Assembly: GCF_019132845.1 (NCBI RefSeq)
Contig: NZ_JAHSPR010000003.1
Coordinates: 1-64,000 of the forward strand
DNA from: Advenella alkanexedens
GTDB taxonomy: Bacteria; Pseudomonadota; Gammaproteobacteria; Burkholderiales; Burkholderiaceae_B
Length of the DNA: 64,000 nucleotides
Direction: 5' to 3'
Numbering within the stretch: the stretch's first letter is position 1; every line of letters begins with the position of its first letter. Both the position numbers and the translations under genes were made by a program. Below are positions 1-64,000 of this stretch, piece by piece. The notes beneath the pieces are model-generated. The model was not told the origin of the DNA. It saw nothing but the letters and a program-made list of their open reading frames with translations, and did not search any database.

Positions 1-51
1 ACGGGGTAACGGGGTTGGTTCCGGGCTGATTTCTTCTAGATAGTCCATACG

Positions 52-73
52 TGTCCATTTGCGATAGTGGACA
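52..73. promoter_or_regulatory. short inverted repeat downstream of the MmgE/PrpD gene
   Basis: TGTCCA at 52-57 and TGGACA at 68-73 are perfect 6-base arms around a 10-base centre, and a further GTCCA lies just before at 43-47. It sits in the 141 bases left of the last gene of the leftward operon. There is no T-tract on either side, so a protein-binding site for an unseen neighbour is as likely as an RNA hairpin. Weak evidence. Confidence 0.25.
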
Positions 74-141
74 AGTATGTTCATATTTTATTAGCGACTT
101 GAAAAGATGACTTTACCGGACAGTTACTGCCTAACCCACCA

Positions 142-1656
142 TTAAATAGCTAAGGCTGCGATTAGGTTAGCCACATCGGTTTCATTTTCCAAGTTCAAAA
201 TGCGCTGGTGAATGCGCTCTGCCTGCTGGCGCTTCATACCTGCCGCATCCGTACATTCGTAAACTTTTTTATTTACTTCTGCTTCGGTCATTGGGTTTTG
301 CGGGTCGCCTTTAGCGTATTTAACAGTACGCGTATGGACTTTACCATCACGGGTATGCAGCTCAAGCCGTACAAAACCAGGCCCGCCATCTGGACGTACC
401 AAGCTCTTGTCTTCTATGGTTTCCATACGCTTGGCCAAAGCCTTGAGGTCTTCTCGCTTCAATGCTTCCCCGGAGAAATGGCGTAAGCCTATGTCTCGAT
501 CTTGAATAGCAGCAGCTACCATCCAGGGATTGCTAAACTGCGCCTCGACAATAGTTTGAGGATTTTGTTTTTTCTCTAGTGGACGCCCTAAAAGCATCAT
601 CTCAGCAGGCGGGCTATAAATAACCACCTTTTCCACATCATCGGGCAAGAGATTGTGTTCATTGACCAAAGCCAGCGTGCCATCAATGGCAACATGACCC
701 CCACGGCATGAGGGATAGGGTTTAGGTGCAATACCTAGCCCAGCAAAACGAGTGCCTAAATCGCCTAACAAAGCATCTTTAGAGTATTTTCCCCCATGAT
801 ACTGGTTGAACAGCCCCTTGGGACCTTCTAAAACATGGAATGGCCCAAATACGCCTTGCTGCGCTAAACGAGCGGATAACAAACCACCAGAAGCGGCAAA
901 ACCCGCCCCCAAACGCTTGGCATGGGTACCGTCTACGCTGGCTTGGGCATTACCGGACAGTTGGTGATAAGCTAAACCCGCTGCAGCTACCATTTGTGCT
1001 TGATCCAACTTCAATAAACGCCCTGCCACCATCGCTGCCGCCAAGAAACCATACATAGGAGTAGGATCCCAGCCCACAATAAAAGGGGACACGCCAGGCG
1101 AGCCTGCCATGGATAAACGGCAAGCTAAATCTGTACCGACTGCTACAGCAGTTATTAACTCTTTACCACTGACACCACCGGCTAATTCCGCTGCGGCCAA
1201 AGCCACTGGAATGGTCACACAAGAAGCATGCATTAAAGAAGGCTCATAAGTATCATCATACTCAAGTGCCGCCGCCATTGCCGCATTTAAACGCACTGCA
1301 TTTCCAGCAGGCAAACGTACTGATGTACCTAAAACCAGGCTTTCTTCATTACCGCCCGCTGTTTTACTCCATTCGTATAACTGTGCAATGCCATCCGAGT
1401 CCAAAGCCGGTAGCATAACGATAATGGTATCTAGAATTTGCCCTTTGGTGACTTTTATTACCTCTGCAGGTAAATCCTCATAGCGTGTATTTAAACAATA
1501 ATCTGCCAAGGTATAAATAGCGTCTGGAACCGCTCCACCGGCACGCGCTAACTTATCAATGGCTTCTTGTGCCAGAGCCCATGAGGGGACTCCAGTTGCC
1601 AAGCCTGCTGCCAAAAAAGCAGATAGCTTGGCAAAATTACGACGAGTCATTGTCAA
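142..1656 (-). CDS. MmgE/PrpD family protein with Tat signal peptide
   Basis: The 504-residue product has the length and sequence character of the MmgE/PrpD fold (2-methylcitrate dehydratase, cis-aconitate decarboxylase and relatives). The N-terminus has a twin-arginine motif, RRNFAK at residues 5-10, a hydrophobic stretch and an ALA-Q cleavage site near residue 29, so export by Tat is predicted. That is odd, because characterised family members work in the cytoplasm. The chosen start is a TTG six bases after AAGGAG; an in-frame ATG two codons later (1650) gives nearly the same protein. It is the last gene of a leftward run with DoxX-like and SnoaL-like genes. The substrate is unknown; a dehydratase or isomerase acting on a hydroxy acid is only inferred from the family. 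Confidence 0.85.
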   Translation of the reverse strand: MTMTRRNFAKLSAFLAAGLATGVPSWALAQEAIDKLARAGGAVPDAIYTLADYCLNTRYEDLPAEVIKVTKGQILDTIIVMLPALDSDGIAQLYEWSKTAGGNEESLVLGTSVRLPAGNAVRLNAAMAAALEYDDTYEPSLMHASCVTIPVALAAAELAGGVSGKELITAVAVGTDLACRLSMAGSPGVSPFIVGWDPTPMYGFLAAAMVAGRLLKLDQAQMVAAAGLAYHQLSGNAQASVDGTHAKRLGAGFAASGGLLSARLAQQGVFGPFHVLEGPKGLFNQYHGGKYSKDALLGDLGTRFAGLGIAPKPYPSCRGGHVAIDGTLALVNEHNLLPDDVEKVVIYSPPAEMMLLGRPLEKKQNPQTIVEAQFSNPWMVAAAIQDRDIGLRHFSGEALKREDLKALAKRMETIEDKSLVRPDGGPGFVRLELHTRDGKVHTRTVKYAKGDPQNPMTEAEVNKKVYECTDAAGMKRQQAERIHQRILNLENETDVANLIAALAI

Positions 1657-1697
1657 AATTGTCTCCTTCCCTCTTGTTATGTATCAATCGAAACGGG

Positions 1698-1886
1698 TTA
1701 TCTGTCTTTTTTGTTTTTATCGCGAATTAGCATATAAATCAGCCCCGTCCACGAGGCAGCGAATGCCACTAAATCGTAATTACGAATGGGGCGGTATTCC
1801 GTATAAAACAAACCCGTTGATCCAATATAAGCAGCAGCAGTCAATAACAAGCAAGTCACTACTGCAATCCATTTTCCTTTATCCAT
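1698..1886 (-). CDS. small two-helix membrane protein
   Basis: The 62-residue product has two hydrophobic segments, about residues 7-27 and 38-54, and a basic tail, so both ends probably face the cytoplasm. AAAGGG lies about nine bases before the ATG. The gene starts only six bases after the stop of the DoxX-like gene and precedes the Tat-exported MmgE/PrpD gene, so it belongs to that operon. I do not recognise the family. It may be a small partner of the DoxX-like proteins. Confidence 0.6.
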   Translation of the reverse strand: MDKGKWIAVVTCLLLTAAAYIGSTGLFYTEYRPIRNYDLVAFAASWTGLIYMLIRDKNKKDR

Positions 1887-1892
1887 TTTTAT

Positions 1893-2384
1893 TTACCCTT
1901 TAACAATAGCGTTATGAGACGTATCAACATAGCCTTTATCCAGATCCGAGGTATAGGCTTTAGACCCATTCCATAACCAAAGCGGTTCCACTTTTGGCTT
2001 AATGACAGCAAACATCCAGCCGCTATAAGCCAACAACAAAATACCGTTTAAAAATAGCTCCTGAGGTCCCGTAAATAGTTGACGAGGGGTAGCCACGATA
2101 AAAGTGTTCAACCAGAAAATATTCACCGTAGCAGGAAACTCTAAAATCAATGCCAACAAGGGGAAACGGTTAAACAACAACATAGCTCCTGTCAGAATTT
2201 CTAGATATTTCACAAACTGATAGAGATAAATATCGGCGTTCGCCTGTACCCACTCTCCTCCAATACCTGGAATCATTGGTACATAACCAGTGAGGGCATA
2301 ACGCACCCCAGAAAATAACAAGTGCGCCCCGAAATACAGGCGAATCCAATGAATAACGTAATAACTCGTCGAGCCGCGTATCAT
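1893..2384 (-). CDS. DoxX-like integral membrane protein
   Basis: The 163-residue product has four predicted membrane segments and the pattern of DoxX/DoxD-like proteins: an early RLYFGAHLLFSGVRY segment, then a long loop, then a KYLEILTGAMLLFNRF segment. The ATG overlaps the stop of the upstream 75-residue ORF in an ATGA arrangement, which implies translational coupling. A second DoxX-like gene lies just upstream (2621-3127), so the operon carries a diverged pair. DoxX-like proteins are often small quinone-linked or accessory membrane subunits. The specific role here is unknown. Confidence 0.7.
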   Translation of the reverse strand: MIRGSTSYYVIHWIRLYFGAHLLFSGVRYALTGYVPMIPGIGGEWVQANADIYLYQFVKYLEILTGAMLLFNRFPLLALILEFPATVNIFWLNTFIVATPRQLFTGPQELFLNGILLLAYSGWMFAVIKPKVEPLWLWNGSKAYTSDLDKGYVDTSHNAIVKG

Positions 2385-2608
2385 ACTAAGTTTCCTTTAT
2401 TAGTAAAAAAATTGTTGTAGCAAACGTGATTTTGTATTTGCTTCATTAAAACCTTCACCTCCGTCAGCGCCTCTAAAGTTTGAGTCATGGACTTCAGTGA
2501 AGTGATTTGAACGGGGTTCAAGTCGACTGAACTGCCACAGCTCTTGAACTTTTGTTCGAACTCTTGAGCAGCCAATACCAAACGACAACTAATGTCTGTT
2601 CCCTGCAT
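2381..2608 (-). CDS. small hypothetical protein between two DoxX-like genes
   Basis: The 75-residue product is soluble in character, with two Cys in the first half (SCRL, KSCG), one near the C-terminus and a helical middle (SLKSMTQTLEALTEVKVLMKQ). Its stop overlaps the start of the DoxX-like gene by four bases (ATGA). AAAGGC lies ten bases before the ATG, and the gene begins 12 bases after the previous stop. The coupling argues it is real. No family recognised. Confidence 0.5.
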   Translation of the reverse strand: MQGTDISCRLVLAAQEFEQKFKSCGSSVDLNPVQITSLKSMTQTLEALTEVKVLMKQIQNHVCYNNFFTNKGNLV

Positions 2609-2620
2609 AATGGCTTGCCT

Positions 2621-3127
2621 TTATTTAAAAATTTCTGGCAAACGTTTTAAGTCAGCCAAACGACCTGTACTCGCATTCAAAGACAGCATCGGCAAGTAAT
2701 AACGAATGTAAGCCAACAACAAGATCACATTCATGTACAAGGTAGCAGTACCCATATAAGTCACGCTAAGCAAGCCGTCATAACGCAGATTCAAGAAAAT
2801 GGCGTTGAAGAACACCATGCCACTGATAGGGAACAGAATCACCAAACCTAATGGCACAAATAAATTACAAACCAACATCAGGCCGCCAACAACCTCTAAG
2901 GTTTTAACTAAATCAAACAGCCCCACCTCAACAAAGGTAATGAGCATCTTGCTTGAATCAGGTAAAGAACCAAACGGTTGCGGGAAAACAGGTTGATAAC
3001 CCCACTGATGCAACCAATAACTGGTACCACTCACAATCATCCACGCTCCTAAATAGAGGCGAAAAAAAGAAATAATTAATTGGCACACGGTGCTCAGATC
3101 AAACTTAATATTGCTAATTCCATTCAT
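2621..3127 (-). CDS. second DoxX-like membrane protein
   Basis: This 168-residue product has four hydrophobic segments and resembles its neighbour at 1893-2384 (for example an early FFRLYLGAWMIVSGTSYW segment and KTLEVVGGLMLVCNLF). I chose the ATG at 3127 rather than the upstream in-frame ATG at 3151, because AAGGGA lies about seven bases before it and because the longer form would overlap the preceding gene. It is probably a paralogue that forms a membrane complex with the other DoxX-like protein. Function unknown. Confidence 0.7.
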   Translation of the reverse strand: MNGISNIKFDLSTVCQLIISFFRLYLGAWMIVSGTSYWLHQWGYQPVFPQPFGSLPDSSKMLITFVEVGLFDLVKTLEVVGGLMLVCNLFVPLGLVILFPISGMVFFNAIFLNLRYDGLLSVTYMGTATLYMNVILLLAYIRYYLPMLSLNASTGRLADLKRLPEIFK

Positions 3128-3143
3128 GGTTTGTTCCCTTCGC

Positions 3144-3599
3144 TCACTCATTCGTGGTTAGATGCACAGCAACTCGCTGACTGAGAACCGTTGTGGGCTC
3201 TCCAGTACGATGTACGATACGTTCGCGTGACAGAATACGTCCACCTCTCACGTGATAAACTTCGATGAACTCAGTAGGCACACCATTGGCATCCTTAGCA
3301 CTGAAATGCACGGCCACATTAAAACCTTCAGCAATTACACGAATCACTTCTGGAGTGAAAGTCTCTCCATTGGGTAGAAGTCGCTCTGCCGGTACTTCGT
3401 CCTTGGTATTAGCCAGGAAAAACAACTCTTTTGCCTCTTCCTCCTTACCCTGCTCATACACCATATCCATATACAACGCGACCACATCACGAGGTAACTC
3501 ACCTTCTCCTGGCGACCACGTCCAACGAGGGTTGGTATGTAAACCATGAGCAATCCAAGCCACAAAAATGGCGCCTATCAAAATAGATAAAATTCGCAT
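3144..3599 (-). CDS. SnoaL-like (NTF2-fold) protein with N-terminal signal anchor
   Basis: The 151-residue product begins with a hydrophobic segment (residues about 2-18, RILSILIGAIFVAWIAHG), followed by a domain that looks like the SnoaL/NTF2 fold. The second half (FIEVYHVRGGRILSRERIVHR) fits the typical pair of strands in that fold. It is probably periplasmic, tethered or secreted. It heads the DoxX/MmgE-PrpD gene group, 99 bases after the porin stop. SnoaL-like proteins include isomerases, cyclases and non-catalytic binding proteins, so the reaction cannot be named. Confidence 0.6.
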   Translation of the reverse strand: MRILSILIGAIFVAWIAHGLHTNPRWTWSPGEGELPRDVVALYMDMVYEQGKEEEAKELFFLANTKDEVPAERLLPNGETFTPEVIRVIAEGFNVAVHFSAKDANGVPTEFIEVYHVRGGRILSRERIVHRTGEPTTVLSQRVAVHLTTNE

Positions 3600-3698
3600 A
3601 TCACTTCCTTATTAAAAGGCTTTTAGGTTATCAGGAGAGTATCAGGCCCAGACCAGTTACCCCAACCTAAACCCTCTAACTTAAGCCATAGTTATAAT

Positions 3699-4787
3699 TT
3701 AAAATCGATGGTGAATACCGATGCCAAAAGCAGTAACCTTGGCATTGAGACGATGAGGACTAGGCATACCTGAGGGCGGGAAAATCGTTTGACGGGAATT
3801 GCCCCTGTTATTGAGCTGTTTAAAGTAGGAATACAGTATCGTGCGCTTGGAGAGGTTATGCACATAACCTACCGCCCATGTCCTCACGCCATAATCATCA
3901 GTATTTGGCTCATTGCCAAACGGTGTTTCGTTATTCACACGCCCATAGGCCATATGCACTGCACCGGCATCACTCACAGGAACACGCGCCCCCACTTGCC
4001 AAGCACGGTCTGAGCCACTGTAACCGTGGGTTTTACGAATTTGGTAACTGCCAAATAACGTAGCCCAGGAAAACTGATAACGCACCCCTAAAGCATGCTC
4101 AATCTGCTTGCTAGTGCCAGGGCTATTGTCTGTTGTGGCTGAGCTATGGCCAAAACCATAACTCACACGTAAGGCACCGTCGTCATAGGTTAAAGAAGCC
4201 AAGTCAAAACGCTTGTTACGTACGCCGGGGACCCGGTCAATCCCTCTAAACCCGTGTTGATAACCAAACTCAAAATTACTGATTTTGGGAGAAACATACA
4301 AGATTGCATTATCCATACGAGCAGGATCACCCAATGGGTTGTACATCCATGCTCTAGGCACCTCACCCGTCAAAGATCCCATTACGGAACCGGGTGCTAT
4401 CATCATGGGATCAAACTCACCACTAAAGCGATAACCCAAGCCCTGTAAACGACCCGCAGTCACCGTACCGTAAGTTTTGCTCTTTAACCCCACGAAAGAT
4501 TGGCGCCCAAACAAACGTTTTCCCTGACTTGATTCCCCAGTGTTGAGATCAAAACCACCCTCAAGCGTAAAAATCACATCCAGGTCTTCATTAAGCTTTT
4601 CTACGCCACGCAAACCAAAACGTGAGCCGCCCAAGCCTCCTGAGTTTAGACCGGTACTCCTAGAACCTTCCTGACTAAAATGACTGAAATTCACGTCAAG
4701 CACACCGTATAAAGTGACTGATGTTGCAGACGCAGCGCACGGCAAAGCCGCCGCCATAAATACGGCAATTAAATATTTTTTATTCAC
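3699..4787 (-). CDS. outer-membrane porin (Bordetella/Neisseria trimeric type)
   Basis: The 362-residue product has a clear Sec signal peptide ending around ASA-TS (residue 22), then the standard opening VTLYGVLDVNFSH. The body alternates in the way of a 16-strand barrel and includes a constriction-loop region. The C-terminus ends in Phe, as needed for BAM recognition. It lies between the MFS carrier and the SnoaL-like gene in the same direction, so it is likely the outer-membrane entry route for the aromatic or acid substrate of this cluster. Specificity cannot be read from sequence. Confidence 0.9.
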   Translation of the reverse strand: MNKKYLIAVFMAAALPCAASATSVTLYGVLDVNFSHFSQEGSRSTGLNSGGLGGSRFGLRGVEKLNEDLDVIFTLEGGFDLNTGESSQGKRLFGRQSFVGLKSKTYGTVTAGRLQGLGYRFSGEFDPMMIAPGSVMGSLTGEVPRAWMYNPLGDPARMDNAILYVSPKISNFEFGYQHGFRGIDRVPGVRNKRFDLASLTYDDGALRVSYGFGHSSATTDNSPGTSKQIEHALGVRYQFSWATLFGSYQIRKTHGYSGSDRAWQVGARVPVSDAGAVHMAYGRVNNETPFGNEPNTDDYGVRTWAVGYVHNLSKRTILYSYFKQLNNRGNSRQTIFPPSGMPSPHRLNAKVTAFGIGIHHRF

Positions 4788-4920
4788 TGTCTCTTCCTCT
4801 TTTTTTGGAATGGTACAGCGGCAGGATTATCCTCATACCGCTGTCCTTTGTTGGCTTCCGACTTCAGTTTTACGTTTCAGTAAAAGCCAACCTTGCTTTA
4901 AACTACTAAGTAAGTTACTA

Positions 4921-6306
4921 CTAAGTAAGTTGTTGGTGCTGAACGTTAGCGTTATACTTGTAACTAGAGTCGGGCTTTTGTTCTGGCTCGGTAGTTGTAG
5001 CCAACTCTTGATCAAAGTGATCACGGCTGTAAATGTAAGCAATACAACTGATCACGCAAATGGCGGCAAAGTACAGAGCGACCCACTGTGGATTGGTACC
5101 CCCCCCTACCGCCAACAGACTAGCTGCGATCAAGGGTGACAAGCCGGCGCCCAGCGTGGAAGCAATCTGGAATGTCAAAGCAATACCGCTATAACGCACA
5201 TCTGCCGCAAATTTTTCACTAAGCCAAGTATTAAACACGCCCCCCATCATGGCTTGAACAACAGGCATGGCAAGCACCATAGCCAACGTTAAAGTCCAGA
5301 AGCTTTGATGGTGTACTAACAGGAAAATAGGCCATATCACAACAATGCCTGTTAGCGCACCGCTAATCATCAATAAACGACGACCCACACGATCCGACAA
5401 CGCACCAAATAGGGGCAAAGTGAAAATATTCAAGAAGTTAGCAATGGTCATTGCCACCAAAGCACTGGTATGAGAGTGACCAGCCACAACAGCGTAGTTC
5501 AGCAAAAAAGCGGCGGCAAAAGTTGCAAAGGACAAGGGTGCCAAACCACCGATCACACCAGAGAAAATATGACGCTTGTTGTAACGGAATACGGTTACCA
5601 AAGGAATGCTCGGTTTTTTGCCTTCCTCTTCCATTTTCTTGCGGGCTTCTGCGTACTCAGGTGTTTCCGTTACTTTCATACGAATCATCAAGCCCACGAC
5701 CGTAAGCAATACGCTACACAAGAAAGGAATACGCCAACCCCAAGTCAGGAATTGATCGTTAGGCAATAAGGTAAAGGGAGTCATCACCAAAGTACCTAGT
5801 ACCGCACCGGTTGGACCACCTGCACTCACTAAACTGACCGCAAAACCACGACCACGTTTTTTAGCGTGCTCCATGGACATCAAAGTGGCACCACCCCACT
5901 CTCCCCCAATGGCGATACCCTGGAGTAAACGCATGAGCACCAATAAAACAGGAGCAGCAACACCAATCTGCTGATAAGTGGGCAACAAGCCAATCATCAT
6001 GCTGGCCAAGCCCATTAAGACCAGCGTCACCACCAGGACGTTCTTACGCCCAATACGATCACCATAGTGCCCAAAAACAATAGCGCCTAACGGGCGTGCA
6101 AAATAGCCCACTGCAAAAGTCGCAAAGGATGACAAAGTTGCCGCCATCGGATCCAGGGCTACGAAAAAGACCTTAGGAAAAACGAGGGCCGCAGCCACGC
6201 CATATAAAAGGAAATCATAATATTCGAGCGTAGTACCAAGATAACTCGCTAAAATAGCGCGTCGCTTTTGTTTCTCTTGCTCTATTACCTTATTAGAGTT
6301 TGTCAT
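4921..6306 (-). CDS. MFS carrier, metabolite:H+ symporter (MHS) family
   Basis: The 461-residue product has twelve predicted membrane helices. It shows the MHS opening (GTTLEYYDFLLYG), the loop 2-3 signature GHYGDRIGRK, and a second copy of the motif after helix 8 (GALSDRVGRR). Proteins of this group carry organic acids such as shikimate, alpha-ketoglutarate and aromatic acids with protons across the inner membrane. Its position between the catabolic genes and the porin suggests it imports the growth substrate. A small ORF (6517-6651) and a probable operator lie upstream. The C-terminal tail is polar and low-complexity. Confidence 0.88.
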   Translation of the reverse strand: MTNSNKVIEQEKQKRRAILASYLGTTLEYYDFLLYGVAAALVFPKVFFVALDPMAATLSSFATFAVGYFARPLGAIVFGHYGDRIGRKNVLVVTLVLMGLASMMIGLLPTYQQIGVAAPVLLVLMRLLQGIAIGGEWGGATLMSMEHAKKRGRGFAVSLVSAGGPTGAVLGTLVMTPFTLLPNDQFLTWGWRIPFLCSVLLTVVGLMIRMKVTETPEYAEARKKMEEEGKKPSIPLVTVFRYNKRHIFSGVIGGLAPLSFATFAAAFLLNYAVVAGHSHTSALVAMTIANFLNIFTLPLFGALSDRVGRRLLMISGALTGIVVIWPIFLLVHHQSFWTLTLAMVLAMPVVQAMMGGVFNTWLSEKFAADVRYSGIALTFQIASTLGAGLSPLIAASLLAVGGGTNPQWVALYFAAICVISCIAYIYSRDHFDQELATTTEPEQKPDSSYKYNANVQHQQLT

Positions 6307-6516
6307 AACGTTTCAGATTAGATTAGATTAGGTTAAGTTGGGTACTCAGCGTAACAGTACAGTACGCCCTTCATTCCAGTAATTAGGTAACCTGAATAAG
6401 CATGAAAGCATTTCGCCAAGCCTATTTCGATTATCAACACCTCATGAAGTCATAGAGCAAAATTAAAATAGATTTATAGCTCTTACTTACGCTGAACGAA
6501 GTTGACAGAAATAGCC
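6307..6516. other. leader between small ORF and MFS carrier gene
   Basis: About 210 bases without a supported gene. It contains a short GATTA tandem repeat at about 6313-6330 just before the carrier start. I see no strong ribosome-binding site for the carrier and no convincing terminator, so the carrier may be expressed from the message that begins near the 6671-6700 repeat. Confidence 0.3.
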
Positions 6517-6651
6517 TTAGTTCAAGGCCACGGAAAAAGAAGAAGAAACAAGCAACGAGATTGAAATGCTTAAACAAGCAGCACTCGCTAGCAGGGAACA
6601 GTTAGTACAGGGACTATCCGTTTCGTTAAAATACTTATGCAATCTTGGCAT
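6517..6651 (-). CDS. candidate 44-residue small protein upstream of the MFS carrier
   Basis: An ATG at 6651 follows AGGAGA with seven to eight bases of spacing, giving a 44-residue ORF that ends at 6517. The N-terminal third is polar and carries a CxxC pair (PCTNC, residues 15-18). The C-terminal part (about residues 20-43) is a hydrophobic Ser/Ala/Leu stretch that could cross the membrane. It starts 33 bases from the inverted repeat at 6685-6700, so it would be the first gene of the transporter message. No family recognised; comparative data would decide whether it is translated. Confidence 0.4.
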   Translation of the reverse strand: MPRLHKYFNETDSPCTNCSLLASAACLSISISLLVSSSFSVALN

Positions 6652-6670
6652 GGTGTTGTCTCCTATTTTT

Positions 6671-6700
6671 CTAGAATAACGCTCTAGAATTTATTTTCTA
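6671..6700. promoter_or_regulatory. probable operator, TAGAA-N6-TTCTA plus upstream copy
   Basis: TAGAA (6685-6689), six bases, then TTCTA (6696-6700) is an inverted repeat with the same arm and spacing as the perfect palindrome at 15590-15607. A second element begins 13 bases away: CTAGA (6671-6675), seven bases, TCTAG (6683-6687). The sites lie just upstream of the small ORF and carrier gene. I infer a dimeric regulator shared by this cluster. Which protein binds is not known; the LysR at 10077-11030 is a candidate, though the motif is not a classical T-N11-A site. Confidence 0.5.
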
Positions 6701-6815
6701 AAATTATTAACCAAGTCTCAGATAATCACAACTCAAAATCGTGAATGACTGCTATACGTAAACCAGATTGCAGAAACCATAGGCGAAAAGCCGCAGCACC
6801 TATGGCTTTGAGAAT

Positions 6816-7253
6816 TTAGACACGTTTCATAGGCTTGAATACCATGGGTTTTCCCTTAAGTCGATCTTTACCCATCCAATGAGCCAAAGCGGAGTCTAAA
6901 TGAGTAGTATGCCCGGGAAACCACTCCGCTAGAGCCTGAGTTAAAGATCGACAAACTTGAGTATTACCCTCAGCCAACAAAATTCGAACCTCAGCTACCG
7001 ATTTCAGCACCGCGATGTGCTCATCCATATGGCACTGACGTGGTGGAAACAGAGTCTGCTCCATCCACGTATTTTCTTCATCAAAATGCGCTTGCAGATG
7101 CGTTTCCATTTGTTTGAGGCGTTCGGGCAACTGCTCATCGGCAGCCTCCTGGAGTTGAGCCAACAACGCCAGGAACTCGTCATGGATATGATCCATCGGA
7201 TCATATCCCAAGGTGTAATCCACCTCCCAATGAATTGTGTGCTGTTCAGTCAT
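6816..7253 (-). CDS. bacteriohemerythrin
   Basis: The 145-residue product has the complete di-iron ligand set of hemerythrins: His24, His57 and Glu61 (HxxxE), His76 and His80 (HxxxH), His116 and Asp121 (HxxxxD). These proteins bind O2 reversibly in the cytoplasm. The gene overlaps the end of the aldolase gene by eight bases, so it is translated with the aromatic pathway. Two enzymes of that pathway (the hydroxylase and the extradiol dioxygenase) consume O2, so storage or delivery of O2 to them, or O2 sensing, is a reasonable inference. It lacks a fused signalling domain. Confidence 0.9.
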
Positions 7254-8265
7254 TTCGTCTTAGCAAATCTAAAGCCACGTCCACAATCATGTCTTCCTGC
7301 CCCCCCACCATACGACGTTTGCCTAGTTCAACAAGAATATCAACGGCTTTTAAGTCAAACTTGGCTGCGGCGGCCTCGGCATGACGCAAGAAAGAGCTAT
7401 ACACACCGGCGTAACCCAAAGCCAGAGTCTCCCTGTCTACGCGCACAGGACGGTCCTGCAAAGGACGTACAATATCGTCTGCCGCATCCATGAGTTTGTA
7501 GAGGTCAGTACCATGCTTCCAGCCCATATGGTCAACAGCAGCAATAAAAACCTCCAAGGGAGCATTACCAGCACCTGCGCCCATACCCGACAAGCTCGCA
7601 TCAACGCGATCACATCCTTCTTCTACAGCCACAATTGAGTTGGCTACGCCTAAAGCCAGGTTATGGTGAGCGTGCATACCCGTTTGGGTTTCTGGCTTCA
7701 AAACATCTTTGAACGCCCTAAAACGATCCCGTACATCCTGCATGCCCAAGGCACCACCCGAATCCACCACATAACAACATGTGGCGCCATAGCTCTCCAT
7801 GAGCCTGGCTTGTTGGGCAAGATTTTCAGGGGTAGTCATATGACTCATCATCAAGAAACCCACCGCTTCCATGCCTAGCTCGCGGGCATATTCAATATGC
7901 TGCCTGGAAACATCAGCCTCGGTGCAATGAGTAGCCACACGCACTACGCGCACACCGGCTTCATAGGCAGCTTTCAAATCATGGACAGTACCAATACCTG
8001 GTAACAACAAGGTGGCAATTTTGGCCTGTTTCACTACACTGGCTACCGCCTCAATCCACTCCAGGTCGGTGTGTGCCCCAAAGCCATAGTTAAAGCTGGA
8101 GCCTTGCAAGCCATCACCATGAGCCACCTCAATAGAGTCAACCCCCGCCTCATCAAGGGCTTGGGCAATTTGACGCGCATTGTCTAAACTGTATTGGTGA
8201 CGAATGGCGTGACTGCCATCACGTAAAGTCACATCAGAAATGTAAATTTTTTTAGTGATTGTCAT
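7246..8265 (-). CDS. 4-hydroxy-2-oxovalerate aldolase (DmpG/BphI/HsaF type)
   Basis: This 339-residue enzyme cleaves 4-hydroxy-2-oxo acids to pyruvate and an aldehyde. The N-terminal [10 protein letters not shown] motif supplies Arg15, Asp16 and His19, equivalent to the catalytic Arg-Asp-His of BphI. The [10 protein letters not shown] motif near residue 200 supplies the two His ligands of the divalent metal. Family members form a channelling complex with the acylating aldehyde dehydrogenase, whose gene ends two bases upstream. Length is normal. The sequence cannot tell acetaldehyde from propanal as the product. Confidence 0.93.
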
Positions 8266-8267
8266 GT

Positions 8268-9227
8268 TTACTCTCCTTGTGTAGCGACAGCTTCGCTCAC
8301 CAACATACGTTTAGCCATACGCTCTGCGGTCTGAAGCGCAGCGCTGGTCATGATATCCAGGTTGCCCGCATAAGCAGGTAAATAGTGCGCAGCACCCTCT
8401 ACCTCTAAAAAGATACTGGTGCATAAACCGGTGACCGCATCACCAACACCGGGAATACGGGTCGGTTTTTCAATTCGGTCAAACTGTACCTTTTGCTTTA
8501 AGCGATAACCGGGCACATAGCTTTGCACCCCGGCCACCATTTTTTCTACAGCAGCTTCGATTGCCGCTTCGTCTGCAAAATCACTGAGGGTATAAACGGT
8601 ATCACGCATCACCAAAGGAGGCTCCGCAGGGTTCATAATAATGATGGCCTTGCCTTTGGTGGCACCACCAATCACTTCAATGGCCTTAGAGGTTGTTTCC
8701 GTAAACTCATCAATATTAGCGCGGGTCCCGGGACCAGCACTTTTGCTCGCAATAGAAGCAATAATTTCACCATAATGCACTTTGGCTACACTGCCCACCG
8801 CTGCGACCATCGGGATCGTAGCCTGCCCACCACAAGTCACCATATTCAGGTTCAAGGCATCCAAATGCTGCTCACCATTGACGACAGGCACACAGTAAGG
8901 CCCAATCGCAGCAGGTGTTAAATCAATCATACGGATATTGGGTTTAAAACTGCGCAAAAACCCGTCATTTATGACATGAGCCCCTGCACTGGTCGCATCA
9001 AACACAAAATCAATGTCTGAAAAAACAGGCAGCTGGGCTAAACCCTCTACCCCTTGGTGCGTTGTAGCCACACCCATACGTGCAGCACGTGCCAGGCCAT
9101 CGGAATTGGGATCAATGCCCACCATGGCTCCCATTTCTATGTTTTTACCATTGCGCAAGATTTTGATCATCAAATCTGTGCCAATATTGCCGCTACCAAT
9201 AATGGCAGCTTTTAGTTTGCGCGTCAT
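8268..9227 (-). CDS. acetaldehyde dehydrogenase, CoA-acylating (DmpF/BphJ/HsaG type)
   Basis: The 319-residue product oxidises the aldehyde released by the aldolase to the acyl-CoA with NAD. It has the Rossmann GSGNIG motif near the N-terminus and the nucleophile Cys132 in VTCGGQAT, at the position usual for the family. I chose the ATG at 9227, since AAGGTGG lies five bases before it; an upstream TTG (9242) would place that ribosome-binding site inside the coding region. It is separated by two bases from the aldolase gene, matching the known enzyme complex. Confidence 0.93.
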
Positions 9228-9295
9228 TGCGTCCACCTTCAAGAAAAAATCAGTCGGGAGCGAAAACCTCGCCTTCCCTAATTAATGACAAAAAA

Positions 9296-10084
9296 TTAAG
9301 GCGCTGCAAAACGAGTGCGTACTCGCCCCACACCACTAATCGTTGCCTCAAACGAATCACCTGGACTCACTGGCACCATAGGCCCTAAGGCTCCCGTCAA
9401 GACCAAGTCGCCTGCCCGTAATGGTTGACCTAATTGGGCCAATTTACGTGCTAACCACAACGCCGCATTGAGAGGGTGCCCCAAACAAGCTCCACCATTG
9501 CCTTCCGAAACCATTTCACCATTTCTGGTCATGCTCATTTCAACCAATTTCAAATCCAAACCTTGCAAAGGAATGGGAGCGCCACCAACTACCACTAAAC
9601 CACTGGAAGCGTTATCGGCTACCGTATCGACAAAACGAATATCCCAGTTAGCAATTCTGCTGCCCACGATTTCAATCGCTGGCAACACATAGGAAACTGC
9701 ATTCATTAATTCAATTAAAGTCGTATCTTCGCGCACCAGGTCTTGACCTAGTACTAAAGCCACCTCGGCCTCGACCTTAGGCTGCAAGGTACGATTCAAC
9801 TGAATTTCCTCATCATCGCCAAACACCATATCGGCAAATAAGGTGCCAAAGTCAGGCTGGTTTACACCCAACTGTTTTTGCACCACAACTGAGGTTAGGC
9901 CAATTTTGCGGCCAACAATGCGTCTACCTAGCAGCAAAGCATGTTCCACATTGGCCATCTGTATGGCATAGGCTTGCTCTTCGCTGTCCTTGATAAGCTC
10001 ATCTCTAATCGGAGCAATCGGGCTACGTGTTTGCTCAGCTTCGCGTAAACGCCCGGCTAAATCTTGAATTAATCGATCATTCAT
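9296..10084 (-). CDS. 2-keto-4-pentenoate hydratase (MhpD/DmpE/HsaE type)
   Basis: The 262-residue product belongs to the hydratase/decarboxylase family that adds water to 2-hydroxypenta-2,4-dienoate in the meta-cleavage pathway. The metal-binding Glu pair is visible in [11 protein letters not shown], and the [10 protein letters not shown] segment of the C-terminal half is typical. Its start overlaps the end of the LysR gene by eight bases. A 68-base gap leads to the dehydrogenase gene. Whether it prefers the unsubstituted or a methylated dienoate is unknown. Confidence 0.9.
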
Positions 10085-11030
10085 TCTGGTCTACTCCATC
10101 CTTCCAATCATTATTTGGTGCATCACTAAAAATTTCTAACAGAGTTTCTTTCACCACTGCAGACGCAGCCTGCGAAAGTAAGCTACGCGCTTGTTTTGCC
10201 TGGGAAATCAAACTCATGGTGGCTTCTAACCGAGGCTCTACAATTTTTTGCCAGCTTAAATCGGGCAAGCTACTTAATTTCTGTAAGCTGCCCGGCAAAA
10301 TAGCGTATCCACCTCCTTTAGAAACAATCTCTACCGTTGATGCAGTCGAATCAATCTCCAAGACAATATTCAACTGCAGACCCAACCGTGCTGCCTCTGT
10401 CTCCAGGGCAGGGCGAGTCCATTGATTGCTATAGGGCAAAATCAAAGGATATTGCACTAAATCTCGCAAAGTGATAGTCGCTGCCGGAGATTTCTCACCC
10501 TTCGGGCCAACTAAATACAACTGCTCCGTGGCAAGCGGTTCAATCTGCAGGTTCGGCGAACCAGCAGGGCTTAGCACCAAGGCAAAGTCCACCTGCCCCA
10601 GCAGTACTTTGTCATACAAAGCCCCCGATAACCCTTCTGTTAAACGTAACGAAGCCAAGGGAAATTTTTCTTTCAAACGTGGGGCTAATTTAGGGATTAA
10701 CACTCGCCCTATACTGGGCGTTAAGCCAATCACTACATTACCGGCATACATCGCACTGGAGTCACGCACCGAATGGATAGCCGTTTCCATGGTATGAATA
10801 ATGGAGCGGGCATACTCAATAAAAGTATTCCCCCGATCCGTTAAACGTACGCCTCGACCATGCCGATGAAACAGGCAGGCCCGTAACTCCAGCTCCAAAG
10901 CCCTTACATGCCTGCTCAAGGTAGGCTGGGGAATTTTTAATAAATCCGACGCTTTGACATAACTGCCGGCTTCAGCCACGGCAACGAAAGTACGAAGTTG
11001 AGCAAGGTCCATAGCAACAGAGGAAGTCAT
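10077..11030 (-). CDS. LysR-type transcriptional regulator inside the catabolic gene train
   Basis: This 317-residue protein has the standard N-terminal winged helix-turn-helix ([24 protein letters not shown] region, residues about 18-45) and a periplasmic-binding-protein-like effector domain. LysR genes usually face away from their targets, but this one lies in the same direction as the pathway and overlaps the hydratase gene by eight bases. It would therefore be co-induced with the pathway, forming a feedback loop. The effector is probably a pathway intermediate; this is inference. Confidence 0.88.
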
Positions 11031-11104
11031 AATAGAAATTTACCTACAGAAAGAAAAACCCAAACACCAAATGCCTGCACTTATTTACCCGGACCTCTCA
11101 ACCT

Positions 11105-12289
11105 TCAGTCTGAGAATTGCGCCAGCAAAGCTTCCACCTGCGTTGCCGCATTGCGCAAACGATCTAAGTAACGATCTACCTCAGCGCCCTGTACGGAACG
11201 TGGCAACTCACTAAGCCGCAATACAAAAGCCGTATCACCGGATGAGCGACGTACAGGCACTGATAAATGCAGCACATCGTAGTGTTGGGTTTTCTCTATT
11301 TGTACCGGCTCATGCAGGTCAAACATCTTAGATAAAGTATGTAAAAAGCGGCGTTCCTGCTCTGGCGTTCTATGTGGACAAGAGTACAACTCCACGGCCT
11401 CCTCAAGCTCACCGGCACTTAAATCACCAAGTAAAGCAATAGACCAACCGCGTTCTTGCACGCGTTCCAATTGCTGCTGTGCCCGATCGGCGGCTTCCGC
11501 ACCATTTTTCCCCAGCCGTACCAACCAGTCTTCTACTGAAATAGCATTGGCTCCGCCTACAAATAATGTGCCTAGCGGCGGTACCATTGGAGTCCGCACC
11601 CCTAAACGGTTTTTACCCAGCTGCGCTTCAGAATGATCCGCAACGGCTACATACACAGATTCCTGCCCTACAGCTGTTACCACGCTACAGCCCACGCGCA
11701 ACTCACGTGCTACGGCATCAATCTCTTCACGCGCCAATTCCGCCAGGCGCACCTGATGCAATACTTCCCGGTCACTCGCCAACATCAGCGAGCTGGTAGA
11801 AAAACGCCCATAACCCCGCTGAAAAAAAAGTAGCGGTGATGCATCACGCTCCAGGCTCATGGTTTTCACTGCACCTAAAACAATGTAGTGATCGCCACCA
11901 TCCACCACATTGGCGTATTCACAATCAATCCACGCCACCACCCCATCAATCACGGGATTGCCTTCAAGACTCTTATGCCACGGCACCGTAGCAAATTTAT
12001 TTTCACCGAATGAGGCTAACTGACGGCAAATAGACTCTTGGTCTGCGGCCAGAATATTGATGCAAAATTGATCTGAGGCAGCTCGCAACTGATTAAAAGT
12101 CCGGGACGACTTCATTGGCAAAAAAGCAACCAGAGGCGGCTCCAGCGACACCGAGGTAAACGTGCCTACCACGATCCCAATTGGCTCTCCCGCAGGATCA
12201 AACCCAGTCACTACGGCAACACCCGTGGGATAATTACCTAACACCGCCCGAAAGGTTTCACTATTAACTTGGCTGTTCCTGTTTTCCAT
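11105..12289 (-). CDS. flavin reductase fused to an IclR-like effector-binding domain
   Basis: Residues about 10-170 form a flavin reductase domain of the HpaC/HsaB type (FRAVLGNYPTGVAVVTG opening, FTSVSLEPPLVAF, and the HYIVLGAV strand). Such proteins supply reduced flavin to a separate oxygenase. Unlike the usual 160-190 residue reductase, this one is 394 residues. The extra part (about 185-390) looks like the effector-binding domain of IclR regulators: a QESVYVAVADH strand, RLGVRTPMVPPLGTLFVG, then LERVQERGWSIA, without the DNA-binding helix-turn-helix. I infer that the aromatic substrate binds there and controls NAD(P)H oxidation, as the unrelated MarR-like tail does in the C1 reductase of Acinetobacter. 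The oxygenase gene is just upstream. Confidence 0.82.
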   Translation of the reverse strand: MENRNSQVNSETFRAVLGNYPTGVAVVTGFDPAGEPIGIVVGTFTSVSLEPPLVAFLPMKSSRTFNQLRAASDQFCINILAADQESICRQLASFGENKFATVPWHKSLEGNPVIDGVVAWIDCEYANVVDGGDHYIVLGAVKTMSLERDASPLLFFQRGYGRFSTSSLMLASDREVLHQVRLAELAREEIDAVARELRVGCSVVTAVGQESVYVAVADHSEAQLGKNRLGVRTPMVPPLGTLFVGGANAISVEDWLVRLGKNGAEAADRAQQQLERVQERGWSIALLGDLSAGELEEAVELYSCPHRTPEQERRFLHTLSKMFDLHEPVQIEKTQHYDVLHLSVPVRRSSGDTAFVLRLSELPRSVQGAEVDRYLDRLRNAATQVEALLAQFSD

Positions 12290-12361
12290 GATGTTTTCCT
12301 TATATAAGCCATGTCACGCCGGATGCCGCTACCAATTCATCACAACGACACCCAAGCTAAA

Positions 12362-13537
12362 TTAAATAATTACACCTGCTGGAACTGGAACTCCATATAA
12401 GGAACCAGCAAAAGCAGCATACACAGGCTCTTGCACGTTACATGCATGACCCAAAGCCACCGATAAATCACGCCACTGACGCTGAATCGGATTCGAGAGA
12501 CGGTTCGCATTCCCACCGGCATTTTTAAATACCAAAGCGGCTGCGTCGGCAGCACGATGAACTGCACGCACTTGGTGCACTCGGGCACGCGCTTGCATTT
12601 CACTGGTCACACGACCACCACCTAATACCAGCTCGTAGGCATCAGTAATGTCATTCAATACCTGATTGCGTGCTGCATCGATATCCACAATAGCGGAACC
12701 CAAGGACGCCATGTGGTACGGATTTTGAGTGGCTTTCACCCCCATACGGGACACGCGGTCGCGAGAGTAGTCAGAGAAATGACGCACCACACCATCCGCA
12801 ATACCAATGGTGGCGGCAGCAATAGCCCCCGGGAACAGCAAATCAAACGGCACTTGGTATAAAGGCGACTCGGGGCGATATTTGGACGCGTACTCCCTGG
12901 AGTTCAACCGCCCTACTTCCAATGTGCGGTAATCCGGTACAAAAGCATCCTTCACCACCACATCTTTACTGCCTGTGCCCGCCAAACCCATTACCTTCCA
13001 GGAGTCTTGCAAGATCTCATAGTCAGCACGAGGCAAGATAAAGTGGCGGGGCTCGGTAAACTCATCGGCGGGACCGCCTTCTTTTTCAGCACGGCCACCC
13101 AGTACCACCCATTTACAGTGATCGGTACCGGAAGAAAATGGCCACTGACCATTCAAAATAAAACCACCCTCTACACGTTTGGCACGGCCAATAAAGGCAT
13201 AAGGCGAAGCGATCCAGGTGTCAGGATCCTCACCCCACACTTCCTCTTGAACGCGGGGATCTGCCTGTGCAAACTCAAAGGGGTGTACGCCCACTACGCC
13301 ACTCACCCAACCAATAGATGGGGCACGAGCGGTCAGCTCCATGAGTACTTCAAAAAACTCGCGCGGGTGTATTTCGTGGCCACCATAATCTTTGGGTTGC
13401 AACATACGAATCACACCGGAGTCACGCAATAAACGGGCAGCCTCATCCGAAATACGACCTAACTCCTCACTATCATTTACTTCGTTAGCGACCAAATCGC
13501 TCAACTTTTTTAACGCTTCTTTACCTAGAGCCTGCAT
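12362..13537 (-). CDS. flavin-dependent aromatic hydroxylase, acyl-CoA dehydrogenase fold (HsaA-like)
   Basis: The 391-residue product has the acyl-CoA dehydrogenase fold used by the oxygenase part of two-component flavin monooxygenases (HsaA, TesA2 and p-hydroxyphenylacetate hydroxylase C2). The GQWPFSSGTDHCKWVVLGG segment and the C-terminal RQWRDLSVALGHACN region match that group rather than true dehydrogenases. It should use reduced flavin from the reductase encoded 72 bases downstream to hydroxylate a phenol ortho to its hydroxyl, giving a catechol. The ring substituent is unknown: steroid-derived and alkylphenol substrates are both possible. No other steroid-degradation genes are in the window. 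Confidence 0.85.
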   Translation of the reverse strand: MQALGKEALKKLSDLVANEVNDSEELGRISDEAARLLRDSGVIRMLQPKDYGGHEIHPREFFEVLMELTARAPSIGWVSGVVGVHPFEFAQADPRVQEEVWGEDPDTWIASPYAFIGRAKRVEGGFILNGQWPFSSGTDHCKWVVLGGRAEKEGGPADEFTEPRHFILPRADYEILQDSWKVMGLAGTGSKDVVVKDAFVPDYRTLEVGRLNSREYASKYRPESPLYQVPFDLLFPGAIAAATIGIADGVVRHFSDYSRDRVSRMGVKATQNPYHMASLGSAIVDIDAARNQVLNDITDAYELVLGGGRVTSEMQARARVHQVRAVHRAADAAALVFKNAGGNANRLSNPIQRQWRDLSVALGHACNVQEPVYAAFAGSLYGVPVPAGVII

Positions 13538-13589
13538 GATTGACTTCCTTTTTAAAAATTCTTAAACAGTTTGTGTTGTGAGCTAAAGC

Positions 13590-14495
13590 TCAGCCCTGTT
13601 GATTAGCGGGTTTAATGGGTAGAAAGGGGGACAACTCGGGGTGCTGGGGATGGTGGCCCCACGAACTGGTCTGGTCGTAATAACGTGGCGCACACAAATC
13701 ATCCACATCCTCCCCCCCCCAACCATACTCAATACGGAAATTGGCCGGAGACTGCAGATAAAAAGAGACCATGCGATCATTGGTATGACAACCCAACGTT
13801 CGCGTAATAGGGATGTCATGCTTCAAACACAAATCCAGGCCGGCTCCCACATCATCCAACGACCGGGTCTCAATCATTAAATGCAAAAACGCGGCTTTAT
13901 CACCAGGCGCTCGCGCCACCGCCAACGAGTGATGACGTCCGTTCACATGATAAAAGAAGGCATAAATAGGTGGCATATCCACGGTGTCAGACAATTTAAA
14001 GCCCAAGACATCACGATAAAAACGATCGTTTTGCTCCAAGTCGGGTACCGCAAACACCACATGGCCCAAACCTTGGTCTCCCGTACGGAAACCACTCATG
14101 GCACGACCTGGATGGAAAGATGTTTTGGAACGCATATGTCCCCAAATCAACTCATGACGGATACCTGCCGGATCAATGAACCAGTAAAAACCAATCACCT
14201 TCCGCACAGCCGCCTCGTCTTCTGAGGCCCGTTTGGCTTTAATCCCATAGGCTTCCAAGCGGGCCACAACTTGCCCGGCCCCTTCAATACCCGTCGTTTC
14301 CCAACCAACGTAAGCAACACCATTTTCTTCACCAGGATGAATGGCCACTCGATAAGCCATCTCATCAAAGCGTAAACACACGGCACCATCAGGACCAGGC
14401 TCTACGAGCTCACAACCCAGAATGGAAGGACCAAAACTTTCCCACTCTTTGTAATCAGGTGAGGTAGCACCAAAATAAGCAAGAGAAGTAATCAT
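13590..14495 (-). CDS. extradiol catechol dioxygenase, two-domain VOC type (BphC/HsaC-like)
   Basis: The 301-residue product has two vicinal-oxygen-chelate modules, with the active site in the second. The Fe(II) ligands are His145 (GLGHVVF), His205 (FLHLMIE) and Glu256 (FRIEYG). The second-shell residues seen in BphC are also present: His189, His237 and Tyr246. It should open a 3-substituted catechol by meta cleavage. A 114-base gap with a copy of the shared inverted repeat precedes it, so it may have its own promoter. Substrate size class cannot be set from sequence. Confidence 0.92.
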   Translation of the reverse strand: MITSLAYFGATSPDYKEWESFGPSILGCELVEPGPDGAVCLRFDEMAYRVAIHPGEENGVAYVGWETTGIEGAGQVVARLEAYGIKAKRASEDEAAVRKVIGFYWFIDPAGIRHELIWGHMRSKTSFHPGRAMSGFRTGDQGLGHVVFAVPDLEQNDRFYRDVLGFKLSDTVDMPPIYAFFYHVNGRHHSLAVARAPGDKAAFLHLMIETRSLDDVGAGLDLCLKHDIPITRTLGCHTNDRMVSFYLQSPANFRIEYGWGGEDVDDLCAPRYYDQTSSWGHHPQHPELSPFLPIKPANQQG

Positions 14496-14531
14496 GCTTT
14501 TTCCTTTTTAGCTGCTTCTGAACACATAATC

Positions 14532-14547
14532 TAGAATATTAGTTCAT
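14532..14547. promoter_or_regulatory. third, degenerate copy of the TAGAA-N6-TTC operator
   Basis: TAGAA at 14532-14536, six bases, then TTCAT at 14543-14547. The first arm and the TTC of the second arm match the sites at 6685-6700 and 15591-15606 with identical spacing. It lies 36 bases before the dioxygenase start codon, at a promoter-like distance. Confidence is lower than for the other two because two bases of the second arm differ. Confidence 0.35.
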
Positions 14548-14609
14548 TAAAAATTAAAAAAAACAGGCCGAGTGAACAGACTAATAATCACCCTCACCCA
14601 CTATGTTTT

Positions 14610-15437
14610 TCAGCCTTGGATGAACGAAGCCACAGAACGGTTAAATTCGTCTGCATGCTCTAGCTGTACCCAGTGACCACAACGTGTTACAAGCAACAAG
14701 CGTGCATCTGGGATATGACGTACCAAGTGCAGGCCGGCAGTAAAGGGCACGGTTCTGTCATCACGGCCATGAATCAACAAAGTCGGTGCTTTGATGTCAG
14801 CCAGGCGACTTTGGTCAATACGCACCATGGGCTTGCCATGACCGCTGATCCAGCCTTCAATATGGTCAGGCCTTGAAGTCAAAATCTGTACGCGTTCAGC
14901 AATGAACTCATCAGTCACATAGCTACTGTCAAATGCCATGGTGGCAATAAATTTGCGCATCGTTTCCGGACCAGGCTCAAAATAAGCCGCTTCCAGCGCT
15001 TTCACGCCTTCACTCAAACCCACTGGGTCAAAAATGCTAGGTACACCAGCAGAAGAACCTAAAGTGACTAAGTGCGTGACTAAATCAGGACGCTCATAGG
15101 CAAAACGGATACAAGAAGAACCACCCATCGAGTTACCCACCACAGCAACAGGACCTAAATCCAACGCTTCGATGAACTCAGCCAAAGCACCGCTGTTATC
15201 ACGTTGATCGTACTTAACGGACTGGGATTTGCCCCAGCCTGGCAGGTCAACCGCAAATACACGGAAACGCTCAGCCAAATAAGGAATGTTTGGGTGAAAA
15301 TTACTCCAGCCCGAAGCACCGGGACCACCGCCGTGCACCAAAACCAGCGGTGTGCCTTCACCCGCCTCGTTATAGTGAATATCCCAGCTTTTGGTCTTAA
15401 TACGTTTACTAGTGTTTTCTTCAGTCAAAATTTTCAT
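14610..15437 (-). CDS. meta-cleavage product hydrolase (MhpC/BphD/HsaD type)
   Basis: This alpha/beta-hydrolase of 275 residues should cut the C-C bond of the ring-opened product to give a 2-hydroxydienoate and an acid. Visible features are the oxyanion region VLVHGGGPGASGW (residues 32-44) and the triad Ser103 (GNSMGG), Asp227 (GRDDRTVP) and His255 (CGHW). I chose the ATG at 15437 because AGAGAG lies just before it and because the longer ORF start at 15482 adds an unrelated basic tail. It is the first gene of the leftward pathway, downstream of the perfect palindrome at 15590-15607. Confidence 0.92.
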   Translation of the reverse strand: MKILTEENTSKRIKTKSWDIHYNEAGEGTPLVLVHGGGPGASGWSNFHPNIPYLAERFRVFAVDLPGWGKSQSVKYDQRDNSGALAEFIEALDLGPVAVVGNSMGGSSCIRFAYERPDLVTHLVTLGSSAGVPSIFDPVGLSEGVKALEAAYFEPGPETMRKFIATMAFDSSYVTDEFIAERVQILTSRPDHIEGWISGHGKPMVRIDQSRLADIKAPTLLIHGRDDRTVPFTAGLHLVRHIPDARLLLVTRCGHWVQLEHADEFNRSVASFIQG

Positions 15438-15798
15438 TTGTCTCTCTCTGCTGTATAGGCGCCTTGATGTTAGGTGGCGCAAGGTTAATCATGGCATCGT
15501 GCCTGCATCGATCTTGAGCAGTCACTGACGATAACAATCAAAAAAATATAATTTGATATAAATCAAGTTATCACAAGATTTGGATAATACTAGAATACTT
15601 ATTCTAGAGCATATAATCGTTTACCCGTATTCAGGAAATACCTGAAAAAGCAGCTGTTGCCGTGTTGATCGCGTCAGCAATTATTGGGGCCACACCTGAT
15701 TACCTCAGTAACCGAGTTGAAAATCAGACTATTTTTTCATGAACCAATTATGCTGTTCATCATCTAGCCCTGACCATTTTTTTAATCCAGAGTGACAT
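15438..15798. promoter_or_regulatory. intergenic promoter region at the edge of the catabolic cluster
   Basis: About 360 bases separate the leftward hydrolase gene from the rightward DUF533-like gene. The middle (about 15540-15620) is very AT-rich and holds the 18-base palindrome at 15590-15607, and a TTGATATAAATCAA dyad at 15553-15566. I infer the main promoter of the aromatic pathway lies here. The rest of the gap shows nothing I can name. Confidence 0.45.
15590..15607. promoter_or_regulatory. perfect 18-base palindromic operator candidate
   Basis: CTAGAATA at 15590-15597, a CT centre, and TATTCTAG at 15600-15607 form perfect 8-base arms. The core TAGAA-N6-TTCTA recurs upstream of the transporter gene group (6685-6700) and, degenerate, upstream of the dioxygenase (14532-14547). 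Perfect short palindromes like this are typical sites for dimeric regulators. It lies 153 bases before the hydrolase start. Confidence 0.55.
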
Positions 15799-16428
15799 AT
15801 GTCAATACAAAACGTTTTACAGCAATTGATGCAATCGGCACAGGGCTTGATGTCTGAGAAAAACAACTCACAAGCCAAGCCGGCTTCTTCTTCAGGCAAC
15901 TCGTCTAGTCTTAAGGGTTTTGCAGATGGTGCCCTTACCGGTGGGGCGTTAGCCTTATTGATGGGCAACAAAGCCCAGCCACAACAAGCCACCAGCCAGC
16001 CGCCTGCCGCACCTGCACCCGCACAAATCGCCCATCAAACCCAGGCCTTCAAGCAGCTGCCCGCCACCGAACTGGAGCAACACAGCAAGCTTATCCTGAG
16101 CGCGATGATTTCAGCCGCCAAAGCCGATGGCCATATCAACGCCGACGAACAGCGCTTGCTGGAAGCCGAATTTGACCGATTAAATGCATCACCCGATGAG
16201 CACGCCTGGATTCGTGCCCAGATTAATGGCCCTGCTGACCCGGCCACTGTTGCCAAGCTGGTGAAAACGCCCGAGCAGGCTGCCGAAGCCTATATGGCCA
16301 GCGTGCTGGTTAATGGCGCCGACAGCTTCATGGAACGTGCTTATTTAGACGAACTGGCACGCCAGCTGGGTCTGGAAGAAAGCCTGAAAACCCATTTGGA
16401 GAATTCGGCTTTAAGCCCGCAGCGGTAA
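15799..16428 (+). CDS. DUF533 / TerB-like protein (YebE type)
   Basis: The 209-residue product opens with MSIQNVLQQLMQSAQGL, followed by a glycine/alanine-rich segment that could enter a membrane (GFADGALTGGALALLMG, about 41-57) and a Gln/Pro/Ala-rich linker. The C-terminal domain (about 90-205) is a TerB-like helical bundle with the acidic motif AAKADGHINADEQRLLEAE. Proteins of this kind are common in Proteobacteria; their role is not established. An internally deleted copy of this gene is found 2.3 kb downstream (18763-18867). A hairpin follows the stop codon. Confidence 0.85.
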   Translation: MSIQNVLQQLMQSAQGLMSEKNNSQAKPASSSGNSSSLKGFADGALTGGALALLMGNKAQPQQATSQPPAAPAPAQIAHQTQAFKQLPATELEQHSKLILSAMISAAKADGHINADEQRLLEAEFDRLNASPDEHAWIRAQINGPADPATVAKLVKTPEQAAEAYMASVLVNGADSFMERAYLDELARQLGLEESLKTHLENSALSPQR

Positions 16429-16463
16429 GCGCCACGCGACTAATCATCAAACTAGTAAAAATG

Positions 16464-16488
16464 GCAGAGATTACGACCGTAACTCTGC
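16464..16488. terminator. hairpin between convergent genes
   Basis: GCAGAG (16464-16469), one unpaired base, TTAC, a four-base loop, GTAA, then CTCTGC (16483-16488) gives a ten-pair stem. It lies between the stops of the DUF533-like gene and the leftward PaiB-like gene. There is no strong T-tract, so a bidirectional terminator is likely but not certain. Confidence 0.45.
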
Positions 16489-16503
16489 GCAGAACCAGTG
16501 CCC

Positions 16504-17124
16504 TTACCGTTGCTCCATCAAGGCCACCATGGCGGGGCAACCGCCCTCTGCTCTCAGTCCGTCAATAACTCCCTGGTGGTCTACTGAAAGTCGATTTTGA
16601 CTGATCTTCCACTTTCCTTCAATGGAACGAATGGAAATCTCAATGCCAACAAGACCCTTGAGCTGTGCCTCAATGAAGTACTCTGGCGCATCGGAGACTT
16701 TCCAGGGATATTCCCGCTCACGCTCACGATTGTTCGTTAGCTGTTCAAGCTGGGCGAGAATCCAACCGGAATCCTTAATGACCCGGGCATCCCCTCTCAC
16801 CTGAACCATCACAAAATTCCAAGTGGGCACAACTTTCCCGTGCTCTGTCTTGGACGGATACCACGATGGTGTCACATAACTTTCTGGTCCCTGAAAGACA
16901 ACCAAGATCTCGGTGCCTTCGCATAGTTCCTCAAGCTGCTTGTTTCCTCGAGCAAGATGGGCGCGCAATATTCCATAATCACCCCCTTCATGCAGCGAAA
17001 ATGGAATTAAATTTGCCATCAAACCACCCCTGCCTGCAGTTATCAGGGTCGCCAGCGGATAGGCGGCTATCAAGCCATGGAGAACCTCCATACGTTCTTC
17101 TCGAAACAGGCCAGGACAATGCAT
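16504..17124 (-). CDS. PaiB-like FMN-binding regulator
   Basis: The 206-residue product fits the FMN-binding split-barrel family of Bacillus PaiB, with MHCPGLFREE at the start, an LITAGRGGLMANLIPF strand, and WYPSKTEHGKVVPTWNF in the middle. The start was set at 17124 because AAGGAG lies five bases before that ATG; earlier in-frame starts would run into the divergent promoter. It is divergent from a MocR-type regulator at 17241-18704, a frequent pairing for PaiB-like proteins. The usual label of negative transcriptional regulator is inherited from PaiB and not proven for most members. Confidence 0.85.
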   Translation of the reverse strand: MHCPGLFREERMEVLHGLIAAYPLATLITAGRGGLMANLIPFSLHEGGDYGILRAHLARGNKQLEELCEGTEILVVFQGPESYVTPSWYPSKTEHGKVVPTWNFVMVQVRGDARVIKDSGWILAQLEQLTNNREREREYPWKVSDAPEYFIEAQLKGLVGIEISIRSIEGKWKISQNRLSVDHQGVIDGLRAEGGCPAMVALMEQR

Positions 17125-17167
17125 TATGACTCCTTCTTTATCGGTTAATGGGCTCATTTTCACACTT

Positions 17168-17217
17168 AACTGGTCTATAATTAAGGGCCAGATAATGAAT
17201 AAATCAATAGTCCAGTT
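17168..17217. promoter_or_regulatory. divergent promoter/operator between PaiB-like and MocR-like genes
   Basis: The 116-base gap contains TATAAT at 17176-17181, a likely -10 box for the rightward regulator. It is flanked by AACTGG (17168-17173) and CCAGTT (17212-17217), with an inner TGGTC/GGCCA pair at 17171-17190. MocR-type regulators commonly bind repeats overlapping such promoters. Autoregulation is therefore inferred; no -35 box is convincing. Confidence 0.4.
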
Positions 17218-17240
17218 TGCAATACCCAAGGGGAAAACAA

Positions 17241-18704
17241 ATGCCAAAACGTCCACTTGTCATTGAAATTCCCGCTCTGGGAACCATCGACCGCACCAAG
17301 GGACACATTGGCCAACAACTTACCGATTCACTTCGCAAGGCCATTTCAACAGGCGAGCTAAAGGCTGGTGAACGCTTGCCTTCCAGCCGTGCGTTAGCAG
17401 ATTCACTGGGCGTGTCACGTGGAACGGTAACTGAAGCCTATGAGCAATTGCGAGCCGAGGGATTGCTGGACACTAAAGCCAGTGCCAGCACACGCGTTGC
17501 CGCCGGACTCCAGGAATGGGATACGCCTGCGCAAAGAACCATTAACCAACAAACAGAGCAACCACCCTCACTTCCCACATCAGCCTCCCTTTACATCGCC
17601 ATGGCAGACCATCTAACGCCGCTGCCATCCGTACCGTTTTCAGTCGCCGTCCCAAGAGGTGAGGTCGCGATGGATGATCATTGGCGCAGACTTGGCAACC
17701 GAATCCGCACTTCGCCAATGGCGGCTCCGTCTGGCTATACCTGTCCGCAAGGCCTGCTCCCCTTGAGAGAAGCGCTTGCCGATTATTTGCGACGGGCGCG
17801 TGCCGTGAATTGTGAGGCTGAAAACATCATTATTACGGAGGGTACCCAGCAAGGCCTATACCTGGCCAGCAAAGTTTTACTCGCTCCGGGTGACTTGGCC
17901 TGGGCTGAAGATCCCGCTTATCCCGGGCTAACCGCTGTACTGCAAGACCGTGGTGTCCAAGTGAGCCGGATACCCGTAGATACCCAGGGGATGAATCTTG
18001 CCAGTGCGTTGGAAACATGCCCTGCCGCCCGTGCTGCGTTTGTTACCCCGTCACACCAATATCCCCTCGGGATGCCAATGAGCATGCCCCGACGCCTTGC
18101 GCTGATCGATTGGGCACGGCAGTATGATAGCTGGATTGTTGAAGACGACTACGACAGCGAGTTGCGTTATACCGGACAGCCCTTTCCTGCAATGCAGGGT
18201 CTGGCCCCCAAGCGGGTGATTTACCTGGGTACATTCAGCAAAGTGCTGGCTCCCTCGCTGCGCCTTGGATACATCGTGGTTCCCGGGTTTCTTCTCAAAT
18301 CCTTCATAGGGGCTCGTTCCCTGTTAGGTCGAAGCTCACCATTAACGGAACAGCACGTTGTCGCAGCCTACATGAAGGAGGGTTATTTTGACACTCACAT
18401 CCGGCGAATTCGGGCAATCTACGGAGAGCGGCGTCAAGTGTTAATTGATGCACTCCAAAGAGAGATACCCGAGTTAAAAGTTCAACCTGCCGACCAAGGC
18501 ATGCATATCGTTGTCTCGCTTCCTGAAGGCCAGGATGATGTAGCAATTGCATCTGCAGCAAGCACAGCGGGTATCTCTGTGCGCGCCCTCTCACCGATGT
18601 GTTCAGACAATCTACAACTTTCTGGCCTAATGCTCGGATTCGGCGGTTTTACTGAGGCACAACTCCTAAGCGCAGTGAAAAAGCTGCGCCAAGTTTTAAA
18701 ATAA
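17241..18704 (+). CDS. MocR/PdxR-type GntR regulator with aminotransferase domain
   Basis: The 487-residue product has an N-terminal GntR winged helix-turn-helix (about residues 18-80; GERLPSSRALADSLGVSRGTV) and a class I aminotransferase-like domain. The likely PLP lysine is Lys334, in GTFSKVLAPS. The start is an ATG at 17241, seven bases after AAGGGG; the longer frame begins at a TTG with no such site. MocR proteins use a PLP-aldimine as effector and often control polyamine, PLP or amino-acid genes. The adjacent divergent PaiB-like gene is its most likely target. Confidence 0.9.
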   Translation: MPKRPLVIEIPALGTIDRTKGHIGQQLTDSLRKAISTGELKAGERLPSSRALADSLGVSRGTVTEAYEQLRAEGLLDTKASASTRVAAGLQEWDTPAQRTINQQTEQPPSLPTSASLYIAMADHLTPLPSVPFSVAVPRGEVAMDDHWRRLGNRIRTSPMAAPSGYTCPQGLLPLREALADYLRRARAVNCEAENIIITEGTQQGLYLASKVLLAPGDLAWAEDPAYPGLTAVLQDRGVQVSRIPVDTQGMNLASALETCPAARAAFVTPSHQYPLGMPMSMPRRLALIDWARQYDSWIVEDDYDSELRYTGQPFPAMQGLAPKRVIYLGTFSKVLAPSLRLGYIVVPGFLLKSFIGARSLLGRSSPLTEQHVVAAYMKEGYFDTHIRRIRAIYGERRQVLIDALQREIPELKVQPADQGMHIVVSLPEGQDDVAIASAASTAGISVRALSPMCSDNLQLSGLMLGFGGFTEAQLLSAVKKLRQVLK

Positions 18705-18762
18705 AGGGCAAGCGTACATAACGCTGAACATTCATTAATAAAAAGCATAATAAAAAGCACTC

Positions 18763-18867
18763 ATGTCCATACAAAACGTTTTACAACAATTAATGCAAGC
18801 AGCACAGGATCTAAAAGAAAGCCTGAAAACCCATTTGGAGAATTCGGCCTTAAGCCTGCAGCAATAA
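18763..18867 (+). pseudogene. internally deleted copy of the DUF533/TerB-like gene
   Basis: An ATG at 18763 opens a 34-codon frame. Its first 15 or so codons match the start of the 15799-16428 gene (MSIQNVLQQLMQ), and its last 17 match that gene's end (ESLKTHLENSAL). The middle of about 170 codons is missing, but the frame is kept and the stop is in the corresponding place. Synonymous differences show the copy is not recent. I read it as a decayed duplicate; an expressed 34-residue peptide cannot be excluded. The PaiB/MocR pair lies between the two copies. Confidence 0.75.
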
Positions 18868-18949
18868 GCGCTTATGCCATAAAACAGCGCGGTCCCGTTC
18901 AACCCGGTCTATAATGCGGGGCCAAACTTCATTACGGATTCCTATTCCT

Positions 18950-20437
18950 ATGTTTTCCAATGTCAAAGAACAATGGTTCTCGAATATCCGTGGCGATGTG
19001 CTGTCGGGTATGGTGGTTGCGTTGGCTTTAATACCTGAAGCCATCGCCTTTTCCATTATTGCCGGGGTAGACCCCAAAATCGGCTTATACGCCTCGTTCT
19101 GTATCGCTGTTGTCATCTCTTTTTTTGGTGGAAGGCCAGGCATGATTTCCGCCGCCACAGCAGCCATGGCTTTATTAATGACCACCTTGGTCAAAGAGCA
19201 TGGCCTGGAATATTTGCTGGCAGCCACAATCCTGACCGGTGTCATTCAAATTATCGCGGGTTACCTTAAATTAGCTGAGCTGATGCGGTTTGTCTCCAAA
19301 TCGGTCGTGATTGGATTCGTTAATGCACTGGCCATCCTTATTTTCATGGCGCAGTTGCCCGAGCTGACGAATGTGACCTGGCCTGTTTATGCCATGACGG
19401 CAGCAGGGCTGGCCATTATTTATTTATTCCCGCTGGTTCCTAAAATTGGCGCCTTAATTCCTTCGCCCTTGGTCACAATTTTGGTCCTGACCTTGGTGGC
19501 AGTCATTCTTGGGCTGGATATCCGTACCGTGGGTGATATGGGGCAGTTACCCGACACGCTGCCGGTCTTCCTGCTTCCCGACATTCCCCTAAACCTTGAA
19601 ACCTTCAACATTATTTTTCCTTATGCCATTGCCTTGGCGGCCGTGGGTTTACTTGAATCAATGATGACCGCCACGATTGTTGATGACCTGACAGACACCT
19701 CCAGTGATAAAAACCGTGAATGCAAGGGCCAGGGGGTGGCCAATATTGCCGCCGGATTCATGGGTGGCATGGCCGGTTGTGCCATGATTGGCCAGTCGGT
19801 AATTAACGTGAAATCGGGGGGCCGTACCCGTTTGTCTACATTCTGTGCCGGTATTTTCCTGTTAATTCTGGTGGTTTTTCTTAGTGACTGGTTAAAGGTC
19901 ATCCCCATGGCGGCATTGGTGGCTGTCATGATCATGGTATCAATTGGCACGTTTAACTGGGATTCGCTTAAAAATATTCGCACCTACCCGCTCTCGAGCA
20001 ATATTGTTATGATTGCAACGGTGGCTGTTGTGGTTGCCACCCATAACCTGGCTTATGGCGTGCTGATTGGCGTCTTGCTGTCGGCTTTGTTTTTTGCCAA
20101 TAAAATTGAACGCTACATGTCGGTCCAATCAACCCTGGATGACACGGGAAACACGCGTACTTACGTGATTAAGGGGCAAGTTTTCTTCAGTTCTGCCGAA
20201 AAATTCACAGCGGCATTTGATTTCAGGGAAGCGCTTTCAAACGTCGTGATTGATATCAGCCAGGCTCATTTCTGGGATGTTTCCGCGGTGGCCGCCGTTG
20301 ATAAAGTGGTCATCAAGTTCAAGCGTGAAGGTACGCAAGTAAACGTGATTGGCATGAATGAAGCAAGCCAGACCATGATTGAAAAATTCGGCGTTCACCT
20401 TAAACCGGATGCCCTGGATCAATTGGGCAAGCACTAA
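18950..20437 (+). CDS. SulP/SLC26-family anion transporter with STAS domain
   Basis: The 495-residue product has the SulP membrane domain (the conserved [26 protein letters not shown] opening region, about residues 25-50) and a C-terminal STAS domain (about 400-490). The family moves sulfate, bicarbonate or dicarboxylates. I chose the ATG at 18950: a TATAAT at 18910-18915 overlaps the alternative ATG at 18914, which suggests transcription begins after it. A universal stress protein gene follows 14 bases after the stop, a common pairing. The transported anion cannot be named. Confidence 0.88.
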
Positions 20438-20451
20438 AAGGAGCTTATACC

Positions 20452-21303
20452 GTGTCAAAAATTATTGCATGTATTGATGGCTCACCCGGTACCCATACCG
20501 TTTGTGATTACGCCGCCTGGTTCAGCCATAAACTGAATGCACCCCTTGAACTTTTGCATGTTATTGATGCCCCCAAGGCCCAGGCCCCGCAAGACTTAAG
20601 TGGCGCCATTGGTTTTGGCAGCCGGGAAACGCTGTTGCAGGAACTGGTAGAACTGGAAGAGCGCAAGGGAAAAATTGAAATCAAGCATGGCAAGGTCTTG
20701 CTTGAAGAAGCCGGCAAATACCTGCTACATAAATTCAATCTTAAAACTCATGGTTTCCAGCGCCATGGTAGCCTGTTGGAAACAGTGGTTGCACTGGAAG
20801 AAGATATCCGTGTGCTGGTGATGGGAAAACATGGCACGCAAACCGAATTGCGCTCCGACAAAATCGGAACACAAATTGAAAATGTTGTCCGTGCGATTTA
20901 TAAACCGGTATTGATCGCCACTTCTCCATTCCAGACGCCCCAATCTTTTCTGGTGGCTTTTGATGGCAGCCCGACGGCAAGAAAATGTATTGAACAAATT
21001 GCATCAAGCCCGCTTCTTAAGGGGCTGGCCGCCTTTTTGGTTTATGTGGGCCAGCCCAGCCAGGAAATGCAAAACCAGCTGTCCTGGGCCAAAGAACAAC
21101 TGGCATCACAAGGCTTTACCGTCACCACAAACACACTGGAAGGCGAAGTGGATAAATCAATCATGAGTTATGCCGCATTGCATCAGATAGACCTGCTTGT
21201 GGTGGGTGCCTATGGCCACTCAAAAATACGCCAGTTTTTTATTGGCAGCACCACCACCAGGCTTATTACCCGCTCAACAAAACCAATCCTGTTACTGCGT
21301 TAA
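20452..21303 (+). CDS. tandem universal stress protein (UspA family)
   Basis: The 283-residue product contains two Usp domains, about residues 1-150 and 155-283. The second ends with a typical nucleotide-binding signature (VVGAYGHSKIRQFFIGSTT), and the first has a degenerate form (VMGKHGTQTELRSDKIGT). Two-domain Usp proteins usually bind ATP or adenosine nucleotides through the better conserved half. The start follows AAGGAG by about nine bases and is a GTG at 20452. It forms an operon with the SulP carrier, so a role in controlling that carrier under stress is possible. Confidence 0.9.
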   Translation: MSKIIACIDGSPGTHTVCDYAAWFSHKLNAPLELLHVIDAPKAQAPQDLSGAIGFGSRETLLQELVELEERKGKIEIKHGKVLLEEAGKYLLHKFNLKTHGFQRHGSLLETVVALEEDIRVLVMGKHGTQTELRSDKIGTQIENVVRAIYKPVLIATSPFQTPQSFLVAFDGSPTARKCIEQIASSPLLKGLAAFLVYVGQPSQEMQNQLSWAKEQLASQGFTVTTNTLEGEVDKSIMSYAALHQIDLLVVGAYGHSKIRQFFIGSTTTRLITRSTKPILLLR

Positions 21304-21312
21304 AATCTCCTT

Positions 21313-22287
21313 ATGAACTCCGATGATTTGGCACTATTTGCCGCGGTTGTGCACGCAGGCAGCATTTCCCGTGCTGCCATTGAAAAAGGGATGGACCAGT
21401 CTACGGTGAGCCGGCGGGTAAGCATGCTGGAATCCGAAGTGGGCGGCCGTCTGTTCCATCGCAGCGGGCGTGGTGTAACGCTAACTGAACGCGGGCAGCA
21501 ATTAATGGTTTATGCCCAAACCATTTCCAGCACACTGGAAACCGCCATGCGGGCCATGCAAAAAGAAACCGGAACCGGCCCTGCCAGACTGCACATCGGG
21601 GCCCAACCCACGATTGCCAGAATGACCTTTGGCAGGCTTTATCATGCGTTCAGGACGCGTTACCCCAATACCCGAATACGTTTCATTGAAGGACTGGCCA
21701 GCCAGCTGTTAAGCGGTCTCAATGATGGTGAAATTGATCTGCTGTTGCTGTATCGCCCTGAACATGCCGGTGCCCTGCCTTACGACCCTTTGCTGCATGA
21801 AGGCATCTGGCTGATCACGCCACCCGACTTCACGCTCCCGGTAGCCAATAGCGTACCGCTCAGCCAGCTGGCTGATATCCCCCTGATCCTGCCCAGTACC
21901 CATCACGGCATACGGCTTATGGCTGAAACCGCAGCCGCCCGCCATGGTTTTTCCCTGAAGCTGGCGCTGGAATGCGATGGTTCCACCACCATGACCAAAC
22001 AGCTGGTGATGGACGGTTGCGGCTGCACCATACTGCCGCTAGCCGCCGTGATAGATGATGTTAACGCCGGCCGCCTTAAAACCTATCGCCTTACCGAACC
22101 GGGTATCAGCCGCTGTGTGGCGCTGTTAATGGGCAAAACGCCAAGAGACGCTTCAGAAACCTGGCAAATCAATCAGATCATCAGGCACACCGTGACTGAG
22201 CTGGTACAAAACCGGCTCTGGCCGGACACAGAACTTGATGCCGCCCTGCACTCCGGCCCTTTGCCTGTCACACCACCGGCAACCTAA
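21313..22287 (+). CDS. LysR-type transcriptional regulator
   Basis: The 324-residue product has the N-terminal helix-turn-helix (AGSISRAAIEKGMDQSTVSRRV, residues about 16-37) and a C-terminal effector domain. It begins nine bases after the universal stress protein stop, and its end overlaps the end of the leftward ThDP enzyme gene by four bases. It therefore reads with the SulP-Usp operon. A target cannot be named; both the SulP-Usp genes and the convergent enzyme genes are candidates. Confidence 0.88.
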   Translation: MNSDDLALFAAVVHAGSISRAAIEKGMDQSTVSRRVSMLESEVGGRLFHRSGRGVTLTERGQQLMVYAQTISSTLETAMRAMQKETGTGPARLHIGAQPTIARMTFGRLYHAFRTRYPNTRIRFIEGLASQLLSGLNDGEIDLLLLYRPEHAGALPYDPLLHEGIWLITPPDFTLPVANSVPLSQLADIPLILPSTHHGIRLMAETAAARHGFSLKLALECDGSTTMTKQLVMDGCGCTILPLAAVIDDVNAGRLKTYRLTEPGISRCVALLMGKTPRDASETWQINQIIRHTVTELVQNRLWPDTELDAALHSGPLPVTPPAT

Positions 22288-23960
22288 ACAGATGCCAGAC
22301 GCACTTGCGGGTTAATTTGTGCCGGATCGGTGCAAAGCTCCAGCAAGGCAGGTTTACCTGAAGCCAGTGCCCGCTCAAAAGCGGCCGGAAAGTCTGCGGT
22401 TTCCTGTACCCGTTCGGCATAGGCACCAAACGCATGGGCAAACGTAACAAAGTCCGGATTGGACAGCGCCGTGCCGGAAACCCGGCCCGGATACTCCCGC
22501 TCCTGGTGCATGCGAATGGTGCCAAACATCCCGTTATTAACCACAATCACCACCACGGGCGCGCCAAACTGCATGGCAGTGGCCAGTTCTTGCGGATACA
22601 TCATGAAGCAGCCATCACCGGCAAAACAGACCACGGTTTTTTCGGGGGCATGCAACTTGGCTGCAATGGCCGCCGGCAGGCCATAGCCCATAGCCCCATT
22701 GGTGGGTGCCAGTTCCGTGGCGGGCTGGCGATAGCGGAAAAAGCGATGGACCCACACGGTATAGTTGCCTGCACCATTGGCAATGATGGCATCTTCCGGC
22801 AACACGGTATTCAAATGCCCGACAACCGCCCCCATATCCACGCCTTTATAGTCGGCTACGGGTGCCTGCGGTGTGGAATGGACCAGGTAATCGGCATGGG
22901 CGGTTTCTGTCCACTTGGCCCAGACCGGCTCAGCCTGCGGTTTCAGACTGGCCAATGCGGCGGCAGCAGCAGGCATGCTGCTATTGATGGGCAAATGCGC
23001 CACAAAAACACGGTTGAGTTCAGCCGGGTCGACATGTAAATGAACCAGGGTCTGCCCGGGGCTGGGCGAGGTGACCAGGCTGTATCCTGCCGTAGGGGTA
23101 TCAGTCAGGCGTGAGCCCAGTACCAGCAACAGATCAGCCTGTTTGACCCGCTCAGCCAATTGGGGCGAAGTACCCAGGCCCAGCTGGCCAACATAATGCG
23201 CATCGCGATTATCAAACAAGTCCTGACGACGGAACGAAGCGGTCACCGGCAAATTATAAGCTTGAACAAAACTAGCAAGATCACGGCTTGCCTCTGGCGT
23301 CCAGCCAGTGCCACCCACCACCAACAAGGGTTGTTTGGCCTGGGCCAGCAAACCGGCCAGTTCATCCAGGTCTTCTTGCGAAGGCGCAGCATGGCTAATG
23401 CGTACCGGCGGGGCATCTGCCACCGTGGCCGCATTGAAAAGGATATCTTCGGGCAAAGCCACTACCACCGGCCCGGGCCGGCCCGACATGGCAACACTGA
23501 ACGCACGTGCCACCACTTCGGGGATACGCTCAATGTCTTCAATCTCGGTGGCCCATTTGGCCAGACCACCAAACATCTGGCGGTAATCCACGTCCTGAAA
23601 ACCCTCACGCTCTTTCATGGTGGTTTCCACCTGGCCCACAAATAGAATCATGGGGGTAGAATCCTGTTTGGCGGTATGCACGCCATTACTGGCATGAGTC
23701 GCCCCCGGTCCCCGGGTGACAAAAGCAATACCCGGCCGGCCTGTGAGTTTGCCATAGGCATCGGCCATATTGGAAGCGGCACCCTCATGGCGAGTCACAA
23801 TGGTGCGGATTTGCGAAGCATCGTGCAGGGCATCCAGCACCGGCAGGTAACTTTCTCCGGGTACACAGTACACGGTATCAACCTGGTTATAGCGCAGTGC
23901 CTCAACCAGAATCTGGCCACCATTGCGGGAAGGAATATCAGGCGTTTGAGCAATCGTCAT
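22284..23960 (-). CDS. ThDP-dependent enzyme of the acetolactate synthase-like group
   Basis: The 558-residue product has the three-domain layout of the pyruvate oxidase/acetolactate synthase superfamily. Glu36 (CVPGESYLP) is the cofactor-activating glutamate. The ThDP/Mg motif GDGCFMMYPQELATAMQFG lies near residue 445, closing with VVNN. Such enzymes decarboxylate 2-oxo acids or join them to an aldehyde. It is not next to a small regulatory subunit, so a catabolic role rather than branched-chain synthesis is likely. The aldehyde dehydrogenase gene 81 bases upstream in the same direction could take an aldehyde product. Confidence 0.85.
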   Translation of the reverse strand: MTIAQTPDIPSRNGGQILVEALRYNQVDTVYCVPGESYLPVLDALHDASQIRTIVTRHEGAASNMADAYGKLTGRPGIAFVTRGPGATHASNGVHTAKQDSTPMILFVGQVETTMKEREGFQDVDYRQMFGGLAKWATEIEDIERIPEVVARAFSVAMSGRPGPVVVALPEDILFNAATVADAPPVRISHAAPSQEDLDELAGLLAQAKQPLLVVGGTGWTPEASRDLASFVQAYNLPVTASFRRQDLFDNRDAHYVGQLGLGTSPQLAERVKQADLLLVLGSRLTDTPTAGYSLVTSPSPGQTLVHLHVDPAELNRVFVAHLPINSSMPAAAAALASLKPQAEPVWAKWTETAHADYLVHSTPQAPVADYKGVDMGAVVGHLNTVLPEDAIIANGAGNYTVWVHRFFRYRQPATELAPTNGAMGYGLPAAIAAKLHAPEKTVVCFAGDGCFMMYPQELATAMQFGAPVVVIVVNNGMFGTIRMHQEREYPGRVSGTALSNPDFVTFAHAFGAYAERVQETADFPAAFERALASGKPALLELCTDPAQINPQVRLASV

Positions 23961-24041
23961 GTTATGTATCTACTTCAAGTATTAATGGAAAAACTCGTTA
24001 ATCAAGTCGGGGGGTTGATGGTTTTTAGTTCAAAAAGCCAA

Positions 24042-25484
24042 TCAGGCATTCACATAAGCGGTTTTCACGGTGGTGTAGAACTCGGCGGCATACCTGCCCT
24101 GCTCGCGTGGCCCATAACTGGAGCCCTTACGACCACCAAAAGGAACGTGATAATCTACCCCGGCAGTCGCCAGGTTCACCATCACCATGCCTGCTTGGGC
24201 ATGGCGTTTGAAATGTGTGGCCAGTTTCAGTGAAGTGGTTACGATCCCGGCACACAGGCCAAAGCAGGTATCGTTAGCCAGTTCAAGGGCATGCTCATAA
24301 TCAGTGGCACGAATCACGGCGGCAACCGGCCCGAAAATTTCTTCCCGTGCAATGCGCATCCTATTGTCCACATCCACAAACAGGGCCGGAGACAGGTAGA
24401 ATCCGTCATGCTGGCGTTGCAAGCGCTCGCCCCCATACACCAGGCGCGCGCCTTCTTCCACACCAATATTGATATAAGACAGGTCGGTTTCCAGCTGATT
24501 CTGGTCAACCACGGGGCCAATATCGGTGCCCGCGGCCAGCGCATCATCCACGTTCAGGGCAGCCAGACGTTCTTGCATGGCCTGGACAAAACGGTCATGA
24601 ATACCAGGCGTGACAATCAGCCGTGAAGAGGCCGTGCAACGCTGCCCCGTTGAAAAATAGGAGCCCTGGATCGCGCATTCCACCGCCACATCCAGATCGG
24701 CATCATCAGTAACAACCAGCGGGTTCTTGCCGCCCATTTCCAGCTGCACCTTGCCCATGCGGGCCACCACTTTGGCCGCAATAGCCTGCCCGGTGACGAC
24801 CGAACCGGTAAAAGAAACCCCGTCCACATCCTGGCTGCTCACGATTGCTTCGCCCACCACCGAACCACGTCCCATCACCAGATTCAGTACACCGGCAGGC
24901 AAACCCGCCCGTGCCAGGATATCCACCAGCGTCCATGCACTGGCTGGTACCAGTTCAGCCGGTTTGAAAACAACGGTATTACCGTATGCCAGGGCAGGTG
25001 CGATTTTCCAGGCAGGGATGGCAATCGGGAAGTTCCAGGGCGTGATAATACCAATGACGCCTAAAGGTTCGCGGGTAATTTCAATATCCACCCCGGGGCG
25101 TACCGAAGGCAGTTTTTCACCGGCCATGCGCAAGACTTCTCCGGCAAAAAAGCCGAATATCTGCCCGGCACGGGCCACTTCGCCAATTGCTTCAGGCAAT
25201 GTTTTGCCTTCTTCACGGGCCAGCAGCCGGCCCAGCTCATCTTTGCGGGCCAGAATTTCGGCCGAGGCACGGGCCAGGATATTGGAACGCTCTTGCATGG
25301 AAAACATGGCCCAGGCTGGGAACGCATCCCTGGCAGACTGAATGGCAGTTTTCGCCTGCTCAAGATCCGCCTGTCCAAAATCGCCAATAATGTCTTTAAT
25401 ATTGGATGGATTACGGTTGGTGCTGACTGATTCAGCGCTCACCCACTGACCACCTATATAGTTCTTAAATAATTGTGTACGCAT
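24042..25484 (-). CDS. NAD(P)-dependent aldehyde dehydrogenase
   Basis: The 480-residue product is a full-length aldehyde dehydrogenase. The catalytic Cys283 lies in STGQRCTASS and the general base Glu249 in QLEMGGKNP. The C-terminal signature (VPFGGRKGSSYGPREQG) is like that of 2-oxoglutarate semialdehyde dehydrogenases, which would fit sugar-acid or hydroxyproline catabolism, but this assignment is only suggestive. It lies upstream of the ThDP enzyme in the same direction. No strong ribosome-binding site is visible before the ATG. Confidence 0.88.
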   Translation of the reverse strand: MRTQLFKNYIGGQWVSAESVSTNRNPSNIKDIIGDFGQADLEQAKTAIQSARDAFPAWAMFSMQERSNILARASAEILARKDELGRLLAREEGKTLPEAIGEVARAGQIFGFFAGEVLRMAGEKLPSVRPGVDIEITREPLGVIGIITPWNFPIAIPAWKIAPALAYGNTVVFKPAELVPASAWTLVDILARAGLPAGVLNLVMGRGSVVGEAIVSSQDVDGVSFTGSVVTGQAIAAKVVARMGKVQLEMGGKNPLVVTDDADLDVAVECAIQGSYFSTGQRCTASSRLIVTPGIHDRFVQAMQERLAALNVDDALAAGTDIGPVVDQNQLETDLSYINIGVEEGARLVYGGERLQRQHDGFYLSPALFVDVDNRMRIAREEIFGPVAAVIRATDYEHALELANDTCFGLCAGIVTTSLKLATHFKRHAQAGMVMVNLATAGVDYHVPFGGRKGSSYGPREQGRYAAEFYTTVKTAYVNA

Positions 25485-25715
25485 ATGAACCCGATAATTT
25501 GAAACCGGACTGCCTGTGAAAATGTGATTGCAGCCTTATGGTTTCGCAGTATATGGCATGCCAATGAATCCACCCATGCGCCCGGTACATACCAGCTTTG
25601 CCATACAGCCGTTTAGCTGCCCGCACATAGACACCCTGCTTTGCAGAACATTGGAGGAAGCAGTTCTGGGTAGTACACTAGAGACTTTCATCCCTAACTA
25701 CGGAATCATGCAAAC

Positions 25716-26018
25716 ATGAAATACCTGCTCCAAGTTGACTTCCCCTACACCGGCCCCTGGGGTCAGGAAATGACCCGAACAATGAATGAGCTGGCCCAAT
25801 CTATTGCGAAAGAACCCGGTCTGATCTGGAAAATATGGACAGAAAATGAAAGTGCCAATGAGGCCGGTGGTATTTACCTGTTTCAGGACAAATCCAGTGC
25901 CCTGGCCTATCTGGACATGCACGCCGCCCGTTTGAAGAGCTTTGGCATTCCCCATGTGAATGGAAAAATATTTGCGGTGAATGATGACTTGTCCAGAATT
26001 GACAACGCACCGGTTTAA
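25716..26018 (+). CDS. YdhR-like small monooxygenase-fold protein
   Basis: The 100-residue product matches the YdhR family (dimeric alpha/beta ferredoxin-like barrel related to cofactor-free monooxygenases). Landmarks are KYLLQVDFPYTG at the start, EPGLIWKIWTENE in the middle and GGIYLFQDKSSALAYLDMHAARL. The biochemical activity of the family is not well established. It stands alone, 231 bases from the divergent aldehyde dehydrogenase gene. Confidence 0.85.
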   Translation: MKYLLQVDFPYTGPWGQEMTRTMNELAQSIAKEPGLIWKIWTENESANEAGGIYLFQDKSSALAYLDMHAARLKSFGIPHVNGKIFAVNDDLSRIDNAPV

Positions 26019-26256
26019 CCTGCTCCCACCGCTAACCTACCGGTCTGGCGGGGGAGATTTTTACACAGCACCAAGTCCTGGCACCTCAGCCTGGTGCCAT
26101 CAAGGCCCGGCCAAAGCAAAGCTGGTATGCACCTGATGCATGGTTAAAAACAATAATTTGTCCTATACTTCGCCAAATTCCACATCATGGTAAAAACCAC
26201 TTACAAGAAACTCCGAATATTTTAATAATGAAACAAACAACCAAAGGAGACCAATA

Positions 26257-27234
26257 ATGAAAATAAAATGGCAACCCTTTCTGGCGGCAGCAGGCATGGC
26301 AATAGCCGTTTCAAGCGGCGCTGCCAAGGCAAACTCGTTCCCGTCACATACCATTACCATGGTGGTGCCCTGGCCACCCGGCGGCCCTTCAGACATGGGG
26401 GCCCGCCCTCTGGCCGCACATATGCAAAAAGTACTGGGCCGCCCGGTTGTCATTGAAAACCAGGCCGGAGAAAGTGGTAATGTTGGCAGCAATATGGTGG
26501 CCAACGCCAGACCCGATGGCCACACCTTGTTATTTACGTCCAGCGGCCCCATCGTCATCAATCCCTATCTAAACGCGACAATGCCTTATGACGCCCAGAA
26601 AGACTTCACGCCCATCAGCAGCCTGTTGCAAGTGCCACTGGTATTGGTGGTGAACCCAAGCGTTCCGGCCCACAATCTGCAGGAACTGCTGACATACATC
26701 AAGGGGCAGAACGGCAACTTTCATTGGGCTTCTGCCGGCAATGGCACCACGCAACATCTGGCGGGCGAGCTGTTTCGGATAAACGGCAAGCTGGATATGA
26801 TCCATGTCCCTTACAGAGGCACCGCACCGGCCATCGCAGACCTTCTGCGAGGCCGCGTCACGATGATGTTCGACAGCACCATTGCCATTGTGCCGCATAT
26901 CAGGGCAGGCAAAGTGCGCCCTATCGCCATTACCAGCCCTGAACGCTCCAAGCTCTTGCCCAACGTACCCACGTTTGCCGAAGCCGGGCTGCCAGACGTG
27001 AAAATCTCTGCCTGGTACGGCCTGTTTGCACCTGCCAACACATCAACGAATGTCATCAACAAACTGAACTGGACCATCCTTGATTTCATGCAAACAAAAG
27101 AATACAAACGCATTCAGGATGAAACCGGTTCTGGCTCCGTACACGATACCCCTGAAGATTTCGCGGCTTTCATCAAACAGGAAGCCATCAAATGGCAAAA
27201 CCTTACCAAGACTACCGGCACCAAAATTAATTAA
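26257..27234 (+). CDS. Bug-family (TctC) periplasmic solute receptor
   Basis: The 325-residue product has a signal peptide (cleavage near AKA-NS, residues 24-26) and the Bug fold. Visible motifs are the ITMVVPWPPGGPSDMGAR loop, which binds a ligand carboxylate, and the later TTQHLAGELF and YRGTAPAIADLL segments. Bug proteins bind carboxylates for tripartite tricarboxylate transporters, but most are encoded alone, as here. AAAGGAG precedes the start. The ligand is unknown. The family is greatly expanded in Bordetella and relatives, which supports the taxonomic reading. Confidence 0.9.
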   Translation: MKIKWQPFLAAAGMAIAVSSGAAKANSFPSHTITMVVPWPPGGPSDMGARPLAAHMQKVLGRPVVIENQAGESGNVGSNMVANARPDGHTLLFTSSGPIVINPYLNATMPYDAQKDFTPISSLLQVPLVLVVNPSVPAHNLQELLTYIKGQNGNFHWASAGNGTTQHLAGELFRINGKLDMIHVPYRGTAPAIADLLRGRVTMMFDSTIAIVPHIRAGKVRPIAITSPERSKLLPNVPTFAEAGLPDVKISAWYGLFAPANTSTNVINKLNWTILDFMQTKEYKRIQDETGSGSVHDTPEDFAAFIKQEAIKWQNLTKTTGTKIN

Positions 27235-27237
27235 AAA

Positions 27238-27263
27238 CCGTTCACCCTATCCAGGGCAAACGG
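27238..27263 (+). terminator. hairpin after the Bug receptor gene
   Basis: CCGTT and AACGG form an outer stem, with CCCT/AGGG inside and a two-base mismatch on each side between them. It starts four bases after the Bug stop and lies between that gene and the convergent DUF2149 gene. The T-tract is weak, so the call is tentative. Confidence 0.35.
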
Positions 27264-27290
27264 CTAGCACGTTAAACAACGAAGATTTTT

Positions 27291-27611
27291 TTAACGGGCG
27301 GCAACCGTTTCAGGCACATAAATCATGCGCCCGTCATCAAGCCGGTAGGTAATGCCGGCTTTTACACCCTGCCCCTGCCCGATTTCACCATTGGACTCAT
27401 AACGGGTCAGCTCTTCACCCTCTTTAATCGTCATGGACATATTGGCCTTGCCAGGATTTTCAATCACAATCACATCCTGGGCGGCATACGGATTAAGCGG
27501 GTTAAGGGCAACCACCACCATCAAAATACCAATCACCACCAGAAACAGGTCAATCATATTAACCACCGAAAGGATGGGATCGTCTGCGTCATCAGATTCC
27601 AGAAATCGCAT
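27291..27611 (-). CDS. DUF2149 protein, ExbD-like membrane subunit of the CobN-like operon
   Basis: The 106-residue product has one membrane segment near the N-terminus (about residues 17-37) preceded by an acidic stretch. Asp21 lies at the start of that helix (NMIDLFLVV), which recalls the proton-carrying Asp of ExbD/TolR. The C-terminal 65 residues would be periplasmic. DUF2149 proteins are found beside MotA/TolQ/ExbB proteins and CobN-like chelatases, as here, where the ExbB-like gene ends two bases upstream. I infer an ExbD-like role; this is not experimentally settled for the family as far as I know. Confidence 0.75.
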   Translation of the reverse strand: MRFLESDDADDPILSVVNMIDLFLVVIGILMVVVALNPLNPYAAQDVIVIENPGKANMSMTIKEGEELTRYESNGEIGQGQGVKAGITYRLDDGRMIYVPETVAAR

Positions 27612-27613
27612 GC

Positions 27614-28102
27614 TTAGGCCTCCTGCATGACAAGCAGGCCCTGGCGTTCCAGCTCACGCAGTTCCTGTAACAGCCAACGCCGCCGCACCGTCAAAATGAA
27701 AAACGTAATGCTGGCGGCAATCAATGCCAAAATAACCGCAGAAAAAGCGGTCACCAGGTTCTCGCCAACACCGGCGGCATTGCCCCCGCCAAGCGCCAGC
27801 AAGGCTGGCCCCATGGGTATCATGGTGGCAATCAAACCCAGCATGGGTGCCGTGCGCGACACAATACGCAACAGTTCCAGGCGATGCATAATCCATAGTT
27901 CCAGATCATCTGCAGTGCCACCATGGCTGGCATGCCGCCGGCGTAGCACCCATTGCGCACGTTGCTGGCGTCTTTGCCACCACTCAACCGCAAAGCCACC
28001 CAGCGAAGCGAAGGAATACAACAGGCACAACAAAATCATTACAAGTACGGGTGCAAGGAAAAGACTGGCAAGTTCGTACAGGCCTGATTCAAGAAAGTTC
28101 AT
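27614..28102 (-). CDS. MotA/TolQ/ExbB-type proton-channel protein
   Basis: The 162-residue product has three membrane segments: one near the N-terminus (about 14-38), then a basic cytoplasmic loop, then a pair (about 85-110 and 118-140). The middle segment carries the family signature RTAPMLGLIATMIPMG, and the third is the small-residue rich TAFSAVILALIAASITF. It is shorter than ExbB. It sits between the CobN-like gene (18 bases upstream) and the DUF2149 gene (2 bases downstream). I infer that the two small proteins make a proton-driven motor for the CobN-like protein or the TonB-dependent receptor. Confidence 0.85.
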   Translation of the reverse strand: MNFLESGLYELASLFLAPVLVMILLCLLYSFASLGGFAVEWWQRRQQRAQWVLRRRHASHGGTADDLELWIMHRLELLRIVSRTAPMLGLIATMIPMGPALLALGGGNAAGVGENLVTAFSAVILALIAASITFFILTVRRRWLLQELRELERQGLLVMQEA

Positions 28103-28120
28103 TTAATACTCCAAAAAAAA

Positions 28121-31100
28121 TTATGCATGCGCATGCCCTGTACGGGTCCCGCGCCATTGGCGCAGGGCACCATACAAGGTGGCTGCCCCCAACAGGACAA
28201 ATGAAAAAACCAGCATCCAGGGAAACGATGGCGGTGCCGTTTCCACCGCCTGCATAACCTGGCCACTAACCACAGACGGTGCCTGGGTGTCGGCGGCAGA
28301 AGCGGAGTCAGGTGTTGCGGCATCCATTTCTGCAGCCGCTTGCACCAGGCCAAAGCCCTGGGCCATGTCCGCCACAAAAGCCTGTGTCAGCGAATCTCCG
28401 GCCGTGACATCGAACTGCTGCACCAGTTCCTGCCAGCGCTCGGCCAGCGCCTGCCGGGTGGCTTCGGGCGCATCCCAATAGCCTTTGCGTATGGCTTCGG
28501 CCATGCGTTCCAGCAACTGCGCCTGGGCGGTTGGGTTGTGTTGCTCAAACCACTCATTCGTACCCAATTGGCGGGTATCTTCAATATAAGTGTCGAAGAT
28601 GGCCTGCCATTGATCGGGCCGCACGGTAGCCGGGTCTACGGCCTGCCAGCCAAACAGGTTGTTAACCGTATCCACAACCTCCAGCGTACCGGCATAACCT
28701 TCAGTTTGCATGCCCTGTATCCAGTGCGGATTCAGGTATCTGACCCGCATTTCGTTGGAAAGAAAGGCTTGCATGGAAGTGGTCTTGGGTTCTTTGTGGC
28801 GCAAATCAGAGATATACAGTGGTGGGCTTTTGCCATCCAGATGCCGGATCGCCACCGACAGCCCACCCAGAAATTCAAATGGGTGGTCGGTGGAAAGCAC
28901 GCCATGTATATTTGAGGTGCGTGACATGACCGCTGCATCGGTGCCCCGCAACTGGGCCGCCAGCAGGTTGACCGAAGACGGCTTGATGGCCCAGCCTTCA
29001 CTGCCATAGGCATACTGCATGCGACTCAGGAACTGCCCGGCCAAGGCGGCATCCCCTTCCCACTGGGTGGATTGCTGCATCATGCCGGGCAGGCCCGTGC
29101 CATAATTGCCCGGCGCACTGCTGAAAATCCGATAGCGGGCAGCCTGCCCGGCCTCGTTTGCAGACATGCCCGATGCCAGCAATTCAGCCGTGATCCGCTT
29201 TGTATTGGACGCAACCGGATTATCCGGTTCGTCCAGCTCCGCAAGCCGATTCATGGCCTCGGCCAGCAAGCGCATAAAACCGTCAAACTGATCCCGGTAC
29301 ACACCCGTTGTCTGAATGACAACATCAATACGCGGCCGGCCCAGCGTAGTGGCAGGAATGATCTCCAGACGGGAAATCCGGCCATTGCGCGCCCATACCG
29401 GTTTCAGACCCAGCGCCTGTAAAACCTGCCCTTCGGTAATGCCTTGATGACGCACCGCCTCACCCGCCCACAGGCTGAATGCCAGGCGTTGGGGCCAGAC
29501 GCCCTGATGCTCGCTGCGATAAGTATCCACCAGCTGCATCAATGCCGTGCCACCGCTTTCATAAGCGGCAGGCGTGGGCAATTTATCGGGTTCCAGCGCA
29601 TACAGATTACGGCCGCTGGCCAAACCGGGACGGCGTATGGGATCGCCCCCCGGCCCCGGCAACACGAAACCGCCCGACAAGCCGCTTAATAACGCTTCCA
29701 TCTCGCCGGTATCAGCCAGGCCTGCGTCCAGCTCTTGGGCACGCCGCAGATGCGCCTGAAGTTCAGGCACAGCCGTGGCAATATCTTCACCCTCACGCAA
29801 GTAACGGCTCAGGGTTTGATAAGGAACACTGCTTTGCAGCTTCGTGAAATCTTCCGCCAACACCCCATCCGGCAAGCCCAGCGCCTCATAAAAAGGCTGT
29901 CCCAGCTGTTGCATCACCACGAAAAGCCGGTGCTCCGGCGCAGAAGGCTGGCCAAAACGATGCAGCCCCAGTGGCATGGCGGTTTGGGCCAGTGACTGCA
30001 AGTGATCGTGCAAAACCTGCAGAAAACCCGAAAAATCCTCACGTGCCTGGCTTTCCTGCCAGCCCAAATCCTGAATCAGGCTGGAATCACGTGTGGCGGC
30101 CAGGATTTTTTCCATGACCGCCTGCTGCACGGCACCTTCGTCCAGCTGCTCATACTCCTCTATAAGCGTCAGCATATCGCGCAGTTCGTCATAAAGCCCT
30201 GCCGGTGCGAAAGGCGGTGTTTGATGACTGATGGACACCGCCCTGCCCCGGCGCCGCGTTTGTAGCGCCTCACCGACGTTATCCTGGATATAAGGGTAGA
30301 AAACAGGTAAATCTCCCAATGCCAGGAAGGGATAGTCACGCATGGAAAGCCCCCTGTCCTTGCCGGGCAACCATTCCTGGGTGCCATGCGTGCCCAGATG
30401 GATCAGGGCGTTGGCACTGAACACTTCGCGCACCCACAAATAAGCCGCCATGTACAAATGATCGGGTGCTTTCGATTCATCGTGGTAATGACTGCCCATT
30501 TCCGCGGCCCTGGGCATTTGTGGCATGATCACCAGCTTACCCAACTTCATTCTGGGAATCACGAACGCAGGCACGCCATCCACCGTGCGTACCGCCCAAT
30601 GGTCTGCCGGATTCCCCCAAACCGCCATGCCCTCGCGTGGCCCGGCCGGCAGTTTGTCCAGCCATGCCTGGTATTGTGACACCGGCAGCACCGCTGCCAG
30701 GTCACGGGCCAGCAGGTCTTCTGGCGGGCTGCTTCGGTACAGCATGGACAGCATGGCCTGGCCTTTTTCAATCATGTCGACTTCCTTGATGGGATCAATG
30801 TCGTAGCCCGCCTGCTTCAGCGCCCCGGTAATATTTTCAATACTGACCGGGACATTCAGGTGGGAAGCACCAAAATTGCGCTCACCGGGTGGGTAATTCC
30901 AGAACATCAGTGCCAGCTGCCTGTCGCTGGCAGGCTTACGGCGCAACTCAATCAACTTGCGCAATTTATCCAGCAAACCGTCCACCTGTTCGGCCATGGG
31001 CACCGCTGCTCCGTCCTGCAAGACAGACAGCACCATCGGGTCGCTCATGCCCCAGGTTTCAGGAATGGCCATAAAGATCGGCACAACCCTTTGCGCCACA

Positions 31101-32011
31101 CCACTGGGCGCTGCCAGCCATTGGACCTGATCACCCTCACGATAGGTCAGGGTCTGGATCGCGGGGATACCCAGTTGCGCCAGTTCGGCAGCGCGCTCGG
31201 TGCTGTTCTGCGTCATGCGCAGGTTGACCATCGCATCGGCACCGGCCGGCTTGACCACTTTCGTCAACGCCTTGGGGTCGTTACTGTCATACCAGAAGGC
31301 AACAGGCAAGATGTTTCTGGCTTCAGATGCGGCAATCAGGGCATCAATAAGCTGCGTCTGCATGTCACTGACCACGCCATTGTGAATCAGGAAGGCAACG
31401 TGGCCAACGGGCTGGGGCATGCGTGCCCGGGCCCAGGCCAGGTAAGGCTCAAGCGACTCGAATACCTGCGGGGCGGCCGGATGATAAAACCCCGTCTCAG
31501 GCACCGGTTCGGCAGCCGGCAGCGAGGCAATGGAACGGCCTTCGGCAAGGTCTTTGGCGGCCTGGAAAAACAAGCCGTAATTGCCGGTACCGCCGTTGGT
31601 GTAATAGCTGGACAGTTGCCGGGCCTGTTCGGCCGTCATGCCACCAAAGTCTTCAACACGGCTGCCAACCCTGAGCCAGGGGATATTCCCCATCTTCAGA
31701 TTTTCGCCAATCGCGCCATCCACTTCGGCACGGGCACTGGGGCGCGGTGTATCCAGCACCACCAGGCTGGCGGCCAGCAACCATTGCCCGGCAGGTGCAC
31801 CTATCGTCCCAACATCCACATGCTCAAGCCGGACACCGGCACGTTCGGCAATCGGAGCCAGCACCTGAAATTTGGCCGGTAGCACCGAACGGTTGGTGAC
31901 CACCTTGACAAGCGGAGCAGAAACGTCAGCTGCCGCCTGGGCCGGGACAAGCCCGGCACCCCCCAAACACCACCACAACAATATCCATAAGTTAAGCATA
32001 AACTTGCGCAT
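28121..32011 (-). CDS. secreted, membrane-anchored CobN-like chelatase (HmuS-like)
   Basis: The 1296-residue product is a homologue of the large chelatase subunit CobN/ChlH. The central signature begins at His538 (HLGTHGTQEWLPGKDRG) and continues with LGDLPVFYPYIQDNVGEA and the ISHQTPPFAP segment. Unlike cytoplasmic CobN, it has a signal peptide (about residues 1-27) and a C-terminal membrane helix (about 1262-1280) with a short basic tail. The catalytic body should thus be periplasmic, away from ATP. No CobS or CobT gene is in the window. Order and neighbours match the hmu haem-uptake loci, where HmuS takes the metal out of haem. The substrate, haem or another tetrapyrrole, is not proven by sequence. 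Confidence 0.88.
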   Translation of the reverse strand: MRKFMLNLWILLWWCLGGAGLVPAQAAADVSAPLVKVVTNRSVLPAKFQVLAPIAERAGVRLEHVDVGTIGAPAGQWLLAASLVVLDTPRPSARAEVDGAIGENLKMGNIPWLRVGSRVEDFGGMTAEQARQLSSYYTNGGTGNYGLFFQAAKDLAEGRSIASLPAAEPVPETGFYHPAAPQVFESLEPYLAWARARMPQPVGHVAFLIHNGVVSDMQTQLIDALIAASEARNILPVAFWYDSNDPKALTKVVKPAGADAMVNLRMTQNSTERAAELAQLGIPAIQTLTYREGDQVQWLAAPSGVAQRVVPIFMAIPETWGMSDPMVLSVLQDGAAVPMAEQVDGLLDKLRKLIELRRKPASDRQLALMFWNYPPGERNFGASHLNVPVSIENITGALKQAGYDIDPIKEVDMIEKGQAMLSMLYRSSPPEDLLARDLAAVLPVSQYQAWLDKLPAGPREGMAVWGNPADHWAVRTVDGVPAFVIPRMKLGKLVIMPQMPRAAEMGSHYHDESKAPDHLYMAAYLWVREVFSANALIHLGTHGTQEWLPGKDRGLSMRDYPFLALGDLPVFYPYIQDNVGEALQTRRRGRAVSISHQTPPFAPAGLYDELRDMLTLIEEYEQLDEGAVQQAVMEKILAATRDSSLIQDLGWQESQAREDFSGFLQVLHDHLQSLAQTAMPLGLHRFGQPSAPEHRLFVVMQQLGQPFYEALGLPDGVLAEDFTKLQSSVPYQTLSRYLREGEDIATAVPELQAHLRRAQELDAGLADTGEMEALLSGLSGGFVLPGPGGDPIRRPGLASGRNLYALEPDKLPTPAAYESGGTALMQLVDTYRSEHQGVWPQRLAFSLWAGEAVRHQGITEGQVLQALGLKPVWARNGRISRLEIIPATTLGRPRIDVVIQTTGVYRDQFDGFMRLLAEAMNRLAELDEPDNPVASNTKRITAELLASGMSANEAGQAARYRIFSSAPGNYGTGLPGMMQQSTQWEGDAALAGQFLSRMQYAYGSEGWAIKPSSVNLLAAQLRGTDAAVMSRTSNIHGVLSTDHPFEFLGGLSVAIRHLDGKSPPLYISDLRHKEPKTTSMQAFLSNEMRVRYLNPHWIQGMQTEGYAGTLEVVDTVNNLFGWQAVDPATVRPDQWQAIFDTYIEDTRQLGTNEWFEQHNPTAQAQLLERMAEAIRKGYWDAPEATRQALAERWQELVQQFDVTAGDSLTQAFVADMAQGFGLVQAAAEMDAATPDSASAADTQAPSVVSGQVMQAVETAPPSFPWMLVFSFVLLGAATLYGALRQWRGTRTGHAHA

Positions 32012-32015
32012 AGGA

Positions 32016-33974
32016 TCAGAACCTCATTTCCATACCAACAAACAGGCGACGTCCTTCATCACTGAACACATAATCTGCGGACTCATCGGCCAGACGCTTG
32101 TCAGTGAGGTTTTCGATACCTGCATGCAAGGTCACATGACGGTTGACATCGTAACTGCCGTACAGGGAAAGGATTGAATAGGCAGGCTGATACCCCGACC
32201 CTGAAGTCGTCCGTTGTGAACCGACATACTGCCACCTGAGGCTGGCGTCCCAGTCATCTGCCGGTTGCCAGTTCAATGTGGCATTGGCGGTATGGCGCGG
32301 TCGGTCCGTCAGGCGCGTTTTGCTGGTGCGATCCACCGCATCCAGATAGGTATAGTTGGTTTTCAGATGCAGGTTCCAGGGCAGCTCAACCCCAAAGACC
32401 AGCTCCAGGCCGCTAATGCGAGCCTTGTTGATGTTAATGTACTCGTACGTTTTGAGTTTGCCGCCACACCCGGACACACAGTTGCTATCAATCAGGTCAT
32501 CCACCTGATTCAAAAACAGCATGGCATTGGCCTGCCAGCGGTCACCGGTATAATCAAACCCCGCTTCATACGACACCGAGGTCTCGGGCTTCAGGTCTGG
32601 GTTGCCGAAGATTTCTGAACCCCGCCCCCATGTACCGCGATATCCGGGTGACAGCTGTTTAAGTGTGGGAGCCCGAAAACCCTTGCCCACACCACCCTTG
32701 AAAACCAGCTCATCATTGAAGTGATACAGTACATAGGCACGCGGACTGGTCTGCCAGCCATAATTGGGATGATGATCGAAACGGCTACCCAGCAGCAACT
32801 CCCAGTTTTCCCCCAGCATCATTTCATCCTGCAGGAAGAAAGCCTTGTGAGTGGCATTTTCCCGACCGGACGCATTCACGGTGGGGTCTTCCAGGATTTC
32901 CTTGCGCAATTCACCGCCCAGCGTAACGGTGTGTCCGGCCAATGGCTCAAAGCTGATCATGCCGCTGGCAACCTTATCGGTAAACTGGTGCGGGCCGGTG
33001 CTGCCACCGTCTGTCCGGTCATTGACACGCTTGAGGTTGGAGCGGTACACCTTGACTTCACTTTTCCCCCAGTCCCAGTCTCCGGAATGAGACAGGGAAA
33101 GGCGCTGCCGGCGAATATTGTCATCTGAACGGTAAGTGGTGCTATTGCGCCAACGATCTTCTTTGCCGACACTCATGGTGGCGTCCAGGCGTTGCCTGTC
33201 ATCAGGGGTCCAGGTTAATCCCACCGTGCCCAACAGGTCTTTCCGGTACCCCATGGAGGTCTCATGAAAAGCCGTGGGCGTTGCACTTTGAGGCGTGTAT
33301 AAGGCCTGCGTATGTTGATATTGCCCGGACACCGTCAGGCCAAGCACGTCCTGTACCAGTGGACCTGAAATATAGGCACCCAGACGGTGACGGTCACCGC
33401 CCCGACTGGTGCGGGGAAAAACGCCATCGGCAGAAAAAACACTGACCCACTCATCGGTGGCACGTCGTGATATCACGTTGACGACTCCCCCAAGCGCCTC
33501 GGAACCGTAAAGCGAAGACATGGGACCACGGACAATTTCAATACGTTCAATGGCTTCCGCCGGCATCCAGCCGTGTTCAAAATCCGAACCAAAAATAAGG
33601 GGACCCGACTGGTTGATACGCATGCCGTCATACAGGACCAGGGTGTGGTCTGTTTTCATGCCGCGGATTGAAATACCCTTGCCATTAATGCCAACGCTAC
33701 TCAACGTAACACCAGGGGTGCCCTCCACCGCCTGAGCCACATCATAAATCGGCCGATGACTCAGCTCCTCGCTGTTTAACACCGTGACACTGGCGGGTGC
33801 ATCCTCCAACAAACGCTCGCTTGCCGATGCCGTTACCACAATGGGCTCCAATTGGGTAACACTGGCAACGCTGGTATTGGCCCAGGCAGTACCAAATAGG
33901 GCACCGGCTACCGTAGGGCAGGCCAAAACAGACAGGCGAAAACGTGATAGGCAAATAAAATTAAAATCTGTCAT
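32016..33974 (-). CDS. TonB-dependent outer-membrane receptor
   Basis: The 652-residue product has a signal peptide (cleavage near AWA-NT), a plug domain and a 22-strand barrel. A TonB box-like EPIVVTAS lies just after the signal peptide. The plug includes GVNGKGISIRGM-like sequence and IERIEIVRGPMSSLYGSEALGG; the barrel includes GFRAPTLKQLSPGY and NPDLKPETS and ends in Phe. It starts an operon with the CobN-like chelatase gene four bases downstream. Haem or another metallo-tetrapyrrole is the likely cargo, from context only. I chose the ATG at 33974; a TTG at 34013 adds 13 residues. Confidence 0.9.
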   Translation of the reverse strand: MTDFNFICLSRFRLSVLACPTVAGALFGTAWANTSVASVTQLEPIVVTASASERLLEDAPASVTVLNSEELSHRPIYDVAQAVEGTPGVTLSSVGINGKGISIRGMKTDHTLVLYDGMRINQSGPLIFGSDFEHGWMPAEAIERIEIVRGPMSSLYGSEALGGVVNVISRRATDEWVSVFSADGVFPRTSRGGDRHRLGAYISGPLVQDVLGLTVSGQYQHTQALYTPQSATPTAFHETSMGYRKDLLGTVGLTWTPDDRQRLDATMSVGKEDRWRNSTTYRSDDNIRRQRLSLSHSGDWDWGKSEVKVYRSNLKRVNDRTDGGSTGPHQFTDKVASGMISFEPLAGHTVTLGGELRKEILEDPTVNASGRENATHKAFFLQDEMMLGENWELLLGSRFDHHPNYGWQTSPRAYVLYHFNDELVFKGGVGKGFRAPTLKQLSPGYRGTWGRGSEIFGNPDLKPETSVSYEAGFDYTGDRWQANAMLFLNQVDDLIDSNCVSGCGGKLKTYEYININKARISGLELVFGVELPWNLHLKTNYTYLDAVDRTSKTRLTDRPRHTANATLNWQPADDWDASLRWQYVGSQRTTSGSGYQPAYSILSLYGSYDVNRHVTLHAGIENLTDKRLADESADYVFSDEGRRLFVGMEMRF

Positions 33975-34277
33975 TTGTGAATTTATATATCTATTTATAT
34001 TTATAGGTAACAAAGCACGGACGTAAACTGATTGTGACGCCGGACGTTACCAGAGTCTGTAATAGACGATTGTTACCGATGCATTGACCGATTCACGGAT
34101 CGCCGGAAAGACTTAATGCCTGGGCGCGGGCCTGATATTTGAAGCAGGTGCAAGAACAGGCAATAGCACAACCGGCCTGACGCTGTCGCGTAAGCGGGAA
34201 TGGACAATAAACACAAAAAAACCTCGGAAAACGATCGTCAAGGCATGATTGAGGCGAACACAATCACTGGCAAAAAG
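33975..34277. promoter_or_regulatory. upstream region of the receptor-chelatase operon
   Basis: About 300 bases without a gene. The first 40 bases before the receptor start are very AT-rich, as expected for a promoter. I looked for the B12-box of a cobalamin riboswitch and did not find it. I also could not make out a convincing Fur box by eye. An AACCTCGG at 34221-34228 and CCGAGG at 34283-34288 could pair at long range, but this is weak. Confidence 0.35.
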
Positions 34278-34703
34278 TTAACCGAGGCTTAAAGGAGGGG
34301 CACGGGAGCCCAGCGGCGGGCCCAGGGCGGGCAAAGGAGGGAGTGCTTCATTGCCATGTAGCAATGGGGCAGGACGTTGCGTAACGAACGTCACCAATGC
34401 AGGCGCTTCCGATGCGGGGATTAATACCTGCGATGCAAGCAGGCAAAATGAGCAATTCTGATTGTCAAAATAATCGCCTGACGATGGCTCGACCGGCTGT
34501 CCGTTTGCATCCACCAGGATGGTGCTTGTACCGGCAACGGTACAAATGGTAATGGAAAATCTGCCGTCACGGGCGCCGGAAAAGTCGGGCATATAGCCCA
34601 CAGGAATCAGCGCCCGGCACAGGAACGACAAAACCGTCAGGCAAAAAAGCATTTGCCAGACGCGTGTCATCTTGTATCGAGGTTGATCCTGAAAAATTCG
34701 CAT
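34278..34703 (-). CDS. DUF2946-like small membrane/periplasmic protein
   Basis: The product of about 141 residues has one hydrophobic segment near the N-terminus (MLFCLTVLSFLCRALIPVGYMP), then a part with ICTVAG and CSFCLL cysteines, and a Pro-rich tail. The pattern fits the DUF2946 family, often found beside TonB-dependent receptors and copper genes. The start is uncertain: the ATG at 34703 was chosen, but one at 34670 would put the hydrophobic segment nearer the N-terminus. It precedes the receptor-chelatase operon in the same direction by about 300 bases. The Cys pairs could bind metal. Confidence 0.6.
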   Translation of the reverse strand: MRIFQDQPRYKMTRVWQMLFCLTVLSFLCRALIPVGYMPDFSGARDGRFSITICTVAGTSTILVDANGQPVEPSSGDYFDNQNCSFCLLASQVLIPASEAPALVTFVTQRPAPLLHGNEALPPLPALGPPLGSRAPPLSLG

Positions 34704-34935
34704 AGTCCGCAACTATATCATATTCACCGCCTCACCCCAATGCTGAAATCAGACAAATTATTGCCCTTCACACAACCGGGACACCTGCCCATATGTCATG
34801 TTTGTGTCTTGTCATTGTCATATTCGCGTGCTAGGATCATGCAACGCTTAAATAACATTTAATTCAGCTATCTATGTTTATCCTACTTCAATTGAACCCA
34901 ACTTATGGCTTCTGACACGGAACCACCCAGTACGA

Positions 34936-34953
34936 GGCTGGCCTGCGCCAGCC
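34936..34953. other. perfect hairpin in the 365-base gap before the TerC-like gene
   Basis: GGCTGGC (34936-34942), loop CTGC, GCCAGCC (34947-34953) is a perfect seven-pair stem 125 bases before the TerC-like start. It may be a terminator or part of a leader RNA. I compared the leader with the manganese riboswitch (yybP-ykoY) often found before TerC genes and saw no match. The rest of the gap shows nothing I can name. Confidence 0.3.
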
Positions 34954-35077
34954 AGATTTCGATTGCCTTTTCCCCTGCCCGCCCCGCTACACCTCATAGC
35001 CTGCTTCGGACCCATCCATCCCGGGCCAATGTCACTGTACGCCTGTTTGCCTTGTCACGCCTTTACCCGAAAACACA

Positions 35078-36643
35078 ATGATTGAACTGCTCATGGACCC
35101 CACCGCCTGGATCGGTCTTGCCACGCTTGTCGTTCTTGAGATCGTCCTTGGCATTGACAACCTCATTTTCATCGCTATCCTGGTTGAAAAGCTGCCCCCT
35201 CACCAGCGGGACAGGGCCCGTGTCATCGGCCTTGGACTGGCGTTACTCATGCGACTGGGCCTGCTTTCAGTCATTTCCTGGATCGTCACGCTCACCACCC
35301 CCCTGTTCAGTCTCTTCGGGCATGGTTTTTCAGGCCGCAGCCTGATATTGCTGGTCGGGGGGCTCTTTCTGCTTTTCAAGGCCACCACGGAACTCCACGA
35401 ACGGCTTGAGGGGGTTTCTCACAAAGGGTCTGCCTCAGGCGGTTACGCCAGCTTTGGCGTTGTCGTCACACAAATTGTGGTCCTGGATGCCGTATTCTCC
35501 CTGGATGCAGTCATCACCGCCGTTGGCATGGTCGACAAGTTGCCAGTCATGATGGCGGCGGTCATCATCTCCATCGGTGTCATGCTGATCGCCTCCAAAC
35601 CGCTGACGCGCTTCGTGAACGCACACCCTACGGTTGTCGTACTGTGTCTGAGCTTTCTGCTCATGATTGGTTTAAGCCTGTTCGCTGAAGGCCTGGGCTT
35701 TCATCTACCCAAAGGTTATTTATATGCGGCCATTGGCTTTTCTATCATGATTGAAGCCCTGAACCAGATCGCCCGACGCAATGTTGTCCGAAAACAGGCC
35801 CGTTTCCCCATGCGTGAGCGCACTTCAAAAGCGGTTCTTCGCCTGCTGGGTGGACGCCAGTCAGAAGAGGAACACATCGGAGAGCTACCTGATGTCCCTG
35901 AAGACATAATGCCTGCCGCCTTTGCCCCGGAAGAACGCAGCATGGTCAGCGGCGTCCTGACACTGGCCGAACGCAACGTGCGATCCATCATGACGCACCG
36001 CTCTGATATCTCATGGGTGAACCTGGATGAAGATCCTGAAAAAATCCGTGAAAAACTGCTTGAAGTGCCCCATGGTTACTTCCCGGTCTGCCGTGGAACC
36101 ATTGATAATGTTATTGGGGTGGCCCGTGTGAAAGACCTGCTTGGCGACCTGATCCGCGAAGGCAAAATCAATGAAAAAAACAGCTTGCGCACCCCAATCT
36201 ACGTGCCGGAATCCATCACGGCCATCAACCTGATCGAAACCTTGCGCAGGGCCAGCGGGCAAATCGTTCTGGTCAGTGATGAATTTGGTGAACTCATGGG
36301 TGTGGTTTCACCCATCGACATCCTTGAGGCCATTGCCGGTGAGTTCCCCGACGAAGACGAAACCATGGAAATCCAGGCAACCGGACCCGGGCAATGGACA
36401 GTGGCAGGCTGTGCCGACCTGCATCAGCTGGAAATTGCGCTCCAGACAGAAGGCCTGGTTAGCGCGGAAGGTGACTATGCATCCCTGGGGGGTTATATGA
36501 TCAGCCGGTTTGGCCGCCTGCCCAAAGAAGGAGAAACCCTGATCCATGAGCAGCTTGAATTACGGGTGGCAAGCATCGAAGAACAACGCATTGACACCGT
36601 TCATATACGCAAACTGGACCCGCCCAACTCAATCGAAACCTGA
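35078..36643 (+). CDS. TerC-family membrane protein with CBS and CorC/HlyC domains (YoaE/YegH type)
   Basis: The 521-residue product has three parts. Residues 1-235 are a TerC-like membrane domain with about seven helices and the acidic motifs [13 protein letters not shown] and [15 protein letters not shown]. Residues about 300-425 hold a CBS pair ([13 protein letters not shown]). Residues about 430-515 are a CorC/HlyC transporter-associated domain. This is the layout of E. coli YoaE and YegH. TerC homologues take part in metal homeostasis, in particular manganese, in several bacteria; for the fused type the ion is unknown. Confidence 0.9.
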
Positions 36644-36689
36644 TTCTGCCATATCCTGTTTCGGGTACCCCCGTACGGACATGGCAGAA
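36644..36689. terminator. hairpin between convergent TerC-like and TsdA genes
   Basis: TTCTGCCAT (36644-36652) and ATGGCAGAA (36681-36689) are perfect nine-base arms. A short GTAC-containing inner stem lies between them. It begins right at the TerC-like stop and ends 14 bases before the leftward tsdA stop, so it can serve both genes. There is no long T-tract. Confidence 0.5.
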
Positions 36690-36703
36690 CTGGCCGATAC
36701 CAA

Positions 36704-37765
36704 TTAAGGCTTGACCGCGGCACCCGTAAAGTCACGGTCACGCAATATGTCCGGTTTCAGGAAGTCTTTATGGCCCACATTGTCGTGGTCACCCAGAACC
36801 TTACCGTTATATTCAGTGCCATACATCGTGTGCTTGTGAAAGGTTTCCAGATACTTCTCACGGGTTTCTTTAATATTACCGGTATAACGGGGATCTTGCG
36901 GACGCTCCTGGCTATCAATGTATTGCGCAATATCCCAGGCTTCCTGGTCTGACAGCGTATTAGGCTGACCCAGGGGCATATTGTGTTTGGTAAAACCGGC
37001 CAGGGTAAATACGCGCGAAATGCCGGCACCCCAGTTATAAGAGTCATCACCCCATAAGGCAGGGAAAATCACCTTGCCATTCTCGGTTTGACCGGCACCA
37101 TCAGCACCATGACAAACAGTGCAATTAGCTTCATAAGCCACTTTACCCCGGGCGGCATCCGGCTTCAGTTCAGGATCGGCCGGCTTGGGAAAGCCACGGC
37201 CATAAATTTTATCTTTGGAGAACATAGGCACACCGGTTGCCAGCCACTGATGGTACAGGGACAGGGCCAACATATCGTCACTGCCATAGGCAGGTGGTTT
37301 TCCGTTCATTGAATACGTAAAACAGCCGGCAATCCGTTCTTCAAGATTATTCACATGACCGTTTTTGGGGCGGTAAGCAGGCAAGTCGATGGCTGCAGGC
37401 CATACCGGCCCACCATAAGGCATCCGCCCGTCTGCCAGGTGGCAGCTTGAACAATTCATATTATTGAACACGTTTTTGCCGCGCAACTGTTGGGTATTAA
37501 CGAATAAATCATGACCGCGCCGGATGGCTTCTTTCATTTTCGGATGCAAATCAGTGTTTTCCAGCTCGTCAATGGAGGGAGGAATATGAACCAACTCGTT
37601 TTCAGTAGGTAAAGCGGCGCCTTGCACCATTTGTTTCACTATTTCCAGCTCGGCCGGTGTCAAATCCTTGCCTTGTTTGGTAAAAGAAGTGGCTTGGGCG
37701 CCTGTCGCTGAAAAAACCAACGCAGCCGCAACCAATACTGAACTGAATTTAATACGATGTTTCAT
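36704..37765 (-). CDS. tsdA: thiosulfate dehydrogenase TsdA (dihaem cytochrome c)
   Basis: The 353-residue periplasmic product joins two thiosulfate molecules to tetrathionate. It has a signal peptide (about residues 1-25) and two haem c motifs, C105xxCH109 and C215xxCH219. The TsdA hallmark is a Cys axial ligand to the first haem; here Cys148 lies in AGCFTYSMNG, the expected setting. Met263 in KHNMPLG is the likely ligand of the second haem. The gene follows the dihaem cytochrome gene tsdB by 12 bases. Some TsdA enzymes work in the reverse, tetrathionate-reducing direction, which sequence cannot decide. Confidence 0.8.
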   Translation of the reverse strand: MKHRIKFSSVLVAAALVFSATGAQATSFTKQGKDLTPAELEIVKQMVQGAALPTENELVHIPPSIDELENTDLHPKMKEAIRRGHDLFVNTQQLRGKNVFNNMNCSSCHLADGRMPYGGPVWPAAIDLPAYRPKNGHVNNLEERIAGCFTYSMNGKPPAYGSDDMLALSLYHQWLATGVPMFSKDKIYGRGFPKPADPELKPDAARGKVAYEANCTVCHGADGAGQTENGKVIFPALWGDDSYNWGAGISRVFTLAGFTKHNMPLGQPNTLSDQEAWDIAQYIDSQERPQDPRYTGNIKETREKYLETFHKHTMYGTEYNGKVLGDHDNVGHKDFLKPDILRDRDFTGAAVKP

Positions 37766-37777
37766 GCCTGCTTCCCC

Positions 37778-38452
37778 TTACTTTTGTTCCTGCACCGGCT
37801 GCTGTGCCAGCCATGCCGCTACTGCCTGTGTATCGTTGTCATCAAGACGCTTGGCAATACTTGCCATTAACCCTTGTGGGTCATTGATACGGGTACCGTT
37901 TTTCCATGCCTGGATTTGCTGCACGATGTAAGCAGGCTGCTGTCCTGCCAAAACGGGGAAGTCGGCACCATTACCCTGGTTACCGGGCCCATGGCAGCTT
38001 TTGCAGCTCACGATATAACGCTCCCAGTCTCCTTGCAAAGCCAACTGTTCGCCCCGCTTCAACAATGCCGCATCAGCGGCAACGGGTGTAATTTCAGGAA
38101 CCGGCAAACTGGCATAATAACTGGCCACATCAGCTATTTGTTCGTCATTCAGCATAGAGGCAAAAGCCACCATAGACGCATTTTTGCGGGTGCCGTCCTT
38201 AAACGCTTTCAATTGTGCAATCATATAGTCCCGGTTCAGGCCGGCCAGACGGGGCCAGGATTCGCCCTGGGGCAGATTCATGCCAGCGCCATTGGCCTGG
38301 TGACAGGCCACACAGGTGGCTGAAACCGTTTTACCCCTGGCAATGGCCTCTGCGTTGATGGTATCGGCAGCCATGGCCGAAGGCAAGGCCAGCGTCCACC
38401 CGCCGGCCACCCAGGCACCGGCCCGTATTAATCGAACTAATGAATAACGCAT
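37778..38452 (-). CDS. tsdB: dihaem cytochrome c4-like electron carrier TsdB
   Basis: The 224-residue product has a signal peptide ending near AMA-AD (residue 28-29) and two haem motifs, C47xxCH51 and C150xxCH154, each followed by a c4-like domain. It lies directly before tsdA in the same direction. In known tsdBA pairs the TsdB cytochrome takes electrons from TsdA and passes them to the respiratory chain. Assignment rests on this adjacency, since c4 cytochromes alone are not specific. Confidence 0.78.
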   Translation of the reverse strand: MRYSLVRLIRAGAWVAGGWTLALPSAMAADTINAEAIARGKTVSATCVACHQANGAGMNLPQGESWPRLAGLNRDYMIAQLKAFKDGTRKNASMVAFASMLNDEQIADVASYYASLPVPEITPVAADAALLKRGEQLALQGDWERYIVSCKSCHGPGNQGNGADFPVLAGQQPAYIVQQIQAWKNGTRINDPQGLMASIAKRLDDNDTQAVAAWLAQQPVQEQK

Positions 38453-38834
38453 AATCGAATTATTCCCCCTCTGAAATACAAAATAAAAAGCACAGACACT
38501 TAATATTCAATATAACCAATATGCATATGCTTATCACAAAAAAGCATAATGATATATATTAACGACTCAAAATCCAAATTAAATACGACCTGTCTTCATT
38601 TATTCAGGGTTTATACCAGTGTTATCAGTACTCCTGCTGCCATCCTATTGCCGTCACCTGACAAGCCTGCGCTTTTCACCTTTATCATTGTTCCTCTTAT
38701 GAAACAATCTGGTCCATTTTGGTGGTTTTTCAGTACCGGTGTCTTGTGTATAGTGGAACAATACGATTAATCCCCCAATTTCCGGTATTGCAAGCAGCAT
38801 GCTGCGGATGAGGCATACCGGCAAGGAGCAAAAC
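38453..38834. promoter_or_regulatory. divergent gap between tsdB and pirin genes, with inverted repeat
   Basis: This 382-base AT-rich gap carries an inverted repeat TATGCTT (38526-38532) and AAGCATA (38542-38548) about 75 bases before tsdB, at a promoter-like distance. I take it as a possible operator. I see no gene or RNA in the remainder. Confidence 0.3.
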
Positions 38835-39710
38835 ATGAACACCAGCCACAGCACCGTTACCCACCCTCGTAAGGTTGAACATATTATTGCCGGCCAGCCC
38901 ACCTCTGATGGCGCGGGCGTGAAACTGACCCGGGTGCTTACCCAAAACCTGCAACGCCGGCTTGACCCTTTCCTGATGCTGGACAATTTTGGCAGCGATA
39001 AAGCCGACGACTACATTGCCGGTTTCCCCGACCACCCGCACCGTGGTTTTGAAACCATCACCTACATGATTGCCGGACGCATGCAGCACCGTGACAGCGC
39101 TGGCAACGAAGGGCTGCTGGAAAATGGCGGTGTGCAGTGGATGGTGGCTGGCAAGGGAGTCATCCACTCGGAAATCCCGCAACAGGAAGAAGGCGTCATG
39201 GAAGGCTTCCAGCTGTGGCTGAACCTGCCTGCCCGCAACAAAATGACCCAACCCTGGTACCGGGACATTAAAGCCGAAGAACTGCCCAAATTTCGCACAC
39301 CGGAAGGCGTTGACGTAACGGTGATTGCCGGTAGCAGCCATGGTGTTGCCGGTGCCGTTACACGCGAAACCACCGAACCGCTCTACCTGGATCTGCATAT
39401 GCCAGCCGGCAGCCGTTTCGAACAACTCCTGCCCGCCAGCCATAATGCCTTTGTTTATGTTTATCGTGGGGAAGTGTCCATTGAAGGAAAAGCGGTACCG
39501 GTGCAACGCATGGCTATTCTGGAAAACCAGGCACAGGCCGATGGTGTGGTGATTCAGGCCAGTGCCGACACCCGGGTACTGCTGATTGCCGGCCAGCCCC
39601 TGAATGAACCCATTGCCCAATATGGACCTTTTGTCATGAATACCCAGGAGGAACTGTATCAGGCCTTGCAGGATTTTCGTGACGGAAATTTTGCGGAAAC
39701 AGCATCCTGA
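38835..39710 (+). CDS. pirin family protein
   Basis: The 291-residue product is a two-domain cupin of the pirin family. The N-terminal metal site is visible in FPDHPHRGFETITYM and later in GKGVIHSE. Some bacterial pirins have quercetinase activity and others modulate enzymes or redox sensing, so function is open. The start at 38835 is set by AAGGAG six bases before the ATG; the frame stays open further upstream but has no such site. Confidence 0.88.
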   Translation: MNTSHSTVTHPRKVEHIIAGQPTSDGAGVKLTRVLTQNLQRRLDPFLMLDNFGSDKADDYIAGFPDHPHRGFETITYMIAGRMQHRDSAGNEGLLENGGVQWMVAGKGVIHSEIPQQEEGVMEGFQLWLNLPARNKMTQPWYRDIKAEELPKFRTPEGVDVTVIAGSSHGVAGAVTRETTEPLYLDLHMPAGSRFEQLLPASHNAFVYVYRGEVSIEGKAVPVQRMAILENQAQADGVVIQASADTRVLLIAGQPLNEPIAQYGPFVMNTQEELYQALQDFRDGNFAETAS

Positions 39711-39936
39711 CGCAAAGGAAGAAACTGCTTTTTTTTTCACAAAGCGGATCGGGATTGGCCCCTGGATGGCTGGTCTCAGAAGGTGACCAAGCACCCGTCC
39801 GCCTGACTGTAGCATGCAGATACATGTTCAATGCTATGATTGGACATAAACGATTACCCCGTTTAGTTCACTGAAAGCGTCCTTCGGGCAAAGCCGCAAG
39901 GCCTCTGCCCCATAACAACTCCAGAGCAATCAAAGC

Positions 39937-41925
39937 ATGATGAAAAACGGCAATAATTCTTCTTCAGGCAATTCATTCAACAATACGCCGGGACGCCCCG
40001 ATGGCGCCCGGCTGCCACAACGCAATTTCTGGCTCATCATTTTACTGATCCTTGTAGTCAATTATGTGGTCACCCAATGGCTTTTGCCCGGTGCCAACCA
40101 GGCAATCCCAGTGCCATACACCACCTTCAAAGAACAGGTTGCGCAAGGCAATGTCCAGTCGATTCACAGCCAGGGCCAGCTCATCCAGGGACAATTCAAC
40201 CATCCGGTCACCCTGCCTCCTGCTGAAAACGCAGCCCAGCCGGCAGCCTCGGCTCCCCCCCGCAACGTCACAACATTCTCTACCGTTGTACCCGACTTCA
40301 CCGACCCCGGACTGGCCTCCTTTCTAGCCAGCCATAATGTCAGGATTAACGCCTCGCCAGCCCAAACCGGCAGCTCGCTAAGCAACCTGCTGTTCGGTTT
40401 CGGACCGGTACTGCTGATTATCCTGTTTTATGTATGGCTTTACCGTCGTGCCTCCAGGCAGACCGGTGGCGCACTGGGTGGCAGCATGTTTGGCTTGGGG
40501 AAAAGCAAGGCCCGCCGCTATGACCATGAGCAGGCTAAAAAAGTCACATTTGAGGATGTCGCCGGTATTGATGAGGCCGAAAACGAACTGGTTGAAATTG
40601 TTGATTTCCTGAAAAACCCCAAAAAATACACGGCACTGGGTGCCACTGCCCCAAGAGGCATATTGCTGGTGGGAGCACCGGGCACCGGTAAAACCCTGCT
40701 GGCCAAAGCCGTGGCAGGCGAAGCCAATGTTCCTTTTTTCTCCATGAGCGGCTCAGAATTTGTTGAAATGATTGTCGGTGTGGGTGCTGCCCGCGTCAGG
40801 GACTTATTCAAGCAGGCGCGCGAACATGCCCCCTCCATTATTTTCATTGACGAAATCGACTCCATCGGCCGTGCCCGGGGTCAGGCCGTATTGGGCGGGG
40901 CCAGCGAACAGGAACAGACCCTCAACCAGATTCTGACTGAAATGGATGGCTTTTCGGGTAAGGAAGAAGTGATTGTGCTGGCGGCCACCAACCAACCAGA
41001 CATTCTTGACAAGGCACTGCTACGAGCAGGCCGCTTTGATCGCCGGGTCGTGGTGAACCTGCCCGACAAAACCGGTCGTGAAGCCATTTTACAGGTTCAC
41101 ACCCGCGACAAACCCCTGGCGCAAGACGTGGATTTAATGGAAATCGCCGCCTCCACACCCGGTTTATCCGGTGCGGACCTTAAAAACCTGAGCAATGAGG
41201 CGGCACTGCTTGCAGCCAAACGCGAGCAACATGAAATCCACCTGAAGGATTTTATGGACTCCCTTGAAAAAATCATGCTGGGCCCAGAGCGTCCCATTAT
41301 CCTGAGCCAGGCCGACCGTGAGCGAATTGCCTATCATGAAAGCGGCCATGCCATTCTTGGCCTGGTCGTACCCGGTGCCGATCCGGTCAACCGGGTCAGT
41401 ATCGTGCCACGTGGCCAAGCGCTGGGCGTCACCTACCAGCGCCCGCCGGCAGACCGCTACAACTACCCCGAAGCCTATTTGCGGGCACGCATTATTGGCA
41501 TGCTGGGCGGACGGGCGGCCGAAGAGATCGTTTACGGCACCAAAACCACCGGCGCTGAAAATGATATTGAACAGGTTACCGAACTGGCACAAAACATGGT
41601 AACCCGTTGGGGCATGAGTGAAAAACTGGGCATGGTAAAACTGGCCGCCAGCCAGAACCCTTACCTGGGTGTGGCACAACGGCAGCTTGACGGTGTAAGC
41701 GAACAAACCGCCGCCCTGATTGATGAAGAAGTGCATAAAATCATCAATGAGAGCCATGAGCAGGCCAAGCAATTGCTTCGCGATCATCGCCAGCAGCTGG
41801 ATGCGCTGGTTGCCGCCCTGCTAGAGCGCGAAACGCTGGACGAACAGGAAATTCTGGATGTGACCGGCCTGCCACCGGCCCCCGCCCTGAAAGATCTACC
41901 CAACCAGGCCAAACTTGAAGCTTGA
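39937..41925 (+). CDS. ftsH: ATP-dependent zinc metalloprotease FtsH
   Basis: The 662-residue inner-membrane protease has two N-terminal helices (about 30-50 and 152-170) flanking a periplasmic domain, then an AAA+ module with Walker A at residues 246-253 (GAPGTGKT), Walker B FIDEID, and the zinc site His467-Glu-Ser-Gly-His471. The N-terminal 28 residues are Asn/Ser/Gly-rich, which is unlike the usual housekeeping FtsH. It is not next to rlmE (ftsJ), the normal partner of the main copy. It may therefore be an additional FtsH. It degrades unassembled membrane proteins and some regulators. Confidence 0.93.
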   Translation: MMKNGNNSSSGNSFNNTPGRPDGARLPQRNFWLIILLILVVNYVVTQWLLPGANQAIPVPYTTFKEQVAQGNVQSIHSQGQLIQGQFNHPVTLPPAENAAQPAASAPPRNVTTFSTVVPDFTDPGLASFLASHNVRINASPAQTGSSLSNLLFGFGPVLLIILFYVWLYRRASRQTGGALGGSMFGLGKSKARRYDHEQAKKVTFEDVAGIDEAENELVEIVDFLKNPKKYTALGATAPRGILLVGAPGTGKTLLAKAVAGEANVPFFSMSGSEFVEMIVGVGAARVRDLFKQAREHAPSIIFIDEIDSIGRARGQAVLGGASEQEQTLNQILTEMDGFSGKEEVIVLAATNQPDILDKALLRAGRFDRRVVVNLPDKTGREAILQVHTRDKPLAQDVDLMEIAASTPGLSGADLKNLSNEAALLAAKREQHEIHLKDFMDSLEKIMLGPERPIILSQADRERIAYHESGHAILGLVVPGADPVNRVSIVPRGQALGVTYQRPPADRYNYPEAYLRARIIGMLGGRAAEEIVYGTKTTGAENDIEQVTELAQNMVTRWGMSEKLGMVKLAASQNPYLGVAQRQLDGVSEQTAALIDEEVHKIINESHEQAKQLLRDHRQQLDALVAALLERETLDEQEILDVTGLPPAPALKDLPNQAKLEA

Positions 41926-41941
41926 AACCAAAATCATTTTC

Positions 41942-41964
41942 CGGCTGACCGACACGGTCAGCCG
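41942..41964 (+). terminator. perfect hairpin after ftsH
   Basis: CGGCTGACC (41942-41950), loop GACAC, GGTCAGCCG (41956-41964) is a perfect nine-pair stem, 17 bases after the ftsH stop. The run after it is C-rich rather than T-rich, so efficiency is uncertain, but the place fits a terminator. Confidence 0.55.
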
Positions 41965-42090
41965 CCCCCCTGACCCCGCTGTATATTTCGCTTTATTTTC
42001 ATATCATTAACAAACAACGCAAAGTATGTTACAATGCCATATTGTCGTCGCTATGATGGCGTAATATTCAACGGGTATCGTTAATCCAAC

Positions 42091-42145
42091 CACTTGTTCG
42101 CCAAGTGCTAACCACTTATTCCTCAAGCATTAATTTTTAATGCTT
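42091..42145 (+). other. two hairpins in the long IF-1 leader
   Basis: CACTTG-5-CAAGTG lies at 42091-42107 and a perfect AAGCATTAA-3-TTAATGCTT stem at 42125-42145. Neither has a T-tract. They sit 200-260 bases before the IF-1 start in a 383-base stretch with no gene after the ftsH terminator. A structured 5' leader, perhaps regulating IF-1, is one reading; a promoter-proximal protein site is another. Confidence 0.35.
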
Positions 42146-42347
42146 AAAGAATTTCACCCAGTCCCTGACTAACCCCAGGCAGCTATACCGGCTATACGCT
42201 ATACATCTTTTCCCCTTGCGGAAAAAATACGCTACATCCCGATACCCGCCAGCGCCACGGCGCCTATCCATGCATACCGCTTTTGTTGAAGCTTGCGGCC
42301 CAGCCCGTTCATGCATGTTATTTTTCAATCACACAGGAGATTTATCT

Positions 42348-42620
42348 ATGGCCAAAGAAGCATTAATAGAAATGAATGGCATGGTAACCGAAGTGCTACC
42401 TGACTCCCGCTTTCGCGTCACACTGGATAACGGCCACCCGCTTATCGCCTACACCGGTGGCAAAATGCGCAAACACCATATCCGTATTCTGGCCGGTGAC
42501 AAAGTATCACTTGAAATGTCACCTTACGACATGAATAAAGGCCGAATTACTTTCAGGCATCTGCCAGGTCGCCCGGCAAATGGTGCCGCCACTGGCAACA
42601 AGTCGCGCAATCGCCGCTAA
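42348..42620 (+). CDS. infA: translation initiation factor IF-1
   Basis: The 90-residue product is an S1/OB-fold protein with the IF-1 core ([47 protein letters not shown]). It helps place initiator tRNA in the 30S P site. The usual length is 72; this one carries a basic, Asn/Gly-rich tail of about 18 residues. GGAG lies eight bases before the ATG. It stands alone rather than in the ribosomal protein operon, as second IF-1 genes do in Burkholderiales. The long leader and a downstream hairpin frame it as a single-gene unit. Confidence 0.92.
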
Positions 42621-42626
42621 AACACA

Positions 42627-42658
42627 TTGGGCGCAATACCCTAATGATATTGCCCCAA
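42627..42658. terminator. bidirectional hairpin between infA and nitronate monooxygenase genes
   Basis: TTGGG-C-GCAATA (42627-42638) pairs with TATTGCCCCAA (42648-42658) over 11 pairs with one bulged C. It fills the gap between the two convergent stops. The leftward side is followed by a short T run. Confidence 0.55.
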
Positions 42659-42662
42659 ACAA

Positions 42663-43715
42663 TCACTTCAGTTCTTCCACCAGCGTTGCCACCAAATGTG
42701 CGGCCGGCATTTCCCGCGCCAGGTAAGCCGCCTGCCCGGCCCACTGGGCGGCAAACTCAAAATTGCCCCGGGCATTGGCTGCGGCAATCAATGCCTTGCC
42801 AGCATCATAGGTCATGGGGTAACCCGGCGTGGGCGGAGCACCAGCCGATTCAAGATCTGTCATCATGCGGTTAACAATACCCCTGGCGGCACGACCCGAA
42901 ATAACCGTGGTAACGGCCGTATGCAAGGCCCGCCCGCTTTTCAGGTTGGCACGGTAAGCCGCATTGGCGGATGACTCGGGGCACAGCACAAAGGCCGTGC
43001 CCATCTGGGCAGCACAGGCCCCCAGTTTTAAGACGGCCTTGATGCCACTGCCATCCATAATCCCTCCCGCTGCAATAACAGGTAAGCGGCAATTTTTAAC
43101 CAACAAACGCACCAATGACAGCGTTCCCATGCAGGCATCGCCCTGCTCAGGCTCAAACACCCCCCGGTGTCCACCGGCTTCGTACCCCTGAGCCACAATA
43201 AAATCAATGCCTGCCGCTTCTATTTGCCGGGCTTCTTCCAGGGTGGTGGCACTGGCCAGCAAGGTAATTCCCGCCGTTTTCAGGGCCTGTATATAGTCCG
43301 TGGAAGGCAGGCCAAAATGAAAACTGACAAAGGCGGGTTTAAGCGCCAGCAGCATATCCAGCATAGGCCGGTTATCCACAAAGGTGTCATAAATTTCATT
43401 CAGCTGCGCGGGAGGCGTGGCACCGAACTCATCAAACAGGGGTTTCAAATAAGCCAGCCAGGCCTGTTCCTTCTGCGGGTTTTGCGAGGTTCGCCGATGA
43501 CAAAACACATTCACGTTAAACGGTTTATGGGTTAAGGCCAGGGTTTGCTCAATCATTTGGCGTGCGCCGGCCGTATCAACCGCAGCCACCCCCAATGAAC
43601 CCAAAGCGCCGGCATTGGATACCGCCGCAGCCAGGGCCGGTGTGGAAACCCCCGCCATGGGTGCCTGGATAATGGGATATTGGATACCGGGTAATAAAAA
43701 AGTGTTGTCTGCCAT
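42663..43715 (-). CDS. nitronate monooxygenase family protein
   Basis: The 350-residue product has the FMN-binding TIM barrel of the 2-nitropropane dioxygenase/nitronate monooxygenase family. Landmarks are [20 protein letters not shown] at the N-terminus, [13 protein letters not shown] in the middle with the likely catalytic His, and [14 protein letters not shown] as a phosphate-binding segment. Related enoyl-ACP reductase FabK proteins share the fold, but the GYEAGGHRG form favours nitronate monooxygenase. It likely detoxifies propionate-3-nitronate or similar compounds. Confidence 0.88.
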
Positions 43716-43927
43716 ATTTTAATAGTCCTGAAAACGGTTGATTGTTTTTTCAAAACTACCATAACAGAAAAAAGAGCATTCATGCTATCCCGACAGTATG
43801 GTTTTTACCGTGTTTGAAAAGCAGGCAATCCGCACTATACTTGCAAAATAACAATCATCACCCTGGCAGGCATATTCATGAATACGCCTGCCAGCACACC
43901 AAAGCAGCGGGACCAAGGAGCCAATTC

Positions 43928-44710
43928 ATGAGTGCAACAAGCAACACCAACCAGCTTTTTTCCCTGAAGGACCAGGTTGCCCTGGTCACTGGTGCCTGTA
44001 GAGGCCTGGGCTACCAAATAGCCCATGGACTGGCCAACGCCGGCGCCACCGTTGTGGTACATGCCCGAGACGAGCAACGCGCCAAAGAAACCGCCGGTGC
44101 ATTCAATAACATGGGCCTGTCGGCCAGCTGGCTATCTTTTGATATTAATGACCACCATTCCCGCCGCGAGGCCTTTTCTCAGATAGAAGAACAATACGGT
44201 CGCCTTGATATCCTGATTAACAATGCCAGCATCCGGATTCGTAAAACCCTGCACGACCTTACCCCGGTTGAAATCGAACATATCGTTCATACCAATATCC
44301 TGGCCAATATCGGTATTTCCCGCTCGGCCATCGACCTGATGCGCAAAAACCGCCATGGTCGCATCGTGACCATCAGCTCCATTGCCGGCCACGTTATCCG
44401 CCATGGCGATTTCATTTATCCCATCACCAAGCAGGCCCTTAATACCATGACCCGTTCCATTGCGGTTGAATATGGTCATGAGGGTATTTTGTGCAATGCG
44501 GTTGCACCGGGTATTTTTGATACCGAACACAATGAAGCACTGATCAAAGAGCCCGAAACCATGCGTAAAATCCAGGAACGCAACCCCTTGCAACGCTTGG
44601 GCAAACCCGAGGAAATCATCGGCCCCGTGCTTTTTCTGACTTCCCCTGCCGCCTCTTATATCAACGGCCAGATCCTGGCTGTTGATGGCGGGCTTTCCGT
44701 GGCTTTTTAA
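43928..44710 (+). CDS. short-chain dehydrogenase/reductase
   Basis: The 260-residue product is a classical SDR. The cofactor motif TGACRGLG lies near residue 22; NNAS follows near 98; the catalytic Ser and Tyr occur as ISSIAG and YPITKQALN. The final segment (INGQILAVDGGLSVAF) is typical. The start at 43928 is set by AAGGAG before it; the open frame extends 62 codons upstream with no family similarity. Substrate unknown; a 5-ketogluconate or 3-oxoacyl type reductase is possible. Confidence 0.88.
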   Translation: MSATSNTNQLFSLKDQVALVTGACRGLGYQIAHGLANAGATVVVHARDEQRAKETAGAFNNMGLSASWLSFDINDHHSRREAFSQIEEQYGRLDILINNASIRIRKTLHDLTPVEIEHIVHTNILANIGISRSAIDLMRKNRHGRIVTISSIAGHVIRHGDFIYPITKQALNTMTRSIAVEYGHEGILCNAVAPGIFDTEHNEALIKEPETMRKIQERNPLQRLGKPEEIIGPVLFLTSPAASYINGQILAVDGGLSVAF

Positions 44711-44794
44711 TGGTTCTTATCCACTTTAAACGTTTTTAAATACCTTTAACGCTTCCGGCCTGCACCCGTTTTAGATCATCACAAACCGGTATTC

Positions 44795-44816
44795 CCGCCA
44801 CGGATATGCGTGGCGG
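44795..44816. terminator. hairpin after the SDR gene
   Basis: CCGCCACG (44795-44802), a six-base loop, CGTGGCGG (44809-44816) is a perfect eight-pair GC-rich stem between the SDR stop and the convergent lipoprotein gene. No T-tract follows. It overlaps the start of a small open frame (44806-44940), so its role as a terminator is not certain. Confidence 0.4.
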
Positions 44817-44902
44817 CAACTGCGGCAATTCAAGCGCGACCGTTGGCCCCTTTGACATTCACGGCAACCTGTTCAAGGTCGGCCAGATGTTTGTGCCAGC
44901 AG

Positions 44903-45574
44903 CTAGTCTGGTTCAGCCGGAGTCACCGCTTCAGGTGTGAGGCCTGTACTATCTGGAACAGTCGAGCCCGGCTCTGGATTCGGACTTTCAGGAGCAGACA
45001 GGCCAGCGCCGGGCACCGGGCTTTCATTAATCTCTGCCACCGGCATTTGCAAACGCGCCTCTTCCAATTGCAGTCTGGCGGTTTCCAGTCGTGCCTGGGC
45101 CTCTTCAGCCAGCAAGCGTGCTTCATCCGCACGGGCTTTGGCCTCATCGGCACGCGCCTTGGCTTCTTCGGTTTTCAGGCGAGCTTCTTCAGTCTTGAGT
45201 TTGGCCAGTTCCACATTGGCCTGCGCTTCGATGGCATTGTGTTTGGCGGCTTCGGCGTTCAGGCGGGCGGCCTCTTCTTCAGACTTAGCCTTGGCCGCCA
45301 ATGCTTTTGCTTCGTTTTCCTTACTAAGCGCTTCTTTCTGTCGCAAACGCGCCTCATCGGCAACTGCTTTGGCCTCGTCTTTGCGGGACTTGGCCTCGGC
45401 AGCCCTGGCCTGTGCTTCAGCCTGTTTGGCGCGGGCCAGTTCCACTTCGGAATGGTCTACTTCACCATGAACGGTTACCGGCGGGCTGTTAACAGGCGCC
45501 CCTTGGTCACAGCCAGTCAAAAAGCCTGCAACTATCATCAACGATACGACCAATGCCTTGCCGGAAACGTTCAT
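44903..45574 (-). CDS. lipoprotein with a long heptad-repeat coiled coil
   Basis: The product of about 223 residues has a lipoprotein signal (residues 1-22, lipobox LTGC) and then a single Ala/Glu/Lys/Arg-rich helix from about residue 45 to 175. The last part is a run of near-perfect heptads of the type KTEEARL, KTEEAKA, RADEAKA, RADEARL, which predicts a long rigid coiled coil. A Pro-rich C-terminal tail follows. It might span part of the periplasm like Lpp-type or TolA-like rods, but no peptidoglycan-binding domain is visible. No family recognised. An upstream in-frame start at 45589 adds five residues. Confidence 0.75.
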   Translation of the reverse strand: MNVSGKALVVSLMIVAGFLTGCDQGAPVNSPPVTVHGEVDHSEVELARAKQAEAQARAAEAKSRKDEAKAVADEARLRQKEALSKENEAKALAAKAKSEEEAARLNAEAAKHNAIEAQANVELAKLKTEEARLKTEEAKARADEAKARADEARLLAEEAQARLETARLQLEEARLQMPVAEINESPVPGAGLSAPESPNPEPGSTVPDSTGLTPEAVTPAEPD

Positions 45575-45658
45575 TTGCCTTGCCACCATACTCTGTTAAA
45601 AAAGCAACAATAACAGCTTATATCGCTGGAAACAAGATGGGAAAATGCCTGTAACCCG

Positions 45659-47422
45659 CTAATAACCAATCGTCACGCCATCCGGGTTGCGTGGATCAGA
45701 ATAACCATACAGCACATTATCGCGCACCTGGATGGTTTGCGTACGCCCCATGGCAGGTTTCAGGGCAATGTCATAACCCTTTTCCTTTAACAATGCCAGG
45801 GTATCGGGACTGAAACCCTTTTCCACACGCAACTCATCAGGCAACCACTGATGGTGGAAACGGGGAGTGGACGCCGCTTCGGCCGGGTTCATGCCAAAAT
45901 CAATACTGTTCAGGATGGTTTGCAGCACGGTCGTGATAATGCGTGCGCCACCCGGACTGCCGGTAACCAGCCAGGGCTTGCCATCTTTCAATACCAAGGT
46001 GGGCGTCATGGAAGACAGCGGCCGTTTTGCCGGTTCAACCGCGTTGGCATCGCCGCCAATCAGGCCAAAAGCATTGGGCACACCTGGTTTGGCTGAAAAA
46101 TCATCCATTTCATTATTCAGCAGAATACCGCTTTCACCAGCCACAATACCACTGCCAAAATTCAGGTTAAGGGTATAGGTAACGGCTACCGCATTACCGT
46201 CTTTGTCCACCACCGAATAATGGGTGGTCTGGTCACTTTCGTAGGGTTGCGGCTTACCCGGCAGAATCTCTTTGGATGGCGTTACCTTATCAAAAGAAAT
46301 GGTATTGGCCAGACTGTTGGCATACGCTTTTGAGGTAAGCCCTTTTTGTGGCACCTGGGAAAAATCAGGGTCACCCAGATACTCGGAACGATCGGCATAG
46401 GCCCGTTTCATGATTTCAGCCACCAGGGTAACGGTTTTTGAACTGTTCAACCCTAAAACATTAAGATCGTGCGGTTCCAGCATATTCAGCATCTGGATGA
46501 CATGAATACCGCCAGAACTGGGCGGCGGCATGGAAACCACTTCATACCCGCGGTAAGTGCCTTTAACCGGTTCTCGTTCGACCACCTTGTAATTGGCCAG
46601 GTCCTCTTTAGTAATAAGGCCGTCATGTTTGCCCATTTCCGCTACAATCTGATCGGCAATTTTCCCCTTGTAGAAAGCGTCGGCACCTTCTTTGGCAATC
46701 AAACGCATCGATTCAGCCAGGTCTTTCTGCACCAGCAAATCACCCGCTTTCAACGGTTCGCCATCCCTGAAGAAGATGGCTTTGGTGGTGTCCCACTTAC
46801 CCAGGCTTTCTTTGGTGGCCGCCAGGTTTTCTGCCAGTGAGTTACTCACAATATAACCGTTTTCCGCCAGCTCAATGGCCGGTTGGATAACCTGTTCCAA
46901 AGGCATGCTGCCCCATTTTTTCAGGGCATGTTCCATACCGGCCACCGTACCCGGTACCCCAACCGCCAGGTGAGTATAAAGCGATCTGCCGGCAACCACA
47001 TCCCCCTTTTCGTCCAGATACATGTCACGGCTTGCCTTGGCAGGGGCCATTTCCCTGAAATCAAGCGCAATGGTTTGGCCGCTGTCCTTGTCATGCACCA
47101 TCATGAAACCACCGCCCCCCAGGTTGCCGGCATTGGGCAGGGCAACCGCCAGCGCAAAGCCGATTGCCACGGCCGCATCAACGGCATTGCCCCCTTTTTT
47201 AAGGATGTCCAGCCCTATGGCAGAAGCCAGGTGCTGCTCGGTTGCCACCATCCCGTTATGGGCAATGACCGGATGGAAAATATCCATATCATAGTCATAC
47301 TGCACCTGGGGTGGTGCCACCGGGGCGGGTGTTTTGGCCTGTAAGGGTGCAACAGAAACCCCAGCCAATAATGCCAGACCAAGGAATGTAACAACCGTAC
47401 TTCGCTTGAATTGAATAGACAT
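45659..47422 (-). CDS. ggt: gamma-glutamyltransferase
   Basis: The 587-residue periplasmic enzyme hydrolyses or transfers the gamma-glutamyl group of glutathione. It has a signal peptide (cleavage near LQA-KT, residues 29-30) and self-cleaves before the nucleophile Thr399 in the DQTTHYSVVD segment. The RPLSSMTPTLVLKDGKPWLVTGSPGG segment of the small subunit is typical. The ATG at 47422 has AAAGGAGG six bases before it. Length and order are normal. Confidence 0.93.
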   Translation of the reverse strand: MSIQFKRSTVVTFLGLALLAGVSVAPLQAKTPAPVAPPQVQYDYDMDIFHPVIAHNGMVATEQHLASAIGLDILKKGGNAVDAAVAIGFALAVALPNAGNLGGGGFMMVHDKDSGQTIALDFREMAPAKASRDMYLDEKGDVVAGRSLYTHLAVGVPGTVAGMEHALKKWGSMPLEQVIQPAIELAENGYIVSNSLAENLAATKESLGKWDTTKAIFFRDGEPLKAGDLLVQKDLAESMRLIAKEGADAFYKGKIADQIVAEMGKHDGLITKEDLANYKVVEREPVKGTYRGYEVVSMPPPSSGGIHVIQMLNMLEPHDLNVLGLNSSKTVTLVAEIMKRAYADRSEYLGDPDFSQVPQKGLTSKAYANSLANTISFDKVTPSKEILPGKPQPYESDQTTHYSVVDKDGNAVAVTYTLNLNFGSGIVAGESGILLNNEMDDFSAKPGVPNAFGLIGGDANAVEPAKRPLSSMTPTLVLKDGKPWLVTGSPGGARIITTVLQTILNSIDFGMNPAEAASTPRFHHQWLPDELRVEKGFSPDTLALLKEKGYDIALKPAMGRTQTIQVRDNVLYGYSDPRNPDGVTIGY

Positions 47423-47658
47423 AATGCCTCCTTTGTGGGTGTTTTTTATATTTTTATTTGAATACAAAACATACCATTTATTTGGCTTTATGTCTTGCCC
47501 CATTCCCACGCAGGATCATGGGAACCAGGAACAGAATATCAATATATTCCATAATCCTGGACTACAATTTGACCCATTCATATATATTTAAAATAATTTA
47601 CTATAAATAATTTTATGGAAAAAATATTACATAATTATTAAATCAGATGTGGTTGTCT
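47423..47658. other. AT-rich gap with a REP-like palindrome
   Basis: The 236 bases before ggt and after the S4-protein stop include the 29-base REP-like element at 47503-47531 and, at about 47570-47645, a strikingly AT-rich stretch. I see no ORF with a ribosome-binding site here. The AT-rich part may hold the ggt promoter. Confidence 0.35.
47503..47531 (-). repeat. REP-like palindromic repeat, copy 1
   Basis: This 29-base element has a TTCCCA...TGGGAA palindromic core. In reverse complement it matches 61262-61290 at 28 of 29 positions. Both copies lie between genes. Short palindromes of this kind, with GTTCCCA and TGGGAAC arms, recur in many proteobacterial genomes as REP-type sequences. Confidence 0.65.
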
Positions 47659-48054
47659 TCAATAACGCCGTTTCAAGTCATCCAGGTAACGCCGGTCACG
47701 TTTGGTGGGGCGACCATGCAAGATGGTATCGGCAGGCTCATTGGCCAGCCTTCTTCTTTCTTTTTCCGCTTCCCGGGCCTGGATGCTTTCAGGGGTTTCT
47801 TCGTACAGCAACTGCGCCACCGGTGCCGGGCCGCGTACCGCACTTAAGGCCTTGATTTCCACCACCCGATTCATACGCTCCTGCCGGATAGTGAGCCTGT
47901 CGCCCACCTTGACTTCCCGGGCAGGCTTGGTGCAAGGCTGCCCATTCACATCAATCCTGCCCTTGCCAACTTCGGTTGCTGCAAGCGAACGGGTTTTGTA
48001 AAAGCGGGCGGCCCAAAGCCATTTATCAATACGCAATTTTTCAAGCGTGCTCAT
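47659..48054 (-). CDS. hslR: S4-domain RNA-binding protein, Hsp15 (HslR) type
   Basis: The 131-residue product has an N-terminal S4 domain (LRIDKWLWAARFYKTRSLA; GRIDVNGQPCTKPAREVKVGDRL) and a basic C-terminal tail, matching heat-shock protein 15, which rescues stalled 50S subunits carrying nascent peptide. The ATG at 48054 overlaps the end of the upstream MFS gene by 14 bases. A TTG at 48066 is possible but adds only four residues. Confidence 0.85.
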   Translation of the reverse strand: MSTLEKLRIDKWLWAARFYKTRSLAATEVGKGRIDVNGQPCTKPAREVKVGDRLTIRQERMNRVVEIKALSAVRGPAPVAQLLYEETPESIQAREAEKERRRLANEPADTILHGRPTKRDRRYLDDLKRRY

Positions 48055-49261
48055 TCCTGACACCAAAATAATAAATACTTAACAATGATACTATAGCCGT
48101 CAGCAGCAGTCCTGTTGTGAATATAAGAGAATACGCGCCCCATTGCGCCAGCAGAAACGCAAACACCAAAGGGGAAAATGACTGCACGATACGGGCTGGC
48201 ATGGCGATCAAACCCAACCTTTGTCCATAATTGGTGGGGCCAAACAAAGCCAACGGCACGGTTCCCATGGCAATTGTCAACATGCCATTACCCGCCCCAT
48301 GCAAAATGGCAAACAAATTGGGACTGCCATTAAAAAACAAAAACAGCACCGCCCCCACAGGATGCAGCGATGCGGCAAAAACGGCCACCAGAACCGGATG
48401 CACCTTCCCCAGAAAAAAGAACTCAAACAAACGGGCACCCACCTGGGCCGGACCAATCAGGGCTCCGGCCATGACCGCCACAGACAAGCCATACCCGGCC
48501 AGTACGATCAATTCAGGAAAATGTGCCGCCAATGAAGTGGAAATAAACCAGGCTACGGCAAAAACATAGGACAGTAACATCATTTGCCATAGAATCCGCT
48601 TTGACCCCTGTGACCTGCCTGCCTGATTTTCAGCCTGCAACGGTTCTGTTCCGGTTTCCTGCAGAACACCGGTTTCGACTTGGGTTTCATGATTGATGGA
48701 TGGCACCAGCAGATGAAGCGGCATTCCCAGAATCATATGCAACAATGCCCACATCAGGCAAACCTGCTGCCAACCCCAGTAATGTAATACCCAACTCATT
48801 AAGGGCCAGCCGACCGTACTGGCCAGTCCACCCAGTAAAGTCACGCCCATAATGGCCGAACGGGCCTGTTTGCCATAAAACCGGGTCAGGGTTGCAAAAG
48901 CGGAGTCGTACATGCCATGTCCCATCCCCAGGCCAATCAGCCCAAATCCCAATCCCACAACCATGATGCCCTTCGCGGATGACAACAGCAGCAAACCCGT
49001 CATAAAGAACAGGCTGGACTGCAACAGCACCGGCCTTCCTCCCACCCGGTCTATTCTTCGACCCGTAATGGGAGTCACAAAAGCGGACAGCAAAAGGGCC
49101 AGGGAAAACGCGGCAAATACCCATGCTACCGGGATACCCAACTCACTGGCCATTGGCTGGGCAATCATGGCCGGCAAATAATAAGTAGAGGCCCAGGCCA
49201 GCATTTGGGTAATACCCAGTACAATAGTCAATAATGTTTTATGGTTGGTTTGAACAGTCAT
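48041..49261 (-). CDS. MFS transporter
   Basis: The 406-residue product has twelve predicted membrane helices and the motif TPITGRRIDRVGGRP in loop 2-3. The group resembles bacterial oxalate/formate or monocarboxylate-like carriers only loosely. A polar loop of about 30 residues (MHETQVETGVLQETG type sequence) separates the halves. It overlaps the hslR-like gene downstream. Substrate unknown. Confidence 0.8.
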   Translation of the reverse strand: MTVQTNHKTLLTIVLGITQMLAWASTYYLPAMIAQPMASELGIPVAWVFAAFSLALLLSAFVTPITGRRIDRVGGRPVLLQSSLFFMTGLLLLSSAKGIMVVGLGFGLIGLGMGHGMYDSAFATLTRFYGKQARSAIMGVTLLGGLASTVGWPLMSWVLHYWGWQQVCLMWALLHMILGMPLHLLVPSINHETQVETGVLQETGTEPLQAENQAGRSQGSKRILWQMMLLSYVFAVAWFISTSLAAHFPELIVLAGYGLSVAVMAGALIGPAQVGARLFEFFFLGKVHPVLVAVFAASLHPVGAVLFLFFNGSPNLFAILHGAGNGMLTIAMGTVPLALFGPTNYGQRLGLIAMPARIVQSFSPLVFAFLLAQWGAYSLIFTTGLLLTAIVSLLSIYYFGVRNEHA

Positions 49262-49359
49262 GGTGTTTAGCTGGTTATATTTGGCTGGCTTTGAATTTTA
49301 GTGATTGAACCCCATATTGCAGTTTGACATACTATCACTACACCACAAAGACGCTTAGC

Positions 49360-49851
49360 ATGAAAAAAATACTTTTGGCCGCCCTTGCCCTGTCCGGTTT
49401 TTTCTTTCAACCCGCCGCTCAGGCCGACGAGGTTGGCTGCGTCAGTACCACCTGGCGCGTTGTCAATAATGACAAGGTTTGCGTTCAATCATTTAATGAC
49501 CCCGATATTGAAGGCGTTGTCTGCCACCTGTCGCATGCCCAAACCGGCGGTATTTCGGGTGCCCTGGGCCTGGCAGAGAACCCCTCGCGCTTTGCCATTT
49601 CCTGCCGCCAGGTTGGTCCCCTCAAGGCCACAAAAGCCATCCCTGACAAAAAAGAAAATATCTTCACCCAGCGCATGAGCCTGTTATTCAAAGACCTTAA
49701 CGTGACCCGTCTGCTGGACAAACCCAATAATACGCTGGTTTATCTGGTGGTGAGTGAGCGGGTTATTGAAGGCTCACCTTACAACAGCATATCAGGCGTT
49801 CCGCTCATGCCCTGGGGCGATAAAATGCCTGAAGTAACATTCAGGAAATAG
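49360..49851 (+). CDS. creA: CreA family protein
   Basis: The 163-residue product has a signal peptide (cleavage near AQA-DE, residues 22-24) and the CreA core: EVGCVSTTWRVVNNDKVCVQSFNDPDIEGVVCHLSHAQTGG as separate strands, with four Cys in this half. CreA is a periplasmic protein of unknown role encoded next to creBCD in enterics; here no cre two-component genes are present. The start is the ATG at 49360, which leads into the signal peptide; an earlier in-frame start at 49324 lacks support. Confidence 0.88.
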   Translation: MKKILLAALALSGFFFQPAAQADEVGCVSTTWRVVNNDKVCVQSFNDPDIEGVVCHLSHAQTGGISGALGLAENPSRFAISCRQVGPLKATKAIPDKKENIFTQRMSLLFKDLNVTRLLDKPNNTLVYLVVSERVIEGSPYNSISGVPLMPWGDKMPEVTFRK

Positions 49852-49928
49852 TCCCTCCACGCCCGTTATAACCCGGCTTTACCCTTTCCGCCCTTGCCAC
49901 AGGAGCGGCTTAACTTTTTTGCAATGCC

Positions 49929-50771
49929 ATGCCCATCTCTGTCCTGAACCGGATCCATCTTGACGCCCCCTACTGGTCCCCCTGGAAAACCCGTTTCCCT
50001 GCCCCGCAGCAAACCGTACCCAGTGTTCACGCATTCCTGAACGACCATCGCCCTGCCCTCCTACCGGTTAACTTCGTCCCACAGGAAATCCTGCCCGACA
50101 GCATGGCCTATGAAACCTATATTTATGAAACCGGCAATGTGCCCACCCGTGATGGCCTGCATGATTATTTCAATGCCCTGTGCTGGTTTACCTTCCCGAA
50201 CACCAAAACCCGCCTTAACCGGTTACAGGCGGCGCAAATAAAACAAGCAGGTGTGGGTGATACCAGGGGAAAAACAAGGGATGCCATTACGATTATTGAT
50301 GAAAACGGTTTCTTCATCCAATGCCCGGACGAGCTTTGGCAGGCCCTGCAAGCCAAACAATGGCAAACCGCCTTTCAGACCTTACGCCCCCTGTGGCGCC
50401 AAACCCGGGTTATCGCCTTCGGCCATGCCCTGCTGGAAAAACTGGTGACCCCTTATAAAGCCATTACCGCCCATGCCATCCGCATACCCGATTTCATTGG
50501 GCCATGCCGCCAAAAGACTGACCCGGATGAGCGGGTAGCCGAGGTAACCGCTAAAGACCAAACCGATCCCGACACGCCTGAGATATTTTCAGAAGCGGCC
50601 ATCCAGCAAGTGGACGATTATCTAGCCGGGTTCCTGACAGAACAAACCCTGCAAACCAAGCCTTTCATCCCGCTGCAGATTTTTGGTATTCCGGGCTGGC
50701 ATGAAGAACAGTCACAGGTCGGCTTTTACGATGACAACAAGGTTTTCAGGACACCAAAAAGGTCTGGTTAA
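49929..50771 (+). CDS. DUF3025 protein
   Basis: The 280-residue product fits the DUF3025 family, common in Betaproteobacteria. Landmarks are the AYETYIYETGNVPTRDGLHDYFNALCWFTFP block (about 58-90) and FGHALLEKLVTPYKAITAHA (about 157-176). The His/Glu/Asp content suggests a metal site, but no activity is known to me. It follows creA by 77 bases in the same direction. Confidence 0.85.
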   Translation: MPISVLNRIHLDAPYWSPWKTRFPAPQQTVPSVHAFLNDHRPALLPVNFVPQEILPDSMAYETYIYETGNVPTRDGLHDYFNALCWFTFPNTKTRLNRLQAAQIKQAGVGDTRGKTRDAITIIDENGFFIQCPDELWQALQAKQWQTAFQTLRPLWRQTRVIAFGHALLEKLVTPYKAITAHAIRIPDFIGPCRQKTDPDERVAEVTAKDQTDPDTPEIFSEAAIQQVDDYLAGFLTEQTLQTKPFIPLQIFGIPGWHEEQSQVGFYDDNKVFRTPKRSG

Positions 50772-50830
50772 GGCTACCCAGTTTGCTCCGGCGCCCCTTC
50801 GGGCCGAAGTCGCTGCACTGGTAGCCTTAA
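50768..50830. terminator. long hairpin between DUF3025 and TauE/SafE genes
   Basis: TTAAGGCTACC (50768-50778) and GGTAGCCTTAA (50820-50830) are perfect 11-base arms, continued by AGT/ACT after a bulged C. Within the loop, GCCC-CTTC-GGGC forms a second stem. It begins in the DUF3025 stop codon. The size and two-tier shape are more than a simple terminator needs. Confidence 0.5.
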
Positions 50831-50883
50831 TCAGGCCCGGATACGTATAGCCTTGCAAAAAACGGCAATCTTAACTGAATTGC

Positions 50884-51711
50884 CTAAATGATTCCAAACG
50901 CAGTCAGCGACTTATACAACATATATGCACTAATCGAAAACAACAACAAGGCAAAAATCCGCTTCAGCCTGTCAACCGGCCAATTATGCGCACACTTTGC
51001 CCCTACAGGCGCCATCAGCACACTCATGGTAATCAGTACCAGCAAACCAGGCCAATACACATAACCCAGCATCCCATCCTGGATACCAATTTTTTCAATC
51101 CCGGAAGTGATATACCCGATACTGTTGCCCACCGCAATCGGAAAACCCAATGCCGCCGACGTGGCCACCGCATTGCGGATAGGCACATTACACCAGACCA
51201 TGAACGGCACTGACAAAAATCCGCCACCGGCGCCCACCAGGCCGGAAATAAACCCGATCCCGGTACCCACGGCCGTGCGGCCGGCCACACCCGGCAGCTG
51301 GCGTGACGCCTTGGGCTTTTTGTTTTTTAACATGTTCAGCCCTGAATAGCCCACAAAAACCGCAAAAAACAAGGCCAGCCAAGCCATGCTGATAAATCTG
51401 AAGGCCACGCCACCGGCCAGCAATCCGCCTAAAATAATGCCCGGCACCAGTGAAAAAACAACCGGCCACAACACCGCACCTTTTTTATGATGCGCCCGCA
51501 TGCTTGATAGCGAGGTGAACATAATCATGCTCATGGACGTTGCGATGGCTGCATGCACCGCAATATCACCCGACATTTGCTGCCAGGTAAACAGCATGGT
51601 AAGAAATGGCACCAGCACCATTCCCCCACCAACACCCAGCAAACCGGCCATAAAACCACCAAACGCCCCCAGTACAAGCAAGGCGACAACCATTCCAAAA
51701 CTTAATATCAT
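50884..51711 (-). CDS. TauE/SafE family membrane permease
   Basis: The 275-residue product has about eight membrane helices and the two family repeats (GFMAGLLGVGGGMVLVPFL near the N-terminus and GFISGLVGAGGGFLSVPFM in the second half). The family exports or imports sulfite, sulfoacetate and other small sulfonates or organosulfur compounds. Its ATG overlaps the stop of the amino-acid ABC ATPase gene (TAATG), so it is co-translated with that transporter. This suggests a sulfur-containing amino acid link; inference only. Confidence 0.88.
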   Translation of the reverse strand: MILSFGMVVALLVLGAFGGFMAGLLGVGGGMVLVPFLTMLFTWQQMSGDIAVHAAIATSMSMIMFTSLSSMRAHHKKGAVLWPVVFSLVPGIILGGLLAGGVAFRFISMAWLALFFAVFVGYSGLNMLKNKKPKASRQLPGVAGRTAVGTGIGFISGLVGAGGGFLSVPFMVWCNVPIRNAVATSAALGFPIAVGNSIGYITSGIEKIGIQDGMLGYVYWPGLLVLITMSVLMAPVGAKCAHNWPVDRLKRIFALLLFSISAYMLYKSLTAFGII

Positions 51712-52478
51712 TATTTCAGGTTACCTGATAAAAATTGCTGCAAACGGACGCTCTTGGTATTGCCAAAAACCTCGGCAGGCGTCCCTTGTTCTTCCACACT
51801 GCCCTGGTGTAAAAACATGACCTGCGAAGCCAGGTTACGGGCAAACCCCATTTCATGGGTCACGACAAGCATAGTTCGACCTTCTTCAGCCAGATGCTGC
51901 ATGACTTTCAATACATCGCCCACCAGCTCCGGGTCGAGGGCCGAAGTAGGTTCATCAAACAGCATCACCTCGGGCTCCATGGCCAGCGCCCGGGCAATGG
52001 CCACGCGCTGCTGCTGCCCGCCTGACATTTGCGAGGGATATTGTTTTTCCACCGCTTGCGCCAGACCTACCTTGTTCAGATAATGACGGGCCCGTTCAAG
52101 CGCTTCGTTTTTTTTCACACCCAGAACATGCATGGGTGCCTCTATCACGTTTTCCAACGCCGTCATGTGTGCCCATAAATTGAAATGCTGGAACACCATG
52201 GCCAATTTGGTCCTGAACAATTGCAGGCGTTTTTCATCAGACACGCGCAAACGGCCTTTTTTATCCTGGACAACCGTCAGCTCTTCACCATTGAGAAAAA
52301 CACTGCCGCTGTTGGGTTGCTCCAGAAAATTGATACACCGTAAAAAAGTGCTTTTACCAGAGCCGCTTGAGCCAATCAAGGCAATCACGTCTCCGGCACT
52401 GGCCTGCAACGAAACGCCTTTCAGGACTTCGTTTTGGCCATACGATTTATGTATGTTTCTAACATCCAGTTTATACAT
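51711..52478 (-). CDS. amino-acid ABC transporter ATPase (HisP/GlnQ/ArtP type)
   Basis: The 255-residue product has Walker A GSSGSGKST, signature MSGGQQQR, and Walker B LFDEPTSALDPE, all typical of polar amino-acid uptake ATPases. The ATG at 52478 follows AGGAAAG; longer starts are unsupported. The upstream permease stops seven bases before. It powers import by the two permeases encoded upstream. Confidence 0.92.
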   Translation of the reverse strand: MYKLDVRNIHKSYGQNEVLKGVSLQASAGDVIALIGSSGSGKSTFLRCINFLEQPNSGSVFLNGEELTVVQDKKGRLRVSDEKRLQLFRTKLAMVFQHFNLWAHMTALENVIEAPMHVLGVKKNEALERARHYLNKVGLAQAVEKQYPSQMSGGQQQRVAIARALAMEPEVMLFDEPTSALDPELVGDVLKVMQHLAEEGRTMLVVTHEMGFARNLASQVMFLHQGSVEEQGTPAEVFGNTKSVRLQQFLSGNLK

Positions 52479-52485
52479 GGCTTTC

Positions 52486-53220
52486 CTAATTTTTTTCGTA
52501 TGCCAGAAAGGCCAGTGCACGGCGTTCAATCCGCCTGAATGCCCAAACCAGTACAAACGAAATTGACATATACAACAACGCCGCCGTGCCATACGAGGCA
52601 AACGTTAAATAAGTGGCCGCATTGGCATCCCGGGCCACTTTAAGGATATCCGGCACCGTGGCCGTAAAGGCCAGAGAAGTGGCATGCAGCATCAAGATGA
52701 CTTCATTGCTGTAAGCAGGCAAGGCCCGGCGCAGGGCGGAAGGCAGAATGATGCGGGTATACATTTTCCAGCGTGACATGCCATAGGCACGGGCGGCATC
52801 CAACTCGGCATAGGGCGTCGCTTTTATATAACCGGCAAAAATCTCTATGGTGTAGGCCAGGGTATTAAGCAGCAGTGCCAGCACCACACAGTTATAACCA
52901 CTCACGAAAAAAGCGTATAGCAGGGGCGTTTCACGAACAAACTCAAGCCCCACGATACCACTGTAAATCAGCAACAGCTGTACATAAAACGGTGTACCCC
53001 GAAAAACCCAGCTAAAGAACCAGATCGGGCCGCTGATAAATTTGTTTTTGGACACCCGCATGACTGACAGCGGCAAAGCCAGTACAAAACCCAGAACCAC
53101 CGACAGGGTTAAAATCCATAAAGTGACAGCCAGACCTGAAAAATGGGTACCATCCCAGAACAAAAACGGTTCCCAATACTCATTGATGATGAGCATAAAA
53201 TGTTCAAATGACTCGATCAT
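52486..53220 (-). CDS. amino-acid ABC transporter permease (HisM type)
   Basis: The 244-residue inner-membrane product has about five helices and the EAA loop (AELDAARAYGMSRWKMYTRIILPSALRRALP). It overlaps the HisQ-type permease gene by four bases (ATGA). The pair forms a heterodimeric channel of the histidine/lysine/arginine/ornithine kind. Confidence 0.9.
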   Translation of the reverse strand: MIESFEHFMLIINEYWEPFLFWDGTHFSGLAVTLWILTLSVVLGFVLALPLSVMRVSKNKFISGPIWFFSWVFRGTPFYVQLLLIYSGIVGLEFVRETPLLYAFFVSGYNCVVLALLLNTLAYTIEIFAGYIKATPYAELDAARAYGMSRWKMYTRIILPSALRRALPAYSNEVILMLHATSLAFTATVPDILKVARDANAATYLTFASYGTAALLYMSISFVLVWAFRRIERRALAFLAYEKN

Positions 53221-53906
53221 AAATGAGCCTCACGCACGCCAGCAGAATACTTCTTCTCGAGCCACCACAACACAATACTGGAAACAGTGGTAAGCCCCAG
53301 ATAAATCAGGCCGGCCACTAAAATAAACAGGAACATGCTGGCTGTGGCACGACCTGCCGTTTGTGTAACCTGAACCAGATCAGACAGCCCGATAATGGAC
53401 ACCAGGGCAGTCGCCTTCAACAATACCAGCCAGTTGTTGCCAATGCCCGGCAAGGCAAAGCGCATCATCTGCGGGAAAAGAATTCGGCTGAAAACCTGCC
53501 GATCACTCATGCCAAATGCCTTGCCCGCCTCCAGCTGCCCTTTAGGCACCGCCAAAAAGGCGCCACGGAAGGTTTCTGCAAAATAGGCCCCGTAAATAAA
53601 CCCGATGGTAAGAACCCCCGCAATAAACGGATCAATTTCCAGCATGGGCAAACCCAAGGCATCGGTAATATTGTTAAGGCCCATTTGAATGCTAAAGAAA
53701 ATAAGCAGCATCAGGACCAGGTCGGGTACGCTGCGCACCAGCGTTGTGTAAGCCTGGGCAAGCCCTTTGAACAGGAAATTGCCAAACAGTTTTGCGCTTG
53801 CCCCGATCAGGCCCAGCAAAAAGGCCACCAGCAGCGACAACAATGCCAGCGTGATGGTTTCCCAAGTGCCGTCGAGAATCTGGCCGCCATAGCCATGCAA
53901 AAACAT
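53217..53906 (-). CDS. amino-acid ABC transporter permease (HisQ type)
   Basis: The 229-residue product has about five helices and an EAA loop (QLEAGKAFGMSDRQVFSRILFPQMMRFALPG). It pairs with the HisM-type protein. The gene follows the binding-protein gene after a terminator-like hairpin (53918-53957), so it is likely expressed at a lower level than the receptor. Confidence 0.9.
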   Translation of the reverse strand: MFLHGYGGQILDGTWETITLALLSLLVAFLLGLIGASAKLFGNFLFKGLAQAYTTLVRSVPDLVLMLLIFFSIQMGLNNITDALGLPMLEIDPFIAGVLTIGFIYGAYFAETFRGAFLAVPKGQLEAGKAFGMSDRQVFSRILFPQMMRFALPGIGNNWLVLLKATALVSIIGLSDLVQVTQTAGRATASMFLFILVAGLIYLGLTTVSSIVLWWLEKKYSAGVREAHL

Positions 53907-53917
53907 GAATGCCCCTT

Positions 53918-53957
53918 AAAAACAAAAAATGATTGAGCAACCCGCGATTGCTCAATC
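53918..53957 (-). terminator. attenuating terminator between binding protein and permease genes
   Basis: On the minus strand GATTGAGCAA, a seven-base loop and TTGCTCAATC form a perfect ten-pair stem (53931-53957), followed by a T-rich run (53918-53930). This is a good intrinsic terminator in the middle of an operon. It would let the periplasmic receptor be made in excess over the membrane complex, as is common for ABC uptake operons. Confidence 0.75.
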
Positions 53958-53999
53958 AAGCGATGACTTCAATTGATTGTATGCCACTCGGGCTGATAC

Positions 54000-54803
54000 T
54001 TACTTGGCCTGCATCAGACCAATTTCACCAGGCTGAAAATACTTGCCGGCAATTTCTGCAATTGTACCTTCTGTAACCAGCTCATTGATGGCTTTATTAA
54101 TGGCGTCTTTCAATTTCACATCGGATTTGCGCAATCCCATGGCAATTTCATTGGTCAGGATAGGGTCACCAGACAACACTTCTCCAACAAACTCAAAGTC
54201 CCTGCCCTCTGGGGTGACCAGAAAGCCGGCAATCGCATTGGGTTTTTCAAGCAGGGCGGCATCAAGACGGCCTGCCCGCAAATCGGCATAGGTTTGTGAC
54301 TGGTCCTGGTAAGACACGATTTGCACGCCTCCCTTGCCCCAGGCTTTTTTGGCATAGGTTTCCTGGGTGGTGCCCTGCAGCACACCCAAGCGTTTTCCTT
54401 TCAAGGATTCAGCAGTAGGCAAAGTGCCACTGCCTTTTTTGGCAATCAGCTGGGTGGGAATGGCATACAGGGGATCGGTAAAGTTAATGACCTTTGCCCG
54501 CGCCTCGGTGGCGGTCATACTCGAATGGATAACGTCAAACTTGCGGGCCTGAAGGGCGGGAATCAGGCCATCAAAGGATTGTTCCACCCACACGCATTTG
54601 GCGTTCAGTTTACCGCAAATGGCATTGGCCACATCCACGTCAAATCCTTCCATGTCACCTTGGGCATTTCTGTATTCAAAAGGCGGATAGGTCGCTTCCA
54701 CACCAATACGTATTTCTTTCCACTCATTGGCAGTGGCAAGATTACCCATTCCAAGAACTGAACATGCCAATCCTGCTGCAATCAATATTTTTCTGATTTT
54801 CAT
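54000..54803 (-). CDS. periplasmic amino-acid binding protein (HisJ/ArgT type)
   Basis: The 267-residue product has a signal peptide (cleavage near ATA-NE, residue 25) and the family 3 fold: the IRIGVEATYPPFEYRN opening, GFDVDVANAICGKL, and MTATEARAKVINFTDPLY. The ligand pocket is of the polar/basic amino-acid type. Together with the lysine exporter LysO nearby, lysine/arginine/ornithine is the favoured ligand, but this is not certain. Confidence 0.9.
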   Translation of the reverse strand: MKIRKILIAAGLACSVLGMGNLATANEWKEIRIGVEATYPPFEYRNAQGDMEGFDVDVANAICGKLNAKCVWVEQSFDGLIPALQARKFDVIHSSMTATEARAKVINFTDPLYAIPTQLIAKKGSGTLPTAESLKGKRLGVLQGTTQETYAKKAWGKGGVQIVSYQDQSQTYADLRAGRLDAALLEKPNAIAGFLVTPEGRDFEFVGEVLSGDPILTNEIAMGLRKSDVKLKDAINKAINELVTEGTIAEIAGKYFQPGEIGLMQAK

Positions 54804-54851
54804 GCCTGCGTTTCCTATGCAAATTAATCAAAAACGAAAGATAAGACTAAT

Positions 54852-54874
54852 ACTTTCCATTCAATACGGAAAGT
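54852..54874. promoter_or_regulatory. inverted repeat upstream of the amino-acid ABC operon
   Basis: ACTTTCC (54852-54858) and GGAAAGT (54868-54874) are perfect seven-base arms with a nine-base centre, about 50 bases before the binding-protein start. This is a likely operator or promoter element. The remainder of the 248-base gap shows nothing I can name. Confidence 0.35.
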
Positions 54875-55051
54875 TTTCCTATCCGACATAAGCCGATAAT
54901 AACCGCAAGGCCTGTTTATTGCCACTAGGGAACACCTTTATTTTGGGCCATCCGGGGCAAGGCCAAAAAGCGGCGTGCTGACCGCAATCTGATACACTAT
55001 GTTTTTTGCGGATTTTCAACTCTGATTGCTTTTTCTTTATAGTCTTGTACC

Positions 55052-55705
55052 ATGACCCTTTCTTCAGAATCCGGCCAGCCAGCAGTCTGCCCCTTTGTCA
55101 CCCCCTTCCACCCGATCCAGTTAGAAGGTTTTGGCGTTATTCTCCAACCCATGCGACTGGCGCATGCTGAAGGCCTTAAAAACGCCGCCAGTGATGGTAA
55201 ACTCTGGAATCTGGTGTATACCTCGGTCCCCGAACCGGGCCAGGAAACCACCTATATTGAAGCTGCCCTGAAAGGTCAACAAGACGGCCACATGCTGCCG
55301 TTTACCGTCCTTGACGCCAAAACCAAAAAAATAATCGGCACCACCCGCTATCACGATATTGTCGCGGATATTGCCCGGCTTGAAATTGGCTATACCTGGT
55401 ATGCCAAATCCTGGCAACGCACCCATGTGAATACCGCCTGCAAATACCTGTTGCTGTTTTATGCCTTCCAAAGCCTGCAGGCCAATGTTGTGGGCTGGCG
55501 CACAGACATCATCAACCACACCTCACAAAAAGCCATCGAAAGACTGGGCGCAAAAAAAGACGGCGTGTTACGCGGCCATGCCAAGCGTCGTGACGGCTCT
55601 GTCAGGGATACGGTCATGTACAGCGTCACCCGTGAAGAGTGGCCGGCCATCAAAAAAGCACTGAAAGAAAAACTGGCCGCTTTCAATAAAAACAATCCTG
55701 CCTGA
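55052..55705 (+). CDS. GNAT acetyltransferase (RimJ/RimL-like)
   Basis: The 217-residue product has the GNAT fold of the RimL-like subgroup: GFGVILQPMRLAHAEGL at the N-terminus, IIGTTRYHDIVADIARLEIGYTWYAKSWQRT in the core and VGWRTDIINHTSQKAIERLGAKKDGVLRGH at the C-terminus. It should use acetyl-CoA on a protein N-terminus or a small amine. No substrate can be named. Confidence 0.88.
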   Translation: MTLSSESGQPAVCPFVTPFHPIQLEGFGVILQPMRLAHAEGLKNAASDGKLWNLVYTSVPEPGQETTYIEAALKGQQDGHMLPFTVLDAKTKKIIGTTRYHDIVADIARLEIGYTWYAKSWQRTHVNTACKYLLLFYAFQSLQANVVGWRTDIINHTSQKAIERLGAKKDGVLRGHAKRRDGSVRDTVMYSVTREEWPAIKKALKEKLAAFNKNNPA

Positions 55706-55780
55706 ATCCCATTATTGGCCTCATGCCTGTCACCCATCCATACACGACTAAACCCATGAGGCCCCAAAAAGGCGTCCACC

Positions 55781-56698
55781 TTGAAAGACCTGCTACTCTC
55801 ATTATTGCCCATTTGCCTGTATCTGGTTCTTGGCTTGCTCATTGGCAAAATACTGCCCGCCACCCAGTCAGCCCGTTTGGCCCGCCTGATTACACCTTTT
55901 GTCTGGCTGCTGCTGTTTGCGATTGGCTATAAATTTGGCCTGCAACTGGAAAACCTGCAAAACGTCACGCAAATTCTGGGGATTGCCACAGCCTATGCCC
56001 TGGGGACAAGCGTTTTTTCTTTTGCGGGCTTGTGGCTGCTTTTGCCAAAAAGCCAAAAAAGCACTACCGAAACCACTTCGGACTTTGGTATCTGGCATGT
56101 GATTCGGGAATGCGGTATTGCCTTTGCCTTTTTACTGGCCGGTATTGGCCTGGCCAAACTGCTGCTAATGTCGCACATGAATACCGAACTGCTTCCTTCG
56201 GTTGAAACCCTTCTGTATATATTGCTGGTGCTCATTGGCGTAGACCTGGTCAATGCCCCGATTTCCCTGAAGTTCCTGCAATTCAGAATCATAGCCACAC
56301 CCGTGGTGGTCATCCTGTTTTCCCTGCTGGGCGGGGCTGTCGTGGCCTGGTTAATGGGCATGGATATCCGTAATGGCCTGGTCTTGTCCGCCGGCTTTGG
56401 CTGGTTCTCACTGTCGGGCGTGATGGTTACGGCCCGTCTGGGTGAATTCTACGGTGCGGCTTCCCTCATGACCGACCTGTTCAGGGAATTGCTGTCCATT
56501 GTGGTACTGTTTTTTCTGGGCGCCCGCCATCCGGTTCCTGCCATTGGCACATCGGGGGCAACCGCCATGGATACCACCCTGCCCATTATCAAGAAAATAA
56601 CCGGTAACCATTACATTGCCACCGCCATTTTCAGCGGGGCGGTACTCAGCCTGACGGCCCCTTTCCTGCTGGCCTGGCTGCTGGCCTTGTTCAGTTAA
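55781..56698 (+). CDS. lysO: LysO-family lysine exporter
   Basis: The 305-residue product matches the LysO (YbjE, DUF340) family, with about eight membrane helices and landmarks FVWLLLFAIGYKFG, GFGWFSLSGVMVT and ELLSIVVLFFLG. E. coli LysO exports lysine and toxic analogues. The start appears to be a TTG with AAAGG seven bases upstream; no ATG is available near. An amino-acid ABC importer and a LysE-family exporter are nearby. Confidence 0.87.
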   Translation: MKDLLLSLLPICLYLVLGLLIGKILPATQSARLARLITPFVWLLLFAIGYKFGLQLENLQNVTQILGIATAYALGTSVFSFAGLWLLLPKSQKSTTETTSDFGIWHVIRECGIAFAFLLAGIGLAKLLLMSHMNTELLPSVETLLYILLVLIGVDLVNAPISLKFLQFRIIATPVVVILFSLLGGAVVAWLMGMDIRNGLVLSAGFGWFSLSGVMVTARLGEFYGAASLMTDLFRELLSIVVLFFLGARHPVPAIGTSGATAMDTTLPIIKKITGNHYIATAIFSGAVLSLTAPFLLAWLLALFS

Positions 56699-56715
56699 TC
56701 CTTCAGGATCCTATT

Positions 56716-57600
56716 ATGCCTTTGATCGACTGGTTATTCGCCTTGCTTGTCATTATGGTGTGGGGCGTCAATTTTATTGCTATCAAATTCGGGCTGGTTG
56801 ATTTTCCACCTTTATTGCTGGGCGCACTGCGTTTCATGGCGGTTGTGTTTCCGGCCATTTTCTTTATAAAGCGCCCCAACATTTCATTCAAGCTGCTGCT
56901 TGTCTATGGTTTAACCATCAGTTTCGGGCAGTTTGCCTTCCTGTTTACCTCGCTGGCGGTTGGTATGCCAGCCGGACTGGCTTCCCTGCTTTTACAGGTA
57001 CAGGCTTTTTTCACGGTCTTGCTGGCCGCACTGGTGCAGCATGAAAAAATCCGGCCCCATAACCTGCTGGCGATTGCCATTTCCCTGCTTGGCCTGTTCA
57101 TTATTAACGCCAATGCCGATGCCGGACACCCCATTCCCTTCCTGGGGCTGGTGTTTATTTTTCTGGCCGCCTTTAGCTGGTCTACCGGCAATATTGTCAT
57201 CAAGCAGGCCAAAAATGTAAACATGCTAAGTCTGGTGGTCTGGGGCGCTACCATTCCCATTATCCCATTCCTGCTTTGCTCATGGATTTTTGAAGGTGGC
57301 AACCTTATGGTAACCAGCCTGCAATCGGCCACCTTTACCGGCATTGCTTCTATCATGTACCTGTCTTATGGCGCAACGCTGGTGGGTTACGTATTGTGGG
57401 GACGCCTGCTTGGCAAGCACCCTGTAGGCCTTATTGCCCCTTTAACCCTGCTGGTGCCGGTGGTTGGCCTGCTGTCTGCCACATGGGTTCTGGACGAAAA
57501 ATTGTCCACCCTGCAATGGCTGGGCGGTGCTGTCGTCATGCTGGGCCTGATTGTAAACGTTTTTGGCCCCAGGTTGCGCAAACTGGTTCTCTCCCATTGA
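56716..57600 (+). CDS. eamA: O-acetylserine/cysteine exporter EamA
   Basis: The 294-residue product has ten membrane helices in two EamA repeats and closely recalls E. coli EamA through its length, including VYGLTISFGQFAFLF, GMPAGLASLLLQVQAFFT, SWSTGNIVIK and a PLTLLVPVVGLLSA segment near the end. E. coli EamA exports O-acetylserine and cysteine. It follows lysO by 17 bases, probably in one operon of amino-acid exporters. Confidence 0.87.
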   Translation: MPLIDWLFALLVIMVWGVNFIAIKFGLVDFPPLLLGALRFMAVVFPAIFFIKRPNISFKLLLVYGLTISFGQFAFLFTSLAVGMPAGLASLLLQVQAFFTVLLAALVQHEKIRPHNLLAIAISLLGLFIINANADAGHPIPFLGLVFIFLAAFSWSTGNIVIKQAKNVNMLSLVVWGATIPIIPFLLCSWIFEGGNLMVTSLQSATFTGIASIMYLSYGATLVGYVLWGRLLGKHPVGLIAPLTLLVPVVGLLSATWVLDEKLSTLQWLGGAVVMLGLIVNVFGPRLRKLVLSH

Positions 57601-57780
57601 GCCCCTGGCAAATACATTTATAATCAAAGATGAACAATTTATTACCTTATAGATAAAGATATAAACAACAATTACCCTTAAACTTTCAAGTCCACATCCT
57701 GAAACATTTACGGCCTTGATTACAGGTAAACAAGCCTTACATTGTAAACATTAAGGCCTCATCCACTTGGAGCGTCATAA

Positions 57781-58029
57781 ATGGATATTATCTGGGAAAT
57801 TGTCATTGGTTTTCTGGTTGGTCTGGTGGCTCGTGCCCTAATGCCCGGCTCCCAATCATTGGGATTAATCATGACGACCCTGCTGGGTATTGTTGGCTCA
57901 GTCGTTGCCACCCATTTAGGTGTTGCTGTAGGTATTTACGAAGCCGGCAGCAGCGCGCGCTTTATTGGTTCGGTTGTTGGTGCCATGATTGTCCTGTTTG
58001 TTTATGGTGTAATCGCCAAAAAGAGATAG
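57781..58029 (+). CDS. GlsB/YeaQ/YmgE family membrane protein
   Basis: The 82-residue product has three short membrane helices and the family pattern GFLVGLVARALMPG and a Gly-rich second helix. Members are stress-related small inner-membrane proteins of unknown mechanism. GGAG lies eight bases before the ATG. The 180-base gap before it is AT-rich and shows no other feature. Confidence 0.88.
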   Translation: MDIIWEIVIGFLVGLVARALMPGSQSLGLIMTTLLGIVGSVVATHLGVAVGIYEAGSSARFIGSVVGAMIVLFVYGVIAKKR

Positions 58030-58084
58030 TGGCACGCCTGATCAATAGCGCATTCCAACACCCACAATTTTTTAAGGAAAAATA

Positions 58085-58432
58085 ATGATTCAGTCCCGTT
58101 TCGGTGACCAATCAAGCTCTCGCAATCCTTCAGGCGTCATCAGCAAAATGGCACGCCTGGCAAAAAAGGCCGGCCGGCCTGTCATTGAAAAAGCCCTTTT
58201 CCTGTTTTTTGCCGTACACAACCCTAAAACACCGGCTTGGGCAAAACGCGTTATTTACGGTGCACTGGCCTATCTTGTCTTGCCGCTTGATGCCATTCCC
58301 GACCTGATGCCGATTGCCGGTTTTACCGATGACCTGGGTATTATTACCGCGGCCCTGGCAACGGTCTCTTTATATATTACCGCCGATGTTAAACAACAGG
58401 CACGACAAACATTAGACAAGTGGTTTGAATAA
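58085..58432 (+). CDS. YkvA family (DUF1232) membrane protein
   Basis: The 115-residue product has the YkvA core KRVIYGALAYLVLPLDAIPDLMPIAGFTDDLGIITAA (about 60-95), with the two conserved acidic motifs in short membrane segments. AAGGA lies before the ATG. The family is widespread and uncharacterised. It follows the GlsB-like gene by 55 bases. Confidence 0.87.
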   Translation: MIQSRFGDQSSSRNPSGVISKMARLAKKAGRPVIEKALFLFFAVHNPKTPAWAKRVIYGALAYLVLPLDAIPDLMPIAGFTDDLGIITAALATVSLYITADVKQQARQTLDKWFE

Positions 58433-58470
58433 AGGCAATAATCGTTTATTTGCATTACTCACGATTATTT

Positions 58471-59847
58471 ATGCCGCAGCACTCACTCAAGGATTACTGG
58501 ATTACCGAAACCCTAAGGCTTAGGGAAGAACACTGGGGGCCCATTGAAGATACCACCCTGCTCCACCAGATCCGCCACAGCCAGGAACCTGTCAGCCAAA
58601 AAATCATCCAGCGCGCCACCCTGATCGCCAAGCGGGACGGGCTGGCGGCCACCATCGACAAATGGCGTGGCAACGCACGCCTGGCTTTTTGGGCCATGGC
58701 ATTGCTGGCCATGCTTACAGGTATCGGCATGGCGGCCAGCGCCCTGGGAACAGCGCATGTCAACCTGCTACTGGCACTGGTTGCCTTGCTGGGCCTGCAC
58801 GCCATTACCTACTTATTCTGGCTGCTGTCTTTTCTAGCCCCTTACCATGGCGGCACCTTGCTGGGCCAGGCCTGGCTTTGGCTGGGTAAAAAGCTGGCCC
58901 GTGGGCCCGATGCCACCCTGGCCCCACAGGCATTTATTAATATCCTTAACCAGAACAACGGCCTGCGCTGGCTGTTGTCGGCCATCAGCCATGGAATCTG
59001 GGTTGTGATCATGGCGACTGGCATTATCACTCTGCTGGCTCTGCTGGCGGCCCGGCAATATACCTTCGGCTGGGAAACCACCATCCTGCCCGCCTCTTCC
59101 TTTGTGTCCATCACCCAGGGTATTGGTTTTTTGCCGCATTTACTGGGTTTTTCCATTCCTTCGGCTGATATCATCCAGCAAAGCAGTGGCCTGCAAACCG
59201 CCGGTCCCGCATCACAGGCCATCTGGTCTTCCTGGCTGATTGGTGCAGTCATGGTGTACGGTTTGCTGCTGCGCCTGGCCAGCCTGCTGCTGTGCCTTTG
59301 GAAAACCCGGCAAGCCATCCACCAAATACAGATTGATGAAACCCTGCCCGCCTATGCCGGCCTGGTCGACCGCCTGTCCGCGCACAGTGAGCATATCGGG
59401 GTGGATGCCCCCGCCCCGGCCTTGCAAACCGCCCGGCGCAACACCCATCCTGCACTGGCACCGGCAGGCAGCCCGCTGGTGGTGGGGCTGGAGTTAAGCC
59501 CACGCGCGCCATGGCCGCCCTTTACCCTGCCCGCCACCGTGCATGACCAGGGCAAGCTCGAAAGCCGGGAACAGCGCCATCAGCTGCTGGCACATATGAG
59601 TCGCCAAACCGTACCCGCCCTGCTGATTGTGTGTGATGCCGCGCAAACCCCCGATCGCGGCACCCTGCATCTCATTACCGACCTGTCCAATCTGGCTTCG
59701 CGTACCGATATCTACCTGCAAACCGGTCACGACACAGCGGAAAACCGCCTGGAATTATGGAAAGAGCGCCTGCAGCAGGCAGGCTTTGGCCTTGAACAGT
59801 TGCATGACACACAAAAAACACTGCCATCCTGGATACAGGCAAATTGA
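58471..59847 (+). CDS. DUF2868 membrane protein, partner of the DUF3482 GTPase
   Basis: The 458-residue product fits DUF2868: an N-terminal cytoplasmic segment (LRLREEHWGPIED), four predicted membrane helices (about 70-95, 100-120, 175-200, 255-280) and a C-terminal cytoplasmic domain. Its TGA overlaps the ATG of the GTPase gene (TGATG), so the two are coupled. I chose the ATG at 58471; a TTG at 58450 is possible. Function unknown. Confidence 0.82.
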   Translation: MPQHSLKDYWITETLRLREEHWGPIEDTTLLHQIRHSQEPVSQKIIQRATLIAKRDGLAATIDKWRGNARLAFWAMALLAMLTGIGMAASALGTAHVNLLLALVALLGLHAITYLFWLLSFLAPYHGGTLLGQAWLWLGKKLARGPDATLAPQAFINILNQNNGLRWLLSAISHGIWVVIMATGIITLLALLAARQYTFGWETTILPASSFVSITQGIGFLPHLLGFSIPSADIIQQSSGLQTAGPASQAIWSSWLIGAVMVYGLLLRLASLLLCLWKTRQAIHQIQIDETLPAYAGLVDRLSAHSEHIGVDAPAPALQTARRNTHPALAPAGSPLVVGLELSPRAPWPPFTLPATVHDQGKLESREQRHQLLAHMSRQTVPALLIVCDAAQTPDRGTLHLITDLSNLASRTDIYLQTGHDTAENRLELWKERLQQAGFGLEQLHDTQKTLPSWIQAN

Positions 59848-61238
59848 TGAATATGGAACCAAATAAAATATTGCATCTGGCGGTTGTTGGCCACACCAAC
59901 ACCGGCAAAACCTCATTATTAAGAACCCTTACCCATGATACCGGGTTTGGAGAGGTTGCCGACTTTCCCGGCACCACCCGCCATGTGGAAGGTGCCCGCC
60001 TGTTCCTGAACGGGCAGGCCGCGGTTGAACTGTTTGACACCCCGGGGCTGGAAGACGGCATTGCCCTGCTGGATTACCTGGACCAGCTTAAAGCGCAGAC
60101 CCGTCAAGGCTCCTCCCGCTTTGATGGTCCGGAAAGCATTCAGCGCTTCCTTGACACGCCGGAAAGCAGGCAGCGTTTTGAACAGGAAGCCCGGGTTTTA
60201 CGCAAACTGCTGGAATGTGATGCCGGTTTGTATGTCATTGATATTCGCGACCCCGTACTGGCCAAGCACCGGGATGAACTGGCCATTTTAAGCCGGTGCG
60301 GACGCCCGCTGGTACCCATTCTGAATTTCATGCACAGCAGCCCCAATTACCTGCCCGAGTGGAAAGAATCCCTGGGTCGCCTGGGCCTGCATTTAAGCAT
60401 TGAGTTTGACTCGGTTGCCCCGGCCCTGGATGGTGAAGAACAGCTTTACCAGAAGCTGGCCCTGGTCCTGGACGGCCATGCCGCCATCCTGAAAGCACTG
60501 TCTGAGGACATCCACCGGCAGCGCAAACTGCGACGGGACATTGCCTACAACATGATTGCCGAGCTCCTGATTGATGTGGCCGCTTTTCGCTATACCTGCG
60601 CGGGTGATGAAGAAAGCATCAAAAGCGCCACGGCCCTGTTACAGGACGTGATCCGCCAGCGGGAGCAGGAAAGCATCCAGGCCCTGCTAACGCATTACCG
60701 TTTCAGGCAGGAAGACTATCCCGACCAGACCCTGCCCATTGAAGGTGGGCGCTGGGGCATGGACCTGTTCCAACCGCAAGCATTGATGGAAATGGGCATC
60801 CAGGTGAGTAAAGGGTTTGTGGCCGGGGCCATGGCCGGCGCAGCGGTCGATGTCATGTCAGCCGGCCTGAGTCTGGGCACCGCCACCCTGATTGGTGGCG
60901 TGATTGGCAGCGTATGGCAAGGTGTGGACAAGTTTGGCAAGCGCATTCTGGGCAAGCTGCAGGGCTACCGCGAAATTACCCTTGATGACGCGATTATCCG
61001 CCTGCTGGGCATCCGCAGCCTGCAATTGCTTAATGCCCTGGAAATGCGTGGCCACGCAGACCAGCGCCCCATTATGCTGAACACGGAAACCGTTACCGGC
61101 CAATTCAAGGACGGTGACCTGCCGGAGGAGATCCTGGAAGCCCGCAGCCTGCCGCAATGGTCCAAAATGAGCGAGCATTTTGAAACCGGCGCCCGCCGTA
61201 ATGCGGCCATCAAGTCGCTGGCACGTAAACTTCGTTAA
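59847..61238 (+). CDS. Era/TrmE-like GTPase with DUF3482 domain
   Basis: The 463-residue product has an N-terminal GTPase domain: G1 GHTNTGKT (residues 15-22), G2 Thr in PGTTRHVEG, G3 DTPGLEDG. The C-terminal half is DUF3482, with a Gly/Ala-rich segment (FVAGAMAGAAVDVMSAGLSLG, about 325-345) that may insert in a membrane. The G4 motif is not of the NKxD form. It is translationally coupled to the DUF2868 membrane protein, so the two probably form a GTP-driven membrane complex. Confidence 0.85.
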   Translation: MNMEPNKILHLAVVGHTNTGKTSLLRTLTHDTGFGEVADFPGTTRHVEGARLFLNGQAAVELFDTPGLEDGIALLDYLDQLKAQTRQGSSRFDGPESIQRFLDTPESRQRFEQEARVLRKLLECDAGLYVIDIRDPVLAKHRDELAILSRCGRPLVPILNFMHSSPNYLPEWKESLGRLGLHLSIEFDSVAPALDGEEQLYQKLALVLDGHAAILKALSEDIHRQRKLRRDIAYNMIAELLIDVAAFRYTCAGDEESIKSATALLQDVIRQREQESIQALLTHYRFRQEDYPDQTLPIEGGRWGMDLFQPQALMEMGIQVSKGFVAGAMAGAAVDVMSAGLSLGTATLIGGVIGSVWQGVDKFGKRILGKLQGYREITLDDAIIRLLGIRSLQLLNALEMRGHADQRPIMLNTETVTGQFKDGDLPEEILEARSLPQWSKMSEHFETGARRNAAIKSLARKLR

Positions 61239-61261
61239 CAGGTGCTGAAGGGCGGGGTTAT

Positions 61262-61290
61262 TTCCTGGTTCCCATGCTCCTGCGTGGGAA
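61262..61290 (+). repeat. REP-like palindromic repeat, copy 2
   Basis: This 29-base element differs at one position from the reverse complement of 47503-47531. A further related piece with GCGTGGGAACG follows at about 61322-61340. It fills the 122-base gap between the GTPase stop and the convergent TPM gene and may also act as a terminator, since the arms GTTCCCA and TGGGAAC can pair. Confidence 0.65.
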
Positions 61291-61360
61291 CCGCTACATG
61301 ATATGTCTGGCTTCCGTTCTCCGCGTGGGAACGCTCCGCGTCGTACGGAAACGCCTGCCC

Positions 61361-61858
61361 TTAAAGCATCACCGGCGCATCAGGCAGGAAATTGGGGCCA
61401 TTTTCACCCGCTTCCTGAGCGCAATATTGGGCCAGAATGGCCTCTAGCCCCATCACCGCTTCGGTCAGGCCTTCCTGGTATTGGTCTTCGGCAAAACGCA
61501 GTTCCAGCCCGGTGCAAATCGCCTTCCATTCATGCTCTGCCGCTTTCAGACCCTTATCGGCAACAATTTCAATCTTGTGCCGGTCTAGCGCGATATACAG
61601 CAACACCCCCGTATTATGGGGCGTATCCCATACCCGCAGGCGGCCAAATACTTCCAGGGCCCGTTCGGCACTGCTTTTTACATGCGAAGGCATGGCCGCT
61701 TCTATGGCGACAACCAGCTCGCCATGATGATGGGTTTCTTCACTTAAGCGGATCTGCTCGGTAATGTCCTTCATGAAACCGGCGTGAAAATGCTTGCGTC
61801 TCAGCCACCAGCCATGCATCGAATCCAGATCGAGCCATTTTAACCATTTACCAGCCAC
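61361..61858 (-). CDS. TPM-domain protein, second gene of the lemA operon
   Basis: The 165-residue product consists of a TPM domain (YgcG-type) without signal peptide: SEETHHHGELVVAIEAAMPSH, ALEVFGRLRVWDTPHNTGVLLYIALDRHKIEIVADKGL. The start is a GTG at 61858, six bases after GGAGGAG; the longer open frame upstream is a shadow of the glycine-rich tail of the previous gene. It overlaps that gene by 11 bases. Proteins of this pairing occur beside LemA; function unknown. Confidence 0.83.
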   Translation of the reverse strand: MAGKWLKWLDLDSMHGWWLRRKHFHAGFMKDITEQIRLSEETHHHGELVVAIEAAMPSHVKSSAERALEVFGRLRVWDTPHNTGVLLYIALDRHKIEIVADKGLKAAEHEWKAICTGLELRFAEDQYQEGLTEAVMGLEAILAQYCAQEAGENGPNFLPDAPVML

Positions 61859-62762
61859 CGGATGCTCCTCCTCCGCCACTGCTTCCGCCACCACCGCCGC
61901 CGAAGCCACCGCCCCCACCAAAACCGCCGCCACCGCCACCAAAGCCGCCGCTCCCAAAACCACCACCAAAACCGTCACGTCTGCCACGGCCACGGCTGGC
62001 ACTGCTGATCTTGCGTGCAGGCATGAATTTATGGGCAATAAAACTGATTAAAAACCCGCCCACGGCACCCAGCAGGGCAAAACCGAAGCTGCCGGTGACA
62101 CCAAAAATAACCACCCCGGCAATGACCGCTGCCAGAATGGCCGGCCACATGGAAATAAAAAACACCAGGAAAATGAAAAACGGCCAGTCACCTTCATCAA
62201 AATCGGATGACTGCTGCCAATCATTAACGGGTGGGGGCAGTTCTTCGGTTTCAATCAGGCCCACCAGCGCATCAACGCCGGCCTGTACCCCACCAGCATA
62301 GTCGTCCATCTTGAAATGCGGCGCCACATGATCATTGATAATCCGCGAGGCAAGCACATCGGGTACGGCGCCTTCCAGGCCATAGCCCACTTCCAGCCGC
62401 ATGCGACGGTCATCCTTGGCAATCAAGAAAAGAATGCCATCATCCACCTTGGCCCGGCCCACTTTCCATTCATCAAATACCCGGCGCGAATAGGTTTCAA
62501 CCGTGTCAGGCCCCACTGTGGGCACCATTAGCACAAACACCTGGGCACCCTTGCTTTTTTCAAGGGCCTCCAGTTTTTGTTCGATGTCAGCCTGCTGCGT
62601 AACAGAAAGCGTACCAGTCAGATCGCTTACCCGCGCCTGCAGGTTGGGCACGGGCACCCGTTCCTGGGCGCTGGCCTGCCACCCGGCCAATGCCAGCAGC
62701 ATGAAAAGCAATGACAGGACATAGCGTGTCATAGCGGGGCAACGGAAAGCTGAGGCAGACAT
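61848..62762 (-). CDS. TPM-domain membrane protein with Gly-rich tail (YgcG type)
   Basis: The 304-residue product has a signal peptide (cleavage near ASA-QE), a periplasmic TPM domain (about 40-180; RVSDLTGTLSVTQQADIEQKLEALE), one or two membrane helices (about 195-245) and a C-terminal tail of glycine, serine and phenylalanine repeats (about 268-304). It begins in the lemA stop (TAATG). TPM domains include the thylakoid acid phosphatase/assembly factor Psb32-like group, so phosphatase or assembly roles are possible. The repetitive tail is coded by a GC-rich run. Confidence 0.87.
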   Translation of the reverse strand: MSASAFRCPAMTRYVLSLLFMLLALAGWQASAQERVPVPNLQARVSDLTGTLSVTQQADIEQKLEALEKSKGAQVFVLMVPTVGPDTVETYSRRVFDEWKVGRAKVDDGILFLIAKDDRRMRLEVGYGLEGAVPDVLASRIINDHVAPHFKMDDYAGGVQAGVDALVGLIETEELPPPVNDWQQSSDFDEGDWPFFIFLVFFISMWPAILAAVIAGVVIFGVTGSFGFALLGAVGGFLISFIAHKFMPARKISSASRGRGRRDGFGGGFGSGGFGGGGGGFGGGGGFGGGGGGSSGGGGASGGW

Positions 62763-63388
62763 TACTGTACCGTTGCGGGTTGATTGGCCCGTGGCGAAGT
62801 ATCAAATTTCACTTCGGGAACGCGCATGATTTCCGCCTGGTTTTCCACCCCGAAATTGGGTTTGACATCGTAGCCAAAGATTTTGGCGGTAATCAAGGTG
62901 GGGAACGTACGGATCAGCGTATTGTAATTTTGCACTTCTTTAATATAACGACCGCGGGCAGTGGCAATCCGGTTTTCTGTGCCTTCGAGCTGCACGTTAA
63001 GATCGCGGAACAAGGCATCCGCCTTCAGTTGTGGGTAGTTTTCTGACACCGCGATCAAACGGGACAATGCAGAAGTAAGCTGCCCTTGGGCGGCCTGGAA
63101 CTGAGCCAGTTCTTCACCGGTAGGCAGTTTGTCTGCCGACACCTGCACCGAGCCCACCCGTGAACGGGCATTGGTCACTTCGGTCAGCACCTCGCGCTCA
63201 TTAACCATATAAGCATTAACACTGGACACCAGCTGGGGCACCAGGTCGGCACGGCGCTGGTACTGGTTAAGGGTCTCGGACCAGGAAGCCTTGACACCTT
63301 CATCCAGCGTCTGGATCTCGTTATAGCCACAGCCAGCCAAAACCGTTGACAGAAAAAAAACACTAATGAGGGAAAAAATTCGTTTCAT
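62762..63388 (-). CDS. LemA family protein
   Basis: The 208-residue product has a lipoprotein-like N-terminus (VFFLSTVLAGCGYNE, lipobox LAGC) and a helical LemA core (QRRADLVPQLVSSVNAYMVNEREVLTEVTNAR, then QLKADALFRDLNVQLEGTENRI and YNTLIRTFPTLITAKIFGY). Members are membrane-linked helical bundles often encoded with TPM proteins, as here. AGAGAAG precedes the start. Confidence 0.9.
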   Translation of the reverse strand: MKRIFSLISVFFLSTVLAGCGYNEIQTLDEGVKASWSETLNQYQRRADLVPQLVSSVNAYMVNEREVLTEVTNARSRVGSVQVSADKLPTGEELAQFQAAQGQLTSALSRLIAVSENYPQLKADALFRDLNVQLEGTENRIATARGRYIKEVQNYNTLIRTFPTLITAKIFGYDVKPNFGVENQAEIMRVPEVKFDTSPRANQPATVQ

Positions 63389-63562
63389 GGCTTCTCTTTA
63401 AGACTTGAATAAGCAAGGCCAAGGCAAAACAGGCCTGTTCAGGGGAATTATATCCTGCCAATGCATGCAAGTCGTTGTAAAAAAACGGCGTAAGCAGGGT
63501 AATCGGGTTAATTAACGCAAAAACCAAGGCAAACCAGCCCAGCCTGAGTTTAAGCGGCCCAT
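63363..63562 (-). pseudogene. probable frameshifted small membrane protein upstream of lemA
   Basis: GGAGGAAAT stands directly before an ATG at 63562, an unusually strong ribosome-binding site, but that frame stops after 16 codons. The adjacent frame, without a start codon, stays open for about 65 codons to 63363 and encodes hydrophobic sequence (LRLGWFALVFALINPITLLTPFF) then a helical part. A one-base loss just after the ATG would explain both. It overlaps the first bases of lemA. The alternative is chance. Confidence 0.35.
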
Positions 63563-63705
63563 ATTTCCTCCTGCCGGACAGCCACTATAAGCCACACAAC
63601 CCAAACGTCAATCCACCCGGATTTTAAGTGGTAACTGCGCTACAATTTTGTCTTTATATCCGTCCATCAGCTTTTCGTCTGGATGCAAATTTACATTACC
63701 GGCAC

Positions 63706-63729
63706 TTCAGATTTTGACCAAAATCTGAA
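63706..63729. promoter_or_regulatory. perfect 24-base palindrome before the LysE-family gene
   Basis: TTCAGATTTTG (63706-63716) and CAAAATCTGAA (63719-63729) are perfect 11-base arms around AC. It lies 56 bases before the LysE-family start. There is no T-tract. A dimeric repressor site controlling the exporter is the likely reading. Confidence 0.5.
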
Positions 63730-63784
63730 CACTGTTCGGTGCTGCTAATAAAATACCTCACTATTTCTGGCTCATGCGTTAATC

Positions 63785-64000
63785 ATGTCTCTTTCCGTCT
63801 GGCTTACCCTTTTTGCCGCTTCCTGGGCTATTTCAATCTCACCCGGGCCGGGTGCCGTGGCGTCCATGTCATCGGGTTTGCGCTTTGGATTCAAACGCGG
63901 GTACTGGAATGCCATTGGCCTGGCTATTGGCCTGGCCATCCAGTTTGTGATTAGCGTGATTGGTGTTGGTGCCCTGCTCGCCACCTCTGAAACGGCATTT
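63785..64000 (+). CDS. LysE/RhtB family exporter, N-terminal part
   Basis: The gene starts at 63785 and runs off the window after 72 codons. The N-terminus has the LysE/RhtB pattern: a first helix LTLFAASWAISISPGPGAVASMSSGLRFGFKRG with the conserved SPGP turn, then the second helix (GLAIGLAIQFVISVIGVGALL). The family exports amino acids such as lysine, threonine or homoserine. It is preceded by a perfect palindrome. Confidence 0.85.
   Translation, partial: MSLSVWLTLFAASWAISISPGPGAVASMSSGLRFGFKRGYWNAIGLAIGLAIQFVISVIGVGALLATSETAF

Follow-up and report, generated by a model that had tools for sequence, protein, structure and literature searches.

HmuS, a relative of CobN, was shown in 2025 to run backwards, freeing iron from haem, and it needs NADH and not ATP (PMC12583661). 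In P. aeruginosa the gene set PA1922-PA1925 is under the control of Zur and is switched on when zinc is lacking (PMC4542158, PMC8531726, PMC11761036). For copper, a CruR-led receptor, CrtA, takes up Cu(II) in chelated form, no metallophore being known for it according to that report (PMC12914433), and coproporphyrin III has been put forward as a means of acquiring copper (Anttila 2011, as cited in PMC6104308). Both HmuS and the zinc version, PA1922-PA1925, are already in print, and our literature searches found no copper version. Here we describe a locus of Advenella alkanexedens, within a window of 64,000 nucleotides, that may be one. We read it as a copper-starvation operon whose chelatase, of the HmuS/CobN branch and under copper control, would remove copper from a tetrapyrrole taken up by the cell, and we judge this reading to be evenly poised between right and wrong.

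A five-gene unit and its leader

The unit and all its parts lie on the minus strand. The original prediction described a tight leftward operon of four genes, and the open reading frames bear this out in order, strand and intergenic gaps (4, 18 and 2 bases), but a fifth gene (DUF2946, 34278-34712) had been overlooked. The DUF2946 gene belongs to the unit, which in full is cruR-receptor-CobN-like-ExbB-like-DUF2149. Its members after the leader are a TonB-dependent receptor of the CirA (colicin I receptor) type (32016-33974), in which both the plug and the barrel of the Pfam TonB receptor were matched; a CobN/HmuS-like class I chelatase subunit of 1296 residues (28121-32011; CobN-Mg_chel, 969.5 bits); a MotA/TolQ/ExbB-like membrane protein (27614-28102; MotA_ExbB, 30.2 bits); and an HmuV-like DUF2149 protein with one transmembrane helix (27291-27611; 90.7 bits). 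For the receptor, ATG 33974 is a more probable start than the TTG 34013 assumed before. The operon ends at a terminator-like stem of 13 pairs (27265-27236), from a scan that returned 13 such sites in the region versus 9.4 in shuffles. Additionally, the order receptor-CobN-ExbB-DUF2149 recurs in loci of Burkholderiales, Alcanivorax, Denitrificimonas, Pseudomonas and Paracoccus, and is therefore not due to chance.

The leader is the first gene of the unit, and 303 bases separate its end from the receptor ATG. It matches Pfam DUF2946 with 34.4 bits (cut-off 23.7), probably starts at ATG 34703 or 34670, and carries the motif CSFC followed, after 46 residues, by RAPP and a tail of four residues (the spacing in CruR is about 45). 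The family match, the motif spacing and the neighbourhood kept in relatives suggest that it is CruR-like, a member of the copper-sensing family known from Bordetella. In L002, L003 and L058, too, a DUF2946 gene precedes the receptor, with leader identity down to 58%, and the adjacency of leader and receptor is thus conserved in four loci. Among 268 family genomes, CobN identity above 70% was found only in the window genome and in G002, G005 and G033, which are the genomes of L002, L003 and L058, respectively; two type A matches, split between contigs or lying at the start of one (G535, G621), were left out, and locus L098 (32%) was left out of comparisons. By motif homology, the leader suggests that copper controls the operon, which would be on only under copper scarcity; the sequence supports this prediction of copper control well. 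In L058 the leader reads CTFG where CXXC would be expected, which counts against the copper reading, and a CruR-type leader might act as a repressor for a purpose unrelated to copper uptake. The DUF2946 gene of L065 was considered as another leader of this kind and excluded, as it heads no CobN operon; we take the open reading frames after it to resemble CopC/CopD and a receptor.

A putative attenuator (34215-34290) follows the RAPP motif. It consists of a 9-bp stem (AAGCCTCGG/CCGAGGTTT) with an inner hairpin inside and a T-run after it, and in the codon layout its 5' arm overlaps the final codons of cruR, immediately behind RAPP. Stability z-scores in the four loci are -3.6, -4.0, -4.6 and -5.2, with none of 200 shuffles as stable in any of them. 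All 60 cells in the two main helices are paired across the four sequences; covariation is too small to serve as proof, given that 114 of 500 shuffles were equally good. We predict from sequence that the hairpin is an intrinsic-type attenuator that keeps the operon off when copper is ample. At low copper, a ribosome would stall at the RAPP end of the nascent leader peptide and mask the 5' arm, so that no terminator forms and transcription proceeds into the receptor genes; copper bound to CXXC would release the ribosome, let the hairpin form and switch the operon off.

The CobN-like protein and its membrane partners

The CobN-like protein is the single match to PF02514 in the 2.99-Mb genome. Hydropathy agrees with the periplasmic body originally proposed for it: hydrophobic segments lie at both ends (Kyte-Doolittle maxima 1.94 at the N-terminus, which is signal peptide-like, and 2.05 at the C-terminus, a putative anchor), and the C-terminal maximum does not exceed 0.62 in nine CobN/BchH rows. 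A predicted structure (pLDDT 72, pTM 0.49) retrieved HmuS first (9d26, E 4e-52) and then CobN (7c6o, 1e-49), with TM-scores of 0.35 and 0.32 that are low because domain placement is uncertain. The structure-prediction check that had been suggested therefore confirms the family and does not rank its members. The claimed kinship with HmuS held, HmuS being the nearest solved relative in both sequence and fold, and a branch with SH-aLRT 97 places HmuS and the type A proteins, among them that of the window, on one side and CobN/BchH on the other; this quick tree, with SH-aLRT as its only support and a long-branch warning, gives no supported order among HmuS, type B, Trichlorobacter and type A. At site 2, His542 (codon 30386-30388) aligns with the essential catalytic His538 of HmuS and His1043 (28883-28885) with His1209, and His506 and Ser1199 of HmuS are kept as well. 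His538 is conserved across the whole chelatase superfamily and is therefore silent on the direction of the reaction. De-chelation, the chemistry first put forward, is retained as what we infer to be likely.

The alignment of the ExbB-like family (45 rows) matched one ExbB in hhalign with E 2.3e-5 and a probability of 76%. The first channel Thr of ExbB is kept; the second is Val in the window protein and in all type A rows, and Thr in both HmuU and in the four type B rows. The Val counts against the part of our explanation in which the pair acts as a motor, and the proton drive first put forward for the pair is not supported. The ExbD-like Asp noticed earlier in the DUF2149 protein (Asp21, codon 27551-27549) proved well conserved, being present in the transmembrane helix in 44 of 45 rows, and the remaining row (L078) is shortened by the chosen start. 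DUF2149 aligned with three ExbD proteins over 25 columns (E 5e-4, probability 32%), its fold model is of low confidence (pLDDT 54), and neither DUF2149 nor the ExbB-like protein had a significant match when its sequence was searched against the PDB. In one gene row of Trichlorobacter an ExbB/DUF2149 pair occurs together with a complete exbB-exbD-tonB set, and two ExbD lie elsewhere in the genome of the window; the pair need therefore not be the TonB motor.

Metal and ligand

In the copper reading, the CirA-type receptor would import a metal-loaded tetrapyrrole, for which copper coproporphyrin III is a candidate, into the periplasm, powered by the cell's ordinary TonB-ExbB-ExbD. There the membrane-anchored CobN/HmuS-like protein would hold the tetrapyrrole and take its metal at the conserved site-2 histidines, with the ExbB-like/DUF2149 pair serving this protein instead of TonB, perhaps as a motor for its conformational cycle. 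Copper(II) porphyrins are very stable, and copper removal would therefore need reduction or a strong drive. Substrate, direction, energy coupling and attenuator action are all what we infer for this unit. The position of the HmuS haem ligand His254 separates the two groups of type A proteins: it is His in all 22 without cruR and Met in all four with it (Met266 in the window, codon 31214-31216). This swap is one among 28 to 41 fixed differences, which counts against the copper reading. Methionine enrichment was a weak sign of copper after control, as the 3.4% of the CobN-like protein (type A without cruR, mean 1.86%, n=22) is near the 2.77% (sd 0.91) of 22 other window ORFs. Likewise, residue differences in the receptor showed no Met or Cys trend and no copper pattern.

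Alternatively, the operon might serve copper bound to a chelate that is not a tetrapyrrole, such as a siderophore-like chalkophore, the CobN-like fold being re-used to open it, or it might insert metal. CirA-type receptors are named for catecholate siderophores, and the import of chelated Cu(II) by CrtA fits as well. Moreover, five of the nine strictly conserved cleft residues named in the HmuS paper differ (Phe502, Ser1014, Ser1067, Gln1198 and Trp1202 become Gly, Ala, Thr, Thr and His), so that even a tetrapyrrole as the ligand is uncertain. The chelatase core is however well conserved, and the lack of CobT in the genome speaks against insertion; we consider this alternative unlikely.

Less probable still is a zinc operon like PA1922-PA1925, with the copper leader as cross-control only. 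Such a reading would accord with the zinc control of that system and with the sister operons, since of the 24 type A loci that lack cruR, 17 have a Zur box near the receptor (at most three mismatches; mononucleotide shuffles give an expectation of 0.005 per 500 bp; L010, with a good Zur-like site but only the CobN gene end, was left out of the count). L003 has a 3-mismatch Zur-like site of 11.2 bits upstream of cruR, and zinc input may therefore linger there. However, no Zur box lies between cruR and receptor in the four CruR loci (the window and its three closest kin). In the window it was excluded by a weight matrix, whose 18 training sites score 13 to 25 bits, the genome's own znu box (22.9 bits) among them, and whose best site near the operon reaches 2.9 bits. 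Against zinc also stand the fixed His-to-Met change at a ligand position and A. mandrilli, which keeps, next to the CruR-led L003, a separate Zur-type copy (L070).

That haem, the substrate of the original prediction, enters through the receptor and loses its iron at the CobN-like protein, as it does at HmuS, we now regard as highly improbable. The solved structure closest to the protein is indeed that of HmuS, ExbB/DUF2149 partners occur in two hmu loci, and His538 and His1209 are kept. But the receptor falls under both NCBIfam haem-receptor cut-offs (TIGR01785/01786; 221 vs 317 and 203 vs 324 bits), while haem-type receptors do precede the relatives L099, L102 and L104. The site-1 haem ligands Met79 and His254 of HmuS are Pro89 and Met266 here (in a weak head alignment), the Met-rich insert is absent in the alignment, HmuS 702-897 spanning only window residues 707-735, and of the five residues predicted to bind the haem propionates in HmuS, four are not kept. 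Furthermore, the leader is of the copper type, the best Fur match at the operon (12 of 19) was rejected as a Fur box since 100 of 200 shuffles did at least as well, and a HemS haem cluster with Fur-like sites lies elsewhere in the genome. Finally, a cobalamin or corrin operon with a cobalt chelatase, as the database name CobN would have it (NF004644, 1707 bits, cut-off 1248), is close to refuted by the absence from the genome of CobT (PF06213, as had been claimed; as a control, the profile did match in one of 14 genomes, Caulobacter) and of CbiC/CobH (PF02570), and it is further opposed by the supported branch, by the export signals and by the lack of Rfam matches at gathering scores in the window; 11 relatives searched in this way gave no match either.

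Meaning and known counterparts

The relatives examined here link the HmuS module to zinc (Zur) and, in the clade of the window, to copper (CruR), where the ligand has changed to match. We tentatively propose, as an idea more apt to fail than to hold, that this would be the first enzyme system to win copper from a tetrapyrrole, such as the proposed chalkophore coproporphyrin III, and that it evolved from a zinc-stripping ancestor in three coupled steps, in which the Zur box was lost, a CruR leader whose intrinsic terminator is masked by the ribosome was acquired, and the ligand at the docking site changed from His to Met. If so, the HmuS/CobN branch would be a module of general use for stripping metals in the periplasm, with versions for iron, zinc and copper. 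The role of the CobN-like gene of the Zur regulon and the recovery of copper from a porphyrin chalkophore can now be tested.

Several described systems share parts of this unit. With CobN and ChlH (BchH) the protein shares the fold family PF02514, but it has export and anchor signals, in a genome without CobT and CbiC. The ExbB-ExbD, TolQ-TolR and MotA-MotB pairs have in common with the window pair a MotA_ExbB domain and a single-helix partner with a conserved Asp; they differ from it in the second channel Thr, Val in type A, and nothing in the PDB matches the periplasmic part of DUF2149. HmuS and hmuYRSTUV of Bacteroidota are similar in the class I chelatase fold, the two membrane anchors, the ExbB-like and DUF2149 partners and the four residues His506, His538, Ser1199 and His1209, whereas the window operon lacks hmuY, hmuT and the Met79/His254/Met-rich insert features, has other cleft residues, and adds a non-haem receptor and a copper leader. 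PA1922-PA1925, going by its published descriptions (PMC4542158, PMC9431628), agrees with the window operon in gene content and order, and its receptor is also named CirA; that system is under Zur and zinc control, whereas here a CruR-like leader stands without a Zur box. The leader itself resembles that of cruR-bfrG(crtA)-bp2921 of Bordetella pertussis, in which a DUF2946 protein with CXXC and RAPP, a long intergenic region and a TonB receptor follow one another, but downstream is a PepSY_TM protein in place of the chelatase module. Rho-dependent termination is reported there, in contrast to the intrinsic-type hairpin and T-run seen here, which suggests a second mode for CruR leaders, an intrinsic hairpin that would be masked by the stalled ribosome.

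The operon and its copper-type leader

ORF analysis agrees with the original prediction on the layout of the operon, in which four leftward genes at 27291-34013 (- strand) are separated by gaps of 4, 18 and 2 bases. Profile matches identify their products as a CirA-type TonB receptor, a CobN/HmuS-like protein of 1296 residues, an ExbB-like protein and a DUF2149 protein. ATG 33974 is the probable start of the receptor gene, and a terminator-like stem (27265-27236, -) lies 3' of the operon. The nearest named relatives of the CobN-like protein are found in Advenella faeciporci (92% identity) and A. mandrilli (89%). Elsewhere in the window, a DUF2868 gene is followed by a DUF3482 GTPase gene (58450-61238).

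The original prediction overlooked a co-directional DUF2946 gene upstream of the receptor (34278-34712, -). Its product has CSFC, 46 residues, RAPP and a 4-residue tail, and by sequence these motifs are both marks of CruR. According to PMC9426467, nascent CruR of Bordetella pertussis senses copper via CXXC; without copper the ribosome stalls at RAPP, and with copper termination occurs ahead of the TonB receptor gene. The main text of that paper makes no mention of CobN, chelatases or porphyrins. The leader is common to three related loci, those of A. faeciporci (L002), A. mandrilli (L003) and another family member (L058). RAPP is kept in all four leaders, and CXXC in L002 and L003; L058 has CTFG instead. 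This CXXG form, with RAPP intact, also occurs in the DUF2946 protein of locus L065, and both proteins may sense another signal. The only other DUF2946 gene found in the window genome (motifs CLLC and RSQAPP; L097 8122-11343, G000:C17) heads cydAB for the copper-free bd oxidase, with 97 bases from leader to cydAB. This arrangement would fit a change to the copper-free oxidase under copper scarcity.

The CobN-like protein and the question of haem

The operon had been proposed to release metal from a tetrapyrrole (haem or another porphyrin), as HmuS of Bacteroidota does with haem. We replace the haem reading with a copper one. In HmuS, Met79 and His254 are the haem ligands of site 1, and site 2, which requires His538, is the presumed place of demetallation (PMC12583661). 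HmuS His506, His538, Ser1199 and His1209 are kept as window His510, His542, Ser1033 and His1043, while Phe502, Ser1014, Ser1067, Gln1198 and Trp1202 are replaced by Gly, Ala, Thr, Thr and His. Four of these five residues, plus Ser1199, are predicted to hold the haem propionates (PMC12583661). Since most of the predicted propionate-holding residues differ, the ring that fits the window protein may be other than haem. His538 is conserved superfamily-wide (PMC12583661), is present in the CobN and BchH rows aligned here, and is no argument for de-chelation. His1209 is common to the window protein, HmuS and BchH_Roseo, and is Asp or Gly in three CobN rows.

The Met79 position is Pro in 17 aligned rows of type A, the CobN-like group around the window clade. 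The His254 position is His in all 22 type A rows without cruR, Met in all four with it, and Ile, Leu, Ser, Gly, Ala or Asp in other rows. Because this change is one of 41 fixed differences (4 versus 13 rows) or 28 (4 versus 18), its falling on a ligand position is a hint and does not amount to proof. Met accounts for five of the residues gained at the 28 differences, and the overall Met content of the protein is within the range of other window proteins.

No Fur box above chance was found near the operon (best 12/19, equalled or beaten in 100 of 200 shuffles). The window genome has its own haem cluster, comprising a receptor, HemS (two PF05171 domains), a binding protein, a FecCD permease and an ABC ATPase, with two overlapping Fur-like sites of 15/19 (raw match score); a haem role for the operon is therefore not needed. 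The predicted lack of a haem oxygenase holds only in the narrow sense that a search of the genome for PF01126 found none; haem is also degraded by families such as HugZ.

The putative channel pair and the Zur-type relatives

A single helix is predicted for DUF2149. It carries an Asp in 44 of 45 rows (the remaining row is shortened by start choice), and this Asp aligns with that of ExbD, as had been predicted. The ExbB-like protein aligns with ExbB. Of the two channel Thr residues of ExbB it keeps the first; the second is Val in the window protein, as in every other type A row, and Thr in two HmuU and four type B (second-branch) rows. On the Trichlorobacter plasmid pGLOV01 (L079), typed mobilizable, one gene row holds a receptor, DUF2162, ExbB/DUF2149, the CobN-like gene and exbB-exbD-tonB. 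On a Comamonadaceae plasmid the pair sits beside the CobN-like gene with a receptor annotated nowhere in 15 kb, and the closest receptor annotated in Azospirillum lies 4 kb downstream (annotation incomplete in both). From these neighbourhoods, this pair, a candidate proton channel, seems tied to the CobN-like protein and not to TonB.

In a quick IQ-TREE of 48 rows (SH-aLRT only, with a long-branch warning), the four-member window clade (support 100) is nested in the 22-row type A group (support 100); loci L114-L118 were assigned to type A by identity (46-55%), outside the tree. Sites with at most three mismatches from TGTTATAnTATAACA, the Zur box consensus, occur near the receptor start in 17 of the 24 type A loci without cruR for which upstream DNA was at hand, against a chance expectation of 0.005 per 500 bp (mononucleotide shuffles, ten loci). 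The best site has four mismatches in L053 and L061, and no convincing one was found in L005, L006, L052, L077 (whose CobN-like gene has no directly adjoining receptor) and L114. One of the 17, L050 (same genus, G008), has receptor and CobN-like genes each split over two frames. In the window genome, a Zur-type site (L073; 22.9 bits, among the training sites) separates a gene of the Fur family from genes for an ABC transporter, taken here to be zur and znuCBA. In the four CruR loci, the stretch from cruR to the receptor contains no Zur box; L003 has a 3-mismatch Zur-like site (11.2 bits) upstream of cruR, perhaps a relic. A. mandrilli carries both kinds, L003 with CruR and L070 with a 3-mismatch Zur box (CobN 39%, BLAST).

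A Zur box is present in four of five type B loci, two of these near-identical. L065, L067, L068 and L069 share the order receptor-ExbB-DUF2149-CobN, strong Zur boxes and 29% CobN identity; they have Gln and Met at the positions of HmuS His538 and His1209, where the alignment is less certain. A looser third set of 17 loci (36-42% identity by BLAST, nine outside the tree) is without Zur boxes in 16, the exception being one 3-mismatch site in L056. Among its six receptors scanned, L007, L063 and L106 are CirA-like and below the haem-receptor cut-offs, and L099, L102 and L104 are above them. The CobN-like proteins paired with the latter three, from Burkholderiales (~40% identity, Asp replacing HmuS His1209), are candidate haem de-chelatases outside Bacteroidota.

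Possible attenuation and known systems

A putative attenuator (34290-34215, -) uses the last cruR codons, directly 3' of RAPP, as its 5' arm: AAGCCTCGG pairs with CCGAGGTTT, enclosing a second hairpin and ending in a T-run. Its stability beats 200 of 200 shuffles at each of the four loci (z -3.6 to -5.2), and every one of the 60 cells in the two main helices is paired across the four sequences. Covariation is slight (one compensatory pair; 114 of 500 shuffles equally good). A ribosome stalled at RAPP would mask much of the 5' arm.

Taken alone, copper control of the operon is very probable, and we give the whole copper mechanism an even chance. The cleft differences and the superfamily-wide His538 have a greater bearing on haem than on copper, and therefore leave that estimate unchanged. 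None of the best-matching open-licence papers listed ties a copper leader to a CobN-like protein; in PMC9431628, one table of P. aeruginosa genes names both families, at separate loci. Coproporphyrin III has been proposed for copper acquisition in Paracoccus (cited in PMC6104308), and the parts of that paper at hand name no demetallating enzyme. L005 (Paracoccus caeni), from this genus, is a type A operon with neither Zur box nor CruR found. Among published operons, PA1922-PA1925 of P. aeruginosa is the type A-like one; it also encodes a CobN-like, an 'ExbD' and a DUF2149 protein; its promoter is bound by Zur and its receptor gene induced 147-fold in a znuA mutant (PMC4542158, PMC8531726, PMC11761036, PMC8456098, PMC9431628). 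Finally, Rho-dependent termination is reported for Bordetella CruR, whereas the window hairpin would be an intrinsic attenuator.
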